This document shows, piece by piece, positions 1 through 64,000 of a stretch of DNA of 64,000 nt. Under the pieces are notes generated by a model, which was not told where the DNA came from, did no database searches, and saw nothing but the letters and a program-made list of their open reading frames with translations. The stretch is from Arctopsyche grandis. Lineage: Eukaryota > Arthropoda > Insecta > Trichoptera > Hydropsychidae. The DNA lies in NCBI RefSeq assembly GCF_051622035.1, contig NC_135359.1, positions 27,433,501 through 27,497,500 of the forward strand, read 5' to 3'. How positions within the stretch are numbered: position 1 is the first letter of the stretch; every line of letters starts with the position of its first letter. The position numbers were made by a program, and so were the translations under genes.

Positions 1-780
1 CCGAAAACGCAAATATCGGAAGGCAAAGATCGAAAATCGAAAGATTCAAAAAAAGGGTGCATGGTAAACGGTGCATACTCACTTAATTTGCGCGAGCAGG
101 ATACAACAGGAACAAGACGAACAGGCTTTTCCTCCCGTATTAATGTGCGCGAATTAAGAATTGCAGACGAACGGTTTGAATAAAAAAACAATTTATTTTA
201 ATATTCGGTACAAGAGTTGATTACGGACTAACTTAAATTCTACCAATATTGAGTTTATATACTCTTTAGCAAACAACGAATGTGTTGAAGACACGTGTTG
301 TACAATCTTGGTTAGTCAGTGCATGGGTGTGGTGGATATAATAGTTTTATTCATATTCAATGTGTGTCAGTAATCAATAATCAGTAATTCATACGTTTGT
401 CATTAATCAATGGTGCATTTATAAAATAAGGTGTGTCTTATCTCTACTGGTTAGTCGTTTGTTCTTTATATTAATCATGTGACAACGAAGGACTCGTATG
501 ATGGCGTCGTAGAAATGACGAATTTGCGAGTACATGAGTACAATGGTAGAGGGTTATCTTCAGCCTTTAACGCGCGCGCAGAATACGGGAGGAATAACCT
601 GTTCCTCTTGTTCTTGCTGTATCCTGCTCGCGCAAATTAAGTGAGTATGTACGTGAGTGTTTACCGTTTTCCATGCACCCTTTTTTTTATCTTTCGACTT
701 AAGATCTTTCGATTTTCGATCTTTGCCTTCCGATATTTGCGTTTTCGGTAATTTCACATTCCGGCCCGTGAGGTAGACCC
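1..780. mobile_element. MITE family A, long copy (5' end outside window)
   Basis: This is a palindromic non-autonomous DNA element. Its left arm (about 1-180) and right arm (about 556-780) are inverted copies of each other. Each arm carries the same block: GCAAATATCGGAAGGCAAAG, a GATCGAAAATCGAAAGAT stretch, a poly-A/GGGTGCATGGTAAACGG block and a GCGAGCAGGATACAACAGG block. The arms are separated by about 375 bp of AT-rich interior that the shorter copies lack, so this may be closer to the parent element. The right end reads GGCCCGTGAGGTAGACCC. The left terminus lies before the window. No coding potential was seen. Confidence 0.75.
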
Positions 781-1852
781 CAACAAATTCTCCAATTTCT
801 ATGCCTAGGAAAGTTTGTTGCTCTAGAGGAGATCTCCTATAGTTTAATTATCGTAGCGTTTTATACTTTGTATAAAGGAGATCTTCCGGGGGACTGATAA
901 CATCCAATTGATTACTGGCTTATCTGTGGTCAATGCATTTCAAAATGCTGATTTAAAGGGAGTTTGAAGAAGAATCGTGAACCACATCCAGGATGTCAGA
1001 GCTCACGGAGATTACGATAATCGATATTGAGGGACTGACTGAAGAAGAAGAAGAATTAATACAAAGCTTCAGTGTGTTCGATTTGTCTAAAAAATATACA
1101 GAAACACGATACTTTTTAACGTTACCTGGTATCGAAGTACAAAATCTCAGGATCAAATTTTCTTACAATCACCAAACTTCATCTAGTGATATTCCTTATA
1201 CAGATAAAGTAAAAACTATATGATAAAAATATAATTGTATTTTATCGTGTGAAAAATTGTGAAAAGTCAAAACCTCAAATGACACCACAAGAAACGTTTT
1301 TTAAAAAATAATTGGAAATTCCACATAAAGAGCGTACTCTAACACTACAACTTGATATAAATTTTCATATTCCTATATAATTTTTAAAAGTAAACTTTTA
1401 TATCAAACTTAAGCCCTTTTATTTATTGCATTTCGTTCACAAATGTATGTGTCTATTTAATTAATTAAAATAATCGACCCACAGAAGAATCAAATATAAA
1501 TACCACATAAAAATCAAAATAAAAATTAATAAAACAAATCAAATACAGAATTCTTACAAATACATATATGAATACATTTTGTGACCTGAATATTTCAGTA
1601 GCACTATGTATTATACATATAAGCTTTGATTTATGTACATTAGAAATAAGTCGCACATAGTCTAGGTTGGTTGACTTGAAAATCCAGGCTTAATTTTGTG
1701 TACATACCATATTTCCGGAACTTAATAATTTTATTTAGATTTATGAAACACTAGTGCTGCTACCCTGCTTCGCTCAAATGCTTGAAATATTCAAAGCTGT
1801 CAGCAAGAATGATGTCTGAAACGAAAATACTGGTCGAAAGCTATCTCAAATA
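781..1852. other. AT-rich stretch, no gene recognised
   Basis: About 1.07 kb between two family A elements. A 76-codon open frame at 993-1223 (+) has no recognisable domain and no homology I can name. Its last third (around 1165-1220) resembles sequence near 34080-34135, so it is more likely repeat sequence than an exon. Nothing else was identified. Confidence 0.5.
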
Positions 1853-2166
1853 CCGGTCTCCGTGACGGGCCGGAATGTGAAATGCCGGAAAACGCAAATA
1901 TCGGAAGGCAAAGATCGAAAATCGAAAGATCTTAAGTTGAAAGATAAAAAAAAGGGTACATGGTAAACGGTACATACTCACTTAATTTGCGCGAGCAGGA
2001 TACAACAGGAACAATAAGAACAGGTTTTTCCTTCTGGATTCTGCGCGCGCACATTAATACAGGAGGAAAAGCCTTTCTTTCGACTTAAGATCTTTTGTTT
2101 TCGATCTTTGCCTTCCGATATTTACGTTTTCGGTAATTTCACATTCCGGCCCGTCACGGAGACCGG
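1853..2166. mobile_element. MITE family A, copy 2
   Basis: A near-perfect foldback of about 314 bp. Both ends carry the same terminal type: CCGGTCTCCGTGACGGGCC at the left and its inverse at the right. The interior repeats the family A blocks (GCAAATATCGG, AAGATCTTAAG, GCGAGCAGGATACAAC). No clear 8-bp TSD is visible at this copy, unlike copies 3, 4 and 5. No coding capacity. Confidence 0.8.
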
Positions 2167-2565
2167 TATAAATCATCTTAATTCGAAGTAAAGTGTTGAA
2201 AATTTTAATCACAATAAAAATTAACCAGAAAAACAAACCGAAAACCAAAACGTTTAGTTCTGAATAGGACCAGACGATCAGAGAGACTCATGAAAAAAAT
2301 ATTTTTTTTTTTTACTTTATTTTTTATTATTATTCAATACTATTGTATTTATTATCTATATATCATTAATATGGACGCTGAGGATCGCACTATTTTCCCT
2401 ATCGTCTGGAATAAAAAAGTTATTATTACAATTATTATTATTATTATATTTCGGTCGCCTGTGTGCGTTGCACACATTTGTACATATGGTAGGTGCGTCC
2501 CTGCTTACTGGAGGAAAAAAAAGTTAAATCATATTAACAATCACTAATAAATTCATTTTGATTTT
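2167..2565. other. AT-rich spacer, nothing recognised
   Basis: About 400 bp rich in poly-T and TTATTA runs. The open frame at 2290-2547 is low-complexity and is not accepted as a gene. Confidence 0.5.
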
Positions 2566-3135
2566 TATATGCTTTTTATTATTACTAAATTACTACATAT
2601 GTTCACAATGGGTCTACCTCACGGGCCGGAATGTGAAATGCCGGAAAACGCAAATATCGGAAGGTAAAGATCGAAAATCGAAATATCTTTAGGCGAAAGA
2701 TCGAAAAAAAAGGGTGCTTGGTAAACGGTACATACTCACTTAATTTGCGCGAGCAGGATACAACAGGAACAAGAGGAACAGGCTTTTCCTCCCGTATTAA
2801 TGTGCGCGCGCAGAATACAGAATACATTCGGGCTCGTCACGGAGACCGGTTCACAATACATCTTATATCTATATAAATAGCTACTGATCTACTGATCATT
2901 TTCTATTTTACAAATTTAATTTAATTTTGTCAGTAATCATAGTATTATATTATTCTAATGTTAATGTACAGCATAATAAGAAAAATAGCTCAAAAACCTA
3001 TTTACAATTCTTATAAATGCTAATAATACATCTAATACATATGTACTATTAACTAAAGACTCTTTAAAGTCGACGATCTAAAGCAGATTGTATTTAGGTA
3101 GTCTGTGTTTATACCTGAAGGGTATAGACAATCAC
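2566..3135 (-). mobile_element. Jockey-like LINE 3' end, minus strand, older copy
   Basis: Read on the minus strand, this matches the 3' part of the LINE at 3193-3627: the last codons of ORF2 (a PFRYKHRLP-type ending), the same 3' UTR and the same AATAATAAAAAGCA end near 2566. It is truncated at its 5' side near 3135. It is interrupted by the family A MITE at 2610-2849. With the plus-strand LINE it forms a large inverted repeat with arms of about 300 bp. Inference: two independent 5'-truncated insertions in opposite orientation, not one palindrome. Confidence 0.75.
2610..2849. mobile_element. MITE family A, copy 3, with 8-bp TSD
   Basis: 240 bp. The left end is GGGTCTACCTCACGGGCC and the right end is the inverse of CCGGTCTCCGTGACG. 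It is flanked by the direct repeat TTCACAAT at 2602-2609 and 2850-2857. The opposite LINE arm at 3576-3583 carries the uninterrupted site once (ATTGTGAA, the reverse complement). This confirms both the element borders and the 8-bp duplication. Confidence 0.9.
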
Positions 3136-3192
3136 TAATAAATAAAATGCTCTCTATACTTCCATATTGAGCAACTTTCATGTTTCCTATTT

Positions 3193-3627
3193 AATAATAT
3201 TCCGTTTGTTACAGACATTACTAACAAACTAACCAGTAGATTCTATGACAGAATCACTAATAACCATACTAACACACTTGTGAAGAGTCTCGGTGATTAC
3301 AACAAAATGTCTATACCCTTCAGGTATAAACACAGATTACCTAAACACAATCTGCTTTAGGTCATCGACTTTAGAGAGTCTTTAATTAATATTATGTATT
3401 AGATGTATTATGAACATTTATAAGGATTGTAAATAGGTTTTTGAGCTCTTTTTCCTATTATGCTTTAGATTAACATTAGAATAATATAATACTGTGATTA
3501 CTAACCAAATTAAATTAAATTGTAAAATAGAAAATGATCAGTAGATCAGTAGTTATTAAAATAGATATAAGATGTATTGTGAACATAATTTCGTAATAAT
3601 AAAAAGCATTTAAAAAAAAAAAAAAAA
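3193..3627 (+). mobile_element. Jockey-like non-LTR retrotransposon, 5'-truncated
   Basis: The first about 150 bp encode the carboxyl end of a reverse-transcriptase ORF. In the frame from 3212 the peptide includes LTSRFYDRIT, LVKSLGDYN and PFRYKHRLPKHNLL followed by a stop at about 3358-3360. This pattern (arginine/histidine-rich 'PFRHKHRRP'-type ending) is typical of Jockey-clade ORF2 proteins. A 3' UTR of about 260 bp follows and ends in a poly(A) tract. The insertion is bounded by a 13-bp TSD, ATGTTTCCTATTT, at 3180-3192 and 3628-3640, so this is a 5'-truncated insertion produced by target-primed reverse transcription. Confidence 0.85.
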
Positions 3628-3640
3628 ATGTTTCCTATTT

Positions 3641-4167
3641 CAAACGTCCTTGTTTTCCTCTGCCTCCTTTCGACCTGTATTCGAGCATTAGCATAGAATA
3701 CAGTCGGTGACAATGACTGCCGTTCGATACTAATCGTTCATGATATTAAGTAAACCATGAATCACGCTGCTAACATTCAGCAAGGCGGGTTTCAGGGGAT
3801 GAAAGGTGTTGAGAAGCGACGCAATAAACCCGTCGTGAGCCTTGGCGTAATGGGTTTACAAGACACCTTCCTGTTTCCCATTAGCTAAAACTACCCTCGG
3901 GTAGAACTTTTGTGTGTGTGCTCGTCTATGAATAACTGTTATGGTCGACACGTAAACGGTTTTATGTATCCTTGACAGCGACATAACAAGTCGGTTTTAA
4001 ATTTTCCCATCTCCAAATTTTTTACCGTCTATAAAAAGTAATGGATTCATCAAAAGCCCTCGTGATAAATTTGTTTCGTTAACTTTATGTGCTCAAATCT
4101 CAAAAGCTTATGTATAATATATACTTCTTGTTTAAATATTGAGAACATCACATTTTGCATGTTTCAG
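3641..4167. other. Sequence upstream of first visible fat exon
   Basis: About 525 bp with no recognised element or exon. It ends in the acceptor TTTGCATGTTTCAG at 4167 and is read as the 3' end of a fat intron. The earlier exons of fat are not in the window. Confidence 0.5.
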
Positions 4168-7100
4168 GAATTTTAAGTACATCAACTAGACTGGATCGGG
4201 AAAATCAATCTGAACACTGGTTAGACGTACAAGTATCTGACAATGGAAAACCTCAATTATCTTCCATCACTAGAGTAATCGTTCATGTGACTGATGTCAA
4301 CGATCACTCGCCTGTTTTTTTGGAACAATATTACTGGATCAAAGTTCCCGCCACTAGACGAAAAACTGAATTACAGGTAAAACACAATACAATTATACTA
4401 AACTATGTATAAGAAGTAGGTGTTATTTTTTTTTTAAATCGGTGATGCTTTTCAGGATAAATCCAAAGATAAACAAGCCGATGGAAAAAAGGATGATTCA
4501 AATGAAGAGACAATCATATGGGAAGCTTACAATGGTGATATCAAAGGAACTCCACTATTCAGAGTAAGAACATATCGTAGTTAGATTTTTAATAAGATCA
4601 AATTCTTTACATATCTATGTTTCAATGATTTGCTCTAGGTCTTGGCATACGACGAAGACGATGGTATCAATGGTGAAATTATATATAGCGCCAAAGTGGG
4701 TAAAGGTAAAATAATATTTCACATCAATCCGGAAACGGGAATCATCTACTACAGCGGTGATTTAGATTCTGGAAATCTATACGAATTAAATGTAATATTT
4801 TATACTCATTCTATGTATAACCCACTTTTGCCTACATAGGTATGTTCTTTAAATAACTTCATATATTTAGGTGCGAGCTTCCGATAACGGCATCCCGCCA
4901 AAAATAACCACGGCCAGAATAGGAATAGAAGTTATAAACCTTCCAGATGATACGTCGAATCCTCCTCAAGTTAAAACGAACCTGCAAACTGCCAAAGTGA
5001 CCGAATCAGATCCGGTCGGCTTCCTTGTATCACAAATCCAAGCTTTCGACGACGACAATGACACACTGTGGTACAACATTATTGGTCAGTACAAAAAACA
5101 TTTTTTCTACATTCCCTAATACTACGTGTATCATATTTTCCCTTCAATTTGTATTAAGACCATTTAACTATTATTTATTGATCATCATTTATTGATACTA
5201 CTCTATTCGGTTATATTACAATATTCGCAAGTAGTAAAATATAAATGTCAAAGCTGCAATCGAAGTACATATGTATGTATGTATGTATGTAGATTCGTCA
5301 TAATTGTAATTTGACAAAAACAATAAACAATATTGTAGGGTGAGCGCGTAGAGGGATTTCCGAGTTCAGAGTGAAAGACAACGCCATAGTGGTAGGGGTA
5401 GTTTATTGTTGTTTGCTTGACGACAAAGCTTCGAATGAAGCACGGAACAAAACTGCCGAGTATTTATACAGTGTATACTCTCAACAAAGATAGATCATTG
5501 GTCGATGGATCGCGAGACCCCATTGGCTGTTGTATGCGGCTTGTTCATACGTGGAGGTCTTTTTGGCGCGAATGCGATGATTGGTGATGGTAAACCAGCG
5601 ATCCACAAGCACCAATTACCTAATCTCTACGTTACAATATATTTTCTTCTATGAGTGATAGTCCTTGTATCAATAAATGCGATTATCATATCGACAATCC
5701 CATTCACCCCCATTTAGTGAATGTATTTACATATCTTTAATAACATTATGTACATGTAAATTTATTTTTTACTCGCTTTCATTTTGAAGATGGAGATAAA
5801 GACAATCACTTTTACATTGGTCGAGAGACTGGGAACGTACTGTTGGCCAAAAGATTGTTATGGGAAAAACAGAAAAGCTACAATTTAAACATCAGTGTTA
5901 CTGACGGTGTACACATTGTATACATAACGGTTATTTCAACATTTATGTACATTCTGTCTTCATATATATTTAACATCGAGCTGTGGAAGATAAGTGTGGT
6001 ATTTATATTTTCAGCTGAATGTCACCGTTATCAATGACATCAACGAAGAAGGTCCTGTATTCAGTCAGAGTGTTTTTGTCGTAAACGTATCGGAAAACTT
6101 CGCAGGAGGCAGTCCTGTATTGTCCCTTCGAGCCTTCGGCCAGGACAACTTATTATATAGTCTTTATAATGCTAGAAGTCCAACCTCCTTGAATGTTTTC
6201 AAAATTGATTCTATAACCGGAGATGTCACGATAAGAGAACCCCTCGACAGGTTAATTCTAACATTTTATTTTTTCTTCTTTGAACACATTTTTTCACACA
6301 TATACTAGCAATATATGTATGTAAATATATATGCAATTTGTTACACTATACTGTAATACATTCTAACAGGGAGATAATGGAAGAACATTACTTGACAGTA
6401 ATGGTTCGAGATCAAGCTTTAAAGTCAAAACGTTCGTTCGCCAGAGTATTAGTGCGTGTATATGATCACAATGATCATGCTCCAGAATTTAATACCAAAA
6501 TAATCCAAGGAAAAGTTTTTGAGACTTCACCAATTGGAACATCGGTTATAAAAATACAAGCCAGTGACAAAGACAAAGGAGAAAATGCTATAATCATTTA
6601 TTCGATCAATAGTGGTAAGTATATGGTTCGGTGATTATTGGTCACAAAGCACTCGCCCAAAAGTCACTAAAATCTCTATAACGGAACATCTGGCAGCCGA
6701 AACATCCATCATACTGACGATAACCATTGCCGGTCTTACATCCAATAGCACCCTCGGGTAATTTTTTCTAAGCACCTTTAGAAAAAAATTTCGCCTTCGG
6801 CGCTCTAATCTAAAATTTTGTATGGCTTTTGGCGCCCTAGATTTAAGTTTTAGCGCCCCCCCTAAAACCGGCACTGACGATAACTATCATACTAACGAGA
6901 ACTTGAGTGCCAAATATTCCGTATTCGTGATTTTCATGGCAAAATTTGTCTTTTGGGCGATCGCAATGTGACTAATAATCCAATTACCAAGTATATATGT
7001 AGCTCGAGTATATATAAAATAAATGTATATGAAATTTCATTGATCTTATTGATTTTTGTGTTGTAGGTAATCTTGGTAATATATTTGCAATTGATCCATA

Positions 7101-10100
7101 CATGGGCGATATTAGACTTTCGTTTGAATTAGATTTAAATATAGCATTTGAGTATATGTTGCAAGTCAAAGCTTCGAATCCAGGACCAAATCCACTTTCA
7201 ACTGTGATACCGGTTCATATTATGGTTACCATGGCAGACGATGCCAAGCCTAGGTATTTATGCGATTTTGATTCATAAATAAACTCAAAACATTTAACGA
7301 TTTGAAAACAGCTAGAAGCAGCAGTGACATCATTTGATTCCAGGTTTGTAAAACAGATTTTCAGCGCTGATATCGATGAAAATGAACCGAGAGGAACTTT
7401 TGTAGAACACATCGAGGCGAGGAGTACTTCAACTCTCCTATTTCAAATCGTCAACGGTAACACAAATGATGTTTTCGATATAAACCTCTCCACTGGTGTT
7501 ATCGTTACAAAATATCCGCTAGACTTCGAGCAATATCACGTATACAATTTAACAGTATCTGCTACTAATATGGTAAATGATTTCTTGGCTTGTTTATTAA
7601 AAGATTTATGATTTATCCGAGATCGTAAACTGTACACTTATTTCAGGTCGGTAAATCTGCTGAATGCTTAGTAATAATTCACGTTATAGATAAGAACGAT
7701 AACGCTCCAAGATTTTTAAGCAACAAATACGAAGGAAGCATATTGGAATCGGCCCCAATAAACTCGTTGATTTTTCACAATGCCACCACTAGACTGGTCA
7801 TTTCAGTGGACGACCTCGATTCTGGAATAAACTGCTTGAAAACTTTTGAAATTATCGAGGCCTTACCTAAGAATTATTTCTTCATCGATTCAACGACTGG
7901 AGCAATTAAAACGACTAATCTTCTGGACCATGAGACTATCGACACGTTTCGCTTCCGCGTGAGAGTTTTCGATCTTGGTAAGCCCAGACTATCTTCGGAG
8001 ACTGTAGCTGAAGTTTTAATCAAAGTATTGGATGTAAACGACTGTCCACCAAAGTTCGACCGCCAAGATTACAACGCAACTTTGCTACTTCCAACATACA
8101 AAAATGTGGCGATCGTGACTGTGACCGCGACTGACGGTGACAAAAACCAAAAACAAACCTTAAAATATGACATAATCGATGGAGATAGAAAAAACATATT
8201 CGCTATAGACCCAATTACTGGTGTTATTATTGTTCTGCAGCCTGACAAAGTCAAACAATTCCATAAACTGCACATAAGAGTATCCGATGGAAAATTCTCG
8301 AGCATAGCACAAGTTTACGTCACAGTGGAAAAATCAGAGAATTTAAACTTCAAATTCCAAAAATCTTATTATGAGGGTAGCGTTATGGAGAATAGCACGA
8401 AAATCGTAACTGTAACTGTCGTCAACGTTCTAGGCAGCATTTTGAATGAACATGTCGAATTTAACATTTTGAATCCTACTGACATGTTCACCATTGGTCT
8501 CACTTCGGGAGCTGTTCAAACCACTGGAGTCAAGTTCGACAGGGAAATCAAGGACAACTATGTCCTCATTGTCGAAGCCAAAACTACGACAAAAAACCAA
8601 TTCTTCGCACACACCATAATCAACATCACCGTAATGGATGTTAACGATAACTGTCCAGTGTTTATGAACTTGCCATATTTCTCGATCGTGTCTGTCGACG
8701 ACCAAAAGGGTCACGTAGTGGCCAAAGTGCACGCTGTAGATATGGACAATTACGAAAATGGAGAAGTGCGATACGAAATGAAGCGTGGACATGGAGAGCT
8801 CTTCAAAGTCTGCAGAAAGTCTGGAGAAATCTCCTTGAAACAAAATCTCGAGGGACACAATAAAGAATACCAACTGATGATTGGTGCATACGATGGAGGT
8901 AATGTACATACATATTATACTAGATCCAGTATTGATTACTTTAATCTTATGTATTTTCTTATATAATATATTGTACCGTAATAGGGGTAACGCCATGCTA
9001 TAGTGAAGCAACTGTGAATGTTAAAGTTGTTGACAAATCGATGCCAATATTTGACAAACAATTCTATTCTGTAATTGTACCTGAAAACGTCGAAGTGATG
9101 ACATCATTGGGAGTATCTTTGTATGCCTCATCCCCGTTGAGAAGAAAATTAATATACACCATAGTGCACGGAAACGACCAGGAAAAATTTTCACTGGATT
9201 TTAACACAGGTTAATTTCATATATGTATTATATTTATCTAATATACATATAATTTCGAAAGAGACTTTGTGTGTGTGCAGGGCTTTTTTTTTATGTAACG
9301 CGGTGGAACGGCGTTCCGGCACCTTTTCTCTCGGCATTATTTTTGTTTCAAACGAATATTATATATAATATAATCTTTTCTAATAAAAAACTTCACAATA
9401 AGTGAGTTCCGGCACCTTTTTTTTTCAAAAAAAGCCCTGTATGTATGTAAGTTTTGGTTCGTAGAATCCGTGACGTTATTTTATTTTATTTTATTTTTAT
9501 TTTTTACATACATATTTTTACATATGTACATATATACAAATACACCAGGAAGGCTTAACAGGTAAACCCCAAATGCGCCTTCTTGGTCCACATAATTATT
9601 ACATAGACACATGTTAATCTAAACAATATCTGACATATATGGTCAGATATGACAAACATCGTATGAATACGATAAATAACGATGAATAACTTTCATGTAA
9701 CAATACGAATTTTTATTCGATAAACAACCACAGAGACATCTATGGTGATCAATATGGCGAAACCTAAAATATAACAACAACTAAAGGTTTGCAACAGAAA
9801 ATTGGGATGGGAAGGAAAGAAACGCCAATTTTTACAGGAACCGTTTCAATGAAAATCGGAAAAATTGGCAAATTCTAATAAGAAACGATCGACCTCGATA
9901 AATCAAGGTCTGGCCAACAACGAGACTTAGTGGGACTCGAACCCGTAACATCAAGTATGAAATAATTCAACATTCACCACTAGACCACGCTGCTGGTTAT
10001 CTATATCAATATCGCTTTCGATTCCATTTTCGATTTCGATTCCTTTTTCAGTACCGGTTCAGGATTCCTTTTTCCAGATCCGAATTCCTGTTTCAGTTAC

Positions 10101-13100
10101 GGTTCCCGATTCTTGCTTCAATTCCGGATCCGGACTCTTGTTTTAGTTCCAGATCCCAATACTTTTTTCAATTCCGGATCCCGATTTTTTTTTCAGTTCC
10201 GGATCAAACCGAACAAACGAATGTTTACTATTAGATTAGTCATATTTAAGCAATTTATATTTCAAATACCGAGCGAAGCCATTAGTATTTAATAAAATTT
10301 AAATATAAATTGTAATTTGGTTTTAATTTTTTTTCTTATTCATTGTATAGCACCAGATAGCAATAATGGACCATGTACGTACACTTTCTAAAACAAATTA
10401 ATACATATATAAATTAAATATAATATGTAATAATTTGACAATTAAATTCTTGCAGGTGTAATATTTGCTACGGAGGAATTAGATTATGAAACACAACAGA
10501 TGCATCATCTTACTGTCCGGGCTACCGATAGTGTGACCGGTATCTATGCTGAAGTTGCAGTTTCCATTGTGATTGAAGATGTGAACGATTGCTCTCCGGA
10601 ATTTTCTGCTGATAGTTATCATATATCCGTATCAGAAGCTGCAGCCTTTAGTACACTAGTTATTAAGTTGGAAGCACACGATAACGACACGGGTCTGTTT
10701 TCCATCCAGGTCAATCTTATTTGTAATGCTTTCCAAAAATATATTTTTTATTTAAATGTGTTTTAGGAATAAACCAAGAACTGTCGTTTTCCATGAATTC
10801 ATCGGCTGATAATATAACATCATTTTTTCATGTGGATCCCGTTGATGGAAGCATATATTTAAAAAGATCTTTAGATAGGGAGATGAATGAATTTCATCAT
10901 TTCAATGTAATAGTTGCAGATAAGGGCTTGCCTAGTCTTTCTGCAACAACACATATTTGGGTTACCGGTAAATTCTCATATTTTAATTTTGTTTTAAGTT
11001 TGAAAAACACAATACATGCCCAATATGCATGAATTCTACAAAATTATAATAAATTTTTAACTCTTTTAGTACTAGACATAAATGATAATCCTCCTCATAT
11101 AGAACAAGCAGTATATAATGCTGCAATATCAGAACATGCGACTCGGGGACAGTTTGTTACTCGTATAATGGCTTGTGATTTTGATTTAATTGATCAAGGA
11201 CATCTCTTGTATTCTATTGTCGGAGGGAACGACAGACAAGCATTTTCTATCAACAATACAAATGGTTTGTTCTTCTTGTGATATGTATGTGTCTTATTGT
11301 AATATTATTTAAAATAAAACTGGATTTTTTTTATACTTCCAGGCATTATAAATTTAGTCAACATTGAAAAATTTGGAAATTATCCACTATCTGTATTAAA
11401 TATATCTGTATCTGATGGAATATATACGACATTTACTCGGACTAAAATCGCTCTACATCCTGCAAATAAATATGCTCCCCATTTTAATCATCCAGTTTTA
11501 GAGGTTTCAATCGCAGAAAATAAACCAGCTGGAACTCTTGTTGTTGTAGTATGTTTTTGGTTCCATAATACATGTTACATTTCATAATATTTTAATTTGA
11601 TTAATTCATGAAATAATTAAAAAATTTTAGGTGGTAGCTGAAGATAGAGATTTTGGCGAATACGGTGCATTAACGTATTCAATACATTCTAATATTTTGA
11701 AAGAAAAATTTTTCATTAACAGTCAAACAGGAGAACTCACCACTTTAGTTGAGCTCGACCGTGAAATAGAAAAAGAGTATGAAATACCTATTATGGTAAT
11801 TGATGGTGGTGGAAAGCCAGCTTTTACTTTAGTGAGAATAAAAGTTCTCGATGAAAATGATAATGCCCCAATTTTTATTTACAAAAAATATAAAATATCA
11901 ATATATGTCAATCAAAGTCTTTCACAACCGTTCTTAAATGTAAGTGTAAATATAAGATAACGGTCATTAAATAACCTATAAAGATGAGTCTTTCAGGTGT
12001 TATGTCTTTCAGGTAAAAGCTTTAGATTTAGATGATGGTGCTAATGGTGAAATTCAGTATTCAATATATGCCAATGAAAATACTATTGTAAGTGATCTGT
12101 TTGGAGTGGATGCTGTAACTGGTGCAATATCATTAATTGATGATTCTGCTCCTTGGGGTAAAATATATTTTTCAATAATAATAATGTTTTACATTATTCG
12201 GGTCTACCTCACGGGCCGGAATGTGAAATTCCGGAAAACGCAAATATCGGAATGCAAAGATCGAAAATCGAAAGATCTTAAGTCGAAAGATCAAAAAAAG
12301 GGTACATACTCACTTAATTTGCGCGAGCAGGATACAACAGGAACAAGAGGAACAGGCTTTTCCTCCCGTATTAATTTTTTTGATCTTTCGACTTAAGATC
12401 TTTCGATTTTCGATCTTTGCCTTGCGATATTTGCGTTTTCCGGCATTTTACATTCCGGCCCGTCACGGAGACGGACATTATTCATATTATATAAAAACAT
12501 TTTTGCTTTAGAATCTCAAGTATTTCCATTTTGGGTACGAGCAACTGATAGTGGTATTATTCCATTATATGCGGATATACCTATTGAAGTATACGTTATG
12601 TCACCATTTGATGAAGTTCCCATATTTGAAACAAATCACGAAAAATTTTTCATCCTTGAAAATTCTCCACAGGGTAAGAAAATATTAAAAATATCTCAAT
12701 TTGAAAATACAAATACATTCTAAATTAAAAATCTAAGTATTTATTTTAGGTACAGTTATCACAAGTCTCAAAATGTCTTCCCAAGTGCCAGTTATATTTA
12801 GCGTACTTCCTGCGATTTTCGATTCTTCGCTTTTTACAATCGACGATTTAGGTCAACTGATTCTATCGGGTTCAATTGATCGAGAAACCATAGACTCGTA
12901 TACTATTGGTATCTTAGCCGAGACTAAAAGCAATCCACCGCTCGTTGGATTTATAGAAATTTCATTGAACGTGATAGATGAAAATGATAATGCACCAGTC
13001 TTCCATACTTCGCCGATATTTTTAAACCTAGCCGAAAATATTGAACAGGGTTCTACTATATTAAAAAGTAATACTATTATTAAAATTTGATTGAATTTTC

Positions 13101-16100
13101 AATTATTGGACTCTTTCTAATGAAATTTTATTTTTTAGTTATGGCTGAAGACATTGATTTTGGATCCAATGGTGAAATTAGATATGCACTTGGAACTGAA
13201 ATGGGCGATGTCGGAAATATTTTCGCAATTGATTCGTATACGGGTTGGATTACGACGCTGGTTGATCTGGATCGTGAAAATCAGCCACTTTACAAATTTC
13301 AAGTACTCGCTATAGACAATGCTCATCAAAAACATGTCAATAGAACTACCGTCATGATAAGATTAAAAGACTACAATGATTGTCCGCCAATTTTTACTAA
13401 AGAATATTATCACACATCAATAAGTGAAGATGCTCCAATTGGTATAAAAAAAACTTATCATAAACAATATATTTTTTAACAAACTACTAATAATTGTAAT
13501 GATTATTTTAGGGACTATGATAATACAATTAGAAATTACAGATGAGGATATGGATATTATACCTGTGGACTATTATATCACATCAGGGGATTTACTTTGC
13601 CAATTTCACATTAAACCATCAGGAGAAATATATTTGCTAAAACCATTAGATCGAGAATCAAAATCACACTATATATTAGATGTTGTAGTAACCGATGGAA
13701 GGCATTCAACTGCAACCATATTAAATGTTGATATATTAGATGCTAATGGTAAATATTTTACTTCTTATTTTTGCATATTTTAACTCAACATATAATTATT
13801 TATATTAATTTTATTTTTCAGATAATCCACCATATTGTGTTCGAAATCGCTATTACAAAAATTTATCTGAAAACACAGCTATTGGAACTAGTATTCTCAC
13901 TGTTTTAGCTAGCGATGCTGATCAAGAACAAAATGCACAATTCAAATATTTCCTATCTGGATCCAAATTAGACCATTTTAGCATAGATAAGCATTCAGGG
14001 CAAATAAAAACAGCATCCGTGCTTGACAGAGAAGAACAATCGAAATATAAATTATTAGCCCACATTCAAGATAAAGATAAAATTACATGGGAATGCACAT
14101 CTGAAATCCATATAACTCTATCTGATGTGAATGATAATGCACCTCAATTCTCCATTTCTCAATACAGTGTAACTCTTCCGGAGGATGTAGAAATCGGAAC
14201 ACTCGTTATAAAAGTACATGCAACAGATAAGGATTCGGGAACTAACCGAATCATTCGATATTCCCTGGTGGACGATTTACAAGGTCAATTTTCTATCACT
14301 CCTGAAAGTGGAATTGTGACTCTTTTGGCTCCATTAGACAGAGAAACTCAAAGCATTTTCAGTTTAGATGTACAGGCTCATGATCTTGGAAAACCGTCTC
14401 TTTGGAATCAAGCATCTATTCAACTGACTGTATCTGATGTCAATGACAATCCTCCTGATTTTGGCTCAAAGTATTACCATGCAACAATACCAGAAACGAG
14501 TATTATTGGATCTGAAGTCATTCGAGTGTTGGCCACCTCTAAAGATACGGGAGTGAATGCCGATATATTTTATTCAATAGTCAATGGCAACGATCAGAAA
14601 AAATTCTCCATCGATACAAAAAATGGAGTTGTTAAAACTACTGACATTTTAGATTATGAAAGAACAAAGGAATATATTCTTACTATACAGGCCATGGATA
14701 GAGGTTTACCACCTCTGAGTAACCTTGCCACTCTCAATATATCAATTACAGACACTAATGACAATCCGCCTGTTTTTACTCAAGGGGCATACAAAGCATA
14801 CATAAAAGAAGATTCCTCCATTTCTGAAGAAGTGATACAAGTTATAGCCACTGACGTGGACAGCGGTTCAAATGGAAAAGTATTTTACTCCATAGAAAAG
14901 GGAAATCCATCGAAAATATTTGGTATCAATACTGCATCAGGTCAAATATCATTATTGTCCACACTAGATAGAGAAAAACAGTCGAATTATAATTTGGAAA
15001 TATGCGGAAGAGATAATGGTGTGCCGAGCTTATCCAGCTCTGTATCGGTCAATATTGAAGTAACAGATGCAAATGACAATCCTCCACTATTTTCCAAAGG
15101 AAATTACTCTTTTATTTTGCAAGAAGACAAACCAATTGGTTTCCTAATTACCGAATTCATCATAAACGATGCAGACATATACCCGAATGCTGCACCGTAC
15201 ATTTTTGATATCCGTGCAGGCAATGAAGATTATTTTTTTCATTTAGAACAAGATGGATTTCTCAAAACTGCTGTTAAATTTCATCAAAAAATTAAAGATC
15301 GCTATGTTCTTCACATACGAGTGTTTGACAATGGAACACCACCACTCTACTCCGACACTTGGGTTACTATAAAAATAATTGAAGAGTCCCAGTATCCTCC
15401 GATTATTTCTCCTCAAGAAATATTCATCAACTCGTTTTCGGACGAATATAAAGGTGGTGAAATAGGAAAAATCTATGCCTTCGATCAAGATCCATACGAT
15501 ATTCTTTTATTCAAATTGATTCCTACCCCATCTCAGCCAAATTTGTTTAGTGTGAACGAAAAATATGGTACTATCTATGCTCTGCCACAGTTGGATGTTG
15601 GAGAATACAAGTTGAATGTAAGCGTTGATGATGGAAAGTACACAAGTTTCGGTATTGTAATGATTTATATGGAATTCATTGCCGATGATATGTTGAAAAA
15701 TGCAGTTGTAATTCGATTCAGAGAAGTTACATCTAAATCATTCATTAGCAATCATAAAAAAGGTTTTATTAGAACTGTGCGCAATGCTTTAAATTGTCGT
15801 TTGAAGGATATAATCATCATCAGTATACAACCATCTTCCGACGACATTAATCAAATAGTACATAAAGAAAAACGTTCGTTTTATAAACCGTACAACAATA
15901 CTTCACCAAACACTCACCAAGGTAGAAGAATAATCAGTCGAGATCTAGATGTACTCTTTTGTGTCAAAAGAGCTTCTAATCAAGCATCACAATTCTTCAC
16001 ATCCGAATCCATTAGAAAATCTTTGAATGTAAATTTAGAAGAACTGGAAGAGTCTACGAAACTTGTTGTCGAAGAAATGATGAGGATCAAATGTAATGCA

Positions 16101-19100
16101 CATTATTGTGCTTATGGTGAATGCCAAGAACGATTTATCCTCGACACTACAAAAGTAATACCCATAACAACAGATGTTGTTACGTTAGTTTGTCCTTTTC
16201 ACCAACACAAAACTGAATGCAAATGTCATGATGGCTACGGTGGTGAACAATGCGAGACAATAGTCAACGAATGTGCTAGAAAACCTTGCCCAGAAAACGA
16301 AAAGTGTTTCCCAGATCAATCGATACAAGGATACAATTGTCAATGCGTCGACAAACTCGAAGAAGGAAAATGCCATTTGGAACTTTCAAAGTGTCACAGT
16401 GGAAATTGTTTAAAACCTTTAAACCCTATTTATTTCAATGGCAAAAGTTATGCACAGTATAAAGTTGGGAAAGAGATGTTTAACGGAAAGAGATTTTTCG
16501 AAGATATTTTAGTTCTAACAGTCAAAATCCGTACGTTCTATCCATCAGGATGCCTCATGTTTGCATCTGGAAAGATAGATTACAACATTTTAGAAGTACT
16601 TACCTTATATTTATAATATCATTTATATTTAATATTCCACTTTATATTTAATTTGCATGTATTAATTTTGTTCACTAAATAGATATCAAATGGTAATATA
16701 CAATATCGATTCGAATTGGGATCTGGAGAAGGAATCATTCGAGTTAGTTCAGTGAAAATATCAGATGGAAGATGGCACGAGGTGAAATTAGAAAGAGACG
16801 GTAGCAGTGCTCATCTGACGGTAGACAGCAAGCATGTGGCTCACGGATTTGCCCTCGGAATGAATGGTTTGTTGAACCTGCACACGGATGATTTATTTTT
16901 TGGCGCTGAAGTGACTGAACATCCTGCAATATTAGGTAATCTTTAATTAAATGAATCTTATTCCTGATACAACTTGATTAGATTTCGAATAATAAATTTA
17001 TTGATTTTTTTCGTTATTCTTTTTAGGAATGGAAGATATACGTTACGGTTTTGTTGGTTGCTTAGGTGATATTCGAGTATCAAACGAAATAATTCCTCTT
17101 CACAATGGCGGAGTCAGTGGTGCTTTATCACTGAAAAAGTTGGCAAATGTTGATTTTAACTGTCCAACAACACTAGAAACACCTGCTGCATGCGGAAGCT
17201 TTCCATGTCAAAACGGTATTTTTTTATTTAAATATTATTTGCATGAAAGTTTACTCTCTCCATATTATACTTGTATATTTTTACTAACTCATCTAATATA
17301 TAATTTCGAAAGAGACTTTGTATGTATGTATGTAAGTTTTCGTTCGTAGAATCCCGATTCCTTTTTCCAGATCAAGATTTCTGTTTCAGTTCCGGATTCC
17401 AATTTCTTTTTCAATTCCGTTTCCTGACTCTTTAGTACGCGGGATAGATGTGTTGACCGTGTCCCGGTCTAAGAAAACACCGTTTGTGTTTGTAAGAGGA
17501 TCGTTTATTTTTGTTCAATCGTTACAATGGTTATTGTATGTACGAAGAGGTTGGGCTTCGGAGAAGTGAGCTGGTTGAACTCCAGAGGTTCACTCTGGTG
17601 TTGGGAGCTGGTGCGTCACTTTATATACGTTCTGGCATGTAGCGTGCCGTGTGCAGATGCTTTGTCTTCGTTTCCAGGACACGTGTGTTGGGGACACGTG
17701 TTGACCTGTTTTCGAGGCACATGTGTTATAGCTATGGGGTCAGCGCCAGGATGTCGTTCGTTTGAGAATGCGGGCATGTGCCACGCGTAAATGACTTTTC
17801 AGACATGTGTTACGGTTGCCTGATGACATCACTGTTGGATTTCGTTCGTTTTACGATCAAGCGATGAACTCTTTTTTCTGGAATGGTCGAAGGGGTCGCT
17901 GCCCTTGATTTATGCATGTTTGTACAGGATCGATGATGAGATCACTGGTTTTGATTCGTAATAGCACAAGTTGTGCTAGATTCCTACAATTCTTTTTTCA
18001 GTTTCGGATCCGGATTCCCATTCCTGTTTCAGTTCCGGATTCCCATTCCTTTTTCAATTCCGGTTCCCGATTATTTTTTCAGTTCCGTATCCAGATTCCT
18101 GTTTCAGTTCCGAATCCCGATTCCTTTTTCAGTTCCAGATCCGGATTCCTGTTTCAGTTTCGATTCCCGGTTCCAATTTCAGTTCCGATTCCCTTATATG
18201 TATATATTTATAAAAAAAACCATTCGTTTCTGATTGGCTGTCGTTGAATATTATTTTTTTTTCGATTCAAATAAATTTAATAAAAAACCAAATGGATGCT
18301 TACTATTAGATTAGCCATGTTTAAGCGATTTATATTGCAAATACCGAGCGAAGCCGGGTAAAACCACGAGTACCCAATAAACATAATGTATTCTTTATTA
18401 ATTCTCAGGGGGAACTTGTATAAGTTTAACGAAACAACTAGAAGAAGGGAAACCATCATTTGAATGTCGGTGTCATGAACGATACATAGGATCCCAATGT
18501 GAATTAGATACGAACCCTTGCGCATCACAGCCTTGTTTATACGGTGGAATATGTTCATCTTCAACAGAAGGTTATTTTATTTTACTATTATCAACAAAAT
18601 GTATTATCTATGTCTACAAATAAAGCCTAACAATCAAACCTATAGGTACATATAATTTGTTAAACTATTTTTTTATATCCATTTTAGGTAATTACGATTG
18701 CCTGTGTACCAAAAACTTAAAAGGGAACAGATGCGAACTCGGACGATGGTGTGGAGGAGCAACCTGTTATCATGGAGGTTTATGTGAAGAAGGTGATAGA
18801 GGACCTGCCTGTCGATGCCACGGATATCATGGATCATTGTGCGAGGTTGATAGCACATATCAATAAGCCACTCAAAAACATTAATCAACATTTTAGAGTA
18901 TCAATATATGTACATATCTCGTCTCACATTTCAGTTTGACATAGATGAATGTAAAGGTGATCCGTGTCTCAACGGTGCAACTTGTATTAACGAACCTGGC
19001 AGTTTTAGATGCGTGTGCCCACCAGATAAAACTGGTATTTTTTTATTTCAAATAATTCCCTATTATCTATGTACAATATTAGAAATTTAAATGAACATTT

Positions 19101-21793
19101 CTTTCATTCACTATCAGGCATGCATTGTGGCAATCCTCTACATTCGGATGCTGTTAAATCTAGCGTATACGAATTAATAGGACGTGAAAAGTTGTTGTGG
19201 TTGATGGGATTAACAGGAGGCACATGCATACTAATACTCATATGTACCATTATTTTAAGCCGTTACAGAAAACAAAATGATATAATTCCACCCGATGCAA
19301 AATCCAACGTATTTAACTCGTCTGCTAAACATCACGAAACATCACTTATTAAGGTGCATTTCATTATAATATAAATCTTATTCATTGAAACTTAGCTTAT
19401 TATAAATAATTATGATTTATAAAAAAAAAGAGAGGATCAAAACTTTCAAATTTGGAAGCTCAATGTGCAATGGCAGTCGGGGACCAATCTTTGTCATACA
19501 CACCTGTAATTCTTGAAGATTCTATTCATTCATCTCAGAACATTCTCAATAGTATTGATATTCTTCGAAGCTACGGACCAACAGGTACTTTCATTAATCT
19601 ATTATATTGCGACTAATACAAAATAAAATAAATTAAAACATAATTCTTTAGGAGAAGATGTTCAATCTGCATCACAACTTGTTCAAAAAAATATTAACAA
19701 TGACGTCGTAGATGGTTCCGGTTCAAACTTCAATAAGCCGAGAAAAGTTTCATGGTCAGAACAAATAAACAGTCGAACGTTTAACGAAAACAATATTATT
19801 AATGGTAATCACTTTATTTATTCTTTCGTCGTAAATCAATATTGTATTTAAAATTTTATTTAATATTAAATCATTATCTTTACTTTTATATTTTTTCATT
19901 GAAGATCTGTCGGGTAAACACAATATCGAAGATAATATCATCAGTCCACCAAAAGGTAATCGATTTATTTTACGGTTAACCCTTTGAATGCTGACCAACG
20001 CCGATCGGCGTTTTGCCAACAAGTCCATGGGCCTGAAAAACGCCAACAGGCGTTGTATTTTGAGCATGTACAAAGTAAAAGAGAATACTACCCGCTAAGC
20101 CTTTCCAGGTAGCATTGAAAAAAAATGCATTCAACATGGGTCGTGTAATCCATGTCATTCATTTGTCTACGTTTATAAAGACTGGTTTACACCGGAATTT
20201 CTGAATTATAACCAAGCAGAATGGAAATCCCTAGCTGCTGAGTAGTTTAGATTGTAGCTTGGCATTTATGTTGCGAGTATTACATTTTAACAACAATGAA
20301 GAAGACGGAACTAGTTTTGGAAAAATACATTCATTAATAGACTCCTTTTGTGTATTTTATATTGTTGCAAGATATATTAGAGAGTTTAAACCAGAGAAAT
20401 GTGGTTTTAGGTGTTATATTTAGAGAAATGTAATATTAATAGAAGTGGCTTTAGGTGTTCTTTTGTAGTCAAGTGACATTCTGTCCACGGACAGATCTAA
20501 ATAGTTTTGGCATCAGTCGTATTTGACGCTTGCTGCTCGACGTATGTCCGATAAAAACTTGTCTGTTTGTTTATATTACTCGCAAGATGGGCAAGCATCA
20601 GTAAAAATTGCAGAATACATTCAAAAACACACAATAAATAACATGGGATACATTTTTATAAGTAAATTGATCCAATTGTATTCTGCGTAAAATTGACAAC
20701 AATTATTTATTCGTAAGGGCCCCTCTATTCTTATTACATCTCTCTAGTCTAAACACACCTTTACAAAACTCGAAATCCTTGGCGGTAGTTATCTAGAGTA
20801 CTGGTCTAGGGTTCGTTTGGATTAACTACAATTTTTATATTAGATGCCTTCTATTGGATTTCTAAATAATTCTAGTTGGAAATGTTGGCGAAATTTTCAG
20901 CGTGGCGGGCTTTCAACAGAAAAGACGTCAAGCCACAATGTAAAATACTCAACAGTTAGGGATTTCCATCGAGAAATTCTGCTATGGTTATAAATTCAGA
21001 AATTCTGGTGTCAACCAGTCTTTATAAATATTGACACAGATTACATGTTCAATGCATTTTTTTTTCAATGCTAACTGGAAAGGCGTATTTTAGCTGATGG
21101 ACTTGTTGGCAAAACGCTGATAGGCGTTGGTCAGCATTCAAAGGGTTAAATAGATTCATAAAATGAAAATCTTTAACACAACATTATTTTACTAAAGGCT
21201 ATCATTGGAGTTGTCCCGATTGGCGAGGCGGGAGCAAAACTGGAAGTCCGCTTTCCAATATAACCGAAATTCCTACAGCCGAATTGGCTGAAACTTCAAG
21301 CTGCCACAGTAACGAAAGTAGTGAGTATTAAATTGTTACTTCAACTTTCAAACCAAACTAAATATATAAAAATAACACATATTTTCTTTCTACGTAATAT
21401 AATAGGTGAAAAATATATTCCACTTCAAACAACATACCCATGTTTTACTTACGACTCCAATTGTGAAACTGAATTAGGCAAACATATTGAATACTATGAA
21501 GACAATAATGGAGTTGAGCCGTATGGATTTCCATCAACTTGTCAACAACCAAACTACATCGGACCTGTTGTCACAATCAGAGGTAGGACAATTTGTATTA
21601 TGCGTATATATGTAATTTATTTTTGAACCTACAAGTAATAAACTGCAACATTTCAGAAGATAGAGGCTCAGTAATACCTGGAAATTTAATCAACAATACC
21701 ATTGTGTGCGACGTGGATGATCGAGACAGCGATTACAGCACTCTTAGAAGAAATCACCGGAAATCCAGCTCATCGCATGATACACAAGTGTGA
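4168..21793 (+). CDS. ft: Fat atypical cadherin, 3' 34 exons (5' partial)
   Basis: Giant adhesion receptor of the Fat/Dachsous planar-polarity and Hippo pathways at the plasma membrane. Exons: 4168-4376, 4456-4563, 4639-4791, 4871-5084, 5790-5929, 6015-6250, 6370-6614, 7067-7253, 7344-7572, 7647-8898, 8985-9209, 10456-10692, 10767-10967, 11070-11264, 11343-11548, 11631-11939, 12013-12157, 12512-12673, 12750-13067, 13139-13441, 13512-13748, 13822-16595, 16683-16935, 17027-17215, 18409-18570, 18688-18845, 18935-19034, 19118-19353, 19431-19584, 19652-19804, 19905-19955, 21198-21320, 21406-21582, 21657-21793. All phases agree, giving about 3,391 residues. About 23 cadherin linkers are visible ([10 protein letters not shown] type), then two EGF-like repeats, one laminin-G, four EGF-like repeats (the last calcium-binding, DIDEC), a membrane segment in the 19118 exon ([18 protein letters not shown]) and a cytoplasmic tail with [13 protein letters not shown] and GYHWSCPDW, which identify Fat rather than Fat2. 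The tail ends in DTQV. The usual second laminin-G was not found. Confidence 0.95.
5334..5636 (-). mobile_element. Solo LTR in fat intron
   Basis: 303 bp beginning TGTAGGGTGAG and ending CTACGTTACA on the plus strand, flanked by a 4-bp TSD, ATAT (5330-5333 and 5637-5640). Read on the minus strand it has LTR logic: TGTAACG start, a TATA-like GTATAAATACTC, an AATAAA signal (ACAATAAACTAC) and a CCCTACA end. A diverged, interrupted relative lies at about 62970-63607. No internal retroelement region is present, so it is a solo LTR left by recombination. Confidence 0.85.
6625..6988. mobile_element. MITE family B, inserted beside a fat splice donor
   Basis: 364 bp including a nested hAT-type MITE. 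Terminal inverted repeats: GGTTCGGTGATTATTGGTCAC-like at the left and the inverse of GGTAATTGGATTATTAGTCAC at the right. An exact 8-bp TSD, AAGTATAT, lies at 6617-6624 and 6989-6996. The left TSD overlaps the splice donor GTAAGT at 6615-6620, so the element sits only ten bases into the intron. Other copies are at about 26576-26795, 27991-31158 (split), 44024-44197 and 57041-57233. Confidence 0.88.
6725..6876. mobile_element. hAT-type MITE nested in family B element
   Basis: 152 bp with ends CATTGCCGGTCTTA and TAAAACCGGCACTG (imperfect inverted repeats). It is flanked by an exact 8-bp TSD, ACGATAAC (6717-6724 and 6877-6884). The ends match the larger element at 41747-42649 (CAGTGCCGGTCTTAG), and both contain GCGCC-rich subterminal sequence. 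Superfamily hAT is inferred from the 8-bp TSD and CAGTG ends. Confidence 0.88.
9278..9439. mobile_element. hAT-like MITE (CAGGGCTTTTTT ends)
   Basis: 162 bp with ends CAGGGCTTTTTTTTT and AAAAAAAGCCCTG. It interrupts the Helitron inside its TATG microsatellite; the other Helitron copy at 17292 is uninterrupted there. The flanks TGTGTGTG and TATGTATG are compatible with an 8-bp TSD but lie in a simple repeat. The GTTCCGGCACCTTTT motif occurs twice inside. Confidence 0.7.
9479..10003 (-). mobile_element. tRNA-derived SINE, minus strand
   Basis: Read on the minus strand, the head contains a pol III A-box-like TGGTCTAGTGGTGAA and a B-box GGTTCGAGTCCC, spaced as in a tRNA. A body containing AATTTGCCAATTTTTCCG and GAAACGGTTCC follows, then a 3' part with TTACCTGTTAAGCCTTCCTG and an AAAATA-repeat tail at the left edge (9479-9500). 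Relatives lie at 27575-27800 and in the Trim9 intron at 35386-36140. Confidence 0.75.
10015..10206 (+). repeat. About 27-bp pyrimidine-rich minisatellite
   Basis: Imperfect tandem units of the type CAGTTCCGGATCCCGATTCC plus a T-run. It belongs to the Helitron body; the same array occurs at about 17345-17431 and 17990-18195 in the second Helitron. Confidence 0.7.
12199..12474. mobile_element. MITE family A, copy 4, in fat intron
   Basis: 276 bp. The left end is CGGGTCTACCTCACGGGCC and the right end GGCCCGTCACGGAGACGG. An exact 8-bp TSD, ACATTATT, lies at 12191-12198 and 12475-12482. It sits in the intron between fat exons 12013-12157 and 12512-12673 and leaves the acceptor (GCTTTAG) intact. 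Confidence 0.9.
17432..17983 (-). mobile_element. Solo LTR related to the 28-31 kb retroelement
   Basis: Read on the minus strand it begins TGTAGGAATCTAGC and ends with GACCGGGACACGGTCAACAC then ATCTATCCCGCGTACTA. The LTR at 30229-31077 has the same layout: TGTAGGAATCTCG start, AATAAA signal, GGCCGGGATACGGTCAACAC, CTACCCCGCCTACA end. It splits the minisatellite of the Helitron. The flanks (CTCTT left, TTCTT right) suggest a degraded short TSD. Confidence 0.7.
17984..18195 (+). repeat. About 27-bp minisatellite in Helitron
   Basis: Seven to eight imperfect CAGTTCCGGATCCSGATTCC-type units. The open frames that cover it translate to repeated [15 protein letters not shown] strings and are artefacts of the repeat. 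Confidence 0.75.
19976..21149. mobile_element. piggyBac-like non-autonomous element in fat intron
   Basis: 1,174 bp including TTAA at both edges (19976-19979, 21146-21149). The terminal inverted repeat reads CCCTTTGAATGCTGACCAAC and continues into CGTTTTGCCAACAAGTCCAT on both sides. TTAA target duplication with CCCTTTG ends is diagnostic of piggyBac-type elements. The interior has no transposase ORF. It fills the intron just before the exon encoding [10 protein letters not shown] related copy, together with flanking fat sequence, lies inverted at 47162-47660. Confidence 0.85.
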
Positions 21794-23406
21794 CATAGGG
21801 TGAATGCCTCTCAAACATTAGAGGCTTCAGGGTATTTTTACGTCGTGTGTAAAGTTAAATGTTTATTTTCACTTGATTTCGTTAATAAATACGCTAGAGT
21901 ATTTCATTTTTCTTAAAAAGAAAAAAAACAAACGTTTGCCTTACAAACCTTGCAAACCGAAGCAATCAAAAAAGTGAATCAAACGTAAGATCCCTGGTTC
22001 GACAATTAAAAAACTGTTTCAATGAAATAGTTCCATATTCCAAAATCTACGACCAAAAATTCAATAAGTTATAAATAAGTGTGATAAAAGGACTTGGAAG
22101 TAACTTTAGCCTGCCGAGGCATATTTATTTTGATTTACAATATTTAAATAGTAAGTGTTTCCTTATACACTTACATAATTCAAAGGGCAATTATATGTAT
22201 GTACATATGTGCAAGAATTAAACTTGTCACAAAACATAACCTTGCGCCTTTTTATGTAAAATATCTTATAAATGGCTATTCATACATATACTTTTCTAAA
22301 CACATAAAATTAATTGCTTTTTGCGTATAATTTCTCATTGTTTCTACACCTTAAAGGAAAAGCTAAATATGTTTATTTAAAGAGCTTTATATTTGTTGAT
22401 TATGATTGTCAATAAAAAAAGTTCTTTAAGTCGGTCCGATACTTGTCTTTCCTGTAAGGTGATCAAAATTATCGCATTCCATACAATTACGTACTGATTA
22501 TTAAAAAAAAGTTTTGAGGAACAGAATTGCTAGTTGAAATATCACAGTCATATTTATTTGAAGCCAAAAATCATGAAACTCTTCTCTGAAACATGAGGTT
22601 CATCTTTTACCATTCAAAGAGTTGTCGGTAACACTGTTAAATATTATTTTCAGACACACACAAATCACACTAATGTTTTACCGATGTATCACATATCAAG
22701 TTACTTGTTTTTGTATTTTATTTAAGATAATTTGTTATACTGTACATTTTAAATTTTATTATTGTTATTCGTTTTATACTTGTAATATATGAATAGAAAA
22801 AAGACTTACACTTCAGGATTAATCAAAGAATCCTTGTGAATTGGTGCTCATAATGATTATCATATCAAAAACTTATTTCATCTATCATGACATGAAACAT
22901 TTTTATAACATTTAAATATTTTTAAAACTCATTTGCCATTCTCGACGCATTGTATATAATATTTCATCTTCGAAGGTCCATCAAATATTATAATATGTAA
23001 TATGTAATGTACATGTTGTAGAATCGAGGAAACGTTATTAGATCGATTGTACCTTTGATTCTCAAAACATTCGACTGCACAATATGATTAGGTAAAAATA
23101 CTTTTATAAAAAGAATATATTAAAATGACATACATATATTATCTATAAAAAATACTCGAGTTTTATTTCACCAGTACACAATTCCTTCTAGACATATAAG
23201 TTTGATGTTTGTAAATAATCAATCAATGCAAACAACAATGTACAAAAATCATCGTTTAATAAAACAGAATATAACATGTATATTATAATACAATAAACTA
23301 TTTTTTTTTAATTTAGAACAAAAATAAGCGTGTGTGTTCAACATCAACATCCAAATCATTTAAATTAGTCTAAATATTACTTGAATAATTTACTTCGTAA
23401 CACCAG
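21794..23406 (+). other. fat 3' UTR and intergenic spacer
   Basis: About 1.6 kb after the fat stop codon, AT-rich. A possible polyadenylation signal AATAAA lies at 21883. The remainder to the convergent gene at 23407 shows no ORF or repeat I can identify. Confidence 0.5.
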
Positions 23407-25435
23407 CTATTCTACCGCTGACATTTTCAATCTTTTAGGTCTATTTCTAGCATTCAATGTATCCTAAAATAAATTCAAAACAAATTTAATTAACATTCAG
23501 AGCCGCATTTGACAAATTTGCTTCTGTAAATGTTTGTACATATGTATAGATCAGTGGCGTGCCGTGAAATTCTCCCTGTTTTTGTCGCACAGCCTTACTT
23601 ACGTGTGCGCGAGCTGGATACAAGGGGAACAGGTGACGTCATACCGAGTCCTCTTGTATCCTGCTCGCGCACACGTACATAAGTAAGGCTGTGTGACAAA
23701 AACAGAGAGAATTTCACCGCACGCCACTGGTATAGGTATATACTGCAGTGGCGTGCGGTGTAAATTTATCTGTTTCTATCGCACAACTTTATGTACATTT
23801 GCACGAGTAGGATACAAAAGGATGCTGTGACGTCATACCGCTTCCTCTTGTGTCCTGCTCGCACACACGTAAGGCTGTGCGACAAAAACAGGGAAAATAT
23901 CACAGCACGCCACTGTTATTCTAAGCCCGCTTTAAAGGTGAAGGAATTTGACCCTTAAAGCCCTCAACATGAGGCCACCACCCCCCCCCCCCCAACGAAT
24001 ACAGTCTAAGAGACCCTTTCGTCGGAGAACGAGACGGTTGTTCATGAATATCGCTCAAGAACAACCGCACATCTCTGTTCTAATAAAAAAACCACACTGT
24101 ACATAAGCAAGTACAAAATAAACAACAACGCATGAACACATAAAGCGCGCATGCGTTAGGAAATAATACCTGAAATGTGCCGTGCGAATGCACGCACACC
24201 TCAAGTAAACATACATGTATGCATGTTTATGCGTGCATAAGCCACTGTTATATAGGTTTTTCATTCCGAATTGACCCGTTTTCATTTCAAATTGACCCTT
24301 TTTCATTTCCAATTTTACCTTTTCCATTTCAAATTGACCCCTTTTCAAATGTCAATGTCAATTTGAAATGAAAAAGGTTTAATTTTAAATGAAATAGCGT
24401 CAATTTGAAATGAAAAAGGGTCAAATAGGAATGAAAAACCTGTATCCAAATCAATATTAGAAATAAATAATTTTTTATATATTACCTTCTTAACATCTTC
24501 AATGACACTATGTGATTTTTCATCCGTATTCAAATCAACATCTAATATATCATTCTTATTAAAAATTGTAGTATAATTATTTGAAAAATTGTCGACATTA
24601 TTTACATCATTTTTCGGAATTTTATTTTCAACAGCCGAGATTTTGGATTTCGTTTCTTTTTCAATATCCACTATCGCGTCTCTAAATAAAGAAGAGTGGG
24701 CGATAATTTCATCATTGCTTAATTTTTTCATCTTTTTCTTCATTTTCTTTTTGGCATAAGAGGATTCTGTGTCGGAACCATCGTCGACATAGTGCGGGGT
24801 ACTCTTGAGCAAACGTCCACTACGACTTTGACGACTGGCTGATTGAAAATCTGTTAGCATTTTAGTTTTGGACAAAGGAATGTTAAATGCGCTACTCCAT
24901 TCAGAAAATGCTAGTGAACATTTTGATTTACGATATCGAGACACACTCTGTTGCTCTTTATAAGCCGCAAGAATTTGCGCTCGCTGCTCGACAGACAACT
25001 CTTCGGGAATTGGAAAGAGACTCCACGGCATACGTCGTTCCAATACACTTATATAATGTCTTTTCATACCAGTAGTTACCGATGAAACCTAAAAATTTAT
25101 AAAAACATATCTATCTTTGTATAAATGAACCATATGATTTTCATACAAATATTAAAATCACAACACATATATGATATTCATACTTTTATATCTCGACTAC
25201 GCATCTCTTCATTAGCAGAGTAGTACGAATTTTCAACGGCTGCCAACAAATTTAACATGTCTTTTATAGTCATACCCCCTTCAAAGAGACCTAAACCTAT
25301 ATACATACATACATAAATACCGATAATATATTCAATCAACAATGCTTAACATCTTAATAAATATGTATATTTACACGTACCTATTAATTTCTCTTTTAAT
25401 TCGTTATAAGTAGCTGTGGAGTCTGTTTCAGCCAT
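23407..25435 (-). CDS. Unrecognised basic, probably nuclear protein (275 aa)
   Basis: Four exons join in phase on the minus strand: 25381-25435, 25184-25296, 24486-25088 and 23407-23463. All introns are GT/AG and the total is 828 nt including the stop. The start MAETDSTATYNELKEKLIG is the only sensible ATG. The N-terminal half (about residues 1-110) looks globular and conserved in character (IKDMLNLLAAVENSYYSANE, VLERRMPWSLFPIPEELS). Residues about 165-185 carry an SDTES motif followed by an AKKKMKKKMKKLS lysine cluster. The last residues NARNRPKRLKMSAVE include a second basic patch. Two basic patches and no signal peptide or membrane segment suggest a nuclear protein. I do not recognise the family. 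Intron 3 is filled with MITEs. Confidence 0.75.
23552..23729. mobile_element. hAT-type foldback MITE, copy 1
   Basis: 178 bp, almost wholly palindromic, with ends CAGTGGCGTGCCGTGAAATT and the inverse of CAGTGGCGTGCGGTGAAATT. The flanks GTATAGAT (23544-23551) and GTATAGGT (23730-23737) are an 8-bp TSD with one mismatch. It lies in intron 3 of the unrecognised gene. Confidence 0.85.
23746..23915. mobile_element. hAT-type foldback MITE, copy 2
   Basis: 170 bp with ends CAGTGGCGTGCGGTG and CAGCACGCCACTG. It shares the GTATCC/GGATAC and GACGTCATACCG core with copy 1 but is more diverged. It lies only 16 bp from copy 1 in the same orientation. No matching TSD was found. Confidence 0.7.
23917..24046 (-). 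repeat. Dispersed repeat fragment with a C run
   Basis: The reverse complement matches 45635-45671 joined to 46892-46975: CGACGAAAGGGTCTCTTA, GACTGTATTCGTTGGGG, GTGGCCTCATGTTGAGG and TTTAAAGCGGGCTTAG. In this copy the two parts are contiguous, so it is the empty-site version of the locus at 45672-46891. A run of about 14 C residues lies at 23981-23994. Confidence 0.7.
24250..24445. repeat. Palindromic TTTCATTTCAAATTGACCC repeat
   Basis: An inverted repeat with ends AGGTTTTTCATTCC and GGAATGAAAAACCT. The arms are built from short direct repeats of TTTCATTTCAAATTGACCC. Related sequence lies at 55258-55365 and 54555-54590. Probably a small DNA element; the superfamily is not clear. Confidence 0.6.
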
Positions 25436-26575
25436 TTTTTGCATTCCAAAATAAAAGCTTAAACAAAAACAATTCAATAATTACATTATTTTGCTATAGT
25501 GTATAATTTATCACAAAACAATGAAAGTATAACATCTAATATAAACTAAACAAACTATTTTACACATAGAATTTATATACATATACTATTTTTCATTTTC
25601 ATTGTTTTCTAAATGAAAGCCTATAAAAAAAATAGTGTTTTCTTCTTTTTTAGTTCATTGAGTCTAAATTGTAAAAATAATAAAAACATACATACAAATC
25701 ATTTATAGCATTCTAAAGAAATCAAAAAAAAATCTGTAAAGCTTTGGAATTTTGCCTTCTTTTCAGAATCAGCTATTAATTCCGTACTAAACCACAATTT
25801 AAATATATTCGACTTATTACAAATATTAAGATGATGAGTAGTCTACATATAAACATTTAAATGAAAATAATTTAAAGTGACAATAATTACTTTAATGTCA
25901 ACAATTAAATGAATATTGGAATGCAACTTTTGCATAGTAAACAAAAATTATCTGAATAATATAATAGTTTTGTATTCGTTACACCAAGCAAATATTTATT
26001 TGTTGAATGAATATGAAAAATAAAAATATTAAAGAATGATTGTATGTACATATGTATATAAAAAGTCGTTACAGTGTCGATTAATTTAGTTGAAATATAT
26101 TACAAAAATACTTTACCATTTAATTAGAAGGCATGTAGGTCAATATGAGTATCGATAAATAGTAGTAATAATAAATAAACAGTAATAAAAAAGACTAACA
26201 GCAGACAGGCACAAAAGGCAACAAGAGCTAACGAGCCCGCGCCCTTTACTACACGCTTGCAACTTTACTGTCAGATTTAAAATTTCAACATATGTATATG
26301 TAGTGTAATATTATTACAAATAACTGATAACTAAATCAAATATTTATAATACCTATTTATTTTACGCTTGTTTTCATATTATTTACATGTTTTTTTTGTA
26401 GAAAGCGTTGCATTATGAGCACATGAGAAATTAGCTTGTAAATAAATTGTAAATAAGGAGAGAAACTTTTAAATTCATAAATTCATCCAAGAAGACGCAG
26501 GAGATTTAAATGAATGACTTAATAAAGAAATAAAAATGTATGGATGATGATTGCACAACCCACTCATTTTTCCTT
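25436..26575. other. Gene-free AT-rich spacer
   Basis: Upstream of the minus-strand gene starting at 25435. It would hold its promoter; no specific element is recognisable. No other ORF or repeat was identified. Confidence 0.5.
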
Positions 26576-26795
26576 ACCAAGTTACTTTCTCGGTGATAAA
26601 CGGATTATTGCACAAATTGCGATTGCGCGCACGACAATCATTGCCACAAAAATCGCGAATACGGAATATCTGGCACTCTGGAAGTTCTCGTTAGTACAAT
26701 ATTTCATGTGGGTTGCTTTCGATTGATGTAGTTTTTGGGTGCCCAGATGTTCCATGATCGTGATCGCTTTTTGCGGAATAGTCACCGAACCAAGG
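26576..26795. mobile_element. MITE family B, diverged copy
   Basis: Shares with the other family B copies the CGGTGATAA/TCACCGAACC ends, an AAAATCGCGAATACGGAATA block and a CCAGATGTTCC block. No clear TSD. Ends approximate. Confidence 0.6.
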
Positions 26796-27412
26796 GAATC
26801 ACCGTTATCAATCACTGGCAAACCTGTTATTGCAAGAATAAAATATCACCGAAAACACTCCACGGGGTGAATTTTAGCCTGGATCGCCATAGTCTAGATT
26901 AGGCGCGCTAGCGTTTCTTTTACATGTGCAAAACAATCTAAAAAAAAAAATCATGTGCCACATACCATGTCTGTGCCCCAAACATATTATACACCAGTGG
27001 CGGCTCGTTTGACCTGCAGACCCTCCATAAATTAATTCGTTTGGTTTTATTGTTGACTTCCTTAATCATTGTACGCAAACGACATTCGGTATTTTATTTA
27101 AACGCTGTATAGATTCCGTTTTTATTTAGATATATAGCTTGAGCATTTGATCAGGTACGGTATCAATGCGCCTGAATACCTGGACTCTGAACTTTGGACA
27201 TTATGAGCTGCGGACTGGCTTGAAACGTCACTATCTTGGTATATTTACATAAAATGTGCGTATTTGTCTGTCTATCTCGCTTAGACATACACTTTTTTAT
27301 TTGCTGTCTGTATCGCTTTAAGGGCTGCAATATTACCAGTCATCTTTTGGCAGCACCATCTATCTCCATACCAGTGGGTGTCTATCTCATTCTAACGCAT
27401 GTACTTTTTGAT

Positions 27413-27480
27413 GTGCCGTCTTTATCACTCGCAAGGACTTCAAGGAACTAATGGGCCCTTGCGAGTGATAAAGACGGCAC
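27413..27480. repeat. Perfect 24-bp inverted repeat (hairpin)
   Basis: The left arm, 27413-27436 (starting GTGCCGTCTTTATCACTC), and the right arm, 27457-27480, are exact reverse complements separated by a 20-bp loop. Function unknown; it may be the end of a repeat rather than a gene. Confidence 0.8.
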
Positions 27481-27574
27481 TTCATTTAATTCAAGGAACA
27501 GTAAAATGATGATAATTAAAATGTTTGGCTAAAGCCCGCGCTTACCCGCTATGTCACAAATATTTGAATTTGAT

Positions 27575-27800
27575 TTATGTACAATTTGTAAAAATGTATA
27601 TACAACTCTAAATCCATAGACATCTCTATGGGTTAATTAATTAATTAATTAATTGCTAATTTCGTGTTCTTCAGCCCCTCGAAATAAAGCGATTTATGTA
27701 ATAAAAAATGCTGCAATGTTTATAATAACTTGTCTATGAAGGCGCATTGGGTTTACCTGTTAGGCCTTTCTGGTATATATCTATGCAAAATAAAAATAAA
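27575..27800 (+). mobile_element. SINE 3' part, plus strand
   Basis: Shares CATAGACATCTCTATGG, GAAGGCGCATTGGG and TTTACCTGTTAGGCCTTTC with the SINE at 9479-10003, followed by an A-rich tail. The tRNA-like head is not recognisable, so it is 5'-truncated or strongly diverged. It contains a TTAATTAA run. Confidence 0.55.
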
Positions 27801-28105
27801 TATTTTATGACTCCTCCGTTATTCCTTTACCTATCGGAAAAGATAATAACTTTTATGATTATACAATTTTTCCGAAATCTTTAGTATTTTTTGTAGGAGG
27901 ATGGAAGGTGAAGAGTTTGTCTTTTTTTAAGACGAGTCATTTGATACGAGTTTAACAGCACCCCTCTGAATAACAGTGGTAGATATATGTGGTAATTGGA
28001 CTATTCGTCACATTGCGGTGGTCAAAAAGATAATTTTTGCCGTGAAAATCGCGAATACACAATATTTGGCACTCAAGTTCTCGTTAGTATGATAGTTATC
28101 GTTAG

Positions 28106-28691
28106 TGTAGGAATCTCGTCATAGTCATCGTCATCGAAACATTCGAGAATATTCCGCAACAACAAACCACATTCCTTGCGGAACTCACATTCATCAAAGC
28201 AGTTACTGCGACGCAGAATACATTCCCGAAAACCAGACGTCGCACACCTGCAACCATTATATTAAACTCAAGCGGAACGCCCCTACCAGTCGAGTGGAAC
28301 CAAAACGGTCGAAACACGCCGCCACCATTAAACCACATCGAGCGGAACGGCGCCAATCATTCCAGAAAATTCTACGCCTCGACAAAAGTGCATTCCTCGT
28401 TCACGCATCAACAACCACATGCGCTTACGCATCAACAACCACTTCCATCAATCGTTCCAGAAAATTCTACGCCTCGACAAAAGTGCATTCCTTTCTTACG
28501 CATCAACAAACCACCACCATCGGTCAGGCGATTCCAGAAACACTATAAAAGGAGGTACAACCCAAACAACGCCAGTCGACCCACAGCAGCAAGCGTCGAC
28601 ACACAGCAGCAGACCAGTCAACATACAGCTCCTGACCAGCCACCACTACACTACGCGGACTTGGAAGATCAACCAGCCGGACGAGCCTACA
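28106..28691 (+). repeat. 5' LTR, internally deleted
   Basis: Matches the 3' LTR from its first base up to GGACGAGCC, then jumps to the terminal TACA. The missing part is about 260 bp of the 3' LTR. Open frames in it (for example at 28294) are duplicated exactly in the 3' LTR and are not genes. Confidence 0.75.
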
Positions 28692-29510
28692 TTGGTACTA
28701 CCCCGACGTGATCTACGCAACCTTCTGATCATTCAACAAGCGCTGTCAACACATTCGCTACCCCGCCTACATTGGTGACCCCATCTTTGAACTACGCAGC
28801 CTTCATAGCAGTCAACAGCGCAGTCAACACGGCAGCCCACAGTGCAGCCTCCACAACAACCAACAGCCGCCACGACAGCAGTCAACAGCGCAGACAACAT
28901 AGCAGCCCACATCGCAGCCTACATAGCAACCGCAGACTTCACGCAACCGCAGCCTTCAACGCAGTCTACAACGCAACCCTCAACGCAGACTTCAAACGCA
29001 GTCCGCTACATGTCCCCACAACTAGTGACCATGTCAAACAACTCCGCAGCTTTCGCCACAACAAAACGCAACCCGGAGACAACAACCAAATGGATCCACT
29101 ACTGTTGATCCGCCAGCACCGCTCATCACACCTTCGATGATTCATCACCTCGATGAGCCCATGCAGGACGCCGCAGCCTGCACAACAGCACCGTCCAGAC
29201 CGTCACAAACCTTCACTACCATTGTAACGACCGCAACAGTAACATGGTGTGAAAGTACATATGGACCAGCTACCAACACAACCCGCTGTTGAGTCAACCC
29301 ACTCCAGCACAACCGGCGAAACAAATCGCCACTGAGCCAACTAGCTCCAACACAACACAGCCGCTGTCGAGACAACTAACTCCAGCACAATCAGCACAAC
29401 GCCTGCACAACAACATCGTCCAGACCACCAACCTTCACTATCAACGTAGCCTAGACAGAATAAGCAACATGGTAGAAAAGAACAACTCGGACTGGTACGC
29501 AAAACGAGAC

Positions 29511-30130
29511 CCGCTGTCGAGACAACCGACTCCAGCACAACCAACGAAGACCAGCACTCAACGCACTTCGCTAACCAACAGTCTCCACACAAATCCCGCT
29601 GTCGAGACAACTAACTCCAGCACAACCAACGAAGACCAGCACTCAACGCACTTCGTCAACCAACGTTCTTCACGCAAGATCCGCTGTCGAGACAACTAAC
29701 TCCAGCACAACCAACGAAGACCAGCACTCAACGCACTTCGTCAACCAACGTTCTTCACGCAAGATCCGCTGTCGAGACAACCAACTCCAGCACAACCAAC
29801 GAAGACCAGCACTCAACGCACTTCGTCAACCAACGTTCTTCACGCAAGATCCGCTGTCGAGACAACCAACTCCAGCACAACCAACGAAGACCAGCACTCA
29901 ACGCACTTCGTCAACCAACGTTCTTCACGCAAGACCCGCTGCCGAGACAACTAACTCCAGCACAACCAACGAAGACCAGCACTCAACGCACTTCGTCAAC
30001 CAACGTTCTTCACGCAAGATCCGCTGTCGAGACAACTAACTCCAGCACAACCAACGAAGACCAGCACTCAACGCACTTCGTCAACCAACGTTCTTCACGC
30101 AAGATCCGCTGTCGAGACAACTTTCTCCAG
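29511..30130 (+). repeat. 85-bp minisatellite inside the LTR element
   Basis: Units start CCGCTGTCGAGACAAC at 29511, 29596, 29681, 29766, 29851, 29936, 30021 and 30106, an exact 85-bp period with about seven full units. Looser relatives occur at 29284 and 29363. Each unit contains TCCAGCACAACCAACGAAG and TTCGTCAACCAACGTTCTTC. As 85 is not divisible by three, each unit shifts the frame; it is not a protein repeat. Confidence 0.9.
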
Positions 30131-30228
30131 CACAACCGGACAAACAACGACGCCATCGAGTCAACAGACTCCAACACATCAAGATTCCCACAAAATCACA
30201 CACATCGCTAACACTCACCGGAGAGCCA

Positions 30229-31077
30229 TGTAGGAATCTCGTCATAGTCATCGTCATCGAAACATTCGAGAATATTCCGCAACAACAAACCACATTCCTT
30301 GCGGAACTCACATTCATCAAAGCAGTTACTGCGACGCAGAATACATTCCCGAAAACCAGACGTCGCACACCTGCAACCATTATATTAAACTCAAGCGGAA
30401 CGCCCCTACCAGTCGAGTGGAACCAAAACGGTCGAAACACGCCGCCACCATTAAACCACATCGAGCGGAACGGCGCCAATCATTCCAGAAAATTCTACGC
30501 CTCGACAAAAGTGCATTCCTCGTTCACGCATCAACAACCACATGCGCTTACGCATCAACAACCACTTCCATCAATCGTTCCAGAAAATTCTACGCCTCGA
30601 CAAAAGTGCATTCCTTTCTTACGCATCAACAAACCACCACCATCGGTCAGGCGATTCCAGAAACACTATAAAAGGAGGTACAACCCAAACAACGCCAGTC
30701 GACCCACAGCAGCAAGCGTCGACACACAGCAGCAGACCAGTCAACATACAGCTCCTGACCAGCCACCACTACACTACGCGGACTTGGAAGATCAACCAGC
30801 CGGACGAGCCAGCAACACACTGCCGTATCCAGAGACCTTCCGAACATAGCCGAACAACGAGCCAGCAACACACTGCCGCATCCAGAGACCTTCTGAACAT
30901 AGCTGAATGCCGAGCCAGCGACACTCTACCATATCCAGAGACCGCTGAACGACATACTTTTGCCCACAAATACCATACCTTTGTACAACCATAAGCAAAC
31001 AATAAAACTTTATAAAACTAGCACAACAGTGTTTCGTTAGGCCGGGATACGGTCAACACCTACCTACCCCGCCTACA
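30229..31077 (+). repeat. 3' LTR, complete
   Basis: 849 bp, TGTAGG to CCTACA. It has three imperfect tandem repeats of about 55 bp around 30805-30950 (AGCCAGCAACACACTGCCG, ATCCAGAGACC). The 3' portion GGCCGGGATACGGTCAACAC is shared with the solo LTR at 17432-17983 and with fragments at 56840-56970. Confidence 0.8.
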
Positions 31078-31199
31078 GTATGATGGACTTTTCAGCTGCC
31101 AGATTTTCCTTTATAGAGATTTTAGTGACTTTGTGACCAGTAATCACCGACCGAACCTATATATGTATGTAGATAAAAATTATTAATCGTAAAATTTAT

Positions 31200-31563
31200 G
31201 GGTCTACCTCACGGGCCTGAATGTGAAACGCCCGAAAACGCAAATATCGGAAGGCAAAGATTGAAAATCGAAAGATCTTAAGTCGAAAGATCAAAAAAAA
31301 AGGGTGCATGGTAAACGGTACATACTCACATACATACTCACTCACTCCCGTATTAATTCTGCGCGCGCACATTAATACGGGAGGAAAAGCCTGTTCCTCT
31401 TATTCCTGTTGTATCCTGCTCGCGCAAATTAAGTGAGTATGTACTGTTTACCATGCACCCTTTTATTTTTGATCTTTCGACTGAAGATCTTTCGATTTTC
31501 GATCTTTGCCTTCCGATATTTGCGTTTTCTGTAATTTAACATTCTGGCTCGTCACGGAGACCG
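31200..31563. mobile_element. MITE family A, copy 5
   Basis: 364 bp with left end GGGTCTACCTCACGGGCC and right end CGTCACGGAGACCG. It is flanked by AAAATTTAT on both sides (31191-31199 and 31564-31572), compatible with an 8-bp TSD plus one shared base. Its centre contains an inverted CCCGTATTAATTCTGCGCGC block. Confidence 0.88.
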
Positions 31564-31572
31564 AAAATTTAT

Positions 31573-32671
31573 ACATAACAATAGTCAAAATGAAGAAAAA
31601 ATTGAGGACATGTGTATTGATGAAAATTGTCAAAGAATTTAGTATACGAACGAGCAGAAAAGTCAACAGTGCAGTGGCAAGCAGGATGATGGGAGTCGGC
31701 ATCAGCAGTCGCCAAATGTCGTCAAACGTCGGCTGATGTCGGGTCGAATCGGGTCGGCTCAGCGGCTGCTGACGGCTGACGGCTGACGTCCGACGGCTGA
31801 CGTCCGACTGCTGACTGCTAACTGCTAACCGCTGACCGCTGATGAGCGTCCTCATCCCCTCCTCCCCCGCTGATTCTGAAGACATTCAGAACGCATTCCC
31901 CATTCATCATTTGAGACGCCCCTCCGTCAAATCCGACACCCCCACCGTACCCCCCTCCATCCCTCGTTACCAAAAACATCAACATACATTCAGTATTAAA
32001 ACCCAATTCGACACACATGAATCGATAATATTGTCATCACAATCAATTGTTCCATCCAACGCCTGCCGATTCATGACAGGTTTGTATTGTTTCATTCGTG
32101 TACAGTTACAGATTGTAATCAGATCATTATAACATTGTGCTTATATGTAAATCAATCTCGATGGTGATTGTTTCGGTTGAATTTATTTTATATTCAGTTG
32201 ACAAATTTGTTGGAAGGATGTTTCTTGTGGTGAGTCCCATCCTTCAATGACTCCAGATTGGATTTAATAATTTCTATGAAGATCTTAATTTTTATAGTTG
32301 AAATGAATCAACAGAGGATACAATGCTAATTTTTTCGTAATTAAATACACCGTCAAATTTATTCGATTTCTATAAGCATTTTGTTATCCATTGGTTCACT
32401 AGTTTTTTGAGTATCCATTCTGTTAAGCCGTAAGATATAACCAGTACACTTTTTTATGTAATACAATTTTTTTATTTAATAGATGGATAAATATATTAAG
32501 TCCGCCGACGAAAATGTATGTCTCCTAAAATAATATTGGCAAATTGGTCAAGTGTTGTTTCCGTTTATCAGGAACAAATGCACCAACCGATGGATTTTTT
32601 ACTTTGATGAATAATTTATAGTCCAGTGATAAAACGAAATTGAATGTTGAAACTAATCAATAAGTATAATT
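31573..32671. other. Spacer with a GGCTGACG short tandem repeat
   Basis: No gene recognised. At about 31760-31845 there is a tandem array of GGCTGACGTCCGAC and related CTGACNGCTGA units. Open frames over it (31463-31885 minus, 31842-32132 plus) have no recognisable domains. Confidence 0.5.
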
Positions 32672-33165
32672 TTAACCGTTTGCCCGCGGCCGTCTTCTAT
32701 GAAAGCTTTGCGCGACAAGTCTGTAGCGCGGCTGTCTTCCATAGAATTTCTGAAATTTGCACGGGATTTTGAGCCTTATATGCCTATTTCAACTGTTTTA
32801 AGGTTCAAAATTGGTTGAATATATTACTGAGAGTTGAATGCCATCTATTCAATTTGCTTAAAATGAATATATACCAGTCAAAATTAGTTTTTTGTGGAAC
32901 CATACTGAAACCTCGTTTATGTGACGTCACGTCTGTTGAACAATCGCGACGATACGTCTCAATTGTATGAAGAATGATTATTTGACAATTAAGCCAAAAC
33001 TACGAGATATATTATGTATTTTATTAAAATTAAATAACATATCTGGTTACTTGAGTATATATTAAAATCTTTATTTAAGGTCGAAAACTCGATTGCCAAA
33101 TTCGCGAAAAAGGTGCCACGTACAGGGCTTGTTCGCTATATTTATTGCCGCGGGCAAAGGGTTAA
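32672..33165. mobile_element. piggyBac-like MITE, copy 1
   Basis: 494 bp bounded by TTAA (32672-32675, 33162-33165). The terminal inverted repeats are CCGTTTGCCCGCGGC and GCCGCGGGCAAAGGG. It is almost the same sequence as 54611-55123 in the opposite orientation. No transposase frame. Confidence 0.85.
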
Positions 33166-33313
33166 GAGCATTCAAGAAAATTAATTAATTTTTTCATAAA
33201 TGTGCGTCAATGATTCTTTAATCTTCCTTTGAAATAATTGAAGTATTTAGAAATAAATTTTTGGACAAAATGTCCTGGTCTTGAATTTGGAAAAAAAATG
33301 TTACTATACATAT

Positions 33314-33708
33314 TGTTACATACGCCGCGGATTAAGCGAATAGAATCCCAGAGACTGTGTGACCGTTCAGGGATTATCTGTAACGGATATCTGTTAACGG
33401 ATTAACTAAGTGCATACCGTGCGACTGGTATAAGTGGTTTCAAGAATTAGCGACAGGCTAAGTGGAGATAATCTAAACAATGATTGCACTTCTCATGCCG
33501 TGGGAATACATATCCGAATACGTGACTATACAGTAGGTAAACAGATTAGACGTCCTGAGAGATCTACCCCTTATAAGGCGGTACGTAGGCGATATCAGGT
33601 CATTCTGGACTGAGCACTGACAGTGCGTGTATCTCCTTAATCATCAATAAATGCTGTGAAACGACTGTTGGCCTTTTACTTGGATCCTCCACCCACCCCT
33701 ACGCAACA
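33314..33708 (+). mobile_element. Solo LTR with ATAT target duplication
   Basis: 395 bp from TGTTACATACGCCGCGG to CCCCTACGCAACA, flanked by ATAT (33310-33313 and 33709-33712). It contains a TATA-like CCTTATAAGGCGG near 33570 and an AATAAA signal near 33647 (ATCAATAAATGC), in the order expected for a plus-strand LTR. No internal region is present. Confidence 0.85.
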
Positions 33709-34388
33709 ATATATTTACTTTCTTGATAAGCGATAGTTTTTAAAATACACAAAATTATCCTATACTTTATGTAATCGTTTTTTTTTAATAGAATGTTATC
33801 AAATTCACTTTTCAATATTCAAAGATAAAAAAAATTATTTAAATCAAAAAAAGAGGACAGCCTATAAGAGGAGATACCGTTTACGGTCAACTTAACAATT
33901 TAAAAAAAATTTACGTCGTATCGATAAGAATTTCAGTAACCAATACTAATTTTCAGTTCAATAAGACGAACGGTATTCAAAAAATCTCCAAAATACACAG
34001 ACACACATTTTTTCTAGATCATGAAAACATGATCAGTGATCGATTCTGAGTTCGAATCTTGTCAAAATTTCAAATTGGAATTTTCGCATGATCACAAAAC
34101 TTCATCTATTGTTACTACGTACATAGATAAAGTAATTATTTATATCACAGACTCAAATATAAGGATTTTCAGAAAAGCGAAAAAAATGCAAATACACATT
34201 TTGTTTTATTTTAATTCCTAATAAAAAGTAATAATGATTTTATGTAAATACCCACATTTTCATTCAAAATTTTATAATAATAAATTACCATTAAAAATTC
34301 CTTTTTGTTTCAGATTCCAGCCTATAGTAACTTTTAGAAGCATAGAATTTACGAAATGTTTTAATTTAATAAATAAAATAATATCAAA

Positions 34389-39338
<4,950 letters not shown>

Positions 39339-40466
39339 ATTTTTTTTATTTATTTATATAATGATAAAATCGAACTTATTTGAATTAACTATATTTTGAT
39401 TAATAAGTTAGATGTACCGTATATACAAAATGTTTTTATAAAAATATTGAAGATTAAATAATTTTGGAAATATTTGTGCGGAAACAAAATATGTCACGAA
39501 ATATCTAAAACGATTTTTAGGAATAATTATTGAGCTTAAAGTCTTATATAGTAGTTATAACTTATAACCCGCCTAAGTATTATATATTTTATTTATTTTA
39601 TTATATTTTTAAGATGAAATTTTTCGATTTATTTTATTTACGTGTTTTATTATTTATAATACATTCATCTGGTATTAAACAAAAAATAGTCAAATGTAGA
39701 AAATACTCTTTTTATTAGCGATTTTTATCTACAATTGCCTATCATTGATCTCAACAGAATAAAAGCCCAATTTTTAGACTGATGTGCCCCAAACAGGCTG
39801 CCATTGTTCGATGCGGATGAATGTATTTAAAAAATATTGTGATTGTGCTAAAATTAAATTATTACTTAATATATTTAGAAAGAAGATGAGTTAAATACAG
39901 GAATTTTTTTTTTCTTTATATTTTATAAAATATAAAAAATTTTGACTACAAAAATACTCATGCCTATAATGTCCTCATTGATTGATTTGTATTTGTAAGG
40001 ATCACAAGGCTGATTTTCAAAATAGAAATTTACCATAAGCGCTCAATGGTATTATTTGCATATAATGCAATCATAATATAATTTTAAAATGCATGTCAAC
40101 TACAAAAAAAAAAAAAACCCTTTCGAGTTGAATTTTTAAAGCCTTACAAGTACATATATAAATTTTATATAGATAACTTCGAATTGTTTTTAGTGTACTA
40201 ACTAGTGTTAAAATATTTAGTACGTTTTGTATCGAGATATTATTTTTTAAATACACTATTTAATATTAAGTAATGTGAAGTGATCAGACTGATGATAATT
40301 ATTTGTACTCTCGAAGTGTAAAAAAATAGACAAATACAATTTGATATTCTTGATTTTTTAGAATATACAAGTTGGTTTTTTATTTATTTCCTTAATTTCC
40401 CATTCAAACTGAAAAATGATTTATTTGTTTATTGAAGGAATCAAATTAAAAAACATTTGTAAATTA
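39339..40466. other. 3' UTR spacer between convergent Trim9 and Ttc4
   Basis: About 1.1 kb, strongly AT-rich. No ORF and no recognisable repeat. It should contain the 3' ends of both transcripts. Confidence 0.55.
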
Positions 40467-43405
40467 TCAAAATTTTAATTTGACAATAAAAGTGGGAGCT
40501 AACTGTCGCAACATAAATTTTCTCTCTTGCATCACATCCAGTAATGTTTTATTTAAATCAACCAGATGTAGATCTTCTATAGTTTTACCTATGTAGTACA
40601 TAGATATTGTGTTCGGTTTGTACTTCAGGTTTTCGTCCCAAGACGGTGTATCAGATAGGACCTCGTTGATTAAATCGACCAATCGGCGATCTTCGTGGAA
40701 TTCCTGGTAATAGTCATAAACCTGATATTCAGGATAGAGAATAGTTATAGGCCAAATTATTTGTCGGGTCTCGTCCAAATGAGCGGGTGACTCAATTTCG
40801 GGCATACTACTTAGAAATAAATCAATATTCGATTCTTCTTCTTCAGTAGGGTCGTACATTTTAATACCTGAAAATAAATAACTTCATAAGACTACGGTAA
40901 GTCAAACGTGAACAACGACGTTGAAATTCTCAATTTACCTTTATCTTTGACTCGTTGCAAAACCTCGGATATTCTTTTATTATTTGCCATGATTACGGAC
41001 ATTATTTTTTCCGATTCGTTCTTCAGCTTCTCCGCTAACGAACTATTGTCGAATGAAAGAATTTGTGTGCAATACGTGATGCATAAATCGAATTCCAATA
41101 GTTTAAAAGAGCACCGAGCTGCTCTAGTCAACGATTTTCTATGGTTGGGGTCAATCGTTAACACTTTTTGACAATCTTTTAGACTCGACCTATAGTTTTC
41201 GAGTACATAATGACCTTGTGCACGATTATTATACAAGGCAGTGTTCAACGTATCATCCTCACATTTGACTTTAATTCCTTCTGAATAACTAATAATAAAA
41301 GAAATGGAAATCATTAGTTTTTATACTAAAAAATATATATGTATGTATGCATATTTAAATACAAAACTATATCAAACCTAAAAATTGAAAGTCTGTAATT
41401 CTTATTCTTAAAATAAAAATTACCATCTTCTTTATAATTCAATGCCAATTCCAAAGGCGTATTATTCTCAGGATCAAATTTCAATTTCGCCAAACCCTCG
41501 ATCAACGGAGGAAGATCTCCCTTTGTTAAATCGGGTGCTTCTTTCATAAAAAAAGGATGCTTTTCCATTTCTTCCTGCAATTTTTATTAAAATGTTATCA
41601 ATACATGTAATGATTTTCTAAAATTAATTATGCCATGCCATTTTATGCTATGCCATCACGGATGTAAACATGCTAACTAGCAAAATCGTCAAATTTGTGT
41701 TTGTTTTTAACAATCTGGATAATCGAGGTTCTACTGTATGTATATACAGTGCCGGTCTTAGGGGGGGGCTGGGTCGGGCGGTGCCCGAGGGCGCCGCTCG
41801 ATGCGCCAAAAGCGCTTTAAAATTAAAATTAGAGCGCCAAAGGTCCTACATTTGTACTCGGCAAATTATATTCAAACAATCTACTGGAAAAAGCCAATCT
41901 TCAAATTAAGCTCACCGTGAATTCAAAATCTGATATTATTAGCAATGAACTTATCAACATTGAAGTATAATGTATAGAATAGTCATTCCTAACAAAAGTA
42001 TCGCTTAAAAGCGAGCCATCGAAGAAAGACACGGAAAGTCAGAAGAGAGACAAAAGAGTGAGGAAAAAAAATTCGTTGAAGTGATCGTCCCTTACAACAA
42101 CGGGACAAAACAGCTGACATCTCCGGGCACACGGATTTTTTGTGGCAACAATTTTAGGGGCTGAGAGCAATTCTATGCATACTACTTCAATGTAGATAAA
42201 GTAATAATAACTGTTTTTCAATGAGTGAGGCTGGTCCGAACATCTAGCACATGCACATACAGATGTTCGGACTTTGTCGAACTAATACTACCACACAATT
42301 TCACTAGTAGAGCCTATTTCAAAGAGATCCTACTGCAACTGAGAAAAACAGCCGAAATCTCCGTCTGCACGGAGTTTTAGTAGCAACATTTTTGGAAGCT
42401 GAGAGCGCTTCTACCCATTCTACTTCAATGCTTATCAATTTAAAAGCCTTTCACTCATTTTATTAAAGTTTATAAAACAGCACAATTTACAAGAATTATA
42501 TCCAAACATTAGGGTTTCTATGCTTTTGCTGACACTGCCTGAAACTGTAGCAAGGTCCCAAGGCCGGGAAAAAGGAGGATGGTAATCCAGTTTTTTATAA
42601 TTTTCTTCAAAGGGTGTTTAGGGCGCCATTGGGTGTAAGGCCGGCACTGTGTATATAGGGCTGCCAGGCATCCTGGGTTTGTCCCGATTTCAAGCCTCTC
42701 ATCCCGAAAGAACCTTTCAGGACAGCCAAATGTCCCAGTTTTCGATAGCTACCTTTAATTATTCAGAAATACCGACCCCCTACAGTTATGAAACTGCAAA
42801 AAAAATGCACGAATCTCAATCTCACCGTAGATCTATGTACATCCATGTTTAAAAAAGCGAGATTGAGAAAATCAAATTTCCTTTGGCAATAAGTAATTAA
42901 TTCCATTTAATATTAAAATAACTAAATAAACTGGGAAAAAAAATACTAGTTTATTTAGGAAGGATCTTAAACATAATTTGGTAAGTTGAACAATTCAAAT
43001 GTTCCGGTTTGGATATTAATAAATCTGGCAGCCCTAATTGTATATCTTGTTTATTAAATGTATGGAAAAGTGGACACATTTTTTTCGATCGCTATTGTAC
43101 ATAAAAAATATATATTATTGTTTATCTGTCGAGACAACAAACTGTCTTCATTATCAAATTGTTCCTATTTTTATTTAAATAGATCATTTGTTGTCATATT
43201 CATAACCTAATATCGTAGAATCGACCACGAGGTTGAAGGAGATTACCTGCCAGCGATCCTGAGGCCATCCATCCTTATAAGGGGTATGAGGAAGATTCTC
43301 GACCCATTCTTCCAGCTCGGCTTCCAATTGGGCCGCCAACGCGATTCGAGCGGCCGTTGCGTCTATCGCTTCCGGTTCACCCATTTTTCCGGTCTTTTTA
43401 TTCAA
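40467..43405 (-). CDS. Dpit47: TPR co-chaperone TTC4 / Dpit47
   Basis: Hsp90/Hsp70 co-chaperone with three TPR motifs, linked in Drosophila to DNA polymerase alpha. Minus-strand exons 43247-43405, 41378-41574, 40939-41288 and 40467-40867 join in phase to 368 residues, the usual TTC4 size (about 370-390). Family signatures: HPFFMKEAPDL, PLELALNYKEDGNFYFKNKN (TPR1), SYSEGIKVKCEDDTLNTALYNNRA (TPR2, here in two exons), SSLKDCQKVLTIDPNHRKSL (TPR3) and a C-terminal wheel domain with YPEYQVYDYYQEFHEDR. The first ATG (43403-43405) was chosen; a second in-frame ATG (MGEPEAIDA) seven codons later is equally possible. Intron 1 carries two DNA transposons. Confidence 0.93.
41747..42649. mobile_element. 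hAT-type non-autonomous element
   Basis: 903 bp with ends CAGTGCCGGTCTTAG and GTAAGGCCGGCACTG and an exact 8-bp TSD, TGTATATA (41739-41746 and 42650-42657). The interior contains GCGCC-rich ends and two related GGCTGAGAGC...CTACTTCAATG blocks (about 42160 and 42400). No transposase frame. The 152-bp element at 6725-6876 has the same ends. Confidence 0.9.
42657..43035. mobile_element. DNA transposon remnant with AGGGCTGCCAG ends
   Basis: About 380 bp with ends AGGGCTGCCAGGC and CTGGCAGCCCT (11-bp inverted repeat). It directly abuts the hAT element at 41747-42649. No coding capacity. TSD not resolved. Confidence 0.65.
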
Positions 43406-44023
43406 ACGTCAATTGTCAATTGTCAACTCGTCAGCTGTGGATACGTACGAGCGCGTGGCCATTTATCAATGAATACAATATGACGACCGTATCGACCGAA
43501 CACATGTTCTATGACGCCACCGCCACCGCTAATATACTATTCAGCTTGCCAGATGTCGTTCTAAACTTGCGCAATTTCGTCTACGAATAAAATACTTTAA
43601 ATGTAACTCTCGGAAGTCAATACCGCAGTAGAGTAACGAAACCTGTTAATTTTTCACTATGCCGAAGTTTAGTTTAAAAATATTTTATATTAAAATCGAC
43701 GCATAGTTTATTGTGTCAAATTTTAGCATGGTGTAGCTCAATTTTAGAATTATGTATCGCAATGGTGTACGAGTTTATTCGTAATGAATGTCATATGTAT
43801 GTTTAACGGAGATTAAATATAACAGCTGATTTGTGAGGATCGTCATAAAAACACTAGTTTAGTCGAACAGCTGGGGGACTGAATCTTTTTAACGTGTTTT
43901 TTTTGTTAAAGATATGTATAGCACTGTCCTATAAATTAAAATAATCTTGAATATGTAGTCGTAAAAGCGTTCGTTTATTTCTATGAAACAACATAGTGAA
44001 TTTCTTTTGATGATAAAACGGTG

Positions 44024-44197
44024 GTTTGGTGATTATTCCGCAAAACATGATCTTGCGCATGTCGCTAAAATCTCGATCACGGGACATTTGGCACCCAAAA
44101 ACTTCATCAATTCACGTGAAATATTGTAATAATGAGAATTCGAGTGCCAGATATTCCGTATTTGCGATTTTTGTGGCAACTAATGTCCGTTTATTTA
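44024..44197. mobile_element. MITE family B, diverged copy
   Basis: Contains GGTGATTATTCCGC, TCGCTAAAATCTCGATCACG, GAGTGCCAGATATTCCGTAT and a GTGGCAACTAATG end, matching the blocks of the 6625 and 57041 copies. TSD not resolved. Confidence 0.6.
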
Positions 44198-44269
44198 AAA
44201 TTATATATGAAGTTTTTAATTTTTATCGTTTTTGGTTTTATCGTAATGGTTAGAACGAAATTCGGTAAA

Positions 44270-44435
44270 AGTCATATGTGAACTAGTCACACCCTAAAAT
44301 CGGTCACGAGAAAACTGGTTGACAGATTTTAGGGTGTGACCAGTTTTATGGTGTGACCAGTTTTAGTGTGACGGGTGATCACGTGTGACCGATCTAGAGC
44401 GACCGGTTCACATTTGTCAAGTAATCACCGAGCCC
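44270..44435. repeat. Palindromic GTGACCAGTTTTAGTG repeat (family D)
   Basis: Repeated units of CTGGTCACACC, GATTTTAGGGTGTGACCAG and GTGTGACGGGTGATCACG form stacked hairpins. A fuller copy is at 56497-56745. The outer end AGTAATCACCGA resembles family B, suggesting related ends. Confidence 0.65.
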
Positions 44436-44599
44436 GAAATTCATATCCGTTTTTATAATGCGCGGTTAGCGCAAGGCCGAGACGCAATTGCGACGCCGTT
44501 TTGAAACGACCACCGGTGACGTCATTTGTTTGAAATTTTAATCGATTTGAAAAATCGGCGTATGGAATTTGCCGGGATAGAGCTTGAGGTGATTCAGGG

Positions 44600-45310
44600 T
44601 GTAGTTTTGGATTTTCGGAGAAGCGGATCGTCCGCAATGTTGCGAGGAGCGGCGCGGTGGTCGTGCGGGGAGCGGTCGCTGTCTATGGTCGCGCGAGATG
44701 GCGTGGGTCCGCCGACAGCGCCGACAGCGCCGCGCACGCCGCTGACGCCCAGGAGCCGCTCGCCGCCCCGCCGCCTGCCCACCGCCCTCGCCGCCCCCGC
44801 CCTCTCGGCCGCCCTCGTCTGCGCGCCCCGCCCCGCCCCGCCGCCCTTCAGGTGAGCCTTTGCCGCCCGTCCACCGTTTTGGCGCGCTGCGTCCGCCCGC
44901 CCCACTGCGCCGCCTTTATGCGCCGCCATTATACGCGCGCCGCCTGCGCCCTCGCCCCCCCGCTCCTCACCCGCCCCGCTCACCCCCGGCCGCCGCCCCT
45001 CGCCTTCGCCCCCGCTCAAAGCTCTGCCCCGCCAGCCGCGGCCGTCCCGCCGGTCGACAGCCGCCGCCCCGCCCCGCTCGCCTCGCCTCGCCTCGCCATG
45101 TGACACTTTTGCCGCCAAATGTTCGCGCGATTCCCGCCCACCGCCCACCACCCGCCACCCACCGGCCATCACTCGCACCACTCTTTGCACCTCTCATCTC
45201 ATCTTCTCTCATCTCATCTCCATCTCCTCGTCTCGTCTCACATGGCCGAAGCCTCGCCAGCAGCCCACCGCCTCTTCACCTGCAGCCGTTACCCGCGTAA
45301 GCCACTCGCA
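44600..45310 (+). promoter_or_regulatory. GC-rich island, probable crp promoter and first exon
   Basis: About 700 bp of very GC-rich, CpG-dense sequence inside a strongly AT-rich genome, 2.5-3 kb upstream of the bHLH exon of cropped. It contains candidate donors CTTCAG|GTGAGC at 44851 and ACCCGC|GTAAGC at about 45298. Splicing 44851 to the acceptor at 47787 keeps the frame of an open reading frame starting at ATG 44657 and running into the bHLH exon, so either a long alanine/proline/arginine-rich N terminus or a 5' UTR is possible. Open frames on both strands here mainly reflect GC richness. Confidence 0.6.
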
Positions 45311-45671
45311 TTTTAGGCTTTGTATACATTTTTTCTTTTGGCACCTGTCATGTCTGTCACTTTCCAACTAACGCCTTCCCTCATTCGACACTATGATCGC
45401 CGTTCATCGTCCACCGTCTGATCTTCGTCCACTGCAAGAGTCGGCAGTTTCCATTTATGAATCGCCGAATTCGGCATACGACTTTTCAATGAACGGAAAG
45501 TCAAAGTCTACTATCGAAGACACTTCCTATGTAATCTTCACTACATAGGAAGTTGTTGTTTATTTTGTACTTGGTTATGTACAGTGTTGTTTTTTTTTTT
45601 TTTGTTTTTTTTTATTAGAATAGGATGTGCAGTTGTTCTTGTGCGATATTCTCCGACGAAAGGGTCTCTTA

Positions 45672-46891
45672 TGGTCCGTACGCACCAAACCAACGACGAT
45701 TTTGGGCCAACTTTTAAAACCAGTAGCGTACAAAATATCGAAATAAAATATCAAAATTAAGCTAACGAGCGAGATTGAGCTTAAATTAGATCATCGTTGA
45801 TGTTTTGAATTACAACAATGTTTTGAATTACGACGAAACGCATTACAACCAGAGAAATATTATAATTACGAGTGAAAAAAACCTTGTTATTGTTTCTTAT
45901 AAGTCGTCACGATACACTACTGTGTTTCCCCCTTCGGAAATATTTAACCAACGACGATTTTGGGCCAACTTTTAAAACCAGTAGCGTACAAAATATCGAA
46001 ATAAAAAAATTGAAATTAAATATCAAAATTAAGCTAACGAGCGAGATTGAGCTAAAATTAGATCATCGTTGATGTTTTGAATTGCAAAAATGTTTTGAAT
46101 TACGACGAAACGCATTACAACCAGAGAAATATTATAATTACGAGTGAAAAAAACCTTGTTATTGTTTCTTATAAGTCGTCACGATACACTACTGTTTCGC
46201 CATCGAATGAAATATTTAACAAAAATAATGTCGGTGAATTTTTTTTTTCTTTCGTCGAAATAAAATTAATAATCACACATTATCCGATAAATTTTACCTC
46301 TGAGATGGGTTTAATTATTTGATTTATTTCGATGAGAGAAACAATTGAAGACATTATCCGATAAAATTTACCTCTGAAATGATTTAATTAATTGATTTAT
46401 TTCGACGAGAGAAACAATTGAAGACTAAAAAAATTTCGTTTGATAAACCGACAACGTGTCGGGTTGGGACCATCACTCGGTCACCCATACTAACACATGA
46501 TATATTCTCAGTAATTGCGCATTACGGGGAAGTAAAAATAATAATTCATTGATTTTTTTTTTTCGATCTTAGTGCGTATCTACGTAAGTCAAAACATCTT
46601 CGACAAACAAAAGTCGAGGATGATCTAATTTTAGGTCAATCTCGAAAATTTATTTAAATTGGGCATGTTCTGTTTTAACTTTCAATATTTTATTTTAAAT
46701 TTAATATATTGATTAAAATTTTATTTTGATATTTGAATTTAATTTTAATATAATAATAATATTTTTAATTTTGATATTTGATTTCAATTTTTAAATTTAA
46801 TTTTTATTTCGATATTTTGTACGCTACTGGTTTTATCCTACTGGTTAAAACGTTGGATCAAAATCGTCGTTGGTTTGGTCCGTACGCAGCA
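45672..46891. mobile_element. Large inverted-repeat DNA element with TTA target duplication
   Basis: 1,220 bp with ends TGGTCCGTACGCACCAAACC and the inverse of TGCTGCGTACGGACCAAACC, both continuing into AACGACGATTTT. It is flanked by TTA (45669-45671 and 46892-46894). The related sequence at 23917-24046 lacks the insertion (GGGTCTCTTAGACTG), confirming the borders. A 258-bp direct tandem duplication (starts about 45691 and 45949) fills the left part, and the right part (46600-46890) is the inverse of it. A 3-bp TTA duplication suggests PIF/Harbinger, but no transposase is present. Confidence 0.75.
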
Positions 46892-47161
46892 TTAGACTGT
46901 ATTCGTTGGGGGAATGGTGGCCTCATGTTGAGGACTTTAAGGGTCAAATTCCTTGACCTTTAAAGCGGGCTTAGACTGTAGTCTTCACTCGCTGCTGAAT
47001 CGGAAGTGATCCAACCATAGATGTATAATACATAGATCCGCCCTCACGCTTTAAACTGGTCTCCCTTTTGGCGCATGCACGTTTATGTTCAGCACCGAAA
47101 AGGAATCGGGCTCGATCCCGTGCTAATCTTTAACGTTTTGTGTGCTGACGTCTTTTTTTTT

Positions 47162-47660
47162 AATTCGGCTAATTCACCTGCAGGAATTTCGGTTATATTG
47201 GAAAGTGGACTTCCAGTTTTGCTCCCGCCTCATCAATCGGGACAACTGTAATGATAACCTTTAGTCAAATAATGTTGTGTTAAAGATTTTCATTTTATGA
47301 GTCTATTTAACCCTTTGATTGCTGGCGTATTTTATGTTGAAAGCCCGCCACGCTGAAAATTTCGTCAACATTTCCAACTTAAGTTATTTAGAAATCTAAT
47401 AGAAAGCAGGTATAAAAATTATAGCTAATTCAAACAAACTCTAGATAACTACCACCGAGAATTTCGAGTTTTGTAAAGATGTGTTTAGACTCTCTAATAT
47501 ATCTTGCAACAATGTAAAATAAACAAAAGAAGTCTATTAATGAATGTATAGATATTTCATCTTCTTCATCGTTGTTAAAATGTAGTGAATGCTCAATCTA
47601 AAATACTCGGTAGTTAGGATTTCCTTCAGGACATTTTGCTATGGTTATAAATTCATTCAT
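47162..47660 (-). pseudogene. Inverted duplicate of a fat exon fragment plus piggyBac-like end
   Basis: The reverse complement of 47162-47309 matches fat 21146-21287 at roughly 90% identity by eye: intron end, acceptor ACTAAAG and about 90 bp of the exon encoding GYHWSCPDW. In the copy the frame reads CCCGATTGATGA, giving stops. Beyond 47306 the match continues into the piggyBac-like element (TTAACCCTTTG, AAGCCCGCCACGCTGAAAAT, then blocks matching about 20290-20390), with internal deletions. It lies in the first intron of cropped. It cannot encode protein. Confidence 0.85.
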
Positions 47661-47811
47661 AGAGATTTCTCTTAGATACTTTAAACTTTTGTAAAATCCT
47701 ACGGTTCTTTTAAATCCCAATCAGATTATGTGAATAATATATCGTTGCTGTTTACAAATTATAATAAGATTTTGTTTTCTATTATAGGCTCGGAATAAAA
47801 ATCGTCACACA

Positions 47812-49024
47812 ATGGAGACTGAGAAGCGTATACGACGAGAGATAGCCAACAGCAACGAGCGACGACGTATGCAAAGCATCAATGCTGGTTTTCAATCTTT
47901 ACGTACGTTGCTCCCTCGACACGAAGGTGAAAAATTGAGCAAGGTGAGTCGAACGAATCTAAATTTTTCATCATTTGAACTTTTCAATAATATATGCAGG
48001 ACATTACAAATCTATTTTTTTTTTTCTCATCTAGGCTGCAATACTACAACAGACCGCCGAATATATATACATATTAGAACAGGAAAAAACGCAATTACTC
48101 TCTCAAAATTGTCAACTCAAGCGATTGCTAAGTCAACACGAAGGCGGTGAAATTCCTTTGAAGAAACGGAAAGAAAAAGTAATGCTCGCCGATTGCGCAG
48201 TCCTGTCTGAAACCTCCGACGACGTCGCGGGGAGCGTGTCTCCGGACCCGATAACCATCGTATCGGTCACGAGTCTCCCCAACACCGCCAACATCTCCCC
48301 GAACTCTGAACTCGCCGATCTCCAGTTGAAACTGGAGAGAGAGAGACAGATGCGAATGGCGCTAGAGGATCAGATGCAATCGCTCGAATCTCACATGTAT
48401 CCCGAGAGTATCGGAGACCTGCCGCACCAGATCACGCTGCAGTACGAAAACACCGAAGTGATCGAACAGAGCGACGTGCTGAGAGACATGGTGTCGGTGG
48501 CGCTGGTGCCCGACGAGTCCCTCGACAATAGAATAAACGACGCGGACGAAATGCAACTCGTCTCCATAGACGCGGTCGCCGAACATCACACAGTCGCCGA
48601 GTCGGACGCGTGTTCGCGACCCGTCAGCCCCGTCGACATGGCCATCGTCGAGGAGGAGGAGGAGGAGGAGCAGCGCTCGTCGTCGCCCATCATCCAGAGC
48701 CCGTTATTAGAGGCGGCGATCAAAGCCGAGCCCAAAGTAGAAGTGGAAGTATTACCCGGACCGGGAACGGTGTCCCCGGGAGAGCCCTCGCGGCTCTTCT
48801 TGGCGAGCACCTCCCGACAGAACCTGGAGACCATCGTGGAGGCGATCCGCCATCTCGAGGGTGACCACATGTTCGCCGAGGAGCAACCGGGACGCGAACA
48901 AGAACTACCTTTAGCGCTCACCAACAAACCCGACCAACGGCGGCTGCGAGTCGACATGAACGACTATCTTCACTTCCACCATCCGCAGTCTCGTCCCGGT
49001 GTCATCGTAGGGAAGCACTCGTGA
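47812..49024 (+). CDS. crp: bHLH-leucine zipper factor cropped / AP-4
   Basis: Nuclear E-box-binding transcription factor, orthologue of TFAP4; in Drosophila crp controls growth and tracheal and dendrite branching. Coding exons 47788-47943 (ATG at 47812) and 48035-49024 give 373 residues. The bHLH reads RIRREIANSNERRRMQSINA then FQSLRTLLPRHEGEKLSK, continuing over the splice into AAILQQTAEYIYILEQEK and a zipper TQLLSQNCQLKRLLSQ; this is nearly identical to vertebrate AP-4. A second heptad region lies near LQLKLERERQMRMALEDQMQ. A run of eight glutamates follows at about 48650-48670. There is no stop between the acceptor at 47787 and the ATG, so translation may begin in the GC-rich upstream exon. 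The last exon is much more GC-rich than the surrounding genes. Confidence 0.93.
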
Positions 49025-51327
49025 TCTGAACGTCGTTTACTGCTACTTATATGTTAAGGCATAGTGAAAATTCCTGCAGGCGACGGTCGCTTGCTTTCCT
49101 ATTAATCTGTCGGCTTGTCAGTTTTTGTATGAAATTGAAATGTGCGCTTTGGACACAATCGTAAATATTTATTTTGTGTTGACATTTAGTATTCACACAT
49201 GTCTCTGAATCATGACTATTTAAATTTATTATATTATTATATAATCCTAAATATTGCCCGTTCTGCAATAATAGTGCTTGTACCTTAAAACATATTATTC
49301 TTACATTAAAATCATTCATAATAGTAATTATACACATTTGTATGTATGCACATACGCAACGTGTGGCGCACCCTCGTATGGAAATATTGTTACGCGGCGG
49401 GTGTGCACATTTTTTTTAATCAACTTTTCTTTAACTATTCTGTCTAGTTAATAGTTATATAGTTTAGTTTTGTCATGTTTTCCACAAGTTTATAATATTC
49501 AAGCCAAAATATTCACACCGTATATATATATTTGTTGTCTTGTGAGTAATTTTCGTTGTTCTCTCATTTTGGATCAATTTACAATATTTTTTTTTGATTT
49601 TGGTTTATATTTTCATTTATTATTAAGTAATTGACCCTCAATATATACATATATACGTATAACAGTTTACGTAATAAAAAAACTAGATCGTAACTATAAT
49701 TTTTATAATTTGACTCAAGTATGTATGATATTGACTGGAGACTTAGTATCTATGCTTATGATTATGATTGACTGGTTTAATTAAATACCCGAAAAGTCTG
49801 ATGTTGTGGTTTCAATTTTTACTCTTATGTATACTACTTGAAAATTATTTCTTGTTTTTATTATTTATATATAACTTGTCATTTTATTGGCAGTCTTTTT
49901 TTTTATTTACTTCTTTTTTTAGAATATAAATTTATCTACAGTATTCGAGTTATCCTGCATTATTTTCGATTTTTTTTTTATACATAGATTGCGTTAATTG
50001 AAGTTTGTACGTATTCATATTATATCGTTATTTCATTATTAACACTGTATCAGCGTTTTATTCTGTATGTGTAAGGGTGTATGTATGTATGTATGTCTGT
50101 TCATACGTAAGAATTTTCATTAAATTTTCTAATGCATATTTGATACATTCCTTGTCTTTTTCTGTGATTTTTTTTATACGAATTTATGAGTATTACGTTG
50201 TTTTGGATTTATGTACTGAGTTTCATTATCGCATCCCATTATAAAATAGTTGACTTGCGCGCAATTTTTTGAACATTTTCACGATATTAATAAAGTTCCC
50301 AAAACATATCAACATCGAATTTAGTATTGAACAATATATTTATTAGTAGATTGCGAATTTCCTCTCGAGCACTCTCAGTTTTGAAAGTTTCTGTGAATCT
50401 AATTGATTGAACTACATGTTTTGCATTTAAAAAGCGTTCAATTTTTGTCTCTCCTTTTTACTCTTTGCTGATTCTGTTTGTGTTGTTGAGTGTGTCTCTG
50501 ATGGAATGTTATTTATTTTAATTGGCACGTGCTTTATTTTCGCTCGACGTACAATCTGACAATACACTCGAGTAATTTTTCTGATAGTCGTGCAGGTAAA
50601 TTGTAGTCACAAAAGTTGGTCTGTATCGTCAGATTGTACTGCAAATATTATTCGGGGTTTCGTCGTGAACTTGCATTTCCATAATAAGGTTTTTTTTTAT
50701 TTTAGTTGGTAAAGAATAATAAGCATTATTTTACATTTATCGTTTTCATCTTTTTGATTTATAAAATTAATTATAATTCAGAAGTGACAAACTGAGTGTT
50801 CTTCATAGTTTTATTTGAATAGGTCGATGAATATTTTTTAATTGAAGGAATTTAATTTTGACAGTATTTTGTACTCACATATTTGAATTATAAATAATTG
50901 TGCAGCAAATGTTAAAATGATACTTCCACGCTTACAAGTATAATAAGATGTAAGTGAAAATTATAATTAAATGGCTAAAATATTATTTATTAATTATATT
51001 TAAACAAAAAATATTAAAAAGTTTATTTACTTTAAATAATTGTGCCCATGAATATATTATACATACAATAAATTTGTCATCTAACAACCTTCTTACACAT
51101 AATAATTATCACAAATTATTTTCATTTGCCATAAACATGCTCAAACAAACAAATTCATATACTTTTTTTTTTTACAAATTTAAGACTATATGAGCACAAC
51201 ATGTCTGCTTATTGAGATATATACAGTCTGTACATGAAAAAAAAGGTAAGATAACTAAATAGGAAACATTTTTAAAATTTCTAAAACTTTGGTAAATTTT
51301 CAATCATCAATTGGTACACAAGTGCAG
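49025..51327. other. crp 3' UTR and convergent spacer
   Basis: About 2.3 kb, AT-rich with poly-T and TGTATG runs. Possible crp polyadenylation signals are AATAAA at about 49673 and TTAATAAAGTT at about 50288. Several ORFs are low-complexity only. The last part belongs to the 3' UTR of the minus-strand DPAGT1 gene. No transposon was recognised here. Confidence 0.5.
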
Positions 51328-54300
51328 TTACATTACTGACGAAGTGTTGTAAAAATATGATGCTAAAGGATACCTGATGGTAAAAGCAATGACAGAACAT
51401 AAAATCTGGATGTAAAGTAAAGTTAAAGTCAAAGTTTTTTCATGGGTCGGACCTCTGTAAATCAACACTAGATTTATTAAAGTGAAATTATTCATAGTTA
51501 TAACGTCCTCTCTGTAATCGTATTCAACCAGTTTTAAAGATTTCAAAACGTATATAATTGAAAGCCCCAACTTTCCTAACTCTTCTTTTGGCACTTTGCA
51601 CGTACTAGCGATCAATTTGTCAGAACTACTATTGTATTTAGGCATTCTATGCCTAGGACATGGCACAATGTGAAATAATTGTGGTAAAGAATATAAAAAG
51701 TTAAATATCTGAGGAATAAAAAAGAGTAAAACTGTTTTACTAAAGTGACCTAATATACCGACTACTGCAAAAGTCATTCCGGACACGTAGCAGAATGTGT
51801 CGCCTACAAAAATTTCTGCAGGATACCTGCAATCAATAAAACGTCATTTTATCCTTGTTTTGATGTATTCAAATTATTGTGACAGACAATTAAAACTTAC
51901 CAATTTTGTTGGAATAAGCCCAGAGTCGTCGCTAAGTAAGGTAGTATTATGTACATTGAAAATAGATGAGTCTGCTGTGTTTCCCGATAGAGCTCTACAA
52001 TATTGAATATTAAAATTGAGAAACCAATGATTAAAGATTGCCCAATTTCTAGTCCGTTTATTCCAGCCAATATGTTAATGGCATTGGTGCAAAATACACC
52101 CAGCATACCCATATAGACGTAATACAGAAAACCTAGAAGTGAAGATTCGTCATATTATATATGTGCAGGGCAGAGCGGAATCAATTAGACGATCAGTATC
52201 TTGAAAATGAACGGTAAGAATTCACCAACTTAATAAAATCAAACATCACAGTCGATTTTTTGTAAATAGCATCACTTATTTCTCATTGAATTTCTACTTC
52301 AATACTGTAGGGGCTCTACAACATGATCGAATTTGGGTCGCCATCTTGCGAGTTGGGACCAATTTGACCATGTTGGTGGCTACCACTTTACTTCCTTCCT
52401 TGACCGTCATCATATATATAATAGCGCTATTCTGTTTGTCTGTACTATAATAGTCGTTTTTATTCGACTTATTTAAAAACATTGCCAACAAAACGTTCTA
52501 TAGATACTGTTTCCTCTATGGAAATAAGCAGAGATAGACGCGTGAGGGTGCCCTATTGTCCATTTCTATTGTGAACCTTTTTTTTGCTCTCTCGCTTTGT
52601 AGTTTGCCTTCTTTCCTGGAAAAGCAGCCTCATGCGTCTATCTATCTCTGGAAATAAGTCTCTGAGCATTTAGCGCCATCTATTGAAAATTAATTAATGT
52701 TTCTATTGTTGATTTATATTGTTTACTAGTAAGGCTAACTAAGCATTGGGTCAGTTGCTCTTACTTATGTTAATAAGTTTATGAATATACACTACTGTTG
52801 TACCCGATGAAATATAATCGCATGGGTGTTGGCATATAAGTTATTAAAAAAAAAAAAATTAAAAGAAAGGTTTCGGTTCTGTGTTCGATCGGCATGGGGT
52901 CGAATTTTTTTCAAATATATTTAATTGTTTAATATGAAAAAATGGTAAAAACTGCCTACATGTAAACAATATAAAACACCGATAGAAAAATTAATTAATT
53001 AAATAAATGGCTGTAAATGCTCAGACTTAGCGCAGTCTATTTGCCTAGAGGAAACATTGGTAGCAAACAGTATGTATTTACAGAAGTTTTTTTCTGTTGT
53101 TATTTTGGTATAAGTTTTGTTGGCAGTGGCTTAACTGTGACGTACATATGTACATATGTCGAATTGAAGCGACTATTATAGTTAAACGGCGGATAGGAAG
53201 CGTGCTTTTTCCAGGAATCAGGGCGTTTTGGGTCTATTTACAAAGCTAGGGTGCAAAAAAAAGGTTCTTCATAAAATTGAACAAAGCACAGCGAACAATT
53301 AACAATGAACGGCACGCTTCCGGTCCTACCTCTAATTATAGTACACCGAGCGTTATCTCAGATACACAGACAAACACAGAATAGCGATATTATATACATA
53401 TATATGTAGGTAGGTAATTTTTACCATTTTTTTTCATACTAAACAATTAAATAAAATATATTTAAAAGGTATTGGAGAAAAATACGGCCGCATGCAGATC
53501 GAACACAGAACTGACACATTGCTTTTAATTTTTTTTTAATTAATAGCTTAATATGCCATAGCCCATGTGATTATATTTCATCGGGCACAACACTAGTATT
53601 AAATGGTCGTGCACTAAACCACAGCATCATTTCTTTTGCCCCCATAGTATTTTCAAATCTGGGATGTTTAGAAGTCAATGAACGTTCACTTAACTCGAAC
53701 AGGAAGAAATATTTCCTGCGTGGAATTTTTCGCAGTGTTGAAACCAAACCATTCCGAAAAATCTAAAGCAAAACATGAATCATGTCGCATAATTATGTTA
53801 GCCAGGTAACGTTCTGAATATACATACATATACAAATGGTAGATTTCATCCAAGTGAAATTATTTCCAAAAATATCGATGTGGTTTACTCTTACTAAGTT
53901 GATGAATGTTTAAGTCTTCGTTCTCAATCTACTAATCGTCTGTTTCCATATTATTCTTTATAAATGTACTCAAATTCATGTATGGGAGTAATTGCTCACC
54001 TATGTTTACTGCGTGTCCGAGCCATTCTCGCAACGGTAGAGGGACTATTATTGTGGTCGAATTGAAGTTGACATAGTACACTACCAGCAATGGTAAAGAT
54101 GCTACGGACGGCAAAAGTAATTTATGCCTCCAGCGTAGGTTCAAGACGTCGTCTGCAAACCCCAACAGCAGCATACAACATATTGACAAAAGTGCCGCAA
54201 GTAACTCTACAAGCTGACGGTATGTATTTAAGTGCTCGTTCGTAATTTGTAACTGAATTAATCGTGTGAGCTGCGGAATTTGAATACGTTACCTCGTTAT

Positions 54301-56090
54301 GTGGAAAATTTTCCGCATTCAATATATTGTTTCCGAATTGGATGGGTATGAATAAAAAACTTATTATTAGGAACACGCATCCTGATATCACTCCTGTTGC
54401 TTCCGGTCTGAAACATATCGAATAATATTCATTATTTAAGAGGAATAATAAATGAAAGTTTATATGTATACTATCCTAGATGTGATAATTTTAATAATTA
54501 AGTAAAATGTTAAATATGATTATTATCTATATTGAAATAGAAAACATCAAATCTAAATTGAGCGTTTTTCATTTCAAATTGAGATTGAAACATGGAATGA
54601 TTTTAATTATTTAACCCTTTGCCCATGGCAATAAATATAGCGAACAAGCCCTGTACGCGGCACCTTTTTCGCGAATTTGGCAATCGAGTTTTAGACCTTA
54701 AATACAGATTTTAATATTTACTCAAGTAACCAGATATGTTAATTAACACATTAAGTATTATTTTAAACAATAAAATACATAATATATCTCGTAGTTTTGG
54801 CTTAATTGTCAAATAATCATTCTTCATACATTGAGACGTATCGTCGCCATTGTTCAACAGACGTGACGTCACATAAACGAGGTTTCAGTATTGTTCCACA
54901 AAAAACTAATTTTGACTGGCATATATGAATTTTAAGCAAATTGAATAGATGGCATTCAACTCTCAGTAATATATTCAACCAATTTTGAACCTTAAAACAG
55001 TTGAAATAGGCGCATATAAGGCTCAAAATCCCGTGCAAAGTTCAGAAATTCTATGGAAGACAGCCGCGCTACAGACTTGTCGCCCAAAGCTTCCATAGAA
55101 GACGGCCGCGGGCAAACGGTTAAGAGGAATAATATATAAAAGTTTATACTGCATATTTATACTACCGTAGATGTGATAATTTTAATAATTAAGTAAAATG
55201 TTAAATATGATTATTATTTATATTGAAACAGAAAACATCAATACAAGTAATTGATTATACGGGTTTTCATTCCAAATTGACCCAGTTTCATTTTAAATTT
55301 ACCCTTCATTTGATATGATACGATTATTTTAAAATGATTTAATTTGAAATGAAAAATCTGTAAGATGAAATATTGTATAATTTATTATTATTTGCATACA
55401 AACGATGAATTTTCTTCAAAAAATAGCTTGTTCTTCGAACATACAATTATCTTTAAACACCTTTTTAGAAAAATAATCGTATCATATTTAAATCATTTTT
55501 ATTCTACATAATTGAGAAATTTTTCTTGAGTTTTAAAGCCAGTTTTTTTTTTGATTCTTCACTAAAAAACATCATAATATGTGTCAGTTCTGCAAAATAT
55601 TCGTATTAAATAAGTACTTCTAACAATTGATATTAAATAACTAATATCCAGTGGCGGCTCGTCTACATATATGGGCTGCGGGACTGCAAAAAACCCAGTA
55701 TAGTAAATATACATGATATTTTTGTTCACATTTGATCACCGGTATGATCATCGAGCTACTACAGCCTGATTTATTTCTGCAGCCCCCCATTGGGAATTCT
55801 GACGAGCCGCCACTGCTAATATCACTAAAATAATAAACATTTATTTGAATTTTTCATGATCATATTATATTAATGCTTGGAATGCTAAAAATACACAATT
55901 AAGGGTTTAGTTTGACATTGACATGCAAAGTATGAAGGTTTCCTGACATGGGAGTTTGTTTTGGTTTGCAGAGGTCTTTTCCACAGAGATGTGCTGATAT
56001 TAGCAGAGGTTGTAAAGATTGGCAAATCTGACGTGTTCCAAAAACGCCGGCACAACACAACAATAGCAAGCAACACAATTCAATCCACAT
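51328..56090 (-). CDS. Alg7: UDP-GlcNAc:dolichyl-phosphate GlcNAc-1-P transferase (DPAGT1/Alg7)
   Basis: Multipass ER membrane enzyme that makes GlcNAc-PP-dolichol, the first step of N-glycan precursor synthesis and the target of tunicamycin. Minus-strand exons 55948-56090, 54293-54407, 54000-54213, 51901-52132 and 51328-51826 join in phase to 400 residues (human 408). Signatures: [10 protein letters not shown] and [13 protein letters not shown] near the N terminus, [20 protein letters not shown] (magnesium-binding aspartates), [20 protein letters not shown] (active-site loop), [20 protein letters not shown] and [19 protein letters not shown]. The start was chosen as the only ATG that opens the first exon in phase. 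Introns 1 and 3 hold most of the transposons of this locus. Confidence 0.95.
52529..52650. mobile_element. hAT-type MITE in DPAGT1 intron
   Basis: 122 bp with ends CAGAGATAGACGCGTGAGG and CATGCGTCTATCTATCTCTG and an exact 8-bp TSD, GAAATAAG (52521-52528 and 52651-52658). No coding capacity. Confidence 0.9.
52791..53597. mobile_element. Foldback element with ACTAGTGTTGTGCCCGATG ends
   Basis: 807 bp. The left end is ACTACTGTTGTACCCGATGA and the right end is the inverse of ACTAGTGTTGTGCCCGATGA. The inverted repeats extend about 150-180 bp (GAAATATAATC, TCGGTTCTGTGTTCGATC, ATTTAATTGTTTA). The core holds AGGAAGCGTGC and GCACGCTTCCGG as a further inverted pair. TSD not resolved; superfamily not assigned. 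A single end of the same type starts near 37446. Confidence 0.75.
54438..55247. repeat. Direct duplication flanking a piggyBac-like MITE
   Basis: 54438-54562 and 55122-55247 are about 120-bp direct repeats (AAGAGGAATAATA, TAGATGTGATAATTTTAATA, AAGTAAAATGTTAAATATGA). The second starts at the right TTAA of the MITE at 54611-55123. This is much longer than any transposition target duplication, so it reflects a local tandem duplication. Confidence 0.75.
54611..55123. mobile_element. piggyBac-like MITE, copy 2 (inverted relative to copy 1)
   Basis: 513 bp bounded by TTAA (54611-54614, 55120-55123) with ends CCCTTTGCCCATGGC and GCCGCGGGCAAACGG. The reverse complement matches 32672-33165 along its whole length (for example GTGACGTCACGTCTGTTGAA, TTCGCGAAAAAGGTGCC). 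It lies in DPAGT1 intron 1. Confidence 0.85.
55258..55365. repeat. Short copy of the TTTCATTTCAAATTGACCC palindrome
   Basis: Ends CGGGTTTTCATTCC and GAAATGAAAAATCTG with internal TTCATTTTAAATTTACCC; it matches the repeat at 24250-24445. Confidence 0.55.
55649..55815. mobile_element. hAT-type MITE with exact 8-bp TSD
   Basis: 167 bp with ends CAGTGGCGGCTCGTC and GACGAGCCGCCACTG (perfect 15-bp inverted repeat) and TSD CTAATATC at 55641-55648 and 55816-55823. A left-end fragment of the same family occurs at about 26996 (CAGTGGCGGCTCGTTTGACC). It lies in DPAGT1 intron 1. Confidence 0.93.
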
Positions 56091-56496
56091 CGTGACATTG
56101 ACATGTCACAGGCACTTAACCTAACTTCGCCGGCGCAATGTCACAATATGATGCAAAAATTGAAAATGATGATAAGCACAGATGACATTGACATGCTGTC
56201 ATTGTACGTGGATGAATTTTTTCTATCTACATTGAGTTTTACATAGGTAGGTATAAACGGATATTTTGTTATATTACATGTAGTGAGTTTGTGCAATTAC
56301 AGAATATTTATATATAAAAAATATTGATTTTCTGGAGTCCAGTAATTATCCTATTCTAGCTTATTCTAATAATTCTAATAATTGGCTTATTCTAGTAATC
56401 CCGTGAATTAATATTATACTTGACATTATCAAGGTTATCCCTTTGGATAATTAAAAATAATCAAAATTATAATCGAACTCTCTTTATGGTAAACGG

Positions 56497-56745
56497 ACTA
56501 CTAGTCATATGTGAACCAGTCACAGGACAACCGGTTGCTCTAGAGCGGTCACAAGTGATCACCCGTCACACTAAAACTGGTCACGAGAAAACAGGTTGAC
56601 CGATTTTAGGGTGTGACCAGTTTTCTCGTGACCAATTTTAGGGTATGACCAGTTTTAGTGTGACGGGTGATCACGTGTGACCGATTTAAAGCGACCGGTT
56701 GTCCTGTGACCGGTTCATATTTGACTAGTAATCACCGAACCGAAG
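56497..56745. repeat. Multi-hairpin GTGACCAG repeat (family D), full copy
   Basis: Outer inverted repeats ACTAGTCATATGTGAACC and GGTTCATATTTGACTAGT enclose nested pairs: CAACCGGTTGCTCTAGAGCG/AGCGACCGGTTGTCC, GTGATCACCCGTCACAC/GTGTGACGGGTGATCAC and CTAAAACTGGTCACGAG/CTCGTGACCAATTTTAG. No coding capacity. Confidence 0.7.
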
Positions 56746-56749
56746 AACG

Positions 56750-56990
56750 ATATTAATTGTATTAATTGAGCAATAAAGATCTTTAACATCTGTATTAATT
56801 GAGCAATAAAGATCGTCTTCAAAACTCTAACTGAGTTTCCATAGGCCGGGAAACGATCGAAACCTCTCAATCCGCCCTATACTTGTAATAAACTTGTATA
56901 TTGTACAATAATAGATCCTCTTAAAAATTCAACCGAGATGCCATAGGCCGGGACATTAGTCAACACACCTTCTCGCGTCCTAAAGTTTTC
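56750..56990 (+). mobile_element. LTR end fragments upstream of RnrL
   Basis: Contains a short tandem repeat (TATTAATTGAGCAATAAAGATC, trimmed here to about 20 bp per unit, twice) and two copies of an LTR-type end: CATAGGCCGGGAAACGATCG and CATAGGCCGGGACATTAGTC. They resemble GGCCGGGATACGGTCAACAC in the LTR at 30229-31077. Probably old LTR remnants. Confidence 0.5.
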
Positions 56991-57040
56991 AGTTTCTTTT
57001 TGACTGTGGATAATCAAAACTGCGGACAAAGAGCGATTAC

Positions 57041-57233
57041 CAGTAATTGGACTATTCATCACAGTGTGGTGGTCACAAAGACAATATTCTTGCCATTAAA
57101 ATCGCGAATACACAATATTTGGCACTCAAGTTCTCATTAATATGATAGTTATCGTTAGTGTGATGGACTTTTCGGCTGCCAGATGTTCCGTTATAGAGAT
57201 TTTAGTGACTTTGTGACCAGTAATCACCGAACC
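57041..57233. mobile_element. MITE family B, intact copy in RnrL upstream region
   Basis: 193 bp from CAGTAATTGGACTATTCATC to GACCAGTAATCACCGAACC, with an exact 8-bp TSD, GCGATTAC (57033-57040 and 57234-57241). It ends 230 bp before the RnrL start codon, so it lies in or next to the promoter or 5' UTR. Confidence 0.9.
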
Positions 57234-57282
57234 GCGATTACCATTGCTATAGACTTAATATTTCAGTGTGATAACACTGAAG

Positions 57283-57291
57283 TTGGCGGGA
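57283..57291 (+). promoter_or_regulatory. Candidate E2F site upstream of RnrL
   Basis: TTGGCGGGA matches the core of the E2F/DP consensus (TTTSSCGC/G). It lies about 175 bp before the ATG of a gene that is a classical S-phase E2F target in animals. Role inferred from position and motif only. Confidence 0.45.
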
Positions 57292-57463
57292 GATTGTGGC
57301 GTCCGACAGGTGTTCGCGTGGTTCTATACCAAGAGGATAAAGGCTTTATCTACACTGCAGATCGGCGAAAAAGAATCTCACATTACATTGGCGAATTGCG
57401 ACGACATTCGCAACATCAGACGATTATCATTGCATCTTGCACCGCAAAGTGACAGCGATCACC

Positions 57464-60400
57464 ATGGTGGGGCGTTCCACTAAACTCTTCGTCCTCAAGC
57501 GAGGTATATATCTGTGTATATCCTTATGCCTCATTTTTATACCTATTAGGCATATTGGTCGATATTGGGGCACTTTCCTCGATTCTAAGGTGGCCACATT
57601 TACAGAACCTCAAAGCAGCGCAGTAGTAGCAATTCTCATTGTTCAAGAGGAAATTTCTCTCAAAGCCATTTTCCATAATGGCCCTCATTTGAATAATCTA
57701 CACTTATATATATTCAGAATATTGTGTTTATGATATATCGGTGATGCCTAACGGCGGGCTACTCATCATGTTTGCAGTATATTTCAAATCGTTTTTGATT
57801 TGGTTCTTTACTAGCCTTTACCTATAGAATCTCAAGTAAATGTTAAGCAATCAGCAGATTGTCTGTTATATAAAAAAATAAAGTAAAAATTCAAAAACTT
57901 CATACAAATCACTACAAATATAAAATTATTTTTATAGTGCAAAATCATTGCAATAAATTGTTACAAATTTATATAAATGTGATTATATATTCTGCTGGTT
58001 TCCATTTATTGATTTTACATATTAAAAGAAAAATGCACAGAAAAAGACAATTCATCCAACTGTTGTTCCTTGTGGTTTAATTGATTTTTTTTAAGCTCAA
58101 GATTTTTGTCATATTTGCATCAAACTGTACTCACTGTTGATGGTTTACTATTATTTTACAGGTGGACGTAAAGAAGAAGTACATATTGACAAAATTACTT
58201 CCCGAATCCAAAAGCTGTGCTATGGTCTCGACATGGACTATGTCGATCCGGTAAATATATATTTCAGTTTATTGCTAAAATGAACAGTGGATCAAATGCA
58301 TAAAGAATACAAGGCGCATTATTGCATCATCGTGAATGATTTTCGCATAATGTAACATTTGACAATCTTTATTTAGTCGCATGATCCATTCCTGAGATCA
58401 TATTGAAGTATTTTGTGGTGTTTTTGAGCTGATGAGCTACCTCCATTTTTCTTTAGATTTCCTCATTACTTTGGCTACTCTCATTAGACATTAGATAATA
58501 TATAGTTGTTAAGTACTATTTAATAATTTTGTTATTATGTTGTATTGTAGCTGGATTTATATCGTATGTATTTTTATTTATTATTAACGTTATGTTTCCA
58601 GGTTCGTATTACTCTAAAAGTCATCAGTGGAATATATTCAGGTGTAACTACAGTCGAATTAGATAATTTGGCTGCTGAGACTGCGGCAACGATGACGACC
58701 GATCACGCAGACTATGCAATACTTGCAGCCCGTTTGGCAATCTCCAATCTTCACAAAGAAACCAAAAAACAGTTTTCAGGTAATTTTTAATCAGATCTTA
58801 TAATACATATTGTATTTGCCGTAGAAAAACTTGACCTGATCATACTAATTAATCGTAATTTCAGAGGTGATGAGTGATTTATACAACATTGAATGCCCTC
58901 ACACGAAAAGGAAGTCACCGATGATATCAGATTTTCACCATAAGGTGATTATAGAAAATGCTGAAAGATTAGATTCTTCCATCATATACGACAGGGATTT
59001 CAATTACAATTATTTTGGATTCAAAACATTAGAGAGATCGTATTTACTTAAAATAAATGGTAAAGTGGTTGAAAGACCACAGCATATGTTGATGAGGGTT
59101 GCTGTTGGCATTCACGGTGAAAGTATTGACGAAGCTATCGAAACCTACAATTTGCTATCGGAAAAGTATTTCACTCACGCCAGTCCCACTTTATTTTCTG
59201 CTGCTACTCCAAGACCTCAGCTTTCTTCCTGTTTCTTGATCGGCATGCGAGATGATAGCATTGAAGGTATCTACGATACTCTTAAGCAATGTGCACTGAT
59301 TTCCAAATCAGCAGGAGGTATTGGTTTACACGTACACTGTATAAGAGCGAAAGGAACCTACATTGCTGGTACTAATGGAATCTCAAACGGTTTAGTCCCG
59401 ATGTTAAGAGTATACAACAACACTGCAAGATACGTTGATCAGGGTGGGAACAAACGACCCGGAGCATTCGCTATTTACGTCGAGCCTTGGCATGCTGACA
59501 TATTCGATTTCCTGGATTTGAAAAAGAATACTGGCAAAGAAGAAGTGAGAGCTCGTGACTTGTTCTACGCTCTATGGATTCCAGATTTATTTATGAAACG
59601 AGTTGAAAATAACGAAGAGTGGAGTCTCATGTGTCCTCACGATGCACCTGGATTGTACGATTGCTGGGGGGAGGATTTTGAAAAATTATACACAAAATAC
59701 GAAGCCGAAGGGCGATTCAAACGAAAGATTCATGCCCAAACTTTATGGTTCGCCATTATAGAATCCCAAGTTGAAACCGGCACTCCGTATATGCTCTATA
59801 AGGACTCGTGTAATAGGAAAAGTAATCAAAAGAATTTGGGTACTATTAAATGCAGCAATTTGTGTACTGAAATTGTAGAATACACATCCGAAGATGAGAT
59901 AGCAGTATGTAATCTGGCATCCATTGCCGTCAACATGTTCGTGAAAGATGATAAGACGTATGATTTCAATAAACTGAAAACTGTTGCAAAGACAGTTACT
60001 AAAAACCTCAATAAAATTATAGAAGTCAACTTTTACCCAGTTCCAGAGGCTGAAAAGTCAAATAAACGTCACCGTCCTATAGGTATTGGAATCCAAGGTT
60101 TAGCTGATGCTTTCGTTTTAATGCGTTTGCCTTTCGAGAGTGAAAAAGCCCAACTTTTGAATCAACAAATATTTGAGACTATTTATTACGGCGCTTTGGA
60201 AGCAAGCTGCGAGCTGGCTGAACTTCTCGGTACTTACGAAACCTACCCTGGCTGTCCAGTCAGTCAAGGTATCTTGCAGTATGAAATGTGGGATAAAACA
60301 CCCACGGAATTGTGGAATTGGTCAGAACTGAAAGAAAAAATATCAAAACACGGAGTAAGAAACTCCTTATTGTTAGCTCCGATGCCTACCGCTTCCACGG

Positions 60401-60960
60401 CTCAAATTCTAGGCAACAATGAGTCGTTTGAACCTTTCACTTCCAACATATACACACGAAGAGTGTTATCCGGAGACTTTCAGGTCGTCAACCATCATTT
60501 GATTCGTGACCTGAGTGAGGCCAACCTATGGAACGATGACATGAAAAATTTGATCATCTCCAACAATGGCTCCATTCAAAATTTAGACTGCATCCCGAAA
60601 GATATACGCGAGCTGTACAAAACTGTCTGGGAAATTTCTAATAAAGTGCTTATTAAAATGGCAGCCGATAGGGGCGCATTTATTGATCAGAGCCAATCGT
60701 TCAACATCCACGTAGCTGAACCAAACTATGGAAAGCTTACTTCCATTCACTTTTACGGTTGGAAAATCGGACTCAAAACTGGAATGTACTATTTGAGGAC
60801 AAAACCGGCGGCGAATGCCATCCAGTTCACAGTCGACAAAGCTAGAGCAAAAGAAAAGTTCACGAATGGTAATAGTAAGAAGGTCGATACTGATGAAAAT
60901 ATGGCAATGATTTCATGCTCACTCGAAAACAAAGACGATTGCTTGATGTGCGGTTCTTAA
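57464..60960 (+). CDS. RnrL: Ribonucleoside-diphosphate reductase large subunit
   Basis: Class Ia ribonucleotide reductase alpha subunit, which reduces NDPs to dNDPs with the small R2 subunit in the cytosol. Exons 57464-57503, 58162-58250, 58602-58779 and 58865-60960 join in phase to 800 residues (human RRM1 792). The N terminus [20 protein letters not shown] begins the ATP-cone activity domain (about 1-100). Catalytic residues are present: PQLSSCF (redox cysteine), [11 protein letters not shown] (radical Cys with Asn and Glu), VCNLAS (second redox cysteine), MYYLRT (tandem tyrosines of the radical path) and the C-terminal CLMCGS swinging pair. The start is the first ATG in a favourable context (ACCATGG). 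Full length with no breaks. Confidence 0.97.
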
Positions 60961-62085
60961 AATGGCAATTAGAACCCAAATTGAGATGTAAATTGTGCGT
61001 GACTAATAATTTGTTAGGTATTAATGTTAGTATTTTAGTTAATGAACGTCAAAGCTTGGTGTTGACTTAATGTATTCATAGTTTAAATCCAAACGGAAAG
61101 GATTATCTTTACCAGGAAGGCTATTCATAATCTCATTATATTTGACTGATTATGTAGAATATACATATGGCATAAAAAACCTTATATTTTTATCACATCA
61201 CGAATAACACATGTATTTTTTCTATATCATGTTTAATTTAATTTTTAATCACTATTTTTGTAATATATTTAAACACAATAAAGACTCGAATAAAATAAAA
61301 TGTATATTTTCTCTTTGTGATAGAAAGTATGCAGTCAATTTATCGACATTGTTAATATTATTTACACTTTCATTACGGGTAGGTTTCGCAGGCGACTTAC
61401 GCCATGTAGGGGTGGTTTTTCCAACTGCAAAAAATAACACCTGTTATGAATATAGTCATTTTTTTAAGTACATTAACTTTTAAACCATAATTTGGAAAAC
61501 ATTCAGTTACACCCACGTAAATAATGAATTTTGTTATTTTCTCATTTATATTCAATTGACATAACTACACAATGAAGTTAAATGGTTTTTTTTTTTAGCC
61601 TTAAATTCTAAGTTTTCAATCGGTACATTAATATCCTGACAAAATATGTGGATTCCACGCGGGTACGTGGAAGGTCAGAAATATATCCCAAGGTGTGGAT
61701 TCCGAGCCCCCTCGAGCAAAGGTGTTTGTAATATTATATAATACGTACACATAAAGGAATAATTTATTTAGTCTCAATAATAAAACAATAATATAAATAC
61801 ATTTTTTTCAATCTTCATCATTACAGTATCATATTAAAATGATTAAAATTGCCACCTATACGCTTTTCCATTGAAGCAAACGATATTTCACAAAATATGA
61901 CTCTTATTTTAAAACAAATCTCAAAACCAAGTGAAAACACGCAATCACAGATCTTATGGGATTCGAAACTTGAGAAATGAGGGATGAAGGGTTTACTAAA
62001 GATTCATCTAATTCATGAATACAGGGTGACTCGGTACAAAAGTTTTTGGGTATAAATAAATGTACGTGTTAACTATATACACTCA
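60961..62085. other. 3' UTR spacer between RnrL and DCAF7
   Basis: About 1.1 kb AT-rich. A candidate RnrL polyadenylation signal AATAAA lies at about 61277. A short GC-richer inverted pair (TGTGGATTCCACGCGGG and GTGTGGATTCCGAG) lies at 61647-61710. No gene recognised. Confidence 0.5.
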
Positions 62086-62880
62086 TTACACTCTCAATAT
62101 CTCGGTATGTTTATTATAACATATTGCTATCCAGTCGGGTTGGGTTGCACCCCATTGTATTTGATTCACTTCTCCCTCGGCAGCCGTGTACGCTAAGATT
62201 GGATCTTCTATGGCTCTCGGCATCTGCTGTATATCCCAGATCAGCGCTTGATGATCATCACCAGCCGTGCAAATGTGACACGAACTAAAAAATTCACATT
62301 TCAATATTAGGATCAATATCAACAACAATAAACACTCATTATTATATCACTGTTTGTAACCTGTGTGGTGCCCAAGCTATACCGTTGACACAAGCCCTAT
62401 GATTATTGAGGCGAGCAACGGGCGTGCAAGGGACTCGTACGTCGAGTATGATGACTTCGCACGCGTCCATGGCCACGGTGGCCAGGTAGTTTGGATCTTG
62501 TTTATTCCAAGCGAGTCGTAATAGAGGAGTATGGCCAGGATCCTAAAATTTTAACAGAATTAGGATCGTTTTCCTCGTATCATTAGGACCGAAGCTGCGA
62601 TGAAATATACCTCATATATAATTGTCGAATGCTCTAAATGTCGAAGATCGAACATCCTCACTGAACCGTCGGCACCTACGGATGCAAACATATCACGTCC
62701 GCCGCCCGCACGTGAAAATGCTATGTCGTACACTTCCTAAAACATCAAATACACTATAGTAATTCCATTCTGATCGAATTTTTATACTAAAATGTGTATT
62801 ACAATTGTAAATTATACCTTATCGTGAGCTATGAGTTGTGTTTTGACATGACCGGTCACTAGATTTACTCTACCGAGGAG
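62086..62880 (-). CDS. wap: DCAF7 / wings apart WD40 protein, 3' part
   Basis: WD40 scaffold that binds DYRK/HIPK kinases and the DDB1-CUL4 ligase. Minus-strand exons 62818-62880, 62611-62736, 62361-62542 and 62086-62284 join in phase to 189 residues plus stop, equal to the C-terminal half of the about 340-residue family protein. Near-invariant segments: [80 protein letters not shown] and [20 protein letters not shown], ending [13 protein letters not shown]. The N-terminal exons are not found up to 64000 and must lie beyond the window, so the sequence after 62880 is intron. Confidence 0.95.
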
Positions 62881-62969
62881 CTGAAAATATAAATTTATGT
62901 ATTAGAAACAGTTATTTCAAAAATATTAAGCTGAAATATTGAACATATATCAATGCAAAATACAGAGAG

Positions 62970-63607
62970 GGGTAAAATAATTGTTTTTGTAGAGGGCTTT
63001 TCGAGACTAGAGTGAAAGACAGCGAGTAGTAGTAGAGGTATTTTATTAAAAGCTTTTTTGTTGATCCGTATACTAAAAAAACATAAGAAAAGAGCAGTGG
63101 ATCTTAGAAAAATTACCAAAGTTGAAGATGTTAGTACAAAAACCAAAACATTAAAATGGAGATGGACTGGTCACACGATAAGAGACAAGGAAGACAAATG
63201 GTCCCCATGCTATAAAGCATAAAGAATAAGAGGCAGACAGAGGAAAAGATGGTCAGATGACATGAAGCAAGCTGCAGGCCCTTTATGGACAAGGATGGCA
63301 GGAGAGAGAGGTCTGGAGGAGGCCTATGTGTCATCAGGACACGCTGAATATCAGCAATAAAGGCTTTGACATCTTGAAATCTGTTGATCCGTTGACCAAC
63401 TAGCTCGGAATAAAGAACAGTACAAAACTGCTATTATAAACAACATGTACTCTCAGCACAGATAGGTCATTGGTCGAACTGTTGCGAGACCTTATTGGCT
63501 GTTGTATAAAGCTTATTCATACGTTGAGGCCTTTTTGTCGCAAACACGCGATTAGTGATGGTAAACCAGTGGTCCACGAGCATCAATTACCTAATCTCTA
63601 CATTACA
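62970..63607 (-). mobile_element. Solo LTR interrupted by a LINE fragment
   Basis: The parts 62970-63069 and 63382-63607 match the solo LTR at 5334-5636 in order (GTAGAGGG, GAGTGAAAGACA, GTCATTGGTCGA, TTATTGGCTGTTGTAT, GATGGTAAACCAG, ATTACCTAATCTCTAC). It is in the same minus orientation. Its left border is unclear. It lies in a DCAF7 intron. Confidence 0.7.
63070..63381 (+). mobile_element. LINE (RTE/endonuclease-RT type) 3' coding fragment, broken
   Basis: The plus-strand peptide reads TLKWRWTGHTIRDKEDKW, then one in-frame stop, then RGRQRKRWSDDMKQAAGPLW and ERGLEEAYVSSGHAEYQQ with a stop at 63358-63360. The KWxWxGH...GRPxxRWxDD...LEEAY pattern is the usual C terminus of arthropod non-LTR retrotransposon polyproteins. 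It is bounded by an 11-bp TSD, TGTTGATCCGT (63059-63069 and 63382-63392), and inserted in the LTR. Nonfunctional: 5'-truncated and with an internal stop. Confidence 0.8.
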
Positions 63608-64000
63608 GTATCTGTTTATTTTGTATTTTTCACAGAAGTCTATATATTATATTTAGAATTATGCCAGAAAGTCAGTTGAGTGAGCTAAGTATGTTGTTGA
63701 ACATTGTTCATCCCTCTGTTCAGCATAATTTCTAAAACTTTTGAATAATGTAACTGGTTAGCTGCCACTCGCGAAATATTTGATCTTTACCTGTTCGTTA
63801 GTTGAACATGCAAAAAAATATGGGTTTTTATTGGTTATACAAATCGTTCAAATTGAAAAACGCTAACTCGACATATTCGTTGTAGGCTACACGCCTCATT
63901 GCAATTTCTGTATATATACAGCTACCGCGAAATCCATCTGGTGCAGCTATATATATATATAGCATAAAATATGAACCATAATTAGCTTTTGTTCAAATTC
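63608..64000. other. Intron of DCAF7, nothing recognised
   Basis: AT-rich sequence to the window end with a TA-repeat near 63950. No exon of DCAF7 and no known repeat was seen. Confidence 0.5.

Follow-up and report, generated by a model that had tools for sequence, protein, structure and literature searches.

In the window, i.e. the whole stretch of 64,000 nucleotides of Arctopsyche grandis DNA analysed here, a fragment of one gene recurs in an intron of another. The donor gene, which we take to be fat, contains a frame encoding GYHWSCPDW, presumably part of the fat cytoplasmic domain, downstream of a same-strand ORF with five cadherin stretches and a FAT4-like cadherin match. The acceptor gene, which we take to be cropped, has an exon at 47788..47943 (+ strand) that encodes an HLH domain (PF00010, E 2.9e-11) of the cropped/AP-4-like type, and the copied fragment is located in the intron upstream of this exon. 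The window also contains a direct tandem duplication of ~0.27 kb (90%) at 45688-46223, upstream of the cropped HLH exon, two identical 582-bp copies (28106-28687 and 30229-30810) that flank an ~85-bp repeat array (29176-30137) with long open frames, and a frame for the large subunit of ribonucleotide reductase at 58867-60960 (TIGR02506, E 1.4e-213).

A BLAST comparison inside the 64-kb window aligned 47164-47324 with 21292-21132 on opposite strands, without gaps, over 161 bp at 91.3% identity (E ~1e-60), which bears out the original prediction of a reverse-complement copy of a fat intron end, its splice acceptor and the following exon. The host-derived part comprises 143 bp, such that 47164-47306 (- strand) is the reverse complement of 21150-21292 (+ strand) with 13 mismatches and with uninterrupted matches of 34, 25 and 24 nt. 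In fat the donor stretch consists of the intron end (21150-21197) and the exon from 21198 (GYHWSCPDW...), the exon start being placed by eye from the AG, and the copy thus holds ~95 bp of exon and 48 bp of preceding intron including the splice acceptor. Mismatches amount to 2/48 in the intron part and 11/95 in the exon part, and the copied exon carries two in-frame stops (TGG->TGA and CGA->TGA). Because intron sequence is included, the fragment is not a processed mRNA copy, as had already been argued, and the T-tract at its exon end overlaps the MITE's own end. When the whole genome (475,669,232 bases, i.e. 476 Mb, in 189 contigs) was searched with 47150-47330, two candidates were returned and both were scored, namely fat and the cropped intron, so that the inserted segment has a single other genomic location, the fat donor. 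The two copies are separated by 25.9 kb (~26 kb) and inverted relative to each other, and the copy is antisense to fat when read in the direction of the cropped transcript. It had also been considered that the similarity might be confined to transposon sequence or that the exon might belong to the element consensus; the similarity was found to extend into host DNA, and the exon as a piece of the element was ruled out by the two genomic places as well as by the 589-bp consensus described below.

The repeat that adjoins both copies of the fat fragment belongs to one large TTAA-flanked family, for which a majority consensus of 589 bp was built from a panel of 35 copies. The consensus has two unlike ends, END1 (TTAACCCTTTGAGTGCTGACGTCTTTT) and END2 (TTAACCCTTTGAATGCTGACCAACGCC), of which ~20 bp are alike at 95%, and it reads TTAACCC...GGGTTAA, that is, a TTAA target duplication with CCC tips. 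TTAA at both ends, tips starting with CCC and a short length are hallmarks of piggyBac-like MITEs, and judged by TTAA and the CCC tips the family looks like a piggyBac-like MITE, being alike in all three features but differing in the asymmetry of END1 and END2. The END1 37-mer was matched 828 + 810 = 1638 times in the genome at <=3 mismatches, with no match for the reversed control. Positions 31-34 of the END1 consensus read TTGA, TTAA being present in 2 of the 33 panel copies with bases there. The END1 consensus has no TTAA at positions 5-40, but this tetranucleotide is present within 5-60 in six of the 35 panel copies, so that a target for nested insertion can exist. A plain insertion of one MITE into another was nevertheless rejected, since fat DNA would not be introduced in this way and since, in the stretches examined, the rest of END1 does not reappear behind the MITE. 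At another locus of the family (L019, C7:3238267-3241692), three END2-type ends are arranged in tandem with 367-bp spacing beside one MITE.

In the cropped intron the fragment is adjoined by the acceptor MITE (47307..47655, + strand), which comprises the TTAA, a complete END1 and the core (consensus 1-363) and is 87.9% identical to the 589-bp consensus, while its END2 half is absent and unique sequence follows. Across the fragment, at 47130..47163 (+ strand), lies an END1 stub of the acceptor MITE, consisting of the TTAA and outer END1, which can be followed clearly to consensus position 27. The original prediction, which spanned 47162..47660, included the fragment and the MITE but missed this stub (47130-~47163). 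The stub is 88.9% identical to consensus 1-27 (BLAST), and in an ungapped comparison 28 of 35 bases match END1, a value not reached when the region was dinucleotide-shuffled 3000 times (maximum 24); scores of >=24 to END1 occur within the window, on either strand, at MITE ends only. The tail of the stub (47157-47163) is T-rich, ends with TTAA at END1 positions 31-34 and may be either filler or END1 altered by mutation. Indeed, the T9 tract beside the exon end falls on the END1 consensus GTCTTTTCTGTTGAA, with the remainder of END1 preceding it. The stub has the same orientation as the complete END1 on the opposite side, and since it lies outside the fat fragment, the order in cropped is END1 stub, fat fragment, complete END1 and MITE core. 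The host fragment and a second MITE end therefore lie within a MITE end, i.e. the presumed break is inside a repeat, with the END1 stub on one side and the complete END1 and core on the other. To the left of the stub, 47014-47080 represents 67 bp of a repeat, and a query with 46976-47163 gave 1341 first-look candidates.

The MITE beside the fat exon (19976..21149, - strand) is located between TTAA sites and is broken up at 20392-20745 by a different sequence, which in part matches C13:22585595-22585958 at 85%. At the end adjoining the exon (20930..21149, + strand), an inverted END2-type arm takes the place of the outer END1. The junction of this arm occurs exactly in fat alone genome-wide, two other places having it at 3 mismatches, which indicates that the end of the fat element itself was rebuilt, probably in place. 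Since the end next to the exon is now of the END2 type, the END1 of the donor is gone. The cropped and fat MITEs have no rare variant in common over 339 columns, and the cropped MITE as a direct copy of fat's present MITE was rejected on this ground. Thus, the proposal that the fragment is joined to the piggyBac-like element beside the fat exon stands with respect to the MITE family, but not to that individual copy in its present form, from which the cropped MITE differs in its rare variants and in its end.

The arrangement recurs in the genome. When the genome was scanned for pairs of like-oriented END1 with a spacing of 40-500 bp, a pattern that detects stubs of >=27 bp only, 12 places were found, against none for the reversed-pattern control. 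Besides cropped and L008, eight places (L076-L083) were read, two of which (L079 and L080) belong to four C2 places that begin alike and were counted as one arrangement, the other two C2 places being left out. The two END1 have no gap between them at L081 and a gap of ~24 bp at L082, neither of which was traced. Seven arrangements contain fragments of >=111 bp, and six were traced, the C2 group (L079/L080) being left out. A second copy on the same chromosome within ~65 kb was found for at least five of the six traced fragments, so that four places other than cropped carry such a scar with a local source. The source lies 26 kb away for cropped, 28 kb for L008 on C9 (END1 1-37, 233 bp and a complete MITE, the fragment matching in two pieces at 89% and 88%), 28 kb for L078 (98%), 52 kb for L076 (95%) and 65 kb for L083 (94%). 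For L077, no local source was present among the best 40 of 883 candidates; a donor candidate 10.6 Mb away, with a 76% match and no MITE match within 901 bp, was not counted. In the five sourced cases the stubs adjoin the edge of the fragment, and two of the donors are inverted and three direct, so that the inversion between fat and cropped merely reflects the orientation of the MITEs. The suggestion that such fragments may be widespread, in which case the element family might capture exons, is borne out by a modest number of places, at least 5/6 of those traced having a local source, and an exon as cargo was observed at cropped, the one locus among them where genes were annotated. In the C2 group, a composite of part of END1, ~111 bp and a complete MITE is present at four places (L079 and L080 at C2:33.27 and 34.26 Mb, as well as C2:31931350 and 34484653); ~100 bp of AT-rich left flank and ~14 bp of right flank align between L079 and L080 before the sequences diverge, as if the composite had turned mobile or had been carried by another repeat.

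All five sources have a MITE in matching orientation at the fragment or within ~316 bp of it. In three of them (L084, L085 and L086) the fragment directly abuts the END1 of the MITE, and in fat it abuts the MITE at the same TTAA, at the rearranged end. In the L008 source the fragment ends at TTAACCTTT, and END1 follows ~316 bp further on. The two matching pieces of this source (L065/L071, C9:24312230-24316168) are split by ~0.7 kb that resembles a later repeat insertion; since it is present in the source and absent from the copy, copying was probably earlier than the insertion. Rare variants are common to the MITEs of source and acceptor in three cases other than cropped, with eight for L078, eight for L076 and four for L083, as compared to a mean of 0.86 and a maximum of 5 in 300 random panel pairs, such that the four of L083 alone lie within the null range. 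The L008 pair has none over 563 columns. At L078, seven of the eight shared variants are found within consensus 1-363, as though the copied tract extended beyond the fragment into part of the MITE and ended there, which would be a mark of synthesis from the source. At L076 the flanks on both sides of the MITE are shared with the partner, one edge of which carries an END2 stub, so that copying may have gone either way there. Between fragment edges and stubs, 0 to ~4 bp of microhomology are seen.

As a control, 10 ordinary MITEs with the END1 tip at the edge of the match were taken from a longer list, and the 150 bp beyond END1 of each were searched. Among the matches listed, at least one of the 10 flanks (L026) recurs within 100 kb; for part of the control flanks one repeat made up 34 of the 40 scored places, and local copies of the other four flanks may be hidden. 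The difference between stub-bearing (5/6) and ordinary flanks (1/10), among the matches listed, gave a Fisher p of 0.0076, or 0.017 without the cropped locus. In the L026/L088 pair (C3:36.86 and 36.90 Mb) the second copy is 34 kb away, with 78% identity in the flank and no stub seen; ~128 bp of flank and the MITE are common to both, at 82% over flank plus MITE. This pair is probably an older local duplication, demonstrating that local duplication of a flank together with its MITE also arises without a stub.

The order of the parts at cropped and its recurrence beside local MITE copies probably arose when a broken MITE was repaired, synthesis being primed on a nearby MITE copy, extended into the host flank and completed by end joining (SDSA/DDSA type). 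The cropped intron would have held a MITE of the TTAA-flanked family, and a break would have occurred in its END1, ~27-34 bp from the tip. The end on the inner side of the break would then have primed on the inverted MITE at the fat exon, 26 kb away, and the new DNA would have exited the template END1 and continued into 143 bp of fat, before the released strand was end-joined to the outer END1 stub. The resulting scar would consist of END1 stub, host fragment, complete END1 and the rest of the MITE. In this scheme we infer that a break occurred, what caused it, in which direction and when copying took place, and that the fat MITE formerly had a normal END1. Within the stretches examined, a single MITE body follows the fragment at L008, L076, L078 and L083, as expected if the acceptor retained its own body. 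Given that the cropped MITE has no rare variants in common with that of fat, any MITE tract taken over from fat may have been short, or the event may date far back. A feature that the repair model does not predict is seen at L083, where both END1 copies stop near consensus 183. In three of the seven arrangements the stubs measure 27-34, 32 and 37 bp (only those of >=27 bp being detectable), which hints at a preferred place of breakage. At cropped (47160-47163) and L008 (stub L008:2334-2370), a TTAA at END1 31-34 lies directly beside the fragment, and a failed attack on this TTAA as the source of the break is a conjecture that fits both the acceptor TTAA and the missing remainder of END1. A more general scheme, which we regard as speculative and rather doubtful, is that END1 is a recurrent break point where failed transposase attack on an inner TTAA leaves a break, that repair on nearby MITEs shuffles 0.1-0.25 kb of host DNA, exons included, across tens of kb, and that the antisense fat exon in the cropped transcript could yield small RNAs against fat. 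Judged from its sequence, an siRNA role of this antisense copy could be envisaged.

Other routes to the same arrangement have to be weighed against MITE-primed repair. Templates could have been switched, during replication or by a polymerase otherwise at work, via short microhomology, namely the TTAACC of the MITE tip, with no need for a donor MITE to prime on. When the fat flanks are rejoined across the MITE, TTAACCG is obtained on the side of the fragment, the L008 source reads GGATTAACCTTTCC at the fragment end without a MITE at that TTAA, and neither the cropped nor the L008 pair has any shared rare MITE variant, all of which is in line with such a switch. However, all five sources have a MITE of matching orientation no more than ~316 bp from the fragment, and the eight rare variants shared in each of the L078 and L076 pairs point to a long homologous tract, so that we consider template switching unlikely. 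A lower probability still is given to piggyBac macrotransposition, which the original prediction had put forward as mobilisation with one real and one cryptic end, and in which the fat MITE and its host flank would have inserted into a TTAA within another END1. The acceptor does have a TTAA beside the fragment in two of five cases (cropped and L008), in both at END1 31-34, where it is rare in the panel (2/33), and at its other edge the fragment meets a TTAA followed by END1. Yet none of the five donors, fat included, has a TTAA at the outer edge of the fragment, and the acceptor edge is without TTAA in L076, L078 and L083. Insertion should, moreover, leave the rest of the acceptor END1 and body beyond END2, which is absent where searched: no same-direction MITE match was found beyond the MITE in L008 and L076 (~1.5-1.6 kb each) or in shorter stretches of L078 and L083, and at cropped unique sequence follows the MITE, the target END1 not resuming. 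The body of the cropped MITE also differs from that of fat (0 shared rare variants).

The alternative offered in the original prediction, a segmental inverted duplication, remains apt as a description, but as a mechanism ectopic MITE-primed break repair accounts better for the locus. Ordinary duplication of the fat flank and its MITE, with later conversion of the MITE and an unrelated truncated MITE as the stub, has simplicity in its favour, and MITEs are dense (1638 END1 37-mers at <=3 mismatches), while the ordinary flank L026 is also locally duplicated with its MITE included. That the stub should abut the fragment edge in all five sourced cases, and that a local second copy is found for 5/6 stub-bearing against 1/10 ordinary flanks, among the matches listed, makes this account very improbable. 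If an unspliced, polyadenylated fat transcript had been inserted by LINE-type retroposition, the T9 tract beside the exon end, which has the right orientation, would be explained, but the tract falls on END1 sequence preceded by the rest of END1, and the attached MITE is not that of fat; inspection by eye of the sequence from 47656 onward gave no match for a target-site duplication, and we give this origin hardly any credence.

With MITE-primed repair as the preferred reading, the scar of END1 stub, host flank and complete END1 can be read directly from an assembly, which makes the repair of transposon breaks on neighbouring copies countable genome-wide in an insect, and both donor and acceptor are identified for it. 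If such events are common, MITE-dense genomes would shift host fragments locally by repair, without transposition of the fragment, which would bear on the spread of gene pieces and splice sites. A search for literature on double-strand breaks at piggyBac elements or MITEs with template switching found nothing, and we make no firm claim that the scar is unreported.

The type of event itself is already known, in broad terms, from other animals. Available passages on repair-mediated duplications (RDs) describe 1,136 insertions within human repeats that have one other genomic copy, of which 824 have donors within 5 kb; proximal RDs have a mean of 162 bp and a median of 147 bp, and a few contain exons (Pace et al., 2009; PMC2671141). 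As far as these passages go, the present cases are alike in that a host fragment, here of ~111-233 bp, lies inside a copy of a transposable element, with a template on the same chromosome, microhomology or filler at the edges and occasional exons (PMC2671141). By contrast, most human donors are located within 5 kb and need not adjoin the same repeat (PMC2671141), whereas the donors here are 26-65 kb off, next to a second member of the MITE family, and the scar contains END1 twice. Since the 25.9 kb between fat and cropped exceed 5 kb, this pair falls outside the confident class of Pace et al. (2009). In DDSA, as summarised in passages on the work of Fiston-Lavier et al. (2007), a break in a repeat is repaired by copying an ectopic site of the same repeat, such that adjacent DNA is duplicated, and intrachromosomal events in Drosophila average 3.1 kb (PMC3276153; PMC3420103). 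According to the same passages, the break within a repeat and a donor site that holds this repeat next to the duplicated DNA are common to both, but the fragments here measure ~0.1-0.25 kb and come from one MITE family, the sole one examined. One end-joined junction (blunt, with filler or with microhomology), a feature of DDSA/SDSA, is present as well. During P-element-induced gap repair, as one passage on it reports, non-homologous DNA can be copied from an ectopic template into the transposon break (Nassif et al., 1994; PMC3276153). The copying of ectopic non-homologous DNA into a break at a transposon is alike, but judging from this passage the events here differ in being natural, at a non-autonomous MITE and with transposase as a putative breaker only. 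By this comparison the cropped case appears to fit DDSA in kind and RDs in size, and its interest lies in the recurrence on one MITE family and in the exon as cargo.
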